From Erodium maritimum (lineage: Eukaryota; Streptophyta; Magnoliopsida; Geraniales; Geraniaceae), in assembly GCA_963921825.1 (NCBI GenBank), contig OY997589.1, forward strand, positions 75,686,523 through 75,750,522: DNA of 64,000 nucleotides, read 5' to 3'. The first letter of the stretch is position 1, and every line of letters begins with the position of its first letter. The position numbers were made by a program, and so were the translations under genes. The notes beneath the pieces were generated by a model. It did not search any database. It was given only the letters and a program-made list of their open reading frames with translations, and was not told the DNA's origin. This document shows positions 1 through 64,000 of the stretch, in pieces.

Positions 1-197
1 TCGTTATCGATTCATTTCTTCCCAATATCGGGTTGTTAAAAATACCTAGTGTCAGGTAATTTCATCCTACTGAGGGTCATCCCTAGAAATTTTGGGGAAA
101 TTTGCAGATGAAGATTCAATTCAATAATTCGTTTTCTTTTACGCTTGAATGATGTTCATAACATTCAAACTTCGTATTAAATACAATCTACACATAA

Positions 198-322
198 TAC
201 ATACGTACCTACATGCATACATACCTACGTGCATATGTACCTACATGCATACATACCTACGTGCATACGTACCTATATACATACATACACACATACACAC
301 ATACATACATACATACATACAT
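198..322. repeat. CATA-type minisatellite and microsatellite
   Basis: A variable array of 16-bp units of the type ACATACCTACGTGCAT passes into a pure CATA/CACA microsatellite. The open frames across it are repetitive Thr/Tyr/His/Ile strings produced by the repeat and are not genes. Confidence 0.9.
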
Positions 323-337
323 ATAATTTTATTTTAA

Positions 338-880
338 TAATAAAAGATAAAGATGGAAATGTGAAGAATCACTTAAAGAAGGGGTTAGACAACCAAAATA
401 TTCTTTTTACGAAGACTAGGCTCATAACATATTTTCACCAGAGAGCTATTTTCCTAATTAACTTCCACGCATGGGCGAAACTGATATTACATAGTTGCAC
501 CTTTTGAGGTACTTGTTTCAGGCAGATCACCTCATGGGAGGGTCGAGGTAGGGAACCAAAACATCCCTGATCAACGGGAGCGGCGAAAGAGTTAGAGACG
601 ATGGCAGATTACGAATCCTAAGGGCCCATTTAATAGCCCTGGAGCATCGACCTGATTTGATGAATGCTATGGTGGGGTACCAAGACACCACCAATGGGGT
701 GGAAATAGATACAAAGCTATCACTATGCCAAATATCGTTATATACGACATACATTCGGCTCGTCATATTTAACATTCTCTATGTCGCTTATAATATATGC
801 GACCAATGGTGCGTCACAAATTAGATGGTCGCAAATAAGTTATTGCAAATAGTAAAAAGTGATGAACATACATAGGGATT
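338..880. other. No recognised feature
   Basis: No protein family, inverted end or RNA gene was recognised here. A minus-strand open frame (527-775) has no recognisable domain. The right part (from about 778) contains GTCGC/GCGAC palindromic words resembling the repeat that follows. Confidence 0.4.
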
Positions 881-1030
881 TGTCGCATTTATGTCCTCTG
901 TCGCATTTAAGTATACGACAAACTCAAACACCTCCGTAGCATTTAAGTATGCGACAAACTCAAACACCTCTATAGCGTTTAAGTATGCGACAAACTCAAA
1001 CACATTTGTCGCAAGCTATATACGACAACG
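881..1030. repeat. 36-bp tandem repeat with palindromic TCGCATTTAAGTATGCGA core
   Basis: Three consecutive copies lie at about 901-936, 937-972 and 973-1008, with flanking partial copies. Each contains a near-palindrome in which TCGCATTTAAG pairs with GTATGCGAC. Arrays of short palindromic units are typical of the subterminal regions of CACTA transposons, so this may be a relic of one. That is inference, because no CACTA terminus was found next to it. Confidence 0.7.
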
Positions 1031-1109
1031 GGCCAAAACTCATGCCGGAATTAGTCGCAGGGAGACAAGCGATAGCGAGCATGAATATTGTCACAGGCAA
1101 GACGAGAGG

Positions 1110-2820
1110 TGTATTGTAATGATGGCTTCACCTAAAGCACCTCAAGACTAGAGCACTTTCACCAAACCAGAGATGGCGAAGCCCTCCGGTCACGGTTTCA
1201 ACGCCACTCTCTCCTTCGCTTCTTTTTGTACGGTCTTGTTGTCGAGTTACGACCAGTATTGTGCCATCGTTGCTCGAGGAGTTGCTCCGGCTCGCAAAGG
1301 TAAGACCAGGGCTCCTCCAACCAGCACAACCGAGAAGACAAAGGTAGGGCTAGCTGGTGTTGTTTGGGTTTCTGTCAACCCTGCCCAGGTTCTGGTCCAT
1401 AGTCCGAAGGAGAAAGCTTCATCTCCTGCTCAGGTCTCGTCGACGAAGAAGACTGATCGTCGGAGCAGATCGAGGAGGAAGGTTAGGCTTCAATTTGACG
1501 AAGCCTTAGTTTAAAATCTCCCGCCCGGATCATCAGAGCACTAGGTTTGAAACGTCTCTAGCTCCTTTGGTACGATCGTCTCTGTGTCCATTCCTAAGCG
1601 ACATAATCGTAATGGCCATGCTTTCGGATTCATTCGTTTTGAATCAAAAAATTAGGTGGATCCGTCCATAGAGGGGTTGGATGGTTTCAAAATCAATGGT
1701 AATACTCTTCTTGTCGTCGTTGCTCAACGTCGGTGGCGGACTTTCAGCCCTCGCCGAGATGATGAACCACATGGAGCATGCTCTGTTTCAGAATCCTTGA
1801 AACAGAGCATGAATTCAAGGTCTCTGCAAACCTTGAATCAGAGCCAACTTTTGAGGCCTCCACAGCAAATCTCTGTAGGGGGAAAGAGTTTGGGGTTAGC
1901 GGAGAAGATCGACGTGTTCCTGCAGATTTTTCCTCGCCAGTCGGCGATGGCGAGGGTCCGTTTCAAACTTTCAAGAAATCCGAGAAAATTTCATCGGTTT
2001 CGAATCCCGGGAATATCGCCATCGAATTGATTCGAACGGATCAGGATGATGTCGTTGTGTCCTTGGATCACGCTGTGGAATGTCGTCTCTGCTTGCTTCG
2101 GACTCGCTTGAACGACTTGGGCCGGATGTTGGGTTGATTATGGCCTAAGCAACCCAACATCAAGTGGAACTCGGGTTAGTTGAGGAGCCCAATCCGAGAA
2201 GCCCATTTATTGACCCAATAGTAAGTCCTACAAGGCCTTTTTTGGTTGAGAGGTTATTTCTGTCGGGCATGTATCAAAGGCAGATGGAAACGCTTCTTCG
2301 TGCTCGTTGTCTCCTGTTCCATCAGCGCCGGATCAGCTGGTAGTTAATGTCGGGATTGAGGATGTTCAACCATTGTCGGTTGTGTCACCGACTCCCTCCC
2401 TTTCTCTACATTCAAGTTTCGATCAGGAATTTCTTGTATTGTCACCTGAAACAGTAAAGAAAGGCAAAGGGAAAAGACGGAAGAAACCTCAAAAAAACCT
2501 TTACAGTGACGACCCGTTCACTTCGTATGAGTGACAAGGAGATGCTCGAGTCTCAGCTAGGAATGAGGTTTGGAGACATTTTGTCGCTACGGGGACTATG
2601 CTGCAGATAGAAGCTCATCCTTCTATCGTCTAGTATTTCTTTGTTTTAGGCCGCTGTCTCTTTTCCTCATTGTTTTTTTCGTTTTTTTAGGAAGATTCTC
2701 TTATCCCTTTGTGGTAAAGTCTCTTTTGCAGGTATTTTGGGATAGCTTTTTAGCGGTCCTCTCTTCTTTTCCCCATCTCGGGGCAAAAAGATTAATAAAA
2801 TCATCATCTATCAATAAAAA
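1110..2820 (+). mobile_element. Non-autonomous LINE carrying only an RRM-type ORF1
   Basis: The segment starts with a degraded ORF1, ends in a T-rich 3' region followed by AATAAAATCATC and an A-rich tail, and is flanked by AAGACGAGAGG (1099-1109) and AAGACAAGAGG (2821-2831). These 11-bp repeats differ by one G/A and look like a target-site duplication. No endonuclease or reverse transcriptase lies between ORF1 and the tail. ORF1 proteins with an RNA recognition motif are known from plant L1-type LINEs. The assignment rests on RRM plus tail plus duplication. Confidence 0.7.
1173..2534 (+). pseudogene. LINE ORF1 protein relic with RNA recognition motif
   Basis: In the frame of the 1173 start, an RRM-like stretch runs from about 1566 to 1735 (start SFGTIVSVSIPK, RNP1-like GHAFGFIRF, end LDGFKINGNTLLVVV). 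In-frame stops lie before it (about 1512) and inside it (TAG near 1653, just after RFESKN). Later parts of the coding region lie in another frame (1778-2137) and then return to the first (2307-2534, a lysine/arginine-rich end). In live LINEs this protein would bind the element RNA. Here it is clearly broken. A captured host RRM gene is an alternative, but the adjacent tail and target-site duplication favour LINE ORF1. Confidence 0.65.
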
Positions 2821-2831
2821 AAGACAAGAGG

Positions 2832-3160
2832 AAGATTTTGAGTAGAAATAGATGCTGTGTGAGGTTTATCACATTTCGTCACATCCTCATTTGTAACGCT
2901 CCATCCATATTTTTATGCAAATAAAACGCTTCCACAAAGAAAAAATTTCCTTGACAAATCTAAAAAAAACATTTTCTCAACAAGCTTCTGTTAACCTTCT
3001 CCAAATGTCTAATTCCCAGACCCCCTTCAATTCTAGGTCTGAATACTTTATCCCAAACTACCTTATTCATAACTTTACCCCTGCCTCTCCGACCCCGTAA
3101 AAAGTGGCTCTAAATTCTCTCCAATTCAATGATAAAACTTTTGTGAACCTGAAATAAAGA
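2832..3160. other. AT-rich spacer, nothing recognised
   Basis: AT-rich sequence between the tail of the RRM-type LINE and the antisense LINE polymerase relic. No motif supports a gene. Confidence 0.4.
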
Positions 3161-3304
3161 CATAAAAAACTGGGAGGGATGCCAAAATTAATACCTATCA
3201 CCCTGCCATATTTAAGTTCTTTGATGACCATAAAGAAATAGCGTTTTTAAACTTCTGAATAATAGATCTTCAAGTATATAGATATGACGAGGATCAGCTC
3301 CAAG

Positions 3305-3937
3305 CTAAAAACCTAAATACTTGACTGGCAAAGAGCTCATTTCACATCCCATAACATTATGCACCAATTCCTCATATAACAAATTGGAGTTCAAAATAAC
3401 ACACTTCGACTTTGAATAGTTAATCTCTAAACCTGACATCATCTGAAAAAGGTCAAGAGTAATTTTTAATTTCCTCAAATAAACCTTTATACATGAGAAG
3501 AAGAAAAAAAAAAGGAGTGTGTCGTCTGCGAATTGTAGATGAGAAACAACGAAATTCTCCTTTCCCACACGAATCCCTCTAAAGTCACATTAAACGATCA
3601 TGCAACAACTAATGCAAACACTCAAAAAATAGGAGAAAAAGAAAAGGAGATAAAGACAACCCTGCCTCAACCCATTTTCAATTGTAATATCTGGACTCTG
3701 TAATCCATTAATCAAGATTGATAAAGACGCTCTAAAACAATACTTTATCCAGTGTCTCCATAAAGATCCTAAGCCCATACTATCCCATAATACATTAGCC
3801 AAGTAATCCCAGCAAAGTTTGTTGTAATATTTTTCAAAATCAAGTTGTGGGAGAATGCATTCCACTTTAGACTTTTTAACCAACTGAATTACCTCTGATG
3901 CAATTAGAATCCTATTGACAAGCTGACGAGCAACCAC
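3305..3937 (-). pseudogene. LINE (L1-type) reverse transcriptase fragment
   Basis: Reading leftwards on the minus strand, frame 3937-3590 contains VDFEKAYD-like LDFEKYYNKLCWDYL, then WRHWI and GLRQGC. After a frame change, 3568-3305 contains HLQFADDTLLF, MSGLEINYSKSK and LPVKYLGF. These are the central blocks of a plant non-LTR reverse transcriptase in the correct order, with the catalytic FADD aspartates retained. The N-terminal endonuclease, the thumb and the 3' end are not seen, and a phenylalanine run replaces part of the sequence after FADD. It is a dead fragment, unrelated in orientation to the preceding ORF1 element. Confidence 0.85.
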
Positions 3938-4492
3938 AAATACACTCTAAACATCACTGATGAGCTCCAACAAGACTCTTTTAAACCTAGGTCTGGTTCT
4001 GCCGCCAACGGCTTTATGTCTTACCATCGGTTTCCCTCAAAGAAATCGGTGGTTCTTGTTTCATTTGGGTTGTGGTGGCTCCTCATGTTGCAAAATCGGC
4101 TAATCAGTAGTCTATGGGTAACAAATCATCAAGTCCGTGTATAGCAAGTTGTGGTACACCAAATAAAGGTGGTAAGTTCTTTGGGTTTTTGTGGGTTGGT
4201 TGTCCGGAAGAAGCTGGGAGAGTGATCGATGAATTCTATGGCTCTCCGATTCAGGGATACGGCTTGTTGGTGGCGGGATATTGGGGTCGAGGTCAGGCTT
4301 ACCCTTTTATTACCAGTGGACTGGGAGAGGAAAATTGGGTCGAGAAGGCTTTTGTGTCTCCCACTTCATATGATTTTCTTTTATCCCACGATGAGTTTTC
4401 TCTCTCTCATCGTTTTTCTCATTTTATGAATTTTCCTCTTTTTCCATCGTTGTTTTTATTGGATCCTACACCGTCGTCATCCACAGTTCCTC
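3938..4492. other. Unassigned stretch upstream of copia fragment
   Basis: A plus-strand frame from 4114 is open into the copia fragment, but the part before about 4490 shows no recognised domain. It may be a diverged integrase-to-polymerase linker of the copia element or unrelated sequence. Confidence 0.3.
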
Positions 4493-5242
4493 CCACGTTA
4501 TCCTCTCCTACTCCACTACCTCCACCTTCATCTGAACCCTCTCGCCCTATGACTACTAGAGCGAGAGACATTCTCTTTCAACCATGTCGGGTTCTTAATC
4601 TTCTTGTCATATCTACGGATCCCTCGCATGTTCATTGCTCTTATACTCATGCTCTTTCTGATTCTTACTGGACAAATGTGATGCACTCTGAAATTGATGC
4701 CTAACGTGCAACACACATGGGAGCTCTTTCCTTGTCCACCCGTTGTTAACGTTGTTGGATCCAAATGGATATTTTGTCATAGTTTTTTGTACTAGTGGTT
4801 CCCTTGAAAGTTACAAAGCTCGACTCGTTGCTCAGTGGCTCACTCAACAACTTTGTCTTAATTATGATGACACTTTTAGCGCTTTCGTCAAACCACCACT
4901 ATTTAAACTATTCTGGGTATTTCTCTTTCCTCTTTTTGTCTTATTCACCAACTTAATGTTAAAAATGCTTTTCTCCACAGTCACTTCACCAAAACTATCT
5001 AGGTGAAACAACCTCCAGGTTTCATCGACTCCTCTTCTCCACATCATGTACGTCGTCTCAAAAAGGCCATATATGGTCTCAAAATAACCCCTCGAGCTTG
5101 GTATCAACTCTTTGCTACCTACCTTGCCTCTCTTAGTTTTGTAAGTAGCAAAGCCGGCACCTCACTTTTCATATATAGGTGTGGCTCTCATAGTTCCTTC
5201 CTCATTCTTTATGTTGACGATATTCTTCTCACCGCTTCCTAA
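4493..5242 (+). pseudogene. Ty1/copia reverse transcriptase fragment
   Basis: The order of motifs is that of a plant Ty1/copia polymerase: a proline/serine-rich linker ending PMTTRAR; MHSEIDA; then YKARLVAQW, NYDDTFSAFVKP, KQPPGFIDSSSPHHV, RLKKAIYGLK, RAWYQLF and the catalytic YVDDILLTAS at the end. The frames shift at least twice (breaks near 4705 and 5006), and no protease, integrase core, RNase H or LTR is adjacent. It is a decayed internal fragment on the plus strand. Confidence 0.88.
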
Positions 5243-5339
5243 TATTCCTTATTTACTCATATATTCAGATTAATTTTATAATTTTGAAGAAGTACTTTGA
5301 AACCATGAAGAAGGTTAAGAATCATATTCAGAATGCCAG

Positions 5340-5800
5340 AAAATTAAGGGTGTGTAGTTTATTCTAGAACATCGGTGGTATTATTTTGGAATATCGAGTG
5401 TATTATTCTAAAACATTGGCTGTGTAATTCTGAAACATCAATCATAAAATTTTGGAACATCATTTTTGTGTGTATTTCTACAAAATCAATTGTATAGTTC
5501 TGAAACATCAATCGTATAAATGTGAAACATCATTTGCAAATTTCTGGAACATCAGTTAGAAAATTATGTAACAGCGGTTATAAAGCTTTGAAATATCAGT
5601 TATAAAATTATGTAACATTAGTCAAACCAAAAATTGAATATTAAAAAAATCGGTGAAAAAAATAAAATATTTATAAAAATGTAACATCAATTATAAAACT
5701 CTGAAATATCAGCTCTAAAATTTTATAACATTAGTATAAAATTATGTAACATCAACTATAAAATTTTGAAACACCATATGTATAACAAAATGGAATACTA
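5340..5800. repeat. Degenerate AT-rich tandem repeat (GAAACATCAAT units)
   Basis: About a dozen diverged units of roughly 30-40 bp follow the pattern TCTGAAACATCAATNATAAAATT, with drift to ATGTAACATCAG. There is no coding potential. This could be a satellite-like interior of an unidentified element. The next 150 bases are simple A/T-rich sequence. Confidence 0.75.
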
Positions 5801-6065
5801 GAAAAAATCGGTGACAAAAATAAAAAAAAATATATTTTAAAAAAAACATATTTTTTAATAAAAAAATCATATGTCCAAACCATAATAAAATCATATTTAC
5901 ATAAGGAAAAATAAAAATTACTTCTTGAACATAAAATGTGTTTAATTTCTTTTAACTATGGTGTAATTTTATTAATATCAAAAGATTACATAGATTGTAA
6001 AGTTCTTTACATTTATATTTATATCACTAATGAGTGTTTTAATCTCATACTTGCAATTTGCCTGA

Positions 6066-7080
6066 ATGTCGTCAAAACTTTGTCGGAGGTTAAGCCTGGT
6101 CAGGTTGGTGGAATTTAAGGTGGGATCGTTTATTACAGTGATGCCTTGTTTGGAACCTCTACTCCATCTCCACAGAAGGGATTCGGTGATACATGACTTT
6201 CGGGGATGGCTGGATAAGATCTCCTCCGATGGTTTGGGTTGTGTTCTAAGAGTCGGAGAACTTTCAATCCGTGGTCGTGGTCGTGCAGATTCATTAGGGA
6301 TGGTCAAGGATAAGCGGCCAACATCTTCCAGTGGGATTGTTCGTGCTTCAGGTATCAGAGACTTTGTAGCATCCTCAATAGTTTAGTCAAATGCTCTCTC
6401 TGATTCACAGTATCATAAGGTTTTTATATATAACTTTCCTTACTATACAATTGTGGAGTGGGTTCGAAATTCAGTCAGATTTCATCTGCAATGGTCCTTA
6501 AACGACCCATTTTAAAGGATTGTTACTTTGGTTTTGTATAATTTCGATCACACGAAACAACTTTGAAAGTGATTGAGGCCTTTAATTGGTTTCGGTATAA
6601 TGATTTTAATATGATGGTTGTGTTGGCTCGTCTGAGCAAATTTGTGAATCCTATCAAAGCTAGGGAACATGTTAAACCAAAATATACTGAAAAAGATAGG
6701 ATTGATGTGTTGTAGAAATCTGTCAAGAAGAAGAAGGCGGCTGCTAAGAGGAAGTCGTGTCCTCCAGTGTAGAATGACGAGAATCATGTTTTCACTATGA
6801 TAATCGAGTTTCACAGCCATCAGGGTGGTGCTCTGGTGATAATGTGTTCACTGGAGTTCTTGGCTGGAGAGGCTTTCGTCCTTCTTATCCGGGCGGATTG
6901 TGTTGAACAGTCTACAACAACTTTGGATTGCGATCAAAAGTTACACGATTATGTTTCACAAGTTTCGAATTCTGGCTTATTCTGCAGTCTCTTAGCGTTT
7001 GGACTCCCAATTAAGCCTCAAAGCCCATCCGGAAAGTTTGGCCCTAAATGTAATGGCTGGTGGTCAGGTACTCTGACATA
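6066..7080 (+). pseudogene. Second RRM-type LINE ORF1 relic
   Basis: Around 6513-6640 one frame reads CYFGFV, a stop, FRSHETTLKVIEAFNWF and then MMVVLARL. This is the RNP1 half of an RNA recognition motif with a stop in RNP1. A basic segment follows (VKKKKAAAKRK, about 6724-6758), then the frame 6797-7081. The arrangement (RRM, basic region, long C-terminal part) parallels the element at 1110-2820, but the two are strongly diverged. No tail or duplication was located, so the borders are approximate. A decayed host RRM gene cannot be excluded. Confidence 0.5.
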
Positions 7081-7081
7081 G

Positions 7082-7609
7082 GCGGATTTATAGGGGTTTA
7101 GGATATGCCATAGTATATCTAAATAAATACAACTGTGGTGTGATGGTGAAAGACTTTTATATTTCACTTGATAACCCATGTTCGATTCATAATTGAATGG
7201 GTTTGTTTTTGTTTTTCTTTGCTGTCAAAGATAGATCCCACGTCTATGTTCTTCTCAACCAATCGGTCCTACTCGGGTATGTTTTGGCTCCGTTTGATAC
7301 TGGAATACAGTAAATATTTAGTTTTATATCAACAAAACTCTTGTCCTCTGTCGTATCCATGCTCCATTAAGTTCATTACTCACTACTCAATCCATAATTT
7401 TCCACTGAAACAAATGTTGTCGATGACAAAACAATAAATATTTTATATGTAATATAATTGAAAGTGTTCTAGAATGACTCGGTAGTTACTTCGATAAAAT
7501 GTATTCGAACAAAAAATAGCATAAATTTAATAAAAGAAAGATGGTACCTTAAACTTGAGTTTAGTTATAATTAACTAGGACTCTGCCATTTGCAAACACA
7601 TATAAACTA
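7082..7609. other. Unassigned AT-rich sequence
   Basis: No gene seen. A short stretch (about 7131-7198) has loose tRNA box A/B-like words (GATGGTGAAAG and GTTCGATTC) but no cloverleaf that I can draw. Confidence 0.35.
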
Positions 7610-8818
7610 GGGGAAACTACTAAAACATACCTTCTATTGACCTTTCGTTACAAAAACTAACCCGCTATCATCTTTTTTACCACATACATACCTGGTAAAA
7701 GTTCTATACCCCACATAACGCAGGTTTCCGTTAAAGACCCAAATAGATTCCGTTTAATACTCTGAAAGGACCTAACTAGCCATATATCCCTTCTTCTTCA
7801 TGCGAGATAAAGGTTGTTCTTCTGGTTCAATTTAGAAGGTTTATGCAGAACTAGTAATGGAGCTTGTATAAATTAAACCCATAAATCGATTCTTAAAATT
7901 AAATTGAACTACTGTAACAATTGTATATTCAACGAATTCTTACGTGCTAAACCCCCCAAAGGTAAGAATTTAGGAACAAAAAAAACAGAGCACAGAGATT
8001 AATGCCCACAAAGCAGCAGTCAAGCCATGACACAGGCACGCTAACAACGCCACAGCGAGATCGGCCAAGATTATGGGGTTTTGGCTCCACTCTTGCCCGA
8101 GTACGAGATCGATGAAACCGATCCATCATCAATCGGCGCACCGACTAGTGGTGTCGCTTTAACATCTCCACCTCCATGGCCGGGGACAGAATCGTGTAAA
8201 TCAGGTTCAATTTTAAACTTCATTGAAACGCATGACATTTTCGTTATTGTTCATTTCTTGTGTTGTTGAAGCTTTGCAATTGATTTTTATTTACTTATAT
8301 GGGTTTCAACTCAATTTCCTAAATATCATGTATAAGATGAAATGATTTAGTTGAATCTGTAGATAAAATAGTTAAAATCCCATTTGTTATATACATAAAA
8401 CTTGGAATCTAACGCCATTGATGTTATTGGAGATTGTAGCTTGGTATGGGAAGTCTGTGTTCTTATCACCAATCTTTATTTGTAGTTTCCCCAATTTGGT
8501 TCATTGATTCACTGAATGTGGTTTAATATTGATACTTCATATAATTTGTTTTATCAAGTGTTCTACGTACACCTTCTAAATTGAACCAGAAGAACAAAAT
8601 TTGCCCCTCATGAAGAAGAAGAGATGTAAGGGTAGTTAGGTCCTTTCAAATTATCAAACAGAGTCCGTTTGAGTCTTTAATGAGAATTTATAGTATGCAG
8701 GATATTGACCTTTTACCGGGTATGTATGTGGTAAAGAAAGTGACAGCGGGTCAGTTTTTGGGACGAAAGGTCATTTGTAGGTATGTTTTGGTACTTTTAA
8801 AAATTGTGATAGTTCCCC
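7610..8818. mobile_element. Mutator-like element with about 250-bp terminal inverted repeats
   Basis: The left end (7610 to about 7860) and the reverse complement of the right end (about 8562 to 8818) match over roughly 250 bp. Shared words include GGGGAA at the tips, AAAACATACCT, GACCTTTCGT, ACCACATACATACC and TTCTTCTGGTTCAATTTAGAAGG. Long terminal inverted repeats with a short non-transposase interior are characteristic of non-autonomous Mutator-like elements. I could not find a convincing 9-bp duplication at the present borders (TATAAACTA versus TTTCATCTT), so the family name is inferred from structure. Confidence 0.75.
8066..8269 (+). other. Possible captured exon inside the Mutator-like element
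   Basis: A short, GC-richer open stretch lies in the otherwise AT-rich interior of the element and includes PLLPEYEIDETDP and SPPPWPG. It has no ATG of its own (the frame opens at a TTG) and no family I recognise. Mutator-like elements often carry host gene pieces, which makes capture plausible but unproven. Confidence 0.3.
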
Positions 8819-9104
8819 TTTCATCTTAATAAATAGATTTTTTTATAAAAGAAAATATAGAACTTTATGGAAAACAAGACCAAAAAATTTAATCTAGTAG
8901 TCACACTAGGAGAAATCTGGTGGGAACCATGTTTTAACGTAGAAACCGTGAGAACCAATCTAAGTCATCCATTTTAAGAAGGGATGGATGAGATGCAATT
9001 GAGTAGGTGAGTTGTTGACTGCAAAAAAACATCACTTTTTATTAAGTGGTAAGGGCTTTTTAGTAAAACTATCATATTACTTTATTTTAACCAATTCACT
9101 AATT

Positions 9105-10050
9105 TAATTTTTTCCGCTTCGTTTGAGCTCCGATTAGCCTCAAACTTGCGCCATTAGTTTTGTTTTTTTAAGGGCTTTCAATAAAGATCAGTCATGAATA
9201 TATTTTGAAGCACGAAAAAAATTATTTCGGGATTGATTTTTTTTTAAAAAAATCTGGGTAATTTTTATCAACACTTTGCTTTGGATTTGTCAACATTTTT
9301 ACACTGGTTTTATCAATACTTTACACTGGTTTTATCACCTCATTTTCCAAAACTAATCATGATTTTATCACCTCATCGCGTGCTTTTTATGAACACTATT
9401 TTTGTCAACACTAAACACTAGGTTTATCATTCAAATTACGTGTGTTTTATCACCCCCATCACATGTTTTTTTGAAGCACGAAAAAAAAATTATTTCGGGG
9501 CTGGTTTTTAAAGAAATTATATATGGGTAATTTATATCAACACTTTGTTATTGGTTTATCAACATTTTACCCTGGTTTTATCAACACTTTACACTGGTTT
9601 TATCACCCCATTCTCCAAAACTGATCATGATTTTTATCATCTCATCACGTGCTTTTTATGAACACCAGTTTTATCAACACTAAACACTAGATCTATCATT
9701 GAATTCCGTGTTTTTTATCACCCCATCACGAGTTTTTTTTATCAACGTTAAACTCTAGTGTATCACACTTATTATCAAAATTGAAAATGGTTTTTATCAC
9801 CTCATTATTTGTTTCTTATCACCTCATAACATGTTTTTTATCAACATTTAGCACTAGTTTGGTACTCCGATATAAAACATTTATTAGTGAAGATTTATCA
9901 ATGCTCAACATTATTTTTATCACCTTGATATAATTTTTTACTTTCGTGCTTCAAAATATATTCATGACTGATATTGATTTAAAGCCCTTGAAAAAGAAAA
10001 TTATTGGCGCAAGTTTGAAGTTAATCGGAGTTCAAACGAATCGGGAAATA
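9105..10050. repeat. Foldback with TTATCAACACT/TTATCACC repeats inside the Mutator-like element
   Basis: The left arm (about 9110-9235) and the right arm (about 9935-10048) are inverted copies of about 115 bp. Shared words include CGTTTGA, CTCCGATTA, CAAACTTGCGCCA, AAGGGCTTT, CAGTCATGAATATATTTTGAA and GCACGAAA. The 700 bp between them is built from diverged repeats of TTTTATCAACACTTTACACTGG and TTTTATCACCTCATCACGTG-like units. No protein is encoded. It may be the interior of the Mutator-like element or a separate foldback inserted in it. Confidence 0.75.
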
Positions 10051-10934
10051 TTAAATTAGTGAATAGGTGAAGAAAAAAATGGACAATTTTCCACATGGCA
10101 CCATGCTATTACAATTATGCCCTTACTTGTGTGAGAATGGATGAAAGTGGCGTGTATGTGGGTTGGATTGGGGTGATGATGTGACATTTTGATGAGTGTT
10201 GGATCATAAGTGTCACGCCCCAAATCCAGTTTTTGACCGAAATTGAGACGCGACTAAAGATTTACAGTAAAACAAGAGAAATAAAGATAAATAAAGTTCC
10301 AAAATGATATAAACTTCCGAAAGTGAAGAGTCGCAGTTCAATTAGTAAAATACAAAGTCCAACATAAACCAAAAAGGTGTACGTCTCTAAACCTAGCTAA
10401 ACCCTCAGCAGCTCCCAAGCTCCGAGAGCCCGGCAAGTACTGCTTTCGCTCGACACCTGAAACACCACAAAGACAGGAGGGGTGAGCTTACGCTCAGTAG
10501 GAAAAGTAAAAGAACTCCAAACACACCATTTAACCTCACGGTAATTTGGTAATTAGGGTAAACTAGGAAGAAGACCCAACAAGCTGTCTTTAGAAAAAAC
10601 CCTTACCAGCCCAACCACACAATATAAATCCACTTGTAATCCATACAGAGAAAACCATAGAAAAAGGCACACAGCAGAACACACATAGAGTCCACAGGAC
10701 AGCACACAGCACAATAACAGGGAAGGGTCCGAACGAAACGCACACAGATGTCGTAAACTGCGGGAGCCAACTCCAACGATTCGCACACAGCCGCTTATAT
10801 CGCACCGGAACACACAGCGTCAGTCACGATATCTTCCTCCTAGCTGACGTGCCCTAGCTGCAACGATAACAAGCGTGTCCTGGCACGGGAGGTCCAACAG
10901 AAGCTACTGAACCAACCTGACGTGGTCCTCTCAC

Positions 10935-11835
10935 CTAGGTCTGCGGCTGAAATGAGCCAGAGGTCCTCTGCCTCCTCGACTCCCGGAACTCAAATGGCCC
11001 CAAAGCACCGCTCGGTCTGGGCCTGACCTCCCGAGCTCTAGCAGACTCTCTGAAGCGTCGCTTTATAGTCTGAGCTTGCTCCACTAGCTCGGAGAACACC
11101 TGGGTCCTCAACACAGCGACCATGTCTCCAATCTCCGGATGGAGCCCTCCCTCAAAACGCCGGCATCTGAGATCCTCCAACTGCACCATCTCCGGAGCGA
11201 AGCGAGCTAGAGTGGTGAAGCGCGCCTCGTACTCCGACACCGACAGAGTCTCCTGTCGTAGGTCCAGGAACTGTTGACGTCTGTCATCCAGCACGGCCCG
11301 GGGGAAGTACTGCTCGAGAAAGCGCTGCCCGAACAGCACAAAGTCCTCTCCCACCCGAGTCTGCTCCCGGCGCCACCAGTGGTAGGCCTCCCCTTCCAGG
11401 TGGAAGGCTGCAAATGATACTCGAAGTATCCCGCTCACTACCCCAGAAGTGTCGAGGTTACGGGTAATCCGGTCTAGCCATCTCTCGGCAGCCTCGGGGT
11501 CTGGCTCCCCGGAGAACACAGGCGTGCCAAGCTTGCGGAAATTATGCAATGCCAGTGAGGTGTAGCTGTCGACCTGTATAGGCCCATCAGAAGTCGCTGC
11601 AGTTGCAGCAGGTGCCGACTCCGGTGTAGGAGCTGCAGCCTCTCTACGGGCGAAGGCAGCTGCCAGCCCATGCACTGTGCGGGTCAGTCCTCTCATGCCC
11701 CCCAACGGGAGCAGCCTGGGAGCTGGTCGCCCCGAGAAACTCAGCAGTAGGCTGCTGTCCCCGACCCCTAGCTGGCCGTCCTCGGCCTCCAACTGGCCGT
11801 CCTCGGGTGCCTCGTGGAGCATACGTACGAGCCAT
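10935..11835 (-). pseudogene. Gag fragment embedded in the 3' LTR
   Basis: Starting from the ATG at 11835 (MARTYAPRGTRGRP), this is the N-terminal and capsid part of a Ty3/gypsy Gag. A Retrotrans_gag-type core includes FSGEPDPEAAERWLDRI, FHLEGEAYHWWRRE, QYFPRAVLDDRRQQFL and ARFAPEM. Compared with the main copy it has a 21-bp tandem gain near the start (GGRGRP repeated) and a deletion of about 32 bp near 11693. That deletion shifts the frame, so residues 1-55 and the core lie in different frames. The core itself is open to a TAG at 10935. Sequence beyond the stop reaches CYRC, the start of the first zinc knuckle, where the embedded segment ends. Confidence 0.88.
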
Positions 11836-11864
11836 GACGAAGATCCTTTGTACGTCCAACACAC

Positions 11865-12299
11865 AGGTTTCAGTTTCTTACACGAAGAAACACGCGCTTA
11901 ACACTAGTTAACGCCACACACAGACCGACTCGCTAATACTTATAGTAGTAATAAACTAGATATAGTATAGTCACACAAATGCACCCAGCAGAGAAGTTGC
12001 ACATTAGTGCTTCACACAGATATATATGTATACACACAGCAGGGTTACCACCCGAATCACTTAGTAACAAGCACAAACATGTCACACAGACTACCGAATT
12101 ATTTCACAGAGCAAAATCACACAGTTCAACTTCCAACCAATTCAAGTTCTTATTGATATCTTAAAGCATATAACGTTCATGTTGATCTCTCGTCGTTACA
12201 ACCCTGCTCAGGCGTCCCCGAGTTGCGTTGTAACCACTAGACATCCCACTATTCACATCCAGATACAGTGGCCCCTATTGCTGAATTGTGATGGTACAT
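11865..12299 (-). other. Second copy of the retrotransposon leader, in the 3' LTR
   Basis: Almost identical to 15302-15740, the untranslated leader upstream of gag in the main copy. It stops before the primer binding site and joins LTR sequence at 12300. Confidence 0.85.
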
Positions 12300-12713
12300 C
12301 CAGTTTCTGGTGCTCGGGACTGAGACAGGAGATGAAGAAGAGGTGGAGGAAGGAGAGGGAGTCCGACGATGATGTCGGGGAGAGGTGAGACGGCGGCGCT
12401 GCTACGTCTGGTACACGAAGACGAGACGAGTCAGAGAGAGAAGGGGGAGAGTTCGCGTGGGAGAGATGAACAGTAGCGAACAATTAGGGTTCGCACGCCC
12501 TTTAAACGATGGGTCTGGGCTTCGCGAGGTAACAGGCCAGATCTGGAACTCGTGCGTGGGCTCTTCCACTAAGCGGGTTGGGCCCGTACTGGCCCAAGTC
12601 AGTTCTAAACCCCTTTTTTTTTAATTTCTTTTCCAAACAGCTTGTAGCAAAACACACACCCCCACATTTCAGATTGCACTTTCACACCCTTTTAAAATTA
12701 AGCGGGTTTTATA

Positions 12714-12727
12714 GTCTACCCCCCTTA
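12714..12727 (-). promoter_or_regulatory. Polypurine tract
   Basis: The minus strand reads TAAGGGGGGTAGAC directly before the 3' LTR start. It would prime plus-strand DNA synthesis. The same tract lies at 59240-59253 next to the LTR of the second gag-only element. Confidence 0.9.
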
Positions 12728-13859
12728 AAAGAATTTCGTCCTCGAAATTTAAAGTGCACGTACCCACTTAACCCTATCTCAGGGAGCGTCCGATTAAAAC
12801 TCTTAGCCCATCCTCCCTCGAACACACGGAAAACACTTAAACCAGTTAGTCGATACCGGAAACCTCCGTCAGTCGAGACGTCACACCGACCCACGCAACT
12901 TGGTCGAGACATCCTATACCGGAACCGTCCGTCGGCATATGCATCGAACCATAACAAGACTTACGTCGCACTTAAAACAGATTCAGCACACAGACACTTC
13001 TCCTCGGCCACTCACTCGTTTTAACCAAGTATCGCGCCGCTCAACAACAAGAGAAGTCCATGTTCCGTTACTCGGACAATCGTCAACGGACTCCAAGCAC
13101 CCTCGTTAATCCAAAAGAATAACACGCAACTCAACTACTTTACAAGTCGAAACACCCACCGTACCACGACACTAAAGACACTACAAGAACCATTCCCTCA
13201 GGCTCTGAACGGCTTGGTTACCTCACGCGTATCTCATCCTCGCGCTTCCGCGTCAACTCTGCACGGTTCTCAATCGTCCACGATCACGCGACTTTTCAGT
13301 CGTCTTTTCTAGCAACTCGGGACCACAAGGTCAACGGTAAATTCCCAAGTGTGCCCTGCTTGGGCAATTGACCAGCCCTACCACCCAACGCTTCGTACGG
13401 TGCCATAACGTTACTGGCCTGAAAGCGTTGTGGCAGTCGTACTCGGCGATTTGCTTTCGGGTACCCTGTGAGGTACTCCCACTTTTACCATACACTGCAC
13501 ACACTCGTCAAAACACAACGTACTCCGTCGGGGTGTCAAGACGTCAGGACCGCATCAAGGTTCTACTTTTAGACCCCCACGTCTCATTAAGGGTAAAGAA
13601 ATAGACAAAAGCGATGCATGTGGGTTATGGGCCCACCACGCTTCCACTGTGCCACTTTGACCTCAACGTTGCTCGGAGAGCGAAACAAGAACCAACAAGA
13701 TAACAACTTAAACGATGCAAAAGTTCACAGCCGATTCAGTAAATAAACGCAACAAAACCAAACGATTCAAATACATGTCTTAAAATAGGAAGTAAGTCTC
13801 CAATGTCAAAACACAAGCAACGCTCAGACTCTCGCTAACCTCATGCTCCGCGATGTCCT
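12728..13859 (-). other. Non-coding spacer between gag and polypurine tract
   Basis: This is where pol would lie in an autonomous Ty3/gypsy element. No protease, reverse transcriptase, RNase H or integrase motif is visible in any frame. It contains a conserved block at about 13380-13440 and an initiator-tRNA-like segment at 13620-13661, both shared with the second gag-only element. Confidence 0.8.
13620..13661 (-). other. Initiator tRNA-Met-like segment (5' 42 nt)
   Basis: Read on the minus strand, the same sense as the retrotransposon, 38 of 42 bases match the first 42 bases of the plant initiator tRNA-Met as I know it. The match includes the D arm and the diagnostic anticodon arm GGTGGGCCCATAACCCAC with anticodon CAT. 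Differences from the tRNA are at positions 1, 5, 12 and 16, all transitions. The T arm and 3' acceptor strand do not follow, so it is not a functional tRNA gene. Confidence 0.85.
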
Positions 13860-15274
13860 CTAATCCAGAGCGTGCTCAAAGTCGCGATCGATCTCATGAT
13901 CGTAATCCTGTCTCTCCGTCCGTGAATCAACGACAGCATACACCTGACAATGCTGCATCGTTGGTCCGTCTCTCGGAGGTGGTGGAAGTTCCACCGGCCT
14001 ACCAGCCCTCTGCCTCGGCGATGGTGCGATGGCTGCCTCCCTCGGTCCTCTCTGCGTCTGGGCCTGACGCTGCTGGAGTGCTGGTGAGTGCCCTATCTGC
14101 GACTGTTGTGGTCGCTGAGCTGGCGCCATCGAATACTGCTCGGGGCACCTGAAAGCGAAGTGTCTGGGCCTACCACAAAGATGACACATCAGTGGCCCGA
14201 CACTCGACCTCTCATCGGGTCTCCCCATCTGGCGATCCATAGGTCTGTCTCTCCCCGAGCAATCTCGTGCCATGTGCCCTGGCTGTCTGCAACGATAACA
14301 AGCGCGTCCTGGCACAGGAGGTCCAACAGAAGCTACTGAACCAACCTGACGTGGTCCTCTCAGCTGGGTCTGCAGCTGAAATGAGCCAGAGGTCCTCTGC
14401 CTCCTCGACTCCCGGAACTCAAATGGCCCCAAAGCACCGCTCGGTCTGGGCCTGACCTCCCGAGCTCTAGCTGACTCTCTGAAGCGTCGCTCTATAGATT
14501 GAGCTTGCTCCACTAGCTCGGAGAACACTTGGGTCCTCAACACAGCGACCATGTCTCCAATCGTCGGATGGAGCCCTCCCTCAAAACGCCAGCATCTGAG
14601 ATCCTCCGACTGCACCATCTCCGGAGCGAAGCGAGCTAGAGTGGTGAAGCGCCCCTCGTACTCCGACATCGACAGAGTCTCCTGTCGTAGGTCCAGGAAC
14701 TGCTGACGTCTGTCATCCAGCACGGCCCGGGGGAAGTACTGTTTGAGAAAGCGCTGCCCGAACTGCACAAAGTCCTCTCCCACCCGATTCTACTCCCGAC
14801 GCCACCAGTGGTAGGCCTCCCCTTCCAGGTGGAAGGCTGCAAATGATACTCGAAGTCTCCAGCTCACTACCCCAGAAGTGTCGAGGTTACGGGTAATCCG
14901 GTCTAGCCATCTCTCGGCAGCCTCGGGGTCTGGCTCCCCGGAGAACACAGGCGTGCCAAGGTTGCGGAAATTCTGCAATGCTAGTGAGAGTAGTTGTCGA
15001 CCTGTATAGGCCCATCAGAAGTCGCTGCAGTTGCAGCAGGTGCCGACTCCGGTGTAGGAGCTGCAGCCTTTCTACGGGCGAAGGCAGCTGCCAGCCCCTG
15101 CACTGTGCGGGTCAACTCCTCAAAAGCTGCCGCCTGGACTGTATCAGTCCTCTCATGCCCCCCAGCGGGATCAGCCTGGGAGCTGGTCGCCCCGACAAAC
15201 TCAGCAGTAGGATGCTGTCCCCGGCCCCTAGCTGGTCGTCCTCGGGTGCCTCGTGTAGCATACGTACGAGCCAT
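13860..15274 (-). pseudogene. Gag of the gag-only retrotransposon
   Basis: The ATG at 15274 opens MARTYATRGTRGRPARG. A basic/Gly-rich N-terminus and an Ala/Pro-rich linker are followed by a Retrotrans_gag-type capsid core (FSGEPDPEAAERW, FHLEGEAYHWWRRE, QYFPRAVLDD). Two CX2CX4HX4C zinc knuckles follow (CYRCRQPGHMARDC and CHLCGRPRHFAFRC). The frame ends EHALD and a stop, shortly after a QVYAV motif that in autonomous relatives marks the gag-protease boundary. A one-base loss near 14985 and a TAG at WWRRE near 14787 break it. Gag would form the particle and bind RNA, with enzymes supplied in trans by another element. Confidence 0.92.
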
Positions 15275-15301
15275 GACGAAGATCCTATGTACGTCCAACA
15301 C

Positions 15302-16113
15302 ACAGGTTTCAGTTTCTTACACGAAGAAACACGCGCTTAACACTAGTTAACGCCACACACAGACCGACTCGCTAATACTTATATTAGTAATAAACTAGAT
15401 ATAGTATAGTCACACAAATGCACCCAGCAGAGAAGTTGCACATTAGTGCTTCACACAAATATATATGTATACACACAGCAGGGTTACCACCCGAATCACT
15501 TAGTAACAAGCACAAACATGTCACACAGACTACCGAATTATTTCACAGAGAAAAATCACACAGTTCAACTTCCAGCCAATTCAAGTTCTTATTGATATCT
15601 TAAAGCATGTAACGTTCATGTTGATCTCTCGTCGTTACAACCCTGCTCAGGCGTCCCCGAGTTGCGTTGTAACCACTAGACATCCCACCATTCACATCTA
15701 GATACAGTGGCCCCTATCGCAGAATTGTGATGGTACATACACTTTAGTTTCTGTAGAAAATCGGGCATGACCCGTTTGTAAATTAGGTCGACCATCCGCT
15801 TATGCGAGAACAGCAAATACCAAAACACACTCGTTTACATAATACAACACTCGGGCTATAGTACCTTCCTTGTTAATGGATAGCCAAGTCCAAATTGGGA
15901 CCCAAGTTCGGTCAACACCAAAAAACCACACAGTTTTAACAAAGTCCACGACACTCAGACCGTACACCACACCAAACCGAGACTCATTCTGTCTCGTTTC
16001 AACGCATAGGACAACCTCCGACTTGCGTAACCGACATAGAGTAACCTATCGACCCAACTCTACCCACCTAAGTGACGTACGGTCCGAGGTTTTGAAAATC
16101 ATTTCAAATGCAA
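15302..16113 (-). other. Retrotransposon untranslated leader
   Basis: Lies between the primer binding site and gag. There is no coding frame. Part of it (about 15620-15760) is related to 63600-63760 in the second gag-only element, so the leader is conserved between the families. It may hold packaging signals (inference). Confidence 0.8.
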
Positions 16114-16129
16114 CCAGGCTCTGATACCA
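16114..16129 (-). promoter_or_regulatory. Primer binding site for initiator tRNA-Met
   Basis: The minus strand reads TGGTATCAGAGCCTGG three bases after the end of the 5' LTR. It is complementary to the CCA-bearing 3' end of plant initiator tRNA-Met (15 of 16 bases) and is the usual site for first-strand cDNA priming. Confidence 0.93.
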
Positions 16130-16132
16130 AAT

Positions 16133-18857
16133 TGTCACGCCCCAAATCCGGTTTTTGACCGAAATTGAGACGCGACTAAAGATTTACAGTAAAACAAGAG
16201 AAATAAAGATAAATAAAGTTCCAAAATGATATAAACTTCCGAAAGTGAAGAGTCGCAGTTCAATTAGTAAAATACAAAGTCCAACATAAACCAAAAAGGT
16301 GTACGTCTCTAAACCTAGCTAAACCCTCAGCAGCTCCCAAGCTCCGAGAGCCCTGCTAGTACTACTTTCGCTCGACACCTGAAACACCACAAAGACAGGA
16401 GGGGTGAGCTTACGCTCAGTAGGAAAAGTAAAAGAACTCCAAACACACCTTTTAACCTCACGGTAATTTGGTAATTAGGGTAAACTAGGAAGAAGACCCA
16501 ACAAGCTGTCTTTAGACAAAACCCTTACCAGCCCAACCACACAGTATAAATCCACTTCTAATCCACACAGAGAAAACCAGAGAAAAAGGCACACAGCAGA
16601 ACACACATAGAGTCCATAGGACAACACAATAACAGGGAAGGGTCCGAACGAAACGCACACAAATGTCGTAAACTGCGGGAGCCAACTCAATCGATTCGCA
16701 CACAGCCGCTTATATCGCACCGGAACACACATCGTCAGTCACGATATCTTCCTCCTCACACAGACGAAGGGTAACATCCTTGACCGGAAATCCTTCAGTC
16801 CGATGTCTTCCTCCTCACACAGATGAAGTGCGCTACTCTCATGTACCGAACTGGAACTCCACCGATTTGCACACAGCCGCTTATATCGCACCGGAACACA
16901 CAGCGTCAGTCACGATATCTTCCTCCTCACACAGATGAAGGGCTCTACTCAATGTAAATATAAAACCGGCACACTCCTCGATCAATCCCATCCCAGATTA
17001 TGAGTCATCTGAACACGCCATCCTTGGCCTCGATATGGTTATCCATCTGGCTACACCGTCTCTTAAACACAAACAGGGTTTCACACACAACACACTCACT
17101 GATGAACTAAGTATACCAGCCGAACCATCTTAGCATACGCCCGGTCTATCACTCACCCGGTCATTTCACAATCAATGGTTCACATAGTCACACATGGCAC
17201 ACTTGCCCACACAGCCACATCATGCAACAACAATGATAGTTCTATTTAGACTCTCACACAACAATCATAATATTATTTAGACCCTCACACATCGAGTATA
17301 CTATTAATTAGACTCTCACACAGCGAGTAGGGCACACATCATGCAAATCCTAGGACCCAGACATGGCCCAGCTATCAGCACAACAATTATCCAAAAATCA
17401 CAAGCAGTTCCAGCGGATAACAATCATGTTCGTACCATGTATTACTATGACTCGTCTAATTTATCCAATAAATCTAAAGGTTTTTCCTATATGCCACTAA
17501 GACTGTTCCGATTATTAATAACCCTAAACATGCATAATAGTTATCAGTCCATAATTAAGGCGGAGGTTCGGAACTTTCCCTACCTCAAGGTGGTGACAAG
17601 GCGGCGTCTTCTAGCTGCGGACGACCGGGCCAACACCGTCTTCCAAGGCGAAGTCCCCGAAATCCAAATCTGGGTTTAAACAATTAAAAACCCAATCAGA
17701 TCTCGAGTTCAAGGTTCTTGGAAGGTCAAAACATCTCTAAAATAACCAGATTTTAAGTCAAATTAATTATTAAATTAATTAATAGTTTATGCCGACCCGG
17801 ATCTGACCCGGATCCGGCCCAACCCGAGTTCAGACCCGGTCCAAACCCGGATCCAAACCCAGACCCGGACCGACCCGTGCCCGACCCGGATTCAGACCCG
17901 AGTCCAGGCCCGAAACCCGGAGTCAGACCAGGCCGAGGCCCGAACCAGATCCGGGCCCGAGGCCCAAATCTAATTCAGGATCGCGGCCCAGCTAAGCTCC
18001 AGGCCCGAGCCAAGGCTCGTTCTGGTCCAGTCGGAGTGGGGAACGGCGGTGGTCGGGGCTAGGGTTCCAGCAGCTCCGGCGACGACTCCAGCGGCGGTTC
18101 TAACGGCGGTAAAGGCGTCGGAAGCTCGGGAACACGATGGGGGGAAAGGTTGGGCGAGACCCACACTCTTCCGTCCAGAACTGACGGCCAGAGAGCTCGC
18201 CGGCGCGCGAGTTCCAAATCTGGAACTCGAGCGCTCCGACGACGCTCTCCGGTCTCATCCGACCCCCAAACGAGCCCGAAACTCACGATTCAGGCGAATA
18301 AGAGGATGGGGAAGACAAATCTGGTGAGGGTTTTGACTCACCGTCGCTGAAACTTCACGGGTAAGGCGCGGTGGCGATGGGTTTCGACGGAGGTTGTCGC
18401 GAATCGAGAACGGAGAGAGAGGGAACCAGTTTCTGGTGCTCGGGACTGAGACAGGAGATGAAGAAGAGGTGGAGGAAGGAGAGGGAGTCCGGCGATGATG
18501 TCGGGGAGAGGTGAGACGGCGGCGCTGCTACGTCTGGTACACGAAGACGAGACGAGACAGAGAGAGAAGGGGGAGAGTTCGTGTGGGAGAGATGAACAGT
18601 AGCGAACAATTAGGGTTCGCACGCCCTTTAAACGATGGGTCTGGGCTTCGCGAGGTAACGGGCCAGATCTGGAACTCGTGCGTGGGCTCTTCCACTAAGC
18701 GGGTTGGGCCCGTACTGGCCCAAGTCAGTTCTAAACCCTTATTTTTTTTCTTTTTTCTTTTTTGAATTTCTTTTCCAAACAGCTTGTTGCAAACCCCCCC
18801 CCCCCCTACGTTTCAGATTGCACTTTCACACCCTTTTAAAATTAAGCGGGTTTTACA
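16133..18857 (-). repeat. 5' LTR of the gag-only element (complete)
   Basis: A 2725-bp LTR with TG/CA ends. It contains a tandem internal repeat of about 170 bp (the CACACAGCCGCTTATATCGC unit recurs near 16696 and 16866) and a C/G-rich ACCCGGA-type repeat at 17780-17990. Open frames inside it (for example 16475-16732 minus, 18049-18327 plus, 18338-18622 minus) are non-homologous and treated as chance. It would hold promoter and polyadenylation signals. Confidence 0.9.
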
Positions 18858-18938
18858 ATAAGTGAGAGTGGCTAGGATTGGTTCTCACGGTTCCTATGTT
18901 AAGAGTGGTTCTCAATAGATTTCTCCTCGTAGTCACAC

Positions 18939-19290
18939 TACTTAGATGAAAATACCATGTCTTACAAACATCAAAAGTGTAAACAGATACATAGTTGATA
19001 TATTTTATTAACTAGACCGTACAGTTAAAAAAATGTATTACTGTTGATTTATTATTTGCTAAAGAAGCACAAAATCTTTGGATTGATATATAAGCTTGTC
19101 AAACCAGCTTGTTCTATTATTGGTAGCTACTCCAAGTGTTCTCTAGAAACAAAATGTCTAATCCATGGTTTAAATGATTGTTTAATGATTTTTGAAAATT
19201 GATTTTTTTTCTATATTTATTGATTATCACCGACATATCCTGAAATAAATGTTTGGATCCGCCTTTATACTCTGGATAGTTCGGTTGCAG
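18939..19290. other. AT-rich spacer, nothing recognised
   Basis: No domain, inverted repeat or RNA gene seen. Confidence 0.4.
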
Positions 19291-19295
19291 CTGTT

Positions 19296-20935
19296 GTGGT
19301 TGGTGAGCCATGTTCAACGAGTTTGGAACCTTGTCATTTGTTGTTTCTGTTTCTCAAGGTGGGTCGGACTTGGAGGAAAGTGTTCCTCAACCGGGCGGAG
19401 CAGAAGTTTCTATTAAGGAGATTTCAACCGACTCGGCCTTTCTTGGGGAGGGTTCGAGCCCTTGGCCTGATATCCCTCCGTCTTCTTCTAAGGTTTCCCC
19501 ATCCCTTGGTGAGGCCCTGATACCTCATTATGTTGGGATCCTCTCCGACGCAAGGCTCCGATGGTGGATCACGGAGGGGCGATGAGGGAGGCGGTGTTTG
19601 AAGGGACCGTAGCCCCAAACGCGGAAAGGATCCCTCTCATTCCGGCTCTGCTTACCACACCCCGGGTATGGTCCGTCGGCGTCGGGTGCTCAAGCCTCGC
19701 AAGGCCAACTCGGTTCCGAGGCCATCTACACCATCAGAATCCTTCGAGTCTAGCATTGCCAGTCTTCAGGACGGTATCTCATCTTGCTCGTTGGAAGAGG
19801 AGGAGGAAATAGAGATCCTCGTCCGATATTCTCCGATGGACCCCTCGGTCATCGCCCTCCAGCAATTTGCGATGATGGGGAAGCTCTGGTCCTCAAAACC
19901 GTCTTGGAAGGAGGTTCTCCTCCGGATCATCAGCAAGGCATGGGATAGAGCTGTAGAGGGCCTACTGATCAAGGACATTGGCCATGAAATATTTGGGTTC
20001 TAATTCAAATCTAAGGAGGCGTGTATATAGGTCCGGGGTAATGATCCATGGTGTTTTGACGGTCGTCCACTCCTCCTTGGGGACTTGGACCTGATGGCTA
20101 GGGAGCCTCATGTTCTTGACTGGCTCCAGCTATGGGTTTATGTCCACGTGTTGCCTCCATTGGTACGGACTCGGACGACGAGGGAAACCACTAGAGCGGC
20201 ACTCGGGATGCGTGTGGATGTCCCATGTGATCAATGGCACATGGTAGAGCGCCCCTTACGCCGACAATTGCTACTACAATTCAAGGATTTTACGGACTCG
20301 ATCCGGGTCTCCCTCACTTACACCAAGTTGCCATCCTTCTAGTACAATTGTGGGATAACTGGTCACATTGTCCAAGAGTGCGATCAGGAAATCGTGAAAG
20401 AGACGCCTTTCGATTCCTCTATCTAGAGTTTCCAAGGGATAAGGGGCCAAAGCCGGACGCGACCGACTAGAATACCCATGGACCTCAGCTAGAGACCGGG
20501 ACTGTATCCCCAGGCACTGTACCTAAGGCCACCTTGCATCAAGGCAGGGACCCAATAATATCTGTGGGCACTGTACCTTTGGGTCTAGGGGCTCCTGGCA
20601 TTACCCAAGTCGGGGCGGTAGACCCTGGTTGGTGTAACTGGAGGACTTGCTAGTTCTCTAGGAGTAAGAAAATCGAAGTTTCAGGTTTGCCTGGGCATAT
20701 CGGCATGCCTGGACTTCAAGCCGGAATTGGGGCTGGAGTTGGAGCTGGTTCTGGACCTACAGCCGTGGTGGCGGAGTGAAGAGGGGTTCGGCTGGTGAAC
20801 CCTAGGATGATTAGGAGAGGGCTAGTAAGCAGCCCCGCCAAGATGAATGTTAGGTCCTCGGGTTTTAGGGACTATTCCCTTGTACAAACCTTTCATTCTA
20901 CTATTGATGTAGTCCATGCTAAGATTTTTTTTAGC
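19296..20935 (+). pseudogene. LINE ORF1-only relic (DUF4283 + zinc knuckle), copy A
   Basis: A DUF4283-like RNA-binding domain runs from about 19830 to 20200 (LQQFAMMGKLWSS, KEVLLRIISKAW, LLIKDIGHEIFGF, WCFDGRPLLLGDLD, DWLQLWVYVHVLP). It is followed by a degraded knuckle YNCGITGHIVQEC near 20343, with a stop just before it. The frame is also broken near 20001. The order and wording match copy B at 28900-30772, including the downstream AGCAGCCCCGCCAAGATGAATG region. No polymerase follows. In active LINEs this protein coats the RNA. Confidence 0.78.
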
Positions 20936-21681
20936 ATGACTTTCTGTTTCTCTTTCTCAACTCATTTCTTTCTTTCTCGCCTCTATAGCGTAACAACACC
21001 GTCTGTAACGGTTCTAATTTTAAAAGAACTTTGCACGAATTTGTTCGATGTCTGTTCTTATCTTGATAGATAAGAATTATCCTTTGCCCATCTATATGAT
21101 TGATTATCTGAAGAAAAAAACCTTACTTAGTATACTACCCATGAAACAAACTATAAAGTCGACACGTTTTGTAATTATTTTAGCTTCCTTTCATTGTCAA
21201 ATATTCAAACGTCATCGTTTAAATACCCCTCTACCCACCTTCAGGTTTCATCATTATTTCATTGCCTATTCTAATCATCGTAGCCTAAAAATCATGATTC
21301 GAATACAAATGTGCAGAAAGCTCCTTTAAACAGCGATTTTTTCCATCATTTTCGAGAAATATCGTGGTCCAACTTCAAAGAAGGCTTGTGGAGGTCGCGT
21401 GCCCCTTTCGCTTTCAGTTTCCTTTTCTGTCAAACTCTTTGCTTTTACTCAAAAGGGGCGAGGCTTTATTATTTTTTATGTGAGACTATATACCAAACCC
21501 CATTGCGTATCTCTACCGATAAGATGTAATCTACCTTTCATATCTCTTTGCAAATCTTATGCTCACACATCCCGTGTAACTTATCAGCCTCTCGAACAAA
21601 AAAATAAGTTCGTAATTGATACAAATATGATTTGCTTATGTAAATCCGTTTGGGTTATGAAACTAATTGTCAGATTAATAG
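20936..21681. other. Unassigned sequence
   Basis: Open frames at 21048-21329 and 21399-21746 lack recognisable domains. AT-rich. The last part directly abuts the Harbinger target site. Confidence 0.35.
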
Positions 21682-21684
21682 TAA

Positions 21685-23561
21685 GGCTATCCACAATGAC
21701 ATTGAAACGGAGCGTCGTTTGGGCGTCGAATCCGAGGTGGCGTTGAAAAAATGCGTCGAATCTGAGTGGCTGCTCTGGTCTGCGTCGAATCGGCGAAAGC
21801 ACAGATTCGACGTCGAAGGTCCTGTAGACTCAGCGACACGTCGAATCGACGGATACGGGCCCCGGCCGTATCGTGACCAGCGAACCAGCGTGTGCCACGT
21901 GGCACGATTCTGCGATAAAAGACCACTTGTTTCGTCTTCTAAACCCTATTTCTCTCAACCCGTTTCTTCGACTTCCGATAATCATCACCGAAATTCCATA
22001 CCTCCCGACGTCCTCTTCCTAAACTGTCGACGCCGCTGGCGTTTCTACCACCCCATATTTTCCGGGAACGTCGCGAAGGTGTCCCCACGTAAGTTACGCT
22101 ACCGTCGTTTCTCCACCGGCCTTACTTTGCCACTACCTCATCTCATTTTCCCATTTATCTACCGCCCGAATCACCTCCCATGGCCGATGGCACTCCTCTC
22201 CGAGGTTGTTCCCCGGTGCTGGGGTCGAGCTCGAACCGCCCATACCACGGCCAACCGGAACCAGGAACTCAAATATCGTCCATGGTCTTGTATGCACGGA
22301 TGAATGTTATCCCGCCAAAAATGATACGCATGTATTGGAAATGGAATCGGCCCGAGGAATCCGCCTTGGTGTGTGCATGGCTCAGACAGGCGGGTGAAGG
22401 TGGTGAGGAATCCGACGATGCGTTTTAGGATGCCATACAGGGGGAGGTAGCCCATGAGACACGGCAATCCCTCACGACTGAACGGTCCGCTGCGAACTGC
22501 TTGTATCATTGGACCGACATCAATCGGAAGGTGAAGAGCTTCAATTAGCGTTGGTCAGAGATGAAAGGCATTTACCAGCCCGGTTTGACCGACGAGCAGG
22601 TGATGCACATGGCTGAGGTGGTGTACCACGAGAGATACGCCCACGAGTTCGTCTGGAAGCATTGGTGGATTCTCGTGCGGGATCATCCAAGTTGGATGCA
22701 GTCGTAGGCACAACCGTAATCAAAGATAGCAACTTAGCAAGTGAGCTGACCCTCAATGGGTCGGAAAGAATAAGTACCAAGCCTTCAGAAATAGAGGTTT
22801 GCGGACCCGCTGACCGGAGGAACTGAAATTGTGGTTTGAGTTATGGAAAGAATAGCCCTCCTGTGCCATTAATCGAAGGCTCCTCATCGCACAGTACAAG
22901 TTCAACATCTGGCAATAAAGGACGGAGGAGGAAGAGACGGTGGAGGACATGTAATTCTTTTTGGAGGTGTAATGTGCAGGACAACTTTCAATTGTCTCTT
23001 AGTTGTCGATAATAAAAAATGACGAGTGGCGTTGGTTACCTCACAATATTGCTTCAACACACACCAAGTTGAGTCCCGTGACCGTATGTTCTACAGGGTC
23101 ACGTGACATTACTTGTTGTATTCTTGGAGTAATGACATAAGGAAATCTCCGCCACTTGCCATCTTTGATTATGAAATACCAAGAAAACAATTTGAAGTCG
23201 TCCGTCATACTACACCCCCAATCCGATTACTCGAGTCCGGGAACCTGGTTTGCGATAGGCAATAGTAGTTAGTTTTCACATGTAATGTGATGACATCGAT
23301 TTGAACATATTAGTAAATGTATTTTGGTCGGGTCGGGTCTTCTTGCATTTTGATAAACACATCGATTTGAACATGTTTTCGATTTTAATTCTACACAATA
23401 GACTGTGAATAGACCGAATCGGTCTATTACCATTGTGACACGATTTCAAATAGACCCACGAATTGGGTCTAATTCATTCGTGGGATCCATAACTTTTCCA
23501 AAAAATTAGCCTCAATAGACCAGAATTAGATCGAATCGGTCTAATTCCATTGTGGATAGTC
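21685..23561 (+). mobile_element. PIF/Harbinger-type DNA transposon, non-autonomous
   Basis: Ends are inverted copies: GGCTATCCACAATGACATT on the left and, read inverted, GACTATCCACAATGGAATT on the right. They are flanked by the 3-bp duplication TAA (21682-21684 and 23562-23564), the target preference of PIF/Harbinger. The interior holds a broken Myb/SANT-like ORF1 but no DDE transposase. Near the right end the palindrome AGACCGAATCGGTCT is repeated, and near the left end GTCGAATC words recur. These may be protein-binding sites. Confidence 0.85.
22180..22707 (+). pseudogene. Harbinger ORF1, Myb/SANT-like protein (two in-frame stops)
   Basis: The ATG at 22180 opens a frame that runs to 22707 if two TAG codons are ignored. 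The Myb/SANT-like domain begins WNRPEESALVCAWLRQAG and continues ESDDAF, where the first TAG (22426) replaces the tryptophan of the conserved FW. The domain goes on with AANCLYHWTDINRKVKSFN, the second TAG (about 22546) and RWSEMKGIYQPGLTDEQV, ending FVWKHWWILVRDHPSWMQS. This layout is that of the ORF1 that partners the DDE transposase in PIF/Harbinger elements and of related plant genes. TGG-to-TAG and CAG-to-TAG changes are both transitions. Frame and length are otherwise preserved, so inactivation looks fairly recent. Confidence 0.82.
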
Positions 23562-23801
23562 TAATCAATAAAACGAGTAATTGTTTTTGGATTAGCGTAC
23601 ATACAATCAAACTGTGGACGAAAAAATGATTTGTTTATAACAGGGGCCAGATATCTTCCACTTTATCTAATCGGATCTAACTATATACATACAAGAATAT
23701 TTTGAAATTGTTTTCATCTCGCTATTTTATAATTTCATTTGTCTCAGTCTAATACCTAACACTATTTTTCCATCCAAGACACTTAAAAAGTCCATAATAC
23801 C

Positions 23802-25196
23802 AATAAACTCTCTCGTCCTTGAGAGCCTCGCCCTAGCCCTAGCAGCTATGGAGTTTTCCCCCGTCTCCGCCGCTGCTCTACCATCTTCTGTTGCGCCACT
23901 TGGTGCGGGTCCTGCTGGCTTTGCCGTCCCCGTGACCCGATGTCTTGTCTGGTCAGAACCCTCGCAGACCACGCCTGGTGCGAGGGTTTTATACAAATCG
24001 CATTCCTCCTCCTTCCTTATATTTTCCTCCTCTGCCTTTATGGTGCTCCCATCGGATCCGTTTTAGCCTTCCTAGCCATCGCCCATGGACCCTATTTTGT
24101 TGGGTATATCGGCCTCTCTACAGCGTGATTGTCGGTGGGATGGCCAGATACGACGGAATCAGCTACCTTATGCCCTACGTTATGGGTTGGTTCCACTAGG
24201 CCAGACCTATCACACGTCGTCCCGGGTTTACCACGACCTTGCTCTGGTGCCTCGCCGTCAATACTTGGTTTGCGACCGATATGGGGAGCGAAGGACCATG
24301 GTGGAGACCTTTTCCACATTTGTTAGTCGAGGATGGACTCGGAGGCGAACGAGAGTTTGGGTACCCCCTGATGGGGTTGCTCCAGACCCTATCCCTCAGA
24401 GAGGTGGCTCTCTGGTCTTGATGGTGCGGCCGTAGTCCCAGGGGGCGCACGGTGGAGAAGACGTTGCCCTAGCTGGGGAACTGGAGGATGCTATCCTGGT
24501 CCCGTTGACAATGGACATGATACCAACTGCTGGATGGACATGGAGGAGGGGACCTGGCGTAACAATGAACGGGGTAGCTAAATCGGGCCCCCGTGGTACA
24601 TACTGGGCTATAAACAAGTCGACAAAGTCAGGCATCCCTGGGTGGTCCTGCCCCCACACCCCAACTTTTGTACACATGAAGATCCGGCAGAGGGTTGGTG
24701 GGAACCAGCTCATTGCTGAGTCCATTCCTAATCCCCCCACCACTAGAGAGTGGTGGGATGGGCGGCAGAGGAGCTGTTGTAGTTTCAGTGCCCAGGCTGG
24801 AGGAAGAGAAGCGGTTGGAGGGCAGCAGAAGGAGCCGCCTGCATCTAGCTGAGGCGATAAGTCACAGGCGGGGAAGAAGCCCCGCCTGGAGGGATGAGGC
24901 CTAGCCTAAGCATCGTGGACTGTCCATGGGAGGCGTCCCTACATGATGCTTTACCTCCCCCCATCACCATTACCGTCGAGGTCTCTGATCTCCAGTACCC
25001 CGTTCCCCCTATCCATCTTCTGTCTTTTCCCATGGGGTGCCAGTTCAACACCGTCGAGGACGGTTCTTTTTTGAAAAAAATAACGAACATTCTTACATGT
25101 TCTATGTCTGTTCATCACGGTCAGAGAGTCCCTGATGCACTTTCTTGTTATTACAAACAATGATTAATGAATATTGCACCTTTAGCTAAAAAAAGA
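23802..25196 (+). mobile_element. LINE-like retroelement without polymerase, copy C
   Basis: Flanked by the 10-bp duplication CCATAATACC (23792-23801 and 25197-25206). The 5' end is GC-rich with an ATG at 23848 (MEFSPVSAAALPSS). The 3' end, TTGCACCTTTAGCTAAAAAAA, closely resembles the tails at 30752-30772 and 51667-51688. Internal frames are broken and show no polymerase. The coding part is probably an ORF1 relic by analogy, but I cannot identify a DUF4283 or zinc knuckle here. Confidence 0.7.
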
Positions 25197-25206
25197 CCAT
25201 AATACC

Positions 25207-25770
25207 CTTCATTAAGAGTCAAATTTCCAAAAGAATGTCATTGGTTTTCAAAATTTCTTTTTATTTATTTATTTTACGAAAAAAGTTTTTTATTTTATAA
25301 AAATTAGATTTTATTTTAAAAAAAATAAATTTTTAAATTTTTTTAAAATTAAGTTTTATTTTTAAAAATCAGATTTTATTAAAAAAACAGTTTTCATATT
25401 AAAAAAATCAGATTTTTTTTATAAAATCATTTTTATTTATTAAAATCAGTTTTTTTATAAAAATCATATTTAGTTTTATAAAAATACTTTTTATTTTAAG
25501 GAAATCAGATTTCCAATTAATTTTTTCCATCAAATCCTATTTTTTTTCTATTTCATTAATTCCTAAAAATCAGATTTTATTAAAAAAACAGTTTTTATTT
25601 TAAAAAAAATCAGATTTGTTTTATAAAATCAGTTTTTCATATTTTAGTTTTATAGAAATCAGTTTATATTTTTATAGAAATCATATTTTTAATTAATTAT
25701 ATTTCATCAAATCCTTTTTTATTTCATTAATTCATAAAAATCATATTTATTCTTAAATTCCTTTTTTTTA
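25207..25770. repeat. AT-rich degenerate repeat (AAAATCAGATTTTATT units)
   Basis: Dozens of imperfect units of TTTTATAAAAATCAGATTTTATT and close variants. No coding potential. Resembles in style, but not in sequence, the AT-rich repeat at 5340-5800. Confidence 0.75.
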
Positions 25771-25844
25771 TAAGCAAAGCTGTATATAAATCTCTCCATT
25801 TCCAAAGTCTGAAAAGAGAGGGGAGGTAGTCTAGCTACAGACCT

Positions 25845-26035
25845 GAAGATGATACGAACTACAGACTCGAGCGCTGGCATGACAGCTCAGCCTCATGACT
25901 AACCCTACATGGGAGAACAATGGTCTAAAAACCTGATATGACAATCAAATAAGCACAATGAAGATGAAACGAACAACAAACTTGAACGCTGGCATGATAA
26001 CTCAGCCTCATGACTACCCCAACAAGGGAGAACAA
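25845..26035. repeat. Tandem direct duplication, about 117-bp period
   Basis: 25845-25915 and 25962-26032 share GAAGATGA.ACGAAC, CTGGCATGA and CTCAGCCTCATGACTA in the same order, with about 15% divergence. Confidence 0.75.
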
Positions 26036-27500
26036 CTAAACGGCTAAAGAATTGAGCCTCAAACCCGAATTTAGCCACCATTAAGCACAAGAAAAAAAGG
26101 TCTCAAACCCAAATTTGCCAACCATGAAGCTCTGAAAAGTTAGCCGTCTTCCAAAGTAAACACCAAAGACTTTACCCGAACTCGAGGAGAATATTGAATC
26201 TCATCGGCACCCAAACTCAGCGAGTTAAAAGGCACCGACACGCCGACGACCAACATCGCAAAACGGTAGAGATAAATCAATGCAAAAACGCCGAAACCCA
26301 AACCCCAAAAGAAGAAGCACTTCTCAATATCCAAGGCCTAAAGACCCAGTACAACCCGTCAAATGCCAACACCTAAAGAATGACGGGCCCCGCAAGCAAG
26401 GCATGAGTACAAAGGAAATCGAAACGAGCCTAAATCTAAGGCTAAACAGAACTCCTACAACCTACAGATAAAGCCAAATGAGAGAAAAGAACCATACCAT
26501 CCGCGGCGACGAGTGACGAGGCCAGAAGCACAACGAATCCGAACTCAGAAATTTACAGAGATTCCGCAATCAATTCCCAAAAAATTTGAAATCAAACCCA
26601 TTCTTCTCAGATCTCATAATCAATTCCCAAATTCTTACCTAAAAAAAAATTCCCAAATTCTTAGTGCTTTGTTGTGTACTATAGATCAATCCTTCCAAAT
26701 ACAAGAGAGGAGACAATATTTAACTAGATAGCATGTCAGCAACTGAGAAACCTAAGGCATTCTAAGTTCTCTCAGAAGTGTTAGGTTTGGAATAACCAGT
26801 GACCCCCAAATCCCTCAATTAGTGACCCCCTGATAAGTGGTGATGATTATGTGTCAAGTCCTTCTTTTAATGTGCATCAGGACATGGTCATCAAGCAATA
26901 TATAAACGGTTAAGTACCGGTTGTACACCACCGATCAAGATAAGTTCGTTAATTAAGTAGAACTACGTAGAACATCGAATCACGATATTCTGTTAATACA
27001 CAAGCGTAAGTAAATTCTATTAAAAGTGAAATCTCGCTCAAACTAGATCGAATCATGAATCGCTTCAAACATCAATCTACATAGCGCACACAACAATCAT
27101 GGAAAATCTCCAAATCGTTCGGTCGGCTTGAAGCACACAAGAGAATCGAGAAAGCACATCCTAGCATATTTATATCTCGACACTAGAAAATCAACACTTG
27201 TGAATGTGGGAAATCCTAGATAAGTTCACTAAATGGGTAAAATTTGTATTTTAACGAATTCTAGCCTAAAACTTCATATATACTCAATAGATGAAATAAC
27301 TAGCACGTGAAAACGGGTTTAAAATCCTGAAAGTTTCACACACAAAGTAAGAATATTATGCTTGAACATCGGCTTAAATATAGATAAATACTCATATAAA
27401 CAAGTGGATGCTATTTATAACCATGCTATTAAAATTTGTTGTCAAAAATCTGATATTTGTTGTGTTCTCCTAGCAATATATAAAGGAAAAAAGAAAGCTG
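26036..27500. other. Unassigned sequence
   Basis: Short open frames (26280-26471, 26513-26731) have no recognised domain. Composition changes from moderately GC to AT-rich near 26740. No terminal repeats were found. Confidence 0.3.
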
Positions 27501-28570
27501 CTCTTATCCCTTCACAGACGTGAGCAGACGGAGGTGATCCGTTGTGGGCGGGAGCATAAGAACACCGGTGCAACCGGTCTTAGGGAGCGTCGTTCACGTC
27601 AACTGCTTCGGGTCAACCATCAACCGGCTCTTGAGACGCGCCAATGGACGGATGAGATCCAGTCAACGCATCGACTGGCTGAAGGATGCGGGCTCATGAA
27701 ACCTGTTGTGCACTACGCCACACTAAATCAAATCTATTGTAAATTTTGACACTTTCTTTATTTTTACACTCTTTTGCTCATATCCGCTCCATTTGATCTC
27801 CGATTCATATCGTTCTTGCGCCAATATTTTTATTTTTTTCGTGGCCTACAAAACAAGACCAATGATGAATATATTTGGACCAATAAAACATATTGACTAT
27901 GAACGAGATATTGCGTAGTTATTAAATTACGCTAAAAATATAAAAACGAGGCACAAATAAGACAAAAATATAGGGAAAATAGTCAAATTAAGTAAGACAC
28001 ATTTATGCTCATCACCGCAAAATCTACATCTTGTTTTGAAAAATAAACTCGATGGACTTGCAACCCATCTTCCTTGTCGGATTTGCAAAGCTCGCGGGAA
28101 AAGAATCGCTTTGGATTTTGCTGAAGTCAACCTTCTGCCCATAATCCGTGGTGGTTGTTGCTCAAGCAGGGGGTGGCGAGGAGAGGAGGAAGTGCAACGA
28201 GACACAACAACGACAACGATGTGTTGTCCGATTCCAAGCCCGTCGGAGAGCTCCGTCTCCGAGACGGACGAGCTTGGCACTCCTCTGTGAGTGGCGGTTG
28301 TGAGAAGTATAGAAGAGAGAGAGAGAATCAAAAGGGAATAAGTAGACTTTAGGGTTTTAAGACAAAGGGGTAGATTTATAATTTTTTGAAAAAAAATAAG
28401 GTCATGTGCTTCGCACATGACTATTTTTCGTCCAAAAATGGACAGAAATTTAACGTTAGGTACTAAAGTGATAAAGTGATATAAATGAAATTTTAGGGTA
28501 GTGAAATGAAAAAAATTAGCATAGTGGAAATGGAATCTCAAACCTCTAGGATAGTGAGATGAAATCAACC
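27501..28570. other. Unassigned region with a long minus-strand open frame
   Basis: A 250-codon frame (28679-27927, minus) crosses an AT-rich flank and a GC-richer centre (about 28060-28300) that looks like a captured exon, but I recognise no domain. The words GATCTCCGATT and TTGCGCCAATA at 27795-27830 recall the foldback arms at 9110 and 10040. A short hairpin, CATGTGCTTCGCACATG, lies at 28405-28421. It is possibly a decayed DNA transposon. Confidence 0.3.
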
Positions 28571-28899
28571 CTTTAAATAATAAAAACATGTATGTAGTAT
28601 TTGTGGGTCGAATTTTAGGCAATGAAGTTTCCTTGTACTCTATTGTTGTTGAGTTGCGATAAAAAGAATCAACGATCAAGTCAATATGTCTAGAACCCTA
28701 GATGGAAATTGGACTATTAAATTTCATTGTACGAACACTATTGTCTTCTAAAAAATATGAGTTCCCGAATTTATTCAATTCTCTCACGTTAGTCGTATGC
28801 TCTTCCCGATGAAACCTAACTTCTACCCCATCTACGTCATAACCACCACCTCCACCCACCGCCCCTATGATTACGCACTTGTCCCCTCACCGCTTTCAT

Positions 28900-30772
28900 C
28901 TCCAATGGGTGAAGGGATGGCTATCCCACCACCGTGTCCCTCCATTGGATGTGGTTAGCGGGTAAAAGTGTGTCGGAAGAGGAAGCCGAAACTCGTGACC
29001 ATGATCTCGACACCGGCGTTGAACCCAGCTTTGGCTCTGCTGCCTCCCTCTACGACGATCGTCGATTTCTTCCCGGGATCCTCATCTCTGGAACTCCCAT
29101 GAGCACCACCGAAGAGGGGTCGACCACCAAAAACCTTGATTGTGTCACCCGCAAGCAACCGTCCGTCGCCTCCTCCTCCCTTTGGTGATGCTCCGGAATC
29201 ATCAGGTTGCATTGACATTGTGCATGCTTTGATATCGGGCCTCTTGGATCAAGGTTCAATGCGTGTGTAGGAGGTTTTCACGTCTGGCATGCCGATACCA
29301 CTACCTAACGCAGATTGTATACAGACCATTCCCTCCCTCCTTACTATCCCGACCTATATGTTGCGTAAGGGAGGACTACCTTCATCACCATCAGAGGCCA
29401 TCCTTTCCCCGGTTGTTCCGGTCCTATCTATGGCGAGTCTCCAAGAGAATTTGTCCACCTACTCGATTGGGGAGGAGGACGCTATGAAGATTTTGGTCCC
29501 CGATGCATCTGTGGATCCGCGGGTGCTAGCTTGTCAGCAGTTTAGGATGGCCGGGAAGCTTATGGTCCCGCATCTCCCCTTTAAAGAAACCCTACTACGG
29601 ATCATCACTAATGCATGGGGACGATTAACGGATGGCCTGGTCATCAAAGATATTGAGGTAGGGGTTTTCAGATTCTATTTTGAAACGGATGAGGCTCGCT
29701 CTTGGGTCCGGGATAACGAACTGTGTTGTTTTGATGGACACCCCCTCCTACTTAGGGACATCGATTCGTTGGCCAGAGACCTTCCCACCCTGAACCGGCT
29801 ACAATTGTGGATTCATGCTCATGGTATCCCACTGCTGGTGAGGACAAGGAGGACATGGGAAGCCATTGGAGCCGTCTTAGTTTCCTTTGTGGATACACTT
29901 GTAATGGAAGGGGAAAATGCTGGGGAGGGGCTGTCAAACTGCGTTTCTAGCACCTGTGGACTGTCCCCTCCGCTGGAGCCTCTTATTATGGTTCAAGGAA
30001 TTCCGTGACCTGGTCTGATGCTCTCTCACTTATACCAAACTGCCAACTTTCTGTGGTAATTATGGTCGGATTGGTCATACGCTGCATGCATGTGATCTAG
30101 AGATGCCAGGTGTTCCCCATTTTGACAAGTCACTGTTGGAATTTCATAAAGATCAAATAACCAAGAGGTATGCGACTGATTGGGGGAAATCGCAACAATA
30201 TCCCCCAAGTTTCGAGTCGTTTATCTCAGATATCCCATCTAAGAACCCACCATCTCGCGGAAGGGGCTCAATTGTAACCTCGCATATCCACCTAATCCTC
30301 AAGGAATGGTTGACCTGCGGGGAATACCTAGGGTATCAACTACTCCTCATGGGATGAAGTCTGCCTCATCTGGGACGTTTCACCTAGGGAAGTTAGGTCA
30401 GAAGAGGGACAATACAGCGGAACCCTAAGAGGATCAGGAGAGGGTTGGAAAACAGCCCCGCCAAGAGGAATGAAAGGAATTCATGGCTTCAGGGACTGGC
30501 CTTGAGAGGGGTCCCCAGTTCGAGCCTGGCCTCCTTATGAAACTGACGGATTCAGGTTTGCTCACACTCTACAGTGTATACATCGTGTATGCAATAACTT
30601 GAACAATATTAGTTGGTCTCGTCTTAGTTTAAATTCAATTTTCCTTTTTTTTTCTCAAACCGTTCATAATAGTTTAATTGTTTTAAGAGTTTTTTTGTAA
30701 AGAGAGCATATAGGATTTATACAATATAATGATTCTTTTTATCTATTAATAAAATATGTGGACCTTTTAGTA
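28900..30772 (+). mobile_element. LINE ORF1-only element, copy B
   Basis: ORF1 (29289-30008 and onward) is followed after about 0.5 kb by a 3' end reading ATGTGGACCTTTTAGTAAAAAAA, the tail shared with copies C and F. There is no endonuclease or reverse transcriptase in between. The 5' border and target-site duplication could not be fixed. The left limit given is where GC-rich LINE-like sequence starts. Confidence 0.65.
29289..30120 (+). pseudogene. LINE ORF1 protein (DUF4283 + CCHC), copy B
   Basis: The first 239 codons are open. A DUF4283-like domain is seen in order: LACQQFRMAGKLMVP, KETLLRIITNAWGR, LVIKDIEVGVFRFYF, CFDGHPLLLRDID, LNRLQLWIHAHGIPLLV. The downstream segment TYTKLPTFCGNYGRIGHTLH with a final C lies in a different frame. 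It is a CX2CX4HX4C knuckle whose second cysteine is changed to tyrosine. The best preserved of the ORF1 relics here, probably an RNA-binding chaperone of a LINE, now frameshifted. Confidence 0.8.
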
Positions 30773-30929
30773 AAAAAAGAGAGATGAAAATTACATAAAA
30801 TAAGGCTAGGAATACAAAATTAGATCTGAACCTGGCCATTATCATCTTCGAAAAGAAAAAGATACACTAAAATAATGTCAACGTGACGTTTCAAGCAGAG
30901 AAGGTGCATGCTTCGATAGAAAAAAAAAC

Positions 30930-33050
30930 GAGGAAACCATCTCTCTAGGGTTGAAAAAGCCTTTATCTTCCTCCTTCATTTCTGCCCCTCACAGCCGCCA
31001 CAACCGTGTTCCTCCACCGCCGAAACCAGTCTGCCTATGAATCCCCCCAGCCCACAACATCGGACACCTCCGTACTGGCCTCAACCCAGCCTCCCCGAAT
31101 TTTTTTACCAGATATGAACCTTCCCCGGGGCCATTTCCGTTCAGATTCAGTGCAATCCGGTGTCCCCTCGTCGCCTACAACTTTGTGCAACCACCACACA
31201 CCGTCAGGAATTTCATCGGATGGCATGCACGCAGTGGCCCGACAACGCCCCTCCGTGACAGCACAAGCATCGGCATGGCCGACTCTTCGTCTCCCTCATG
31301 CAGAATCCGGACGGGCCACATCGCGTCCTCGAGGAACGCCAGAGGTCCCTTCCAAACTTTTTCTGATCTGCTCGACTTTGGTTGTAGCAGATTCGAAGAG
31401 GGCCCTCCCAAATCCATCCAGTTCAATGTCGGGGACACGTCTGTTGATGTCGGATTGGGAAGACGAAGACGAAATTTTGGAGATCCATGCGCAAGCCATC
31501 CCTGCTATCATGGACAGTCGATACCGCTTCTCATTCGCGGGGAGGGTTGCTGGAACGGGACGCCACAACCAGAACGCCTTTTCTGGCCTTCTGTTTCAGC
31601 ATTGAAAGGTCGATGGCTTGCAGACCGAGTATCGTACAAAAGACGTGGTGTCTTTCCACTTCCCATCCCAGACGACTATGGAGGACATCCTTCACCGGGG
31701 CCCTTGGAGTTTCAAGGGCTACCGGGTGCTGTTGGTTCCGCTCTTGGCATGCATGCAACCCGATGACACCAAATTCAGGTGTATGGAGATTGGGTTCCGA
31801 GTGATGAATGTACCATGGGATGCCCGGAACACCCAGTCCGTGTCCTACTTGCATCGTTCATAGAAATTCAAGTAACCACTGCCCCTATTCCTACAGTGCA
31901 ACGTTCTGATGATTTTTTTTTTGTGAATGAGGGTTGGTCTGGATGTGGGTAAACCATTGAGGAGACGTATTCGTCTTCGATTTCTAGGTCATGTCCAATC
32001 CTCACTAGTGGGATTATAGTACGAACGATTATCGGGTTTCTACACTCGGTGTGGCAGACTGACTCACCGTATGACTGATTGTATGGCTCACCTTCATGGA
32101 ATTGGTCGGTAGGAAATTCGGTATGGAGAGTCTATCCGGGTGCCGAAATATTTGGATGTGTATCTCCTCCTCAGCACTGTATAAAGGGCCCCGAAGGTGA
32201 TACGGGACACATCGGTGGATTATCTTTTGACATCCCTCACTCTTGATCCAATTAGGGATTATGTGTGAGGTTCTAGTGCAGGTACCAGTAAGGGATTTTG
32301 GCACCTCCCCCGGGTTCAGGAGATGTGAGAACAGGAGGATCCCCACGCGGAGTCTGGCAACTTGGCTAAAAATGCCCTGGAGTAGGTAGTTCTTAAAATG
32401 CAAGGGGCATCCCCAGAAGAGTTAGTGGGGCAGTCGGGTAGTACAAACCCTGACAACTTGATTAACGTCAAGGATGATGGAGGTAGTTTCTTTCCTGATT
32501 TATTTGCAGGTAAGTTGGCCCCAAAGCAAGAGAAATAGGAGGAACCTCAAGACCAAGCTGGAGGAGCGGGCCCTATACGGTCAAAAACAATGAAGACCAA
32601 GGGTAAAGGAAGAGTTGGACATCAATATACCAGGCCTACTAGTAAAAAGAAGACTCTGGAACTTACAGGTCTGATTACATAGGGTCACAAGCTGAGAGAT
32701 GAGGAGGAGGCTCAGGTTCCATAGGTAGAGGTGTCACAACCTCTTTTGGAGCAATGAGGAGACCCAGCGGGGGTAGGACGGTCCCAAAATGGCCTATACC
32801 CACAGACCCAGGACACCCGGTGCTGAGAAGTCTCGGGAAAGCCGCAATCAGAGCACTCTACTTACTTTCACCTGCTTTAGTTTGGCATGTATTTTTCATT
32901 TCGGTTGTTGGACTTTTTCATTCCTGTTGACTACGGTCTGTCCGGACAATATTCTGGAACCCAAGACTTTTACGCCCTACTTTACACAGTTTACGTTTCA
33001 CAGTAATGTATTTTTCCAGTTACTCTTTTCAAAAATAGTAAAGAAGGGGC
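30930..33050 (+). pseudogene. LINE ORF1-only relic, copy D
   Basis: A GC-rich 5' end with a Pro/Ser-rich N-terminus (from about 31006) is followed by a DUF4283-like block at 31618-31863 (VSFHFPSQTTMEDILHRGPW, SFKGYRVLLVPLLAC, FRVMNVPWDARN). A zinc knuckle near 32036-32085 (FYTRCGRLTHRMTDC) has its first cysteine changed to tyrosine. The 3' part (32756-32830) matches the inverse of 34870-34990 in copy E. Several frames are used, so it is decayed. No polymerase is present before the A-rich end near 33040. Confidence 0.7.
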
Positions 33051-33552
33051 GGTAAAAATGAAAACATCGACTCTGATTTTATGGTTGACGCAAGACGTCG
33101 GATCTTTGGGGACAACCACTTTGGTTGTTTATATGGTGAGTGAAATTTAAAAAAATTTGAATAAAATAAAATCGACATTAACGTTTCACAACCTCTGCAA
33201 ATTAACCAATCTCTCTCCCACATTACATTTTTCTATCTCCTATATATCACGAAAATTAAATAATAAGATGGAAGACACAAGATTATGGATGAAGTGATGT
33301 GTGGTTGCGATGGCTGAAGCAGAATGGTCCAGTTTTTTTACAGCTTTACAGAGTAGCAGCTAATAATTCAGAGGTGGGTGCGTGTGCTGGCCACAAGCAT
33401 CAACCCACAAAAAGGGAAAAAGAAAATTCATATTGAGAGCAACCAACAATATTCATAAATGGATCCAAGATAGAGGTGCAGTGATTAATTAATAGCCCAC
33501 GCTCTCTCTAAATCTCACCAACCTGATTCTCTCAATACATATCTACATCCCA
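33051..33552. other. Unassigned sequence
   Basis: No gene seen. AT-rich with no repeats of note. Confidence 0.35.
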
Positions 33553-33561
33553 GTTTTATTA

Positions 33562-34608
33562 GGAAAATTTGGAAAAATATGCTTCACAACATAGCATATT
33601 TTTTTTAGTATACTACTATGATTCAATATTTGTAAATCTATGCTTTTAAAATATTTTACGACAAAAATATCCTATTACTATTTGTTTAAATTCCAAAATA
33701 AATTGTATATGAGAGGATTTGAACCATGATTGTTTAAGAAAAAATGTTTGGACTTAACCACTTGTGCTAAATTACTAATATGTATTGTAGCCTTTTATTA
33801 CTTTTTTACTATACTTTATTATATACTAAGTTCTCGTACTACACCTAAATTTAAAATACTAATATGAATAATTGAAAAATACTTATGGTGAACTCTGCAC
33901 GTTTTGCAAATACTTACGGTGTATTTTTTTGTTACAAATACTTATAGTGTATTATTTTTCATGCGTTAAAAGTGTGAAAACTAACGGAAAATTGGGATTT
34001 TAGAGGGTGTGCAACGTTAAATTTTCAAAATAAATAAATAAATATGGGTATACCGTAAGTATTTCAAAATAAATAACTGTGTATACCAAAATAAATACTA
34101 TTTAAAAATATATTTGTATATATATACATATTTATTTATTTTGGAAATTTTAAAGTTTTACATGCTCTAAAATCCCAATTTTCCGTTAGTTTTCACACTT
34201 TTCCACATGAAAAATAATATATAGTAAGTATTTTCAACAAAAAAACAGTACAACGTAAGTATTTACAAAACGTACAGAGTTCACCATAAGTATTTTTCAA
34301 TCATCCGTATTTTTATTCTAAATTTTGGTGTAGTACGAGAACTTAGTATATAATAAAATATAGTAAAATAAATAATAAAAGGTTATAATACATATAAGTA
34401 ATTTAGTACAAGTGGTTAAGTTCAAATATTTTTTCTTGAACAACCATGGTTCAAATCCTCTCCTATACAATTTATTTTGAGATTTAAATTAATAATAAGG
34501 GTATTTTTGTCCTAAAATATTTCAAAAGCATAGATTTACAAATATTGAATTATAGTGGCATACTAAAAAAATATGCTATGTTATGAAGCATAGATTTCCA
34601 AATTTCCC
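33562..34608. mobile_element. Foldback transposon: two arms of about 480-500 bp
   Basis: The left arm (33562 to about 34065) and the right arm (about 34130 to 34608) are inverted copies almost to the centre near 34095. The ends are GGAAAATTTGGAAA and the inverse of TTTCCAAATTTCCC. Flanks GTTTTATTA (33553-33561) and TTTTTATTA (34609-34617) agree at 8 of 9 bases, as for a Mutator-type 9-bp duplication. No protein. Each arm carries a tRNA-like pair of words (right arm: TAGTACAAGTGGTTAAG at 34404 and GGTTCAAATCC at 34448), resembling RNA polymerase III boxes A and B. Confidence 0.85.
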
Positions 34609-34617
34609 TTTTTATTA

Positions 34618-34840
34618 TTATTATTTTTGAAACGGGAAAAAAGTAGTATTACGATAAAATTGTGTTTACAAGGAGGGACCTAACAGTCCTGGATATCAGC
34701 TTTTGTCCCAATCGGCCGTAGCCCATCAGGCGCACATGGTTCCATACATATAGTCTGCTTTTTGTTACAGATCCAAACACAAGAGTTCCTCGATCCAACG
34801 TTTCAAACTGAATGTAAATAACGATATAAAATCTACCTAG
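34618..34840. other. Spacer left of LINE copy E
   Basis: Probably includes the 3' end of copy E (minus strand), but no clear A-tail was found. Confidence 0.3.
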
Positions 34841-36055
34841 CCAAAATCTTATTCGACCTAAAACAATAAAAATAGATTGAGACGAAGCCTATACTGCGGA
34901 TTCCCCGAGACCTTCCGACTGCAGGTGTCCCGGGTCTGTGGGTATAGGCCCTAGACGGTCCTTCCCACCCCCGCCCTGGAGGATCATTCACCCCCCGGGA
35001 GGTGAGAACCCCCCGAGCTGACTTCCCTTTCATGTTCCTGCGCAGTGGTGGACGACACCAGCAAAGGCTCATGTGGTATCTCATGTGTTGTCTCCCGGGT
35101 CGATGGCTTATAACCCGTCTTGATCACCCTAGGTCTGGGTCCAATGGCGGTAGTGAATCTCAGGATCCCTCTGCGAGCCAAAGTACAGTCCTTCAAATCT
35201 CCCAACCTAGGGTCCGGTGACCATTTCCTGGTGCCTATCTTCCTCTATGGTCTAAGACGGCCAGACGCCACCCCATTCCAGTTGACCACCACTGGGCTCA
35301 GAGCACGGTCCTGAGCAAGACTATCACGATCCCCCATGGCTGCATAAGCAATAGGGTTAGTAGTAGTCATACGGGGTGCATGCACACTAGTGTTCGGGAG
35401 TACCCTAGGGTTTTCATGCACCCTAGGGTTTTCATGCACCCTACGGTTTATGACTCCCCCCGGGTATAATGGCCGCATGGGGCGACCAAACCCTATCTGG
35501 TATTCTGGCGGCCATGGAAGACGATGGTCTTGTTCCCGCCGATACAGATATGGTTCAAAACTTGACGGTGGGAGGCCGTCAGCCAGATCCCGACCCTGTG
35601 ATCCTTCCCAGTGCATCCATCGGTACCGGTCCGGTTGAAGGTGTTGATTCCAGTGACGACCTTCAACGGGCCGATCCGGTTCCATCTGCGGCGCTCCGAT
35701 CCAGAACGGGAACGACCACATCGTATCCCGAGGTGCTCCATGCATGAACCACCCGTCATGGATGGGCATGACCGCCGGAGGCCTGGGATGGCCGTGCATG
35801 CCGGGACGAGTCCAGGCAAGGAGCTCCGGCGCCCACGGTCCACTAGGGCTCGAGCATTGATGGCGATGAGGCGGCGGAACCATGGCTGCGACAGGAGATC
35901 GTGTGTGCTGAAGTGACGGGGGCGGCGCGATCAATGGAACGTGCGTTGATGGGGACGATCGTCGTGGTGGTGGACCGGTGGGGGGCTGCGGGGACGACGA
36001 ACCCTGGCGGCTAGGATAGAAAGGACCCTGGTGGCTAGGGTAGACGAGAGCTTTT
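34841..36055 (-). pseudogene. LINE ORF1-only relic, copy E (inverted relative to D)
   Basis: On the minus strand a GC-rich start near 36055 (CTCTCGTCTACCCTAGCC) leads to an open frame 35934-35245. The frame is rich in Pro, Arg and His, with HENPRVHENPRV repeats from a tandem duplication. The 3' portion (34990-34870) matches copy D (CCTATACCCACAGACCC). I see no intact DUF4283 or polymerase. The family assignment depends on the D match. Confidence 0.55.
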
Positions 36056-36536
36056 TGTTTCTGAATTTATAATATTGCACTGTTTATTTATTATGTAGTC
36101 ACTGTTTATTTATAGTGCGTTTGATTAAGAAAAAACAAACTTGATTAAGAAAATTCACTCATATAATGCGTTTGATACAACACGATAATTCAATGCTTTT
36201 AAAGTTAACAATGTACCATAACTATCATTTCAATTTCATCATCAATAATTCAATTTTCTTTAGCAAAAGATAAGTACCTAATGACCCAAAAGTGACCTCA
36301 AAGAAAGAGAGAATCAGATCAGCCAGCTCCTCTACTTTTTCCCTGCAGCATGATCAGTACCTTTCACCTCTACCAACCTTTTTTCCCCTCGTGAACTGCA
36401 AATCAACAATACACGTTTAATGAGAAATTATGATAGAAAAGAAAATATAAAAATAAACTTCATGCTCGAGAGAAGCGGGCTCCAAATATCTGGTTAACTC
36501 AAATAGGGATTTGCAGGAGACATATTATGGGATAAA
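36056..36536. other. Unassigned sequence
   Basis: AT-rich. GTGCGTTTGATTAAG and AATGCGTTTGATACA recur (36115-36175), but no element could be delimited. Confidence 0.35.
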
Positions 36537-36552
36537 CTAATAATTAAATGTT

Positions 36553-38538
36553 TTTTTATATATAAATGATGGTTTTATTCATTAGTTTTGAAGTAAACAT
36601 TACGAAGCTGAGAAAAAATCCCAAATAACCTTCAAAAGACAAGAAAAAAAAATCCAAGATAGGAGAATTATCTCGTACCAGAAGAAACAAAACAAAATGA
36701 AGGGGAGTTTAGTCATAGTGTAAGACTGGACTCCTCAACCAGAACACCAGCCATCTTATAAATGTTGAAATTGTGAAACTGAAGCTTGAAGAAGACTGCA
36801 TCAATAGACTCAAACTGATGCCTAAAAACAGCGGAGTTTCTCTGGTGTGCCAAAAACATAAATAGGCCACCTTGACCCAAATATTCCACCAACTTCGTCG
36901 ACCTAGCCCTCCATGCAAAAAGAGTTGAAATGCAATCCCCCGACATGATCCAAATAATAGACCACCAAGAAAATACCTTGGACCACAACAGCCAAGGGAA
37001 ATCACAATGAAGGAAGAGATACGAGGAGTCCTCGAAAACCCGAGAGCAGAAGCTACAGAGCATATTATTGATAGATATCTGAATTCCTCGATCCTCCAAA
37101 AAAGACTTTGTAGGGACGACATTATGAGCCAATAACCAAACCAAGGAACTATACTTGGGGGGAAGATTCTTGATCCAAAGAATTCCCGCCCAAGGAACAG
37201 GAGATGGTCCAGAATCTGAGAGTAAAAGAAAAGCAGAGGCTGTAGAAAAACCAGCTTCCCTTTGAGACCAAATGACCAAATCAGGGGATTTCGGCCTGAC
37301 ACAAACCGAACTCAAGAGCTCCATGAGCAAAGCCGAGTCATCCCACTCATAAGTAAAGATAAAGGAGCGACGATAATCGATATGCCAAGAACCATCAAGC
37401 CACATCTCTCCAATACGCTACCATTTACCTAGGCAAATGAGATAAAGCCGGGGAAAACGATAACGAAGGGCCACTGTGCCAACCAAAACATCCTACCAAA
37501 AATGAATGTGAACCCCACAACCAAGCCTCCAATGTAGACTTTGATTTCCAAAAAGATTTCGGAAAGTCGGATCCTCAGACAATGCCATAATATGACTGAA
37601 GAAGAACGAGGAACCTGGTGTATCAATAGCAGTGAGATCCCATTCAGACAAAGCCCAACCATACTTCGCGCACAACACACGCTTCCAGAGAGATTCCTTC
37701 TCATAGGCAAAGCGCCAAAACCACTTAGCCAACATGCTATTATTTACCCTCTCCAGGCCCTGGATACCAAGACCACCTTCAATCTTAAGTCTACACACAG
37801 TGGACCATTGGACTTTGCAAAACACCTGAGACCGTGCCCTATTATGCCACAAGAAACGTCGTCTCCAAGCTTCGAATTCTCGAATGACACCCTTGGGGGC
37901 CCTGAACAGGGACATAAAAAAGATAGGCAAAGCAGATAAAGTGGATTTAATCAAAACTAACCTGCATGGCATGGAAAGATTCTTCGTTTTCCAAAGAGCA
38001 AGGGAGTCCTTGAACTTTTTCACAACCGGGTCCCAGAAAGAGATACGTCTGGTGTTAGCACCCAAGTTGAAACCAAGGTATTTAATGGGAAGTGATCCCA
38101 CCAGACAACCCAAAGAGGAAGCAACAGACTCAGAAGAGAAGGATCTGGCATTCAAGATAATTGTAGTGGACTTGTCAAAATTAATTTTAAGCCCTGAGCT
38201 GAGCTGAAAAGTAAGGAGAGTACTCTTAAGCCTCAAGAGATCATCAATTGAGTCTCGCACAAAAAGCAGGGTATCATCAGTGAACTACAAGTGGGGAATA
38301 ATAGGACCTGAAGAGCATATTTGCACCCCAGAAAACTCTCCCATCCTGATACCTTCCTCAATGACTTGATTTAAACCTTCTGCAGCAATCAAGAAGATAA
38401 AAGGGGAGAGGGGGCATCCCTGTCTAATCCTATTAAGTATAGGAAAATCATGACTAGGAGAGTCGTTCACAAGAACTGCTACAAAAGCTCTGAAGCAGGA
38501 AGCCATTCAAAAACACCGTTTTTGCCCAAAACCCATGC
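36553..38538 (-). mobile_element. 5'-truncated L1-type LINE with 16-bp target-site duplication
   Basis: CTAATAATTAAATGTT occurs at 36537-36552 and 38539-38554 as a perfect 16-bp duplication. On the minus strand the element starts in the middle of the reverse transcriptase (5' truncation) and ends in an A-run (T-run at 36553 on the plus strand). Truncated copies with variable-length duplications and A-tails are the normal product of target-primed reverse transcription. Confidence 0.93.
36709..38506 (-). pseudogene. LINE ORF2 C-terminal part: reverse transcriptase and zf-RVT
   Basis: From right to left: NRIRQGCPLSPFIFLIAAEG, then a stop immediately before FTDDTLLF (catalytic FxDD), SGLKINFDKS and LPIKYLGF. 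The thumb region follows, with WKTKNLSMPCRLVLIKSTLS and LKIEGGLGIQGLERVN. A second frame from 37405 holds a zinc-binding zf-RVT domain (WILWIKNLPPK-like, LCSFC and LFLHCDFPW). No RNase H is seen. At least one stop and one frameshift (near 37490) break it. The endonuclease and fingers are missing through truncation. Confidence 0.93.
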
Positions 38539-38550
38539 CTAATAATTAAA

Positions 38551-39487
38551 TGTTGGACGAAAGTTAATTTGGACAAAGTGAGAACGGATAATTTGATCTC
38601 ATTTTTTTATTGGATCGGCTCATCCTAAAATTATGCAAATATTAGCTTTGTGTTTTAGGAAGTGAGGTTTTTTCCAATGAGACATCATCTGCTCTCAACG
38701 GACAAGGGGTGGATGAAAATTTAAAGGTCAAAGATTACCCATTAAACTTGATTATTGATAAATAAAAAATGCAAATAGAAAATGCATTGTTTTTAAAAAG
38801 TCTCACATGGAAAGATTACCAAACTTTTTTGGGTTTATATTATTTTCCTATTATACTTGAATTATTTGGATGTAAGATTCTCTTTCGCGTACAAGCGCAA
38901 GGGGTGCGAATTCGGGGACCACTCAGCCTGAACATGCTAGAACTCATGTGTACACGACATGTGAGTCACGAATGTTGTTCCAGATTTGATTTCGTTGGCC
39001 ATAGTAAATTCTCAGCAATTAATTTCCAATTTTAGTTTTGGAAATTAATATACAATAAGAAAAAATTGAAAATATAATATTCTAATTTCCAAAATTCGTA
39101 TTTCCAAAATTTGATATTTACAAAATTGTAGTTTCCAAATCTAACTCTCAACTCTCTTCCCTTTTCCCTATTTAAGTACTGCTCTATTCATTATTCGTAG
39201 ACATGAAAATACCGCGAAAATTCTTCCAACACTTCTATACATGATTCGAGTTCATCAGACGTTGTCGTTGTATCTTAGGAGATTTGCTCATACGGGGCAA
39301 GAAAATTGGTTTGTGGGCCTCGAAAAATCAGTTCTCTCTCCGATCATCGTGTGAGGTCATTGTATCTTGTTTACATTTATACTACGATTTTATTCTTCAT
39401 CTTACTCTGTGTAATTCGACCTTTTCATTAATAATACATGCTTGAGTTTATCTGTTCAATATTGAATATGGACTAACCCATCTAACA
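38551..39487 (+). repeat. Probable solo LTR, Ty1/copia-like
   Basis: Begins TGTTGGACG and ends CATCTAACA, giving TGTTRG...CYAACA ends. Flanks are TTAAA (38546-38550) and CTAAA (39488-39492), which agree at four of five bases. It contains a TATA-like CCCTATTTAAG at 39167 followed by a transcript-like segment. GTCGTTGTATCTTAGGAGA at 39259 resembles a segment in the LTR at 53840-54375. No primer binding site follows, hence solo. The LINE at 36553-38538 inserted across its left edge. Confidence 0.6.
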
Positions 39488-42400
39488 CTAAAATCCCATT
39501 TATATCCGTATTAGTTATCACTGACCCATACAAGTTGAGCATAAAACATAAACGAGTAAAATTGCCCCACTTCTCTCTCTAATGAAAATAGTAGAGCTTC
39601 TTGTCTTCCAAAGTAATGCCGCTCCACAGAAGCGATGACTCTTCATTGCCTGTCCAAACATATATAGGTAGAATTTTTCCCGAGAATAGAGCATTCTTCA
39701 TCGACCGGATCTTGATTTCCTCTAGTTCTTCATTCTCAAGGAGACCATGGGCATTTGTTCTACTATAGGTGAATAGGTCATAGGCTTTCTATTTCCGTTT
39801 AAGGACAATGAGGTGACCCTAATCAAGGAACCATGTTCTTTCCAACAACATCTTCTTCTCTTCCAAGACCTCGCCTCATATGTACAATCGTTCGGCCTGG
39901 TTTTCCACCACACCAAAATGTGGGTGCCGGTTCACGACCTTTCTCTGCATGCAGTGAACAAAGGAGTGGGAGAGTAGTTCGAAAAAAAAATATGAGGACA
40001 TTTTTCACGGTGGACTGCGTCCGAAACAAAATGTGTTGAGGAAGCACGTGTAGGTGCAGATCTGTTTCGACATTCGCGAACCCCTTAGGCACAAAAATCA
40101 AAATCAGGGAGGGTGATCCAACTAACATATGGCCTCCTAGGATATATCCTCAAAGAATGTCGGACAGTGTAGGGGAATATAGGAATGAGGGTCCAATGCT
40201 TCACATAAGCAGTTAAGGCCCGATATCCAAAGGACATAATTTCCTTCAATGGGATTGGGAGACAGGAAGGACGATACAAACACCAGAATGATAGGGAAAA
40301 CTCCACATCACAGGGCTAACATCACAATCTATGCTAGCCCCACAATTCGGGACACTCCGAAAAAAGCACATATGATACAAGGTTTATTGGGAAGGAGCAA
40401 CACAACATGCCCAAACATCACAAAGAATAACAAGAAGTTCCCCAGGATCGATTTGTACATCACCTAAGACAACCCTGCCTTTCTTACTAGGCCCATACCA
40501 GATTCTAAATCCAAGTGAAGAATAAGGATAAACTCTCACATGTTCCCTAAGGAGTCTTATCCCAGAGCATTATACATTCACCCCATCTTGGAGGAAGAAA
40601 AAGACGGAGAGCCCGCCCAACCCTACAAGAAGAAAGGGATAAGTTAGTAAGGCATGTGGTGCCAACAAAGAAAAAGCCCCGACCAATTGAAAGGCACGAG
40701 AAAGTGCCATATTATTGGCCATGAATCTTATCAGTTCGGATCATGTACCAACGATCACGCCAAAAGAGGTCATCAAGCAAACAAAAATGTATAATTATCC
40801 TCGCATTGATCCATATGTTACTTGGATCATTGTATATGGGACTCGAGGAGTGACCACATACAATTCCTATATCGGAGTCTTCTCGACTTACTCCGCAAAC
40901 TAGAGATTGCGGCAAAAGTAGATTCCTAATTATTCATCCAATCGAAAGAAGAGGAGATATCAGGCTGGAGCCATCTTATGTACGAATGATTACTAACGAA
41001 TCTCTTTTCTTGATTCCAAGATATAGGACCGTTAGGATAAATGAAATTCAGTTCAAATTTATAGGGCTCATGTCCAGCCCCCAACTCTAGTCAAAGAGAC
41101 AACCATTTCACAACTTCGAAGCATCTTTAAGATCCGAATCTTAGGACGACTAACCATAGACATGAGTTCATATTTGCAGTACATGTCAGGAAATTTCCAC
41201 TGGTATTTTCATTTCTTTAATAGTTAAACAATATAATATTACTACTAAGATATTATACATTGAGAATTTATTTAAAAATAATAGATGCACAACTCATTAA
41301 ATAACTAAATGGTCGTTTGTTTTATTTTCATTTGTTTTTAAGGTATAAATATAGATTAATTTGAAGTAAAATGCCTGAAAGATACGACCAAATTAAACCA
41401 GAAACTATAATTAAAATTGAAAGAGAAAAAATCAACAAATGTATAATCGAAAATATCAAAAGCTATAACACGAACACTTACCGGGACAAGTGCCAACATA
41501 AATAAAAAAGGGTATTCCGTGATATTAATGTAACGACGATGGAAGACCGAGTAGAAGGCTTGGCTTTCCTATCCTTGAAAATCCGGTTTGCTGCAAGTGC
41601 ATTGTCTCATGTCCTAGATTACAACTTCTAGTGTTCTCCTTCTAATAGATGTGAGGGCTTTGAATTGGTAGGGTATGTTGAAATTGCCCGACTAGACAAG
41701 AGACAAACTAATATCTAATGGTGGTGGCACCACCCTGGACGAGATAATTGAGAAGTACCAACCCAACCACCCCCATAGAGTATCATTCAGATAGGCGATT
41801 GAACATCTCGCTTTCGTTTGTTGCACCGATAACCTGGAAAACCTAACTCCAACTCCTAGTGAAACCCCAAGGCATGTCCGAAACGAAATCCCCCTACTAA
41901 TTCCTATTACCGCTAAGGAGTTTGGTGATGTAAAAGCATTCTACAACTCGAAAAAACTTAAAGATCTCATCTTGTGGTGGAAACACGAGTCATGTTTCCG
42001 CACTACACCAGATGATAAGACGTAGATTAGGCTCGCGATCTCCGTAGGGTTGAGCCATAAACACTGTTTCCCCCAATGGGTTTTAACCCTTACGCTTTGC
42101 CCATATGGAACTTCATCGTGTTGATAGCCACTAGTATTGTATTAAGTTCTGGCCAATGCAATATCAACTGGTAGGGATGATAAGTCTTTATCGTAACCAT
42201 CTCCTCTAGGACGTTGATCTCCTTAGTCGCACCATCATCGTTAGGACTAGGGAACCGAGCAAGGTTCCCCCATCAAAAAGGACTCCAAACCCCGAGCCTT
42301 CACAGCCAGAAGTAATGGCCACACATCCCACACGCTGGTGCCGAACAAGATTATTAGAGATGGTATCGTTTTCTCCTCGACTGGCCTTTTCCTTTCTCTC

Positions 42401-43015
42401 ACTTCGTCTAACGTGACCACAACCAGAGTCAGGCTCAACATGCATGTCGGTGGAACTAGTCTTTACGTGGCTGGTGTGGGCCAACGTCATCGAGACCGGT
42501 TTTCGTCCTCTCCTCGGTTTTCTCGGTCTGGGTTTGGTTGCCTAGGTTGTTCCCATCATCCTCCCACCATCGTCGAGGCCGATTTTAGGCCTCTTCTTAG
42601 TTTCCTCGGCCTGGGTCTGATGGCTTGGGCTGTTCCCGTCATCCTCCTACCGTCATCACCAGGTCATAGACCACATGAACGTGAAGTGGTGAAGAGTTTC
42701 CCCGAGATCGATCGAACGGAGTACGAGCGATGGTGTTCCTATCAAAGGGTCCAAACTCGATCTACCAGATCAATAACATGAGTCGAGGCCTTAATGTAGA
42801 CAACGGTGGGATGGACAAGATGGTCACCTACGACGGAAGGCTAGCCGACAGAGGAAAGACACGTAGGGGGTGACGACACCGTTTTTGAGACAATAACTAT
42901 ATTCGTTTGAGCTGAAAGAAAAAGAGAGCACTAGGTTTCCCGTTTTTATTTTTATATTAATAATGATTAGTACTCAAAACAAAAACACTACGATTAACGA
43001 CCTGAACATGATTAC
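39488..43015. other. Unassigned 3.5-kb block, probably decayed transposon
   Basis: Many short frames with interspersed stops. The longest readable stretches (40249-40467, 40715-40903, 41740-42060 plus) do not match a family I recognise. The composition suggests ancient coding DNA from a retroelement. A tandem duplication lies at 42500-42663. I cannot assign it. Confidence 0.35.
42500..42663. repeat. 83-bp tandem duplication
   Basis: Two units (42500-42582, 42583-42663) share the skeleton TTTT...CTC..TCTTAG/TTTTCTCGG.CTGGGT.TG, GTTCCC.TCATCCTCC.ACC. They differ mainly by transitions. Confidence 0.8.
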
Positions 43016-43093
43016 ATTTATTTTTTTACAAAATTAAAAACATGAGCTCTACTAGGGTTTCAGAACCTCTAGTCCAGGCGGCGGCTTTTCTCC

Positions 43094-43690
43094 CACTACT
43101 GATGATCTTGACCTGGGGGACGGATCAGATCCGTCTCCCAGGTTAGCTTATCCGTCGGCCTGGATCTTGGCTGACGGATACATCCGTCGGCCAGGTCTCG
43201 TCGGCCAAGTTTTTGGCTGACGGATGCAACAATCCATCGGTAAGCTGGACAATGACCCGACGGATCCCATCCGTCTACCAAAACTGAGCACCTGAGTCAC
43301 GGATCCGATCCGTCACTCTGCTTCGGTGACCCTGCCAACGGGTATGATACGTCAGGCAGGAATTTCCACCTGGCCGACATATCGGACCCGTCGGCAAGGC
43401 GTAACTTCTTGCCAGACGGATGACACCCGTCGGTAGGGTGTTATGGCTTGCCTGACGGGTCATACCAGTCGGCAAGGTGGGAAATCTTGGCAGTAGGATC
43501 CCTCCCGTCAGGCAAGTGTTTACACCATGCCGACGGATCTTTCCCGTCTGGCAAGACTTCCACCCTGTCGAGGTCTGCCATATGTCGGTCAAGGTTTAAC
43601 ACCCTGCCGACGGGTGCTATCCGTCGGCCAGGTCTAAACCTGTCCGATGGATGTAGATGCTTGTATCCGTCAGCCAAGTTTGAGTAGAAA
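43094..43690. repeat. Left subterminal repeat array of the CACTA element
   Basis: At least fifteen copies of GACGGATNNNATCCGTC / CCGTCGGCCAGG in both orientations. In En/Spm such motifs are the binding sites of TNPA. Open frames across this array (43096-43815) are repeat-derived. Confidence 0.9.
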
Positions 43691-43936
43691 AACAAAAAAA
43701 ATGTTTCAAAATTCATGCACCCAACCGTGCAGTAAAATGTACCTGTTCCTGTACCATCCAAACAGTAATAACAGCAAGCACATACAAACCATAAACACGG
43801 CAACCAAACATTCAACCGACATTATCAAATATAGTAGTTCTAAATAAGTTTATCAGTGCACTGAACATAAAAAGTTATCAGTTCAGGTATCCAAATATCA
43901 TAATGTTCATAGGAAAAAGGGGAGGACTGACTAAGG

Positions 43937-45793
43937 TCAAGATGGCGGGGCTGATGGCGGGGTCTCTGAAGCTGGAGTCGCTGATGTAGGAGTCGCTGAC
44001 GGTCTAACAGAAGAAGGCACGATGCTGTTCTGCTGAGTGGAAGCCCAAGAGTTGAACAACTCCCGGAATTGAGCTTGTTCAGTAGCTTGGGCAACAATCC
44101 TGGACTCCATTTCTAGGCGCTGCTCCTCCATCAACCGGCGTTGCTCCTCCAATTTCCGAGCGAACTCAGCCTGTTGATCAGCCAAGCGAGTCTTCAGGTC
44201 TTCTAGCTCCTCAGACGAGCTGACTGAATGCGCACTCGAGCACCCACTGGCTCCCACATCCCGTTGGGTTGGGAGCTTGACCGCCTTCCCGATGCCTGAT
44301 TGGAGTCTGCCCTTCTGCTGTTTACCCGTGATAATCTGGATGAGGGGGAGCTCTTCCTCCAAAGTCAATGCCTTCGCCACAGTAGGCGATGAACCCTCGC
44401 ACTCTGTCACCTGTGACTACGATAACCGCTCACGGGCCTCCTCCACAACAGATTGTGCATGTGCCTGAGATACATAAAACACCAATATAATTTAAAGTTT
44501 TATACGATAAAAGAGAGAAAAACCAATAATCGTATTACCTTAATAATAAGTTATGCAAAATTTTTTAGTAAAACAAGATATACCGCTCTTTTCACGTTCT
44601 CCTTGTTGAGGTCATTTTCCTTTGTGTAGACCTCGACGTAGGCGTCGCAGCGTGGAAGGAGGGAGGATTTGGCAAGAAACCGTTTGGCCCGTTTTGCGAG
44701 CGGCATACTACCCCCGTGGTGTGCAGTCAGGTTCTGTGCTCGAGAGGCCTTGTCTTTCTCGCTCGCTTTCTACAATAAACAAATCAGATGGTAAACAATT
44801 ATAATACACTATAATTCGAAACTAATTATTGATAACTCGTGAGTAATACTTTACAGAATTTACCAAACACAATAATAAAGTACTTACTTTGAATTCCTCT
44901 GATTTGAAGTGCCTGCAGAGCCAACGGAACTGCTCCTCGCGTTCAAGGAACTCCAGCGGTGTGGGTATGTGTATCTCAGCATCGGGGTGATCGGGGTCTT
45001 TGTACTTCGGCTCCATCTTGAGGATCCACTCATGGATTTCATACTTCCATTCACGGTAGCGGCTGGATGCCGTTTCCATGACAAAATCCAGAAGCTTGGT
45101 AAAGTGTGGTCCGGTTTCGAACTCGTACAACATCTGAGAAAATAAAAACACCAGGATTAGTAATTATATAAGAAATAATTAAATGAATCAATGAATGCGA
45201 AAAGGTAATGTACGTACGCTGAGCTGGTAGAACATAACCTCCTTAGCACTTTCAGGAACTTCATGGAAGTACGTCTGGCCCATGGGGATGTAAGTCCGCA
45301 CTATGGACCCAATCACCCGTACGTCATCCTCCCTCTCAAGCGTCCCTGTCAATTCTTTACCGTTATGGCCCAAGGTTAATTTTCCCCCTGGCGGAGCCAG
45401 ATCCTTGAGCCTACGGTGGAGGTTCTTGTTGGTCACAATACCTCGCTTCCCCGTCTTGGTCTTTGTTATGGTGGAGGCCACCTCTCCTCCGGCCAGCATG
45501 GTAGCCACATCCTCATCGTCCTCCACTGATTTTTGGGAACGAATGCTCAGGACATCTTCCCTGTTGGTGGTAGATGCTGCCTCACTACCACCGGGAGAAG
45601 GGGCTGCCTCACTACAACCGCCAGAAGGAGACTCGCAGTCTCGAAGGCGCCGCATTGTAGGTGCCCGAGCCGTTTTATTTTGGGTGGAGTCTTGGGTGGT
45701 TCCACCAGATGCGCAGGGTTGCGCTCGAAGGGCCTCGGGGGCGCTCAAGAAGTTGAGCCGGTTGTAGAACTTGTTATAATTTCTCTTCCCCAT
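43937..45793 (-). pseudogene. CACTA TNPA-like protein (Transposase_24 / Ptta type), four exons
   Basis: Exons on the minus strand: 45793-45218, 45133-44888, 44769-44584 and 44464-43937. All introns are GT-AG and all junctions are in phase 0. Exon 1 carries an acidic/Ser-rich N-terminus and the conserved GKRGIVTNKNL, VIGSIVRTYIPM and VMFYQLS blocks. Exon 2 has FTKLLDFVME, YREWKYEIHEW and EFLEREEQFRWLCRHF. Exon 3 has KASEKDKASRAQNLTAHHGG. Exon 4 ends with a Glu/Arg-rich coiled coil (about 44250-44060) and a Ser/Thr/Pro tail. A single TAG after ARERLS in exon 4 would cut the 511-residue product near residue 352. This family binds subterminal repeats and is needed for excision. Confidence 0.88.
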
Positions 45794-45952
45794 CCTGCGA
45801 AGTCATGTGAACTCAAAGCATACTTTGATTTCGAAAATATAGCATAGAAACTCAAAAAAAAAATTGCAATCCTATACATACCTCACCCATAAATTTAAAG
45901 TGTACAACAGTTCGGTGCTAATGCGTGAATGTGTAAATTTAAATCAATGATA

Positions 45953-46834
45953 CCTAACCTAACCTCGTCACGAGCACTACACAATAAATGTTTACTTAAT
46001 TGATTCGAACCTGATACACCATTAGGGTTTAGTATAAGGTGAATGTGTTAGGAACCTTTAAACTGTACCCAATTTATCATGAACCCATTTTTGAGTGAAA
46101 CACAATGGTCATTTAGGTATTTTGAAATGTTTAAATCAGAATCAATAATCATTTAGGTCACAAATTATGTTCTTTCTTCAACACAAATTCAGTTAACAAT
46201 TATTGAACGTATTGGTCATATTATCTTTTAAATAATATGGACGATATTTTGAATAGTTCATGTTCTTTATCATATTGTATATGATATATTTTATAATATA
46301 TACGATGAAACCGATAGATATATAGTCCATTATATAAGATTCTCTTATTGTCAATGTAGAAAAATTTAGTGTTTCTATGGGTCAGCCAATAAATTCATTC
46401 TAGCTAGCTACTTTTTTAAACTAATCAATGATCAATAGCTTGGGTTTTTATGGTTTTAGGGTCTGGCTCATCGGGTTGTGCTTCCGCTTCACGGTTAGAA
46501 TTAGAGTTAATCTGGTTTTGGTTTTTGCTTTGGAAGCTTCTTCCATTAGTGTTGGCCAATACAGCTACAAATCATCATCTACCATACTAACTCCTAACCT
46601 AACCTCGTCACGATCACTACACAACAAATGTTTACTTAATTGATTCGAACCTGATACACCATTAGGGTTTATTATAAGGTGAATGTGTTAGGAACCATTA
46701 AACTGTACCCAATTTATCATCAACCCATTTTTTAGTGAAACACAATGGTCATTTAGGTATTTTGAAATGTTTAAATCAGAATCAATAATCAATTAGGTCA
46801 CATATTCAGTTCTTTCTTCTACACAAATTCAGTT
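45953..46834. repeat. Direct 243-bp repeat pair inside the CACTA element
   Basis: 45953-46195 and 46592-46834 match almost base for base (CCTAACCTAACCTCGTCACGA at the start, ACACAAATTCAGTT at the end), offset 639 bp. The 396 bp between the copies are unrelated. An internal duplication upstream of the TNPA-like gene. Confidence 0.88.
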
Positions 46835-46914
46835 CAATCAAAAATGGTGTTATTTGTTCAACAAAAAATTAGGGCTTTGTAGGGGTTTCATGTGAAGAGG
46901 GTAGAAGAAGATAA

Positions 46915-47235
46915 TTGTACGAGAGGCACGTACCTGTCGATGACAAGCGCGAACAGATGTGGTCGGAGACGTTGAGGCTGGGGCGAGAAGAGGTCGGCAA
47001 CGACGAGCTCTGGTCGGAGACGTTGACGCTCAGCAGCGAACAGGTCGGAGACCACGCTATCTGGTCGGAGACGATGACGGTAGGCAGCGAACAGGTCGGC
47101 CACGAGAGAGGCGTTGACGCTGGGCCTCGAAGACGTCGTCGACGGCGAGATCTGCTCGGAGACGACAACCCCTAGTGCAGTACGACTCGCCTGCGGCGCG
47201 AACAAGTCGGCGACGAGAGGATCGGCCGAGAATGG
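46915..47235. repeat. GC-rich tandem repeat upstream of the TNPA-like gene
   Basis: Five to six diverged units of about 45 bp with the core GGTCGGAGACGTTGACGCT.GGCAGCGAACAGGTCGG. The unit length is a multiple of three, so all frames stay open. Open frames on both strands here are repetitive, and I do not call a gene. Confidence 0.75.
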
Positions 47236-47335
47236 TCACCGGCGACTCAGAGAGAGGGAGAGAAGACAGACAAAGAAGAAAAGAGGAATGAGGGAAAAGG
47301 GAGGCGGACTCGGTCTTGACCTAACATTTAGACCT

Positions 47336-48168
47336 GTCCTGACGGATGTAGATATCCATCGGCCAAGGCAAACCGATGTCGTTTTGCCACCAACACTTAG
47401 AAATTTGGCAGAAATTTCTTCACCTGGCCGATGGATATCTACATCCGTCGGGCAACATAGGTTGACTACCATTGACCAAAACCCGAAAACCCGTCATATT
47501 TCCCGACTATTAGAGTATTGAAAATGGAACGATATAAGTACTTAGTATGACTCATAGTTTGGAGAGAAGATCGTATAATACTCATACATATGACATACAA
47601 AAAATGAACGAGACAATGTCATACGTTATAAGCTGAATATGTTCATGCACATACTGGAACTGACGATTTCGATCAATACGTGTCGGTATCTCGCATATGA
47701 TATAATCAAGACCGGTCATCACATATGTACTATCTACACTAGTGTACTTATGTAAAAAAACAAACATCGAACGGTTCATTCGTCGTTAATAGGGTGGTCA
47801 AATATATTTTGCAAATTAGTCAACCATCTCTACCGACTTATAGGTCAACCTTGGCAGACGGATACGCATCCGTCTGCCAAGTGTTAACAACCTTTCCGAC
47901 ATATTCAGAGGATATGTCGGTAGAGAAGTAAAAAAATCGATTAATTGACTTAATGATTTCCGTAATTCTCTTTCACATCATATATATGTTTAGGGTGTTG
48001 TAAAACAATGTATGAACGCTGTAACATACAAAAACAAAGCAATGTCACGGGTTTATGCACGAATTACACACTGAAACAGAGCATTTGCTCTCTGTTTTGT
48101 GTCTGCTTGGATCCGTCGGCCAGGTACTATCCTGACCGACGGATGCTAGTATCCATTGGCCAAGTGAC
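47336..48168. repeat. Internal copies of the subterminal motif
   Basis: Three clusters (47336-47460, 47855-47930, 48108-48165) carry GACGGATNNNNATCCGTC/CATCGGCCA motifs like those of the ends. The first is itself an inverted repeat of about 30 bp (CTGACGGATGTAGATATCCA and its complement). They lie between the TNP2 remnant and the TNPA-like gene, where a promoter for the latter is expected. Confidence 0.8.
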
Positions 48169-48333
48169 AGGGCAGAGTAGAACAAATTTGCAAGAAACGT
48201 CATGCTACCTGGAAAATAGTTTATCTGCACAACCAATCATTGCATTTGTTTCAACTTGATAAGTTTGCACACATACAACACATTAGAAGTTACATGTTTG
48301 TACGTACAATATTAGTACAATGCTTATATATAT

Positions 48334-49562
48334 TTAATCGGATTCATGTATTTCTTCATTGTTGTATCCATGATCTTTGCAGTCATCTTCACTATTCTCG
48401 TCGTTATCGTCCACATCATGTACCTCTTGGAGACCGCCATCATAATGGGGTAACACATTTAGTTCCGCTACAAGAAGTGCAGTTTCAGGCTCGGACTCTT
48501 GGTAAGGAGCGTCAACCGCGTACGAAATGGATGGCAAACGATTTGCCGAGATGAATAGTCCTCTAGGGGCAACCTTGTTCACGATCTTATACCCTCCACC
48601 CATTTTCGGGTCATCGATGTAGAATATCTGTAATGCACATTAAATAATTAGTAACACATCCAACAACGAAGTACAATACTATATACAACTAATGCAACTT
48701 GCCTGTTTGGCCATGGTTGCTAGACAGAATGGATCGTCGCGATATGCATTTGTGTTGATATTTATGGATATCAAACCATTATCTACTTTAACGGATTTTA
48801 GATCATACCATCGACAGTAAAACAGAACAACCGGCATCCGTCCAGTGTACATAAGCTCAACGACGTATAACAACACACCGTAATAAGCTACACCGCCCTC
48901 TGCATTTAGCATCACACCACTGTTCTGTGAGCTTCTTCCTTTATCGCGTTGTTCGGACAAGTATTTCACACCGTGTACATGACATTGCGCATAATAATTT
49001 ACTCTCTGCACGTAACGACTTAGAGCCTTTGATGCCGTATATTGTGGATCGTCATCGGGATACGATTCCATCTGAGAATTTGTGCTTACAGGTATTAGTA
49101 ATATATACACAGTGACAAATATATGTTTATTTATATATATAGGACTACATGTTTAACTGATATTGAACTTACGGTTTCCTTGAACATTGAGCAAAATGTT
49201 CCAATTCGGTGTTGTAAATCGGTTGACCCTGGGTATTCCGTCTCATAATCCTCTTTGAAATCAATCATCTCGGAGCTGAATTCTTTAGCATTCTGCATAG
49301 CGGTCCAATGAGCGATACGCACGAATTCCTTTGTTAACAAGGGCTCCCATATCTGAATAGTTGGAAGCACATGTTTGGAAACAATAGAAATGCCCCATGT
49401 ATCTGGGGTCTCCGGATCCATGACTCGTTTGTCGAGGTACAAATTGATGAACGTCGCACATTGATGATTGATGTACGATTCTTCATGCAAGGGTTGCTGC
49501 TCTCTCAGAGTCTGGTACATCTGATGGAGCCACCTCCATGCGCGGCCCGAAGCATGACGCAA
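48334..49562 (-). pseudogene. TNP2-type CACTA transposase, C-terminal remnant (DUF4218 end + DUF4216)
   Basis: Three exons on the minus strand: about 49562-49173, 49071-48703 and 48627-48334. The first resembles the segment following DUF4218 (RIAHWTAMQNAKEF). The second is a clear DUF4216 domain (NSGVMLNAEGGVAYYGVLLY, VVELMYTGRMPVVLFYCRWY, DDPFCLATMAKQ). The third continues IFYIDDPKMGGGYKIVNKVA. The intron between the last two starts GC (CAG/GCAAGT) and ends AG. The N-terminal and DDE-bearing Transposase_21 part should lie above 49562 but is absent, so no active transposase can be made. Confidence 0.85.
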
Positions 49563-49849
49563 GGGTGTACGTGCAGTGGCTGAAAGACAACTTTGTGCGT
49601 GAGGACGAAGACTAGACGCCTAACTAGAATATTAATTTCCTACTATTTAACGGATGTGTGTTAAGGATGACTTTTATTTCAATAACACGTTTTATATGAC
49701 TTTGTAATTTGAATGGTTAACGGTTGTTTTAATTATTGTTCACTTTATTTATTAAGTGTTGGTTTAATGAATATTATTTGCGTATGATTTGACTTAATTA
49801 TTTGGGATTGATTATAATTGTAATATGTTCTTTGACTAAGTCAGGATAT

Positions 49850-50233
49850 ATGGAACCAAACTCTGATCGTAGAGTAGAGCGTAGGTGGCGTCGACGTGAA
49901 AATGCGGGAACAGTTGTACCTGGTCCACATAGAGTCAACGCTGCAGCTGCCTCAGCGTGGGTCCAGCATTATTCCCTATTAGTCCAGGAATCACATCAAC
50001 GCTACGACTATATTTTGAACCTGATGAATGAGAAAGGTATGGACATACCTCCACTCCCTGTTGGAGGCCCGCAGCATACCCCTCCGTGGTTGAACGAGGA
50101 ATGGATGAACGAGGTTCAAGACAATGACCTTCAAGCTAGAGCGGAGCCTGCGTGGTTTGGACGTTTTGTGGAATGGATGGAAGTGACCAAAGAAATGCAG
50201 GAGTGTGTCATCAGAAACCTGCTTGTTTTGTAA
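49850..50233 (+). CDS. Uncharacterised 127-codon ORF, opposite strand inside the CACTA element
   Basis: The ATG at 49850 starts MEPNSDRRVERRWRRREN, and the frame runs without a stop to TAA at 50233. The N-terminus is strongly basic. The middle (HYSLLVQESHQRYDYILNLM) looks helical, and the C-terminus (FGRFVEWMEVTKEMQECVI) is rich in aromatic and acidic residues. I recognise no family. It sits where the catalytic part of TNP2 should be, on the opposite strand, between the TNP2 remnant and the right subterminal repeats. It could be a captured host exon or an accessory gene of this CACTA lineage. Chance is possible, but the composition is protein-like. Confidence 0.45.
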   Translation: MEPNSDRRVERRWRRRENAGTVVPGPHRVNAAAASAWVQHYSLLVQESHQRYDYILNLMNEKGMDIPPLPVGGPQHTPPWLNEEWMNEVQDNDLQARAEPAWFGRFVEWMEVTKEMQECVIRNLLVL

Positions 50234-50439
50234 CTCTATTAGGCGTGTCTGTGTTTTCTTTTATGACTATGTTTAATGTTGTGATTCTGTGAACATATTA
50301 TCTGGAAAATGTTTCCATAACTGTTTCCAAACACATTATCTATGAACAGTTTTTTTATATACGAATTGTTTCATACATATTTCATGTGTAATGTCGTTAT
50401 GTTTATCGGGATACCGTTACTTTCTTTCGTATATTGCCT

Positions 50440-50864
50440 CACCTTACCAACGGATACAAGGAACTTGGCTGACGGATTCAACATATGTGGCTAAGGTTTG
50501 TCAGTTGGCAGACGGATGCACATGCGTGGCTAAGGTTTTTGCACTTGGCAGACGGATGCACATACGTCACTCAAGTTCTTTTCACTTGGCTGACGGATAC
50601 AGCATGCGTGGGTCAAGTTTTTGCACTTGGCAGACGGCTGCACATACGTCACTCAAGTTCTTTTCACTTGGCTGGCGGATACAGCATGCGTGGGTCAAGT
50701 TTTTCCAGTTGGCCGACGGATATGAGTTTCCTTATCTACGGATCTAGCATCCGTCGGCCTGGTGGTTCACTTGGCTGATGGATTGCTGTATCCGTGACCT
50801 AAGGGCCAAAACTTAGGTCACGGATCCATTTTATCCGTCTCCTAAGTCGTTTTCTGCAGTAGTG
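50440..50864. repeat. Right subterminal repeat array of the CACTA element
   Basis: Units of about 45-50 bp (TTGGCAGACGGATGCACATACGT..CTCAAGTT) alternate with ACTTGGCTGACGGATACAGCATGCGTG units. This gives a higher-order repeat of about 100 bp, ending at CACTACTG (inverted). Confidence 0.9.
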
Positions 50865-51074
50865 TCCAGGGTTGTCGTCGCTTCCCCCGGCCGCAATCCG
50901 TTACTTTTGTTTCGTCGATATGGCGTCCATCCTCTTCACCCTCTCATGCTCGTCCGCTGCCCACAAGGGCCATCACTACCCAATTCCCATCTTCCCCGAT
51001 TTCCCCAACCTCACCCCCAACTCCCATTACCACGATCAAGTCGTCGCCGACATCGCCTATCCCTTTCCCAATTG

Positions 51075-51105
51075 TTTTTTTTTGGGGGGGGGGGGGGGGG
51101 GGGGG
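51075..51105. repeat. T9-G22 homopolymer tract
   Basis: Nine T followed by 22 G within the right part of LINE F. The G count is likely to be inaccurate in sequencing and interrupts the open frame. Confidence 0.9.
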
Positions 51106-51702
51106 TCTCTTCTTCTACCGCCTCTTCCCTGATTGATCTCGACGGCAATTCTCTTAAGCCTCCATCGTTGTCTCTAAAGGCGCATCAGTCGCCGCCGCCA
51201 CTGTCTCTAAAGCCACCGCTGGAAGGTCCTTCTCCCTGGCCTCCACCACCACACCCTCCTCGACCCCTCTCTCAATTCTGGATCTGGCTAATCGAGTAGG
51301 TCTTTTTTATTTTGTCTGATTTTGTTTTTGCAGGGTCAAAAACTAGTACGCGGAGATTATAGGACTTGTGCTCTAGGGACTGGCTTTGGGGTCTATTGGA
51401 AGATCTATGCCTCCCAAAGAAGTGGATGATAGCAGGCTCAGTCGTACTCTATTGTGCATGCAGCGTTTAGGCAAGACCTCGAGCAGTCGTAGTCAATTTT
51501 TTCTAGTTTTAGTGTGTCACCTTAATGGCATACTATCCAAAACCGTCAAGGACAATCATGTTATGAAAAGATCAACGGACATTGTTAGTGTTCTAGGCAT
51601 ATTCTTCGTGCTAAAAAAAAACTCTGATGCACTTTACTATTTTTGAAATTCTTGATTACGAAAACTGCACCTTTTAGTAAAAAAAAAAATTGATTTTTTT
51701 AC

Positions 51703-51922
51703 CCCAGATAAGCGGTCGAAGGGGAAAAAGGGGTTAGCGAGTTTACTTTCATGGCTTTACTATTTATAAAATTTCATATTCTTTTGTCTTAGCATAAATT
51801 AGTTGCAGTAAAACCTACGTTCCCTTCCCTGCCTATATATATAGAGTGATGTACAACACAGCACACTACTTTCACTTATATTTTTCAAAAGACTTGTTCC
51901 GTATCGAACTTGAGTTGAAAAA
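51703..51922 (+). promoter_or_regulatory. VIT1: VIT1 proximal promoter and 5' UTR
   Basis: A TATA box (CTATATATATAGAG, about 51833-51846) lies about 80 bp upstream of the ATG. The sequence between the LINE F duplication and the TATA box is only about 130 bp, so distal promoter elements must be either within the transposons or beyond 43016. I see no clear iron-deficiency element. Confidence 0.65.
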
Positions 51923-53437
51923 ATGGCAGTGAACGGACAGGCAGATCCAGAGAAGCAGAAGCTGCTTCTCCAAGACCACCAAGAGAAGCACTTCATGTCC
52001 AGTGACGTCGTCCGTGACGTCATCATCGGCGTATCTGACGGCCTCACCGTTCCCTTCGCCCTCGCCGCCGGTCTCTCCGGCGCCAACGTTGCCTCCTCCA
52101 TCATCCTCGTCGCCGGAATCGCTGAAGTTGCCGCCGGCGCCATCTCCATGGGCCTCGGAGGGTACAATACATATATATATATATTCTACACTACTCATTC
52201 TATATATAATAATTTACTTTTTTTTTCCTTAATTAAGTCCAATAAACAAGTTGTGTACATGTATATAGGTATCTTGCAGCTAAGAGTGAAGCTGATCACT
52301 ACATGAAGGAGCTCAAGAGAGAGCAAGAAGAAATCATCAGTGTTCCCGACATAGGTTTGTTCTTATTAACTTCGTAAGGAGCCTGTTATGTATGTTGTTA
52401 AGAGTCAATATTTAATAAACACTTAATGACTTTCTCCTACAAGTTTTTAACATACATAATTAATTACGCTTGACATCCCACAAACGCCAACTTTATTGCA
52501 CGTGCATTACCGACCAAATATGAAAATGACACTACAGTGGGTCGAAACATCCCATCGGTTCTGTCAAAATGGGGTGTTTTTATTTTTATTTTTCTATGAA
52601 ATTTTTGATGTTGATTTCGATAGATTTTGATCCTTTTATTTCTCGGTCTTTTTTCTCCGGAGACCTAAAGATTTTGGTCAGAATTGAATCACCGACATCG
52701 ACCCCTACTAAGATTGTTTGATGAATGGACTTTAACTTTCCGTCAAATAGATTCCGTAAAATCCACCTCCACTCGGATGCTCGAATTTGTGACAACTTTA
52801 TTGATAGTTCTTAATTTAATATTTACTTAAGCAACTAATATTGGAAAGTAGAGCTGATTTCAAGAGGAGAGCGTTCACTTAATCATTATAACCTGATTCC
52901 AATTAGTGATATAACGATCCATCAAGATTCAACCGTATTTGAAACAATGCAGAAGCAGCTGAATGTGCAGAGATACTAGCACAATACGGGGCGGAGCGGC
53001 ACGAGTACGAGCCAATAGTGAACGCGCTGAGGAGGAATCCGCAAGCATGGGTCGACTTCATGATGAAGTGAGCACATAGACTTGACACTCCAACAACATA
53101 GTACAAGTTTAATAAAAGGTTACGTTTTGGGTGGTGCAGATTTGAGTTGGGGCTGGAGAGGCCGGATCCGATGAGGGCACTGCAGAGCGCAATGACGATC
53201 GCAGTGTCATATGTAGCCGGAGGAGCCGTGCCGCTGGTGCCGTACGTGGTGTTTCCGGTCGCAAGAGAAGCTCTGGCGGCTTCGGTGGTGTTGACTTTGG
53301 TGGCGTTGATGATATTTGGGTTCTGCAAGGGACACTTGACGGGAAGTCAACCCTTCAAGAGTGCCCTCCAGACTGTCTTTATTGGAGCCGTTGCTTCTGC
53401 TGCTGCTTATTGCATTGCGAAGCTCATCCAACCTTAG
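51923..53437 (+). CDS. VIT1: Vacuolar iron transporter VIT1 (CCC1/VIT family)
   Basis: Exons 51923-52161, 52269-52354, 52953-53067 and 53140-53437 (introns 107, 598 and 72 bp, all GT-AG) encode 245 residues, close to the usual 250. The protein exchanges Fe2+ (and Mn2+) for protons into the vacuole across the tonoplast. Predicted layout: TM1 about 32-55 (GVSDGLTVPFALAAGLSGA), TM2 57-83, a long cytosolic metal-binding domain 85-155 (KSEADHY, REQEEI, NPQAWVDFMMKFELGLE), TM3-TM5 160-242. Residues matching those reported for the Eucalyptus VIT1 structure are all present at an offset of four: D39, E68 and M76 in the path; E98, E101, E109, E112, M145, M146 and E149 in the metal-binding domain. No frameshift or stop. 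The ATG is the first in frame after the TATA box. Confidence 0.96.
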
Positions 53438-53839
53438 AAGGACAAGGACCCTCACCTTTGTGTGTTGTCAATAATTATGTACTGATTTTAGATGTTATAA
53501 GAACTTGGTCTTTGACACACCCATCTATTCTTACGCCTGGAGAGTCCCATGTAGAGTGGAGTCCATTAGTGTTTGATGTTAACATCTTTATGCATGGATC
53601 TCCAAGTTTTGCTAAGTGATAGTCAAATAGCATCAAACGGGTTGAACGGAATCATGAATGCTAACTTGCAAAATAGCATTATTTTGAAAATGGGATGGAT
53701 ATGATATTTGGCTCTCACATCTTTGCAAACTAGGTTCTATTCTTAGTAGATATTTGGATTTGTCGTGAATAAAGAATACCCAGATTATATCCGACAGGAT
53801 ATTTTGATTACAGAGCCAAGTATTCTATGTGTAGGGAAT
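53438..53839. other. VIT1 3' flank
   Basis: Contains the likely 3' UTR (AATAATTATG near 53470). No other gene recognised. Confidence 0.5.
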
Positions 53840-54375
53840 ATACGGTTAGTATATTGACGATAAAAAAATTCAAATAAACGATTTTTTTTTTGAAATAACA
53901 TAATAACCTTTACCGAATCAGCTAGCTTACTAATTATAGATTAGGAAATAGAGGCTTAATCGAGTCCAGGTTTTCCTGTCTCCTTAAGACACTTGATTGG
54001 CCCGTATTGACAACTATCTCCCAAGATACAACGACTAACGTCAGCGAACTCAACTCCATGTAGAAAAATCACCAGAACTAAGGTAAAATGACAACGTAAT
54101 TGGGAGAGAACGAGATGAATTTCGATGTGTGGTTTTTGCATCTGTTTTTGATTTTTTTTTTGATGTTGGTATGTTTGATCTATATGAAAGATGACTTAGT
54201 AGCTTGGTATTTATAGGCTATCTATTAGGGGCAAGAAGGTAATTTTATGGGGTAGCTAATCCCATAAAAAAAACCTCCCACTATGAGGTCATGACCAACC
54301 AACTACATAAATCACAATTAAAACCATAAATTACATTTAGTACCATAAATCACATTTTAACCACATTTTCCAACA
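53840..54375 (-). repeat. Probable Ty1/copia-like LTR (minus strand)
   Basis: On the minus strand it starts TGTTGGAAAATGTGG at 54375. It has a TATA box in GCCTATAAATACC near 54215 and then GTCGTTGTATCTTGGGAGA at about 54034-54016, which closely resembles the LTR at 38551-39487. The 3' border is uncertain (about 53840), and I found no target-site duplication. No internal region follows, so it is a solo or truncated LTR. Confidence 0.5.
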
Positions 54376-54940
54376 ATATGTACCTGATCAGGAAGCTCAT
54401 TAAGATACCATCATAACTTCGTCTTAAAAATAACTGAAAAAATATGATGTAATTATATTTCGAAATAAGACTGTTTTGTAAACAAGCCCCCAAATCCAAC
54501 TAGAATCATAAGACAAAATAAAAGGGTAATCTGATCGGGTATAATCCCCCAAAATCGTTCTCCAATCTACATACCAGAGAAGCCACTCCAAAAGGGTAAT
54601 CACCATCGTGAACGTCATGAATGGGAGTTTCAATTGATTCACCCGCGATTGTATTAGCTGTCGGGGACCAAATTGATCTGTCGCCCGCACCCACACTCAC
54701 ACTTCTCTCCTATTCTCTAGCGACATCAGCCCCGGTGTTGGCTACTCCACGACTGAAAAAATATGATCTGAGACTTTCAAATGTAGTAACACTACATATT
54801 TTACCATTGATGTTATAGACATAAGCTTATACATACGTTTAGCTCTTAGGTATTCAAATGTTAGATATTAATATTCACGCTAATACTGGACCACGCCACT
54901 CCATAAACTTTTAAGTCTCTACTTATCTTAAAACTTTCTA
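54376..54940. other. Unassigned AT-rich spacer
   Basis: No recognised domain. A minus-strand frame (54696-54424) is without family. Confidence 0.35.
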
Positions 54941-56240
54941 CTCTCTCTCTCTCTTTAGCTTGTTTCGCTCTGCCTTCTCTCTACCGCTTCTTCCCAAACC
55001 CTAGTTCCGAGTTCTCGCCGCCGGTGTCATCTCCGACCTTTGGTCACTGATGATGCCGGCGGCAACCCTCTTCTCCCTTTTTCCTTCCTCCTCTTCCTTT
55101 TCTCCGTTTCCCTGCCCTTTTTCCTTCTCTGTTGTCCTCTCCCTCTCGTTCCCTTGTTCTTCTTCAGGGTTTTTTGGATCTTTGGTCCGATTGGTGCCTC
55201 TTCTTCGCAGAAGTAGCCTTTAGCTTAGAGATCTGTCCTCTAGTCACTGACAGAGCCTCTCAACCTCTGACTGTCTTCTCTTGCTTCCCTGTTTCAGATC
55301 CGCGGTGGGAACTTTTCTAAGATCAGATTTGTTGTGGATCTGTATTATGAGACCCCGTTTGTTGAAGATCATGCTGGCTCTGATTTGGCTACTCAAAGGT
55401 AACCCTTTCTTCCTTCCTCTTAGTCTGAAACTTCTCTCCCGTTCCCTTTGGGTCGGGTCCTCTCGTTGTGTTCTCGAGATGGTTGTTGGCTTGTTGAGAA
55501 GTTTTGACTTTTGTGGTCGGGGGACTGGTTACCGGAGGGGATGCGGATTGAAGAGTGGTGATGTGTCCGATTCTCGCCTTTTCACTTCGTTCCTCCAGAT
55601 CTACTACCCGCGGTGGTTCGTTCATCGTTTTTGGTGTTGGCCTGCGATGAGGAGGGTTCTGTCTCTTTCGATCCAGGTAATTCCTCTCCTCCCTATTTTC
55701 ACTCTGTTTCATGTCTTCCCCTCCTCAACTCTCTCGAGGTTGGGGCCTCACGATTCGTGCCGTGTTGGCCGTCCTGAGGAGTTTGGTCTTGTGGCCTTTT
55801 CGAAGATTTGGACAGTAGTGTATTAGGGTTGGAGGGGCTCTGCTTCTTTCGGTTTGGAGTCGTTCTGTTCTCTGGTGTTTCGGATGTGCTTGGTTCTGGT
55901 TACTCTTAGGGTACTAGAAGTTGTTCGGTTGGGCTGGGGTGTCTTTTGTTCTACTTTGACCAAAGCTTGTGGCTTCTTTTCTTTTGTTTCTATCTCTTTT
56001 TCTGGTTCTGTACTCTCTGTTGTATTGTTTTGCTTGCTCGGTTTGGAGCGTATTTAGTTATGGCTTGTAGGCCTGGTTGTTGCACCCCTTGTTGGGTCGT
56101 TTTTAGTTTTGTTTTGTTATTTGGTTTCTTCATGTTAGGAAGATCTGGGTTTTTAGACCTGTGTTGTACCCATTATTAGGGTTGGTGTTCCTGGTTTGAG
56201 GTACCTGTATGGTATGCTCGTGGTTGTATGCTGAGGGTTC
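54941..56240 (+). other. Pyrimidine-rich, transcript-like stretch of unknown nature
   Basis: A (CT)n run at 54941-54957 is followed by a T/C/G-rich region with a plant 5'-UTR look (CCAAACCCTAGTTCC) and long but unrecognised plus-strand frames (55281-55826). It stops at the LTR at 56246. It may be the 5' end of a gene or LINE cut by the retrotransposon. No domain supports either. Confidence 0.35.
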
Positions 56241-56245
56241 GCCCT

Positions 56246-59239
56246 TGTCACGCCCTAAATCCGGTTTTGACCGGACTCGAGACGTGATTTAAGGAAGAAG
56301 CAGTTATAACACTAAAATACCATAACGCAAATAAAAATCCTCCAACTTTACTACAATCCAGAATATCCAAAATCAAAATCATTTAATAAATCCTTTAACC
56401 AAAGGTTTATAAAACTCGTAATAAATTCTTTAACAAAGGTTCATGACCAAAAATATGACCAACGCCTCTAGAGACAAGCACCCGGACCATAGAAACTCCC
56501 GAGCCTCGAGTCCACTACTCAACACGCAAACCTGTAAAACAGTCATAAACAGATAGGGGTGAGCTTACGCTCAGTAGGGAAAATGCATAACCAAGGCGAC
56601 CTTTCAGTTTAATAAATAGGAGTTCACAAGTTTGTTCAAATCTTAATAAGACGAGAAACCAACAGGTGATGAAATACGGAGACAAACCGAGTGTTTAACA
56701 CTTTCAAAGAGTCAACAATAATCATACGAAAATAAGGGAATCAATGCATTTCTTTAAAGAGACATTAGAAAACAGGCGTCCAATTAATGTCGTGGCACAT
56801 GAAGTCACCACCCTCCGATCCACAATACTCGTTGTGTCATGTCGGATTTTCCCTCGGTCCAGAGGAGATGCATAACATCAAAAAGACGTATAACGTCGAG
56901 AACACCGGTAACAACCCTTGAGGGCGCTTATCGTCGGGATTCTCAGAAACGTCTCCAAAGAGCCATATGTCATAGGGAACCAAGGTATTGCTCCCGCAGG
57001 ACACATACACTTGGGTGAATCAACCAATAACCATCCCCCGCAGGGTAAACCATCTAATAACCAATGCCCCGCAGGGTCCAATAATCAATGTCCCGTAGGG
57101 CCTTGTAATCAATGCCTCGTAGGGTCCAATAATCAATGCCCCGCAGGGTCCGATCCACCGGCTATGATACTACCCCACACCGGCACTTCCTTCGGTGTAG
57201 GTACCATACCGGCTACCGACTATGATACTACCCCACACTGGCACTTCCTTCGGTGTAGGTACCACACCGGATACAAAGTCATCGGCTTAGGTACTACCCC
57301 ACACCAGCATTCCCTTTGGTGTGGGTACCTTACAGGCACTACCCCACCCGCAGCATGGGTGCCATACCGATATAGAAACCAACTCAAAGACTCACAAGTG
57401 GGTAACACACTCAAACAATCAAGGAGCAACCAACGCTTAACGAGTCACACTTCTATCACAACACACTACTAGAATCAATCATAATCTTACACTTACCTAT
57501 TACTGACCAACCACGATCCATCGGTCCATCGATCACCTGATCGTACCGTTTGGCACAATCAGTCATACTCGATCACCCATTCAATCATTCAGTCATTCAA
57601 GCATTCAGGCATTCAAGCATTCAATCAAATACGCAATGAAGCAGTCAATTTCCACAATCAAATACTCTAGTTGTATTAGACTCTTAGCTTAACCAAACTA
57701 GGCAACAAAGCATGTGAAGCAAACACAACTAATCCGAGGGCTCATCACGGCCTCTCTACCAGTAAAGCAATTCTCAAGTATTGAAAGCAAGTTACACTAG
57801 TTATTCTCATCCTACGCATGCGTACTAGACACGTTCGGTTATTAATAATTGAACGCGATTATTCTAGTTATTCGCATCCTATATGCAATTCTAGGACCTT
57901 TCCGATTTTATTAACCTAATAGGCATACTAGTATTGAAATTCACGAGGAGTTAGTACTTTCCCTACCTTGTGGTCTTCCTACGAACAAATACTCCTATCA
58001 ACAGTTGTCCGGCTAGCCTCGTCTCCTCGGGCGAAGTCCAAGCTCTCGGGCGAAGTCCCAGTCTGGGTTTTTAACAGTTCAAACTTACGATCAGATTAGG
58101 TACGGTCCAAAGTAAATTCAATACATTGCCTTTTAAACTCGAACGGGATAAAAGCGGGATTATACGACGGATCGGATTCGAGTTCTCGAGCCCCGAGCAC
58201 AAAACTGGTGCACGTTTCCCGAGGCCCGATTCAACGTTCCACTTTTGACCCGTTCTAAGTCCGATGTACCGTTCGGTTTATTTGTCCAAGGTTCCAGTTC
58301 TTTCAACAACCAAAATTCCTCATAATAGATCTGAAACCAGTTAACTCCAATTTTAATTTAATAACCGTTTTTGAAACTCTTTTTAATAAAACTCTGATTT
58401 CGTTTTAAAACCAAATAATTTATGTTCTTTTCCAATCTCAAAGGTTCGAGTCCAGTTTAACCAGATTCGTCCAGATTCAAAAAAACTCGGGCAAAAGAAA
58501 GAGAAGAAGACGGAAGTGCTCGGGGAAAGTTTGTTCGGTCACCGGCAAAGACACCGCCGGCGACCAAGGCTCGGTTTCGACGCTCAACGTAGGACAAACG
58601 ACGGTTACGAGAGGGAGGGTGCGACGTCGGGCGCGGCGGCGGAGCACGGCGTGGATTCCGCCTCAGATCCGGACGAGACCGGCGATTCCGTCCCCAGATC
58701 TTTCGCGATCGCCGGCAAGGTAGTCTGGATGGCACGATGACAGGGCTCGGGAGGGAAGAGGGCGTGATGGAGAGAGGAGGAGCGGTGTCGGCCTTGGTTT
58801 CGGACGGTCATAGGACGAGGGGGCGGCGGCGTGAAGAGAGGAGAACGGCTCGGGAGAGGGAGAATGAGAGGGAGAGGGAGAGGGAGACGAGGGCGTGGCG
58901 GAGGAGCACGGAGCTGGAGAGGTGAGGGGCGGTGGTGGGGATCGGATCTGCGAAGAAGTTGAATGAGAGAGAGAGAGAAGAAGGGGGTAGGTCGGCTGCG
59001 TGAGGAGGAGAGGGGAAAAATGACCGAAACCCTAAAAAAAGGGTATAAGTAGACGGGCCAGGCTAAATGGGCCTCAGACGGCAACCGGGCCTCGCGGCCC
59101 AAAGAGTGAGCTGGGCGGGCTTGGTCTGCGTGCCAGGCCTGGTCCGGACCTGGTCTCTTCCTTTTTTTTTAAACAAAACACAAATTGCAAATTTATGCGT
59201 CGATGTTTCAATACCCTTTTAAAAAGGTCGGGTTTTACA
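56246..59239 (-). repeat. 3' LTR of the second gag-only element
   Basis: 2994 bp with TG/CA ends. The first 60 bases next to 56246 and the last 40 next to 59239 resemble the other element's LTR. The middle does not, and holds minisatellites at 57040-57360 and a GA-rich segment at 58760-58930. Proline- or arginine-rich open frames at 58457-59102 lie in this GC-rich part and are treated as chance. Confidence 0.88.
57040..57360. repeat. Two minisatellites within the LTR
   Basis: About five units of 25 bp (CAATAATCAATGCCCCGCAGGGTC) are followed by three to four units of about 62 bp (ACTATGATACTACCCCACAC, CTTCCTTCGGTGTAGGTACC). Confidence 0.85.
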
Positions 59240-59253
59240 GTCTACCCCCCTTA
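59240..59253 (-). promoter_or_regulatory. Polypurine tract
   Basis: The minus strand reads TAAGGGGGGTAGAC against the LTR start, identical to 12714-12727. Confidence 0.9.
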
Positions 59254-61849
59254 AAAGAATTTTGTCCTCGAAATTTAAAACGAACGCGCTCCACTTGAAC
59301 CTATCTCAGGGAACGTCCTTTTCAAAACTCAAAAGCGAGGGATCCATGGTGTACTTCCGTAGTTGGGAACACGTGGAAGTTGCTAGGCAACGACTCTAGT
59401 TCTGTCTGAAGATCTCAAAATGTACGATAATTTGCGGGGCCAACTTGCCTTCGTCGCAGTCGAACCGCTAAAGGTCCTTCTTAGGCTCATTCTCAAAAAT
59501 ACGCGATCAACGACTGTACAACTCAAAAGGTCGAAGCCGTCTTTCTGCATAACTCTTTTATCGGCTCTGCGCGGTCTTTAACCGTTCCGAAACAACGTAA
59601 CCTTTGCTTATACTTTCAACACTTGAACACACTAGTTGCCCAAACGCCATACTTGGCGGTGATAAGCAGTCTTACTCAACAGTTCACGATACCAATGTGT
59701 TAATAAACTCGATCAAGACTCAAGGAAAAACCGAGTAAAAACAACAAGTCGATTAACCCTCAACGCTAAGGAAAACAGGTAACGGTCTAGATATCCCATA
59801 CCGGAATTTCCATCGGTATAGGGTCGTGCCCGAGTACTCGGAAAGTCGGACAAGGTAGGAACCACACACTAACATAACTTCTCAATTTCCTCATTAGTAA
59901 CTGTTATAGGGACGATTCACACCCTCAATCAAACACTAATAAATCAAGACCAACCACAAACAATTTTACAAGGAAGTAATAAACCGACGCATTCATCACG
60001 ACAATAGATCTCACAAACACTGCAGGGTCAGGAACAACTACTCGTTCAACACATCTAGTGGAAAGGTGGGCGTACCCCAAAAAAGGAAATAACACAACTT
60101 ACCGATAACTTAGTGAAAGGCGGCATGCCTCAAAAACATACCACAATTAAAGGCTCATGCCATACCGAGCATGGCACGCTTGTCCAATCAAATCAACAGG
60201 CCACACCTGGTAAATCCTTTCAAGATTCTCAACCTTGTAACGATTCAACCATTCATCAAGTTTCACAATCCTAGATCAAGGGAAAACCAACAATACTCAA
60301 CTGCGATCGATCATGAAGGTTATCCAACCTGCTACAAATCTCTTACTGTTGACACTTGTTCGCATACTATCAAACGACCAACTCATAAGTTGTTCTATCT
60401 GAGTCATCACCATAGTGAGTCCACAACAAGTGTTGAAATCTCGAGAGTTCGAACGGTTTTTTTGGGGTACCTTGCGCGTAAATTTTCAAACGTCTATCAA
60501 ACAAATTAGGACCAGTCACTGGTCAAATTCTAAATTCTCACTGTGCTCCGCATGGCGCAAACCCTGACCTACCATGCGACGCTTCGTTCGGTGCCATCTT
60601 GTTACTGGCCTGGAAGTTCGTGGTAATCGTATTTCGCTAACTGTTTCCGGATCTCAACGTGAGGTGCTCTCACTTCTACGGTGTAACTTAGCGGTTACGC
60701 TAGTTCTCGCGGGACGTTGGCGTTCATCCTTCCCTTGTTGACAAAGATATGCCTTGGTAACCGGTTCGCGTTTCCCGTATTCGGCTCTGCTGGGAATGTC
60801 GCTCGATGTCGTTGTATTTCTCGATGTGGTTTGGCTATAATTTGCGGCGCGAATGATGTGACTCTCGAACGATCTTCTTGCTGTTGCGCGTAACGAGCTC
60901 TCTCCTTGATCCGATACATGCTCCGTTCTTGGTGTCGTCGTCGCCGCCGTCTTCTCCTGGAGCTTGACGTGTCGGTACTGGGTATCGACTCTTCATCTTG
61001 ACGCGGTCCAGCTTCCGGTGGTCTTCATGCCTCCTTAGCGCTCCGTCCCGCTCCTTCTTGAAGTCGTGCTGCATTCTTCTTGGCGATGCGCTCGTACAGG
61101 TCTTTCATCTTTCTAGCTCTTTGGGTTGACGTTCGGTGCGGTCAACTCTGTTGGCGCGAATCTGCATGTTTCAAGGATGTCGGCGTCGTCTCTTGCTTCA
61201 GGTTAGTCCCGATGTCGACTTCGCGAACTAATAGCAGTCCGATCGGCTCCTCTGGGAATAACGTAGGGACAACACTCTCTAATCTAATCTCTCACATATG
61301 TCACACATTCGTCCAACTCTGCGCTTGTTAACAGGGGTGTCAAGCCCAAAATGGTCGTCTGAAAGGTTCGAATCTTATGACTTAAATCTTTTAGCGGGGG
61401 TAGAAGAAGCTGGAGGATACGAATCCTGTGGGTTATGGGCCCACCACGCTTCCGCTGCGCTACTTTGATCTTATCGTCACTCGGTCATCTCCGGCGACCG
61501 GTCGAACCATTTACTAAGCAAGGCTGCAGCCTTTCACTGCTCGAGCATTCGCTGTTGATAGCACTCGATGAACGCCTGCTGCTTCACCATTCGGTTCTTA
61601 ATATTCGATTCGCACTATCGAAGAAGGAAAAGAACTTTCAGTACGTCCCGGTCAGTTACTCCACTTTCAGACTCAAACTGACGCTAGTCGGTACTACCAC
61701 ACCTCTAGTCGGTGTGTTAAGGTACCGGTGGGCTTATCAGTTTTAAATTCATTCTAACATAAGGTCACCACAAAACAGTATAACCCAGTGTAATGCTCAA
61801 GTGTCAGCAACACAATATCCAAAATAAACAGTACATCGGTACTCTAAGC
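59254..61849 (-). other. Non-coding gag-to-polypurine-tract spacer
   Basis: No pol motif in any frame. About 60560-60640 is homologous to 13380-13440, and 61425-61469 is the initiator-tRNA-like segment. A minus-strand frame 61074-60695 (lysine/arginine-rich) lacks a known family. Confidence 0.75.
61425..61469 (-). other. Initiator tRNA-Met-like segment (5' 45 nt)
   Basis: On the minus strand, in the sense of the element, 43 of 45 bases equal the first 45 bases of plant initiator tRNA-Met as I know it (differences at positions 5 and 9, both G to A). This covers the acceptor 5' strand, the D arm, the complete anticodon arm with CAT, and ACAGG. It is followed by a short stem-loop (AGGAT-TCGT-ATCCT) in the place of the T arm, but the 3' acceptor strand is not recognisable, so it is not a functional tRNA gene. 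Confidence 0.9.
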
Positions 61850-63114
61850 AATCTCAAGATCGGTATCAAGTCTCTCAACTCGGGGTCCGGGAATCGTGTA
61901 CACTCGTCCCTGTCGAATCGGAGGTCTTCCTCTCGGTGGTGGTGGAAGAATCTACTGATGTGATAGCATGTCCTCTTATCGGCTCTCGTAGGCCGACCTA
62001 TGGGACGGTTTGTAGATCCATCACTCAACTGGCAGTCTCGGCCCAGATGTTCCAACTGCTTGCTCGAGGGCAAACTGTGCCACCCTGGCAGGTCCAAAGG
62101 ACGCTACTGCCCCAACCCGTCGTGTCCCACAGGAATGGGTCTGTGGCTGAAACAATCCTGAGGTCCTCTGCCTCCTAGGATCGCGACTCTCTGACGGCCT
62201 CAAGAAGCCATTCAGCCTCGGCCTGGTCTTCTGCGCTCTGGCGATCTCCCGAAAATGCTTCTCAACGGCTAGTGCCTGGTCCACTAGTACAGAAAATTCC
62301 TCATCTTGAAGGCAATAACTCGATCTGTGATAGACGGGATGAGTCCTCTCTAGAGACGCATGTGGTGGCTCTCCTCGGTCTGCACCATCTCGGGCGTGAA
62401 GCGCGGCAGGGACGGGAACCGAGCCTCATACTCAGAGACGATCATCCCTCTCTGCTGCATATCCAAAAACTACTGGTGTCGGTCATCTCGAACAGATCGA
62501 GAAGAAAAAGAAAAAAAAATATTGTTACAGGAACAGTCTGTTGAACAGCTGAAGGTCATCTCCAAGCCTAGTCTGCATACGCTGCCACCAATAGTATGCT
62601 TCTCCCTCAAGCTGGAAGGTCGCAAAAGATACTCTCAAACGACTAACAGATACCTCAGACGTATCCAGGATGCAGTTACTCCGTTCCAACCAATCTGTGA
62701 CACCCTCGGGTCTGAACTCCCGGAGTAAACTGATGTGCATATCTTGCGAAAATCTCTGAGTGTCTGGCCCGTAAAGCTGTCAAAATGGTCTGGCGTCTCA
62801 ACATAGGTTGTGGTAGTCGTGGTCACGGTCTCTGGTGTCGACGCTGCAGTTTCCTGCTGAGCGATGATCGTTGCTAATAGTGCGCGAACCACCTCCTCTA
62901 GAGGGGCCGCCTGAGTCGGCTCTGCGATTGGAGGAACTCTAGGTGGTAATCCTGACGGTTCACCCTCAAAACTCTGGTGCTCTGTAGAAGTAGCACCCTG
63001 GGCACTCGCTGCCCCTGCCTGCTCAACAGTTGGTGTCTGGCTCTGCCCCACAGTTGGGCGGTTCCTGGTCCCTCTCGGGATGTAAACACGGGACATCTCG
63101 TGTACTCGTTGCAT
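61850..63114 (-). pseudogene. Gag of the second gag-only retrotransposon
   Basis: An ATG at 63114, or more likely 63096 by comparison with the other element (MSRVYIPRGTRNRP), opens an N-terminal Pro/Ala/Thr-rich region. The capsid core follows in pieces: FRPEGVTDWLERSN, FATFQLEGEAYYWWQRMQ (62740-62525), and after an A-rich insertion near 62500-62520 the part ALAVEKHFREIARAQKTRPR (62284 onward). The zinc knuckle is destroyed (only QLEHLGRDC remains). Near the end one frame still reads PPPPRGRPPIRQGRVYTIPG, the usual gag-protease junction, and nothing of the protease follows. Multiple frameshifts; dead. Confidence 0.85.
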
Positions 63115-64000
63115 TTATAACGTAAGTATTCATAATTCAATGTAACTCAAGTGGTTGGATTTATCATAACGGGACGTTCTCATGCGTCTTGAAGTGATCC
63201 TACTTGGATCGCTAGTACGTAGTATAGTTTAGAACAACCGGTTCGATCAAAGCACAAGGACGTTCACGCGCGTCCCACCAGAATCAAATAATGACGAACA
63301 ACACTTAGGCTCAGTAAATATATATAATACTTTATATATAGGCAGACAAGGCCGCATCTTAGTGCGTCTCACAACAGCAATCATCGGTTCAATCATATCA
63401 ATCAACTCCAAGAAGAGGAACAGTCTCAAGTAGTTCACACAAATCACAACGCAACAGGCATACCCCTCGATCGGGTATCTTCCCAACGCGTGGGGTTCAA
63501 ATCATAACACAACAATTCCACAATTTATGTCCTCAAATTCTTTCTCATAGGACTCAACTTTTTCCATAATCTCAACCCCTTGCATTTCTCTTATAACATT
63601 CATGTCGATTTCACGCCGTTACAACCCGATTCAGGTGTCCCCGAATCTTGTTGTAACCACTTTACATCCAACCATCACGTTCGACTACAGTGGCGCCCCT
63701 GAGTCAACCCGTGATAGTGCAAACATTTCAGTTCTACAGAAATTTCGGCATGACCTATTCGTATTTTCCACTAACCATCCGCTTAAACGGGACATTTACC
63801 AATCAATTTCACAAACGTTCAGCACATAATGTTCCCACAATCCTCAAAAGTACACATCACAGCAAAGTACCGCAGTACCACTCGGGTTTCTACCCTTTAT
63901 TCAATTGACCTCCAATCGGGTCAACATTTCAACTTTAATCCTTAAATAACGGTCAACATCTTAACCAAGTCAACACCCTAACAATTCAACACTTTAACAA
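63115..64000 (-). other. Leader of the second gag-only retrotransposon
   Basis: Untranslated. 63600-63760 is homologous to the leader of the first element (CGTTACAACCC, CCCCGA, TTGTAACCACT, ACAGTGGC). The primer binding site and 5' LTR are not reached. Confidence 0.75.

Follow-up and report, generated by a model that had tools for sequence, protein, structure and literature searches.

Why should a retrotransposon carry, in sense orientation, one half of the tRNA that primes its own reverse transcription? The question is raised by a 64-kb stretch of the Erodium maritimum genome (hereafter the window), in which positions 61425-61469 of the minus strand are identical at 43 of 45 sites (95.6%) to nt 1-45 of the host initiator tRNA-Met (tRNA-iMet), in agreement with the initial annotation; the only differences are G5A and G9A. 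On local alignment over the whole window and both strands, this segment scores 41, a second copy in a sister element, overlooked in the initial annotation, scores 36, and the next best place scores 14. The segment is not a functional tRNA gene, as it lacks the full cloverleaf and its identity to the tRNA stops at nt 43-45; neither ARAGORN nor Rfam (gathering threshold) makes any call in the window, as expected for half a tRNA. The annotated placement, in sense orientation between gag and the polypurine tract, is also correct: the segment shares the minus strand with the element's gag, ~520 nt downstream of the gag-similar stretch and ~2.2 kb upstream of the polypurine tract.

The element in question belongs to a family with long LTRs, a tRNA-iMet primer binding site (PBS), a Retrotrans_gag/zinc-knuckle gag and a polypurine tract. 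On the minus strand of the window, its degenerate gag (61991-63122) has 79% DNA identity to the gag of a related copy, L015, in which the Pfam domain Retrotrans_gag (PF03732) and zinc knuckles (zf-CCHC) are found; its polypurine tract (59240-59263) ends TTTTAAGGGGGGTAGAC; and its 3′ LTR starts TGTAAAACCC at 59239 and extends to at least ~57977, the low end of locus L009, within which this copy's PBS and 5′ LTR lie outside the 64-kb window. The sister element lies within the window (10211-18857, minus strand), with an LTR pair and a CTTAT target site duplication (18858-18862 and 10206-10210). Its 5′ LTR (16133-18857, minus strand; TGTAAAACC...TGACA) is followed by a PBS (16112-16129, minus strand) complementary at all 18 nt to the tRNA-iMet 3′ end; the perfect match extends over 20 nt (16112-16131) and is thus longer than the 16114-16129 originally reported. 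The sister gag (13863-14783, minus strand), a 307-aa open stretch, has the same Retrotrans_gag and zf-CCHC domains; the gag region read in one frame from 15274 contains 12 stops, and its DNA is ~68% identical to that of the window family over 655 nt aligned. The sister's tRNA-iMet fragment occupies 13617-13661 (minus strand), where tRNA nt 2-43 align at 13619-13660 with 39 of 42 identities. The middle of its 3′ LTR (10211-12713, minus strand) has been replaced by 10858-12306, a 93% copy of the element's own internal leader and gag (14287-15745), which is another mark of a template-switching history.

The elements with the segment are of the Ty3/gypsy type and are primed by tRNA-iMet. Among 21 copies, the 18-nt PBS is a perfect complement of tRNA-iMet in 11, has one mismatch in five and two or three in two, and is unrecognisable in three, supporting the earlier proposal that this part of the primer tRNA was captured by the lineage it primes. 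The distance from segment to PBS is ~2.5-3.4 kb in most copies measured. Direct repeats flank the segment in 13 of 20 fetched copies, and the 11 of these 13 repeat pairs that were measured differ by 4.0-7.9%, equivalent to ~1.6-3.2 My at a rate of 1.3e-8 per site per year. In segment-bearing copies, the third codon position of gag is the most variable (0.338 versus 0.274 and 0.259). No RT motif of the form searched was found in the sense strand of 20 copies; the L034 family retains decayed pieces of protease and RT. A protein search with the L015 gag retrieved, from the best 7992 candidates scored, a single relative, in Erythranthe guttata, to which 66% of the query aligns at 44% identity; the frame running through the segment gave no match among 22 candidates and a scan of viral contigs for the segment 40-mer gave none either.

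The segment is widespread in the 763-Mb host genome. The exact 18-mer of the anticodon arm (tRNA nt 25-42) occurs 318 + 318 times, tRNA genes included, and the reversed 18-mer not once. Forty of these loci, taken among the matches listed and all on contig C1, comprised by eye two tRNA genes and 38 element contexts with related flanks, in a sample that is conditioned on the 18-mer itself. When a typed 72-nt tRNA-iMet gene was compared with the genome, at least 19 full-length matches at 93-97% were obtained (40 of 1606 candidates scored), together with several partial matches at 100% ending at nt 45-47, two of which (L034 and L045) were read and proved to be element copies. A sample selected by gag, and hence not conditioned on the 18-mer, was assembled from 20 copies retrieved with the L015 gag (ranks 2-23 of 40 matches, excluding copies already sampled; one, L103, lies at a place also among the earlier matches) and 10 of 40 matches retrieved with the sister gag. 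The segment is present in 21 of these 30 copies, contrary to the possibility, considered in the initial annotation, that most copies lack it. An insertion into a single copy is ruled out by the sister copy, the 18-mer occurrences and the gag-selected carriers.

Among the copies retrieved with the L015 gag, 12 of 20 have the segment, three (L109, L110, L117) are truncated or run into other sequence, and five (L108, L112, L113, L114, L119) have protease and early RT frames, some of them with a stop or a changed motif, and no segment in the 701 nt read. Among those retrieved with the sister gag, nine of 10 have the segment, one of them (L127) cut at nt 28, and the tenth (L122) has a protease and no segment in the 271 nt read. 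All six protease-bearing copies thus lack it in the stretch read near gag, and the carriers look gag-only. Taken together with the 21 carriers, this sequence comparison suggests that the segment marks gag-only, non-autonomous copies. It also speaks against another early concern, that the segment might be a conserved coding motif of pol: it appears non-coding and is missing from the stretch read in the copies with a protease.

The segment is far better conserved between families than its surroundings. In a comparison of 12 window-type with nine sister-type copies (20 gag-selected copies and the window's sister, leaving out L127 and the nine copies without the segment), net divergence is 0.015 for nt 1-43 and 0.320 for nt 44-110. 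Conservation is uniform along the segment (0.013 for nt 1-8, 0.021 for nt 9-25, 0.011 for nt 26-42) and is lost at its borders (0.155 for the 15 nt before it, 0.267 for nt 44-70). When 55 of 65 copies are grouped into six hand-made families, the 10 that fit none being left out, nt 1-24 again give 0.015, and the flanks 0.199 (five families), 0.151 and 0.290. On a flank-based tree of 37 copies found by the 18-mer only, nt 1-24 underwent 2.08 changes per site, compared with 5.11 in the H1-H2 region described below, 6.55 farther upstream and 5.76 on the downstream side (Mann-Whitney p 2e-9 versus nt 1-24); the 22-nt linker alone has 3.09 per site (p 0.08). Within families the picture is different. 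The 28 copies of the L034-like family vary as much in the segment as in the flanks (0.091 versus 0.106, p 0.45), and two of them have a deletion removing nt 1-4; within the gag-selected window-type copies, diversity is 0.133 for both nt 1-43 and nt 44-70, and 0.231 for nt 1-8. The A residues at positions 5 and 9, proposed in the initial annotation as element variants, are subfamily variants (G5A in 15 and G9A in 29 of 65 aligned copies) and are not common to all copies. The near-zero divergence between families points to selection or to refreshing from the tRNA, and the simplest reading of these comparisons would be that the segment is maintained, by one or the other, in propagating lineages and decays freely in dead copies.

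The protease-bearing copies offer a glimpse of how the segment may have been acquired. In the protease-bearing copy L112/L131, gag continues in one frame via a spacer into FDTGASHSF without any segment, a layout resembling that of a gag-protease protein from Erythranthe guttata. In the L034-like family, the sequence before the segment comes after a gag zinc knuckle, and the sequence after the segment resembles protease just past DTG, scoring 32 where the best of 20 shuffles scores 17.5; in L034, no counterpart of the 130 nt preceding the segment is found in the protease-bearing copy (14, null 16). In L015, of the window family, the 130 nt after the segment show no detectable similarity to protease (14, null 17.5), and a weak similarity to the spacer and protease start is seen in the 430 nt before the segment (25.5, null 21). 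Flanks are alignable on both sides in the families compared, which points to one capture; the sister family shares only ~15 nt upstream. We thus infer one old capture of the tRNA 5′ half by template switching. Reverse transcriptase would have jumped from the genomic RNA into the packaged primer tRNA where both read ACnGG (ACAGG at the tRNA end, ACTGG at the DTG codons of the protease), and run-off at the tRNA 5′ end would then have set the 5′ junction at tRNA nt 1. Whatever it may do at present, the segment has the look of a relic left by template switching into the primer.

Two putative hairpins precede the segment on the minus strand. H2 (61482-61500; CGGTCG-CCGGAGA-TGACCG), with a purine-rich GGAG loop, is separated from the tRNA segment by a linker at 61470-61481; H1 (61526-61540; GCAGT-GAAAG-GCTGC) is weaker. 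In an alignment of 61 copies, which leaves out L037, L049, L053 and the sister-type L062, 95.1% of H2 cells are paired, with a UA to CG change in five copies, and 86.2% of H1 cells, with one clade-level compensatory change (AU in 26 and GC in 26 of 61). For the named structure as a whole, paired cells (92.9%, shuffled 91.7) and covariation (0.152, shuffled 0.130) are close to the shuffled values; cells changed on both sides number 33 (shuffled 16.0), although one slid control also gives 33, and pairs with double changes number 4 versus 4.1 in shuffles. The covariation support comes mainly from the one H1 change and one H2 pair. Mean pair probabilities on in-context folding are 0.56 for H2, 0.52 for the anticodon arm, 0.31 for H1 and 0.16 for the D arm. 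Within the segment, 14 of 61 copies have lost the closing pair of the anticodon stem, and neither this stem nor the D stem shows a compensatory change. H1 and H2 are likely, if weakly supported, as predicted structures. Purine-loop hairpins lie upstream of the segment in five of the six families compared; the sister family has kept the segment without H1 or H2.

We propose, with a probability of roughly one in three, that the segment is a cis-acting mimic of the primer tRNA, which would recruit a partner's Gag-Pol in trans. The presence of the segment in gag-only copies, and its absence from the stretch read in the protease-bearing ones, suggests a task needed by an RNA without its own Pol. 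By presenting half of tRNA-iMet to proteins that select tRNA-iMet, the element RNA would recruit the partner's Gag-Pol or RT, perhaps also methionyl-tRNA synthetase, so that a Gag-only RNA would be packaged and primed in trans; the purine-loop hairpins just upstream may be Gag contacts. A more tentative extension is that a parasite's half-primer handle captures the reverse-transcription machinery of an autonomous partner, marking the dependent element and not being seen in its possible providers. The mimic is consistent with conservation between families, identity to the primer, the non-coding character of the segment and its limitation to copies without a protease frame in the stretch read. 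It is at odds with a D arm that is rarely predicted to fold in context, an anticodon closing pair that is broken in some copies and the flank-like variation within families. Moreover, nt 1-8, although left without a partner in half a tRNA, are as conserved as the rest of the segment, a uniformity that pairing or refreshing fits as well as mimicry does.

Pairing could take place at the cDNA stage, a possibility that we consider doubtful and yet worth weighing, in which the minus-strand copy of the segment pairs with nt 1-43 of the tRNA attached at that strand's 5′ end. Such pairing could fold the cDNA, aid primer removal or give a second, tRNA-fragment-primed plus-strand start. It predicts uniform identity to the tRNA, even in the loops and the unpaired acceptor strand, and this is what is observed; the three most widespread variants (G5A, G9A and G30A) are all G to A changes, which keep a G-T wobble in the hybrid. 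However, the G-to-A excess is small (six sites versus two C-to-T among variants in at least four copies; 28 versus 22 in the upstream flanks), and the absence of the segment from protease-bearing copies is left unaccounted for.

Refreshing, which we likewise regard as rather improbable, involves no function at all: RT would switch between the segment and packaged tRNA-iMet, renewing the segment each round. The primer should be available in particles, and near-zero net divergence limited to tRNA-derived letters would be explained without selection; among the genomic matches listed, a few start at tRNA nt 1 and end at nt 46-52 or 66, and some of these could be extensions of this kind. Nevertheless, refreshing cannot be frequent, because G9A and G5A persist in many copies.

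An unlikely explanation is that of a decoy for the synthetase, by analogy with HIV-1, in which the anticodon arm would imitate the primer and free the tRNA from methionyl synthetase. Of 65 copies, 64 keep the CAT anticodon, 37 of them having been chosen by an exact 18-mer that contains CAT; the decoy would need mainly the anticodon arm, yet conservation between families extends equally to nt 1-25, and the closing pair is lost in 14 of 61 copies. That the segment is a neutral passenger of non-autonomous families agrees with its flank-like drift in the L034-like family and is made very improbable by the absence of drift between families. Cell-to-cell movement of RNA has been proposed for plant mRNAs with tRNA-like parts, an idea reportedly set out in one review and one grapevine study; by analogy, the segment might move element RNA between cells, a suggestion that we find highly unlikely, given that no tRNA T arm follows nt 45. 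An internal Pol III promoter, as raised in the initial annotation, or a SINE remnant is scarcely credible: the box A motif falls within the segment, but a sense box-B-like site (≤2 mismatches) occurs in only three of 21 copies, each time at another place (+22 in L009, the window copy, directly after the segment and with two mismatches; +72 in L014; +161 in L018), so that no conserved sense box B lies downstream, and the L034-like family has protease-derived sequence after the segment.

Other candidates were tried and rejected. A coding motif was rejected on the lack of codon periodicity in the stretch before the segment (0.311, 0.284, 0.281), on the finding that none of 27 window-family copies is free of stops in any of the three frames and on the absence of a codon signal in the downstream open frame; among 36 other copies, six are open in one register and three in another over the stretch tested, and inside the segment the third register, into which positions 9 and 30 fall, is somewhat more variable (0.059, 0.083, 0.142). 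A recoding or re-initiation element at the gag-pol junction, prompted by an in-frame TGA inside H2, was abandoned on three grounds: stops in every frame of the window family, no codon signal in the downstream open frame, and a protease-bearing copy that joins gag to protease without the segment. Long-range pairing of the segment with the rest of the element, including the genome circularisation envisaged in the initial annotation, is likewise rejected, since the best pairing energies are within or near those of shuffled segments and no consistent partner is found in nine of nine copies.

Non-autonomous LTR elements with captured small-RNA sequence are already known from Helenus, Ajax and Cassandra, TRIMs whose LTRs contain tRNA- or 5S-derived sequence serving as promoters, according to the portion of the source at hand (PMC10886601). 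Helenus and Cassandra are the closest precedents. The likeness lies in the long retention of small-RNA-derived sequence (of tRNA in Helenus) by non-autonomous LTR elements (PMC10886601, in part). As described there, Helenus-type TRIMs are miniature, with the tRNA or 5S part in the LTR and boxes A and B forming a Pol III promoter (PMC10886601), whereas the present elements are long and gag-bearing and hold an internal 5′ half only, derived from their own primer tRNA, with no conserved box B; neither a tRNA-like part in the LTR nor the pair of boxes A and B that characterize Helenus/TRIMp3 is found. They also resemble TR-GAG, that is, non-autonomous LTR elements with gag only or gag and protease (PMC6022998, in part): paired LTRs, a PBS and a gag domain are all present, and the large non-autonomous elements share the reliance on a partner, while the excerpt of that source mentions no tRNA module (PMC6022998). 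In HIV-1, too, the genomic RNA mimics the primer tRNA (PMC8473020, in part), but the mimic there is said to resemble the anticodon stem-loop and to lie in the PBS region, unlike the true 43-nt copy far from the PBS described here. Ty1 and Ty3 share tRNA-iMet as primer; there the tRNA touches the genomic RNA at additional sites, and its 5′ part was at one time proposed to join two genomes (PMC4974528, in part); these contacts are complementary to the tRNA, and the excerpted text mentions no sense copy such as that found here. GGAGAGG-type loops of H2 are similar to the GGAGAAGAG purine loop to which, in the part of the source at hand, Gag of mouse mammary tumour virus binds (PMC8096270). No description of a maintained internal half of an element's own primer tRNA was found in titles and abstract starts of the open-licence literature. 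The comparison bears on the open question of how the RNA of a non-autonomous LTR element is chosen by another element's proteins, for which a conserved 43-nt module of dependent copies, not seen in the stretch read of six protease-bearing copies, is a concrete candidate.

Several minor features were also noted. In window-family copies (e.g. L009, L013, L022), a box-B-like motif on the opposite strand (GATTCGAACC in sense, ≤2 mismatches) lies at ~+72 to +83 from the segment's GTGG, recurring near +72 in most of 20 copies. Downstream of the segment, open stretches of up to 213 aa occur in L028 (2663-3301, minus strand) and at similar places in some other window-family copies; they have neither a Pfam match nor a codon signal, yet vary less than the gag of these copies. 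Elsewhere in the window, an RT-like YVDD motif near 5209 on the plus strand, soon followed by a stop, is perhaps a copia remnant; a ~1 kb inverted repeat (85%) at 33561-34609 is foldback- or MITE-like; two 242-bp direct repeats without LTR-like ends (45953-46194 and 46593-46834) are 95% alike and 640 bp apart; and 50463-50719 is a tandem repeat with an 82-bp unit.
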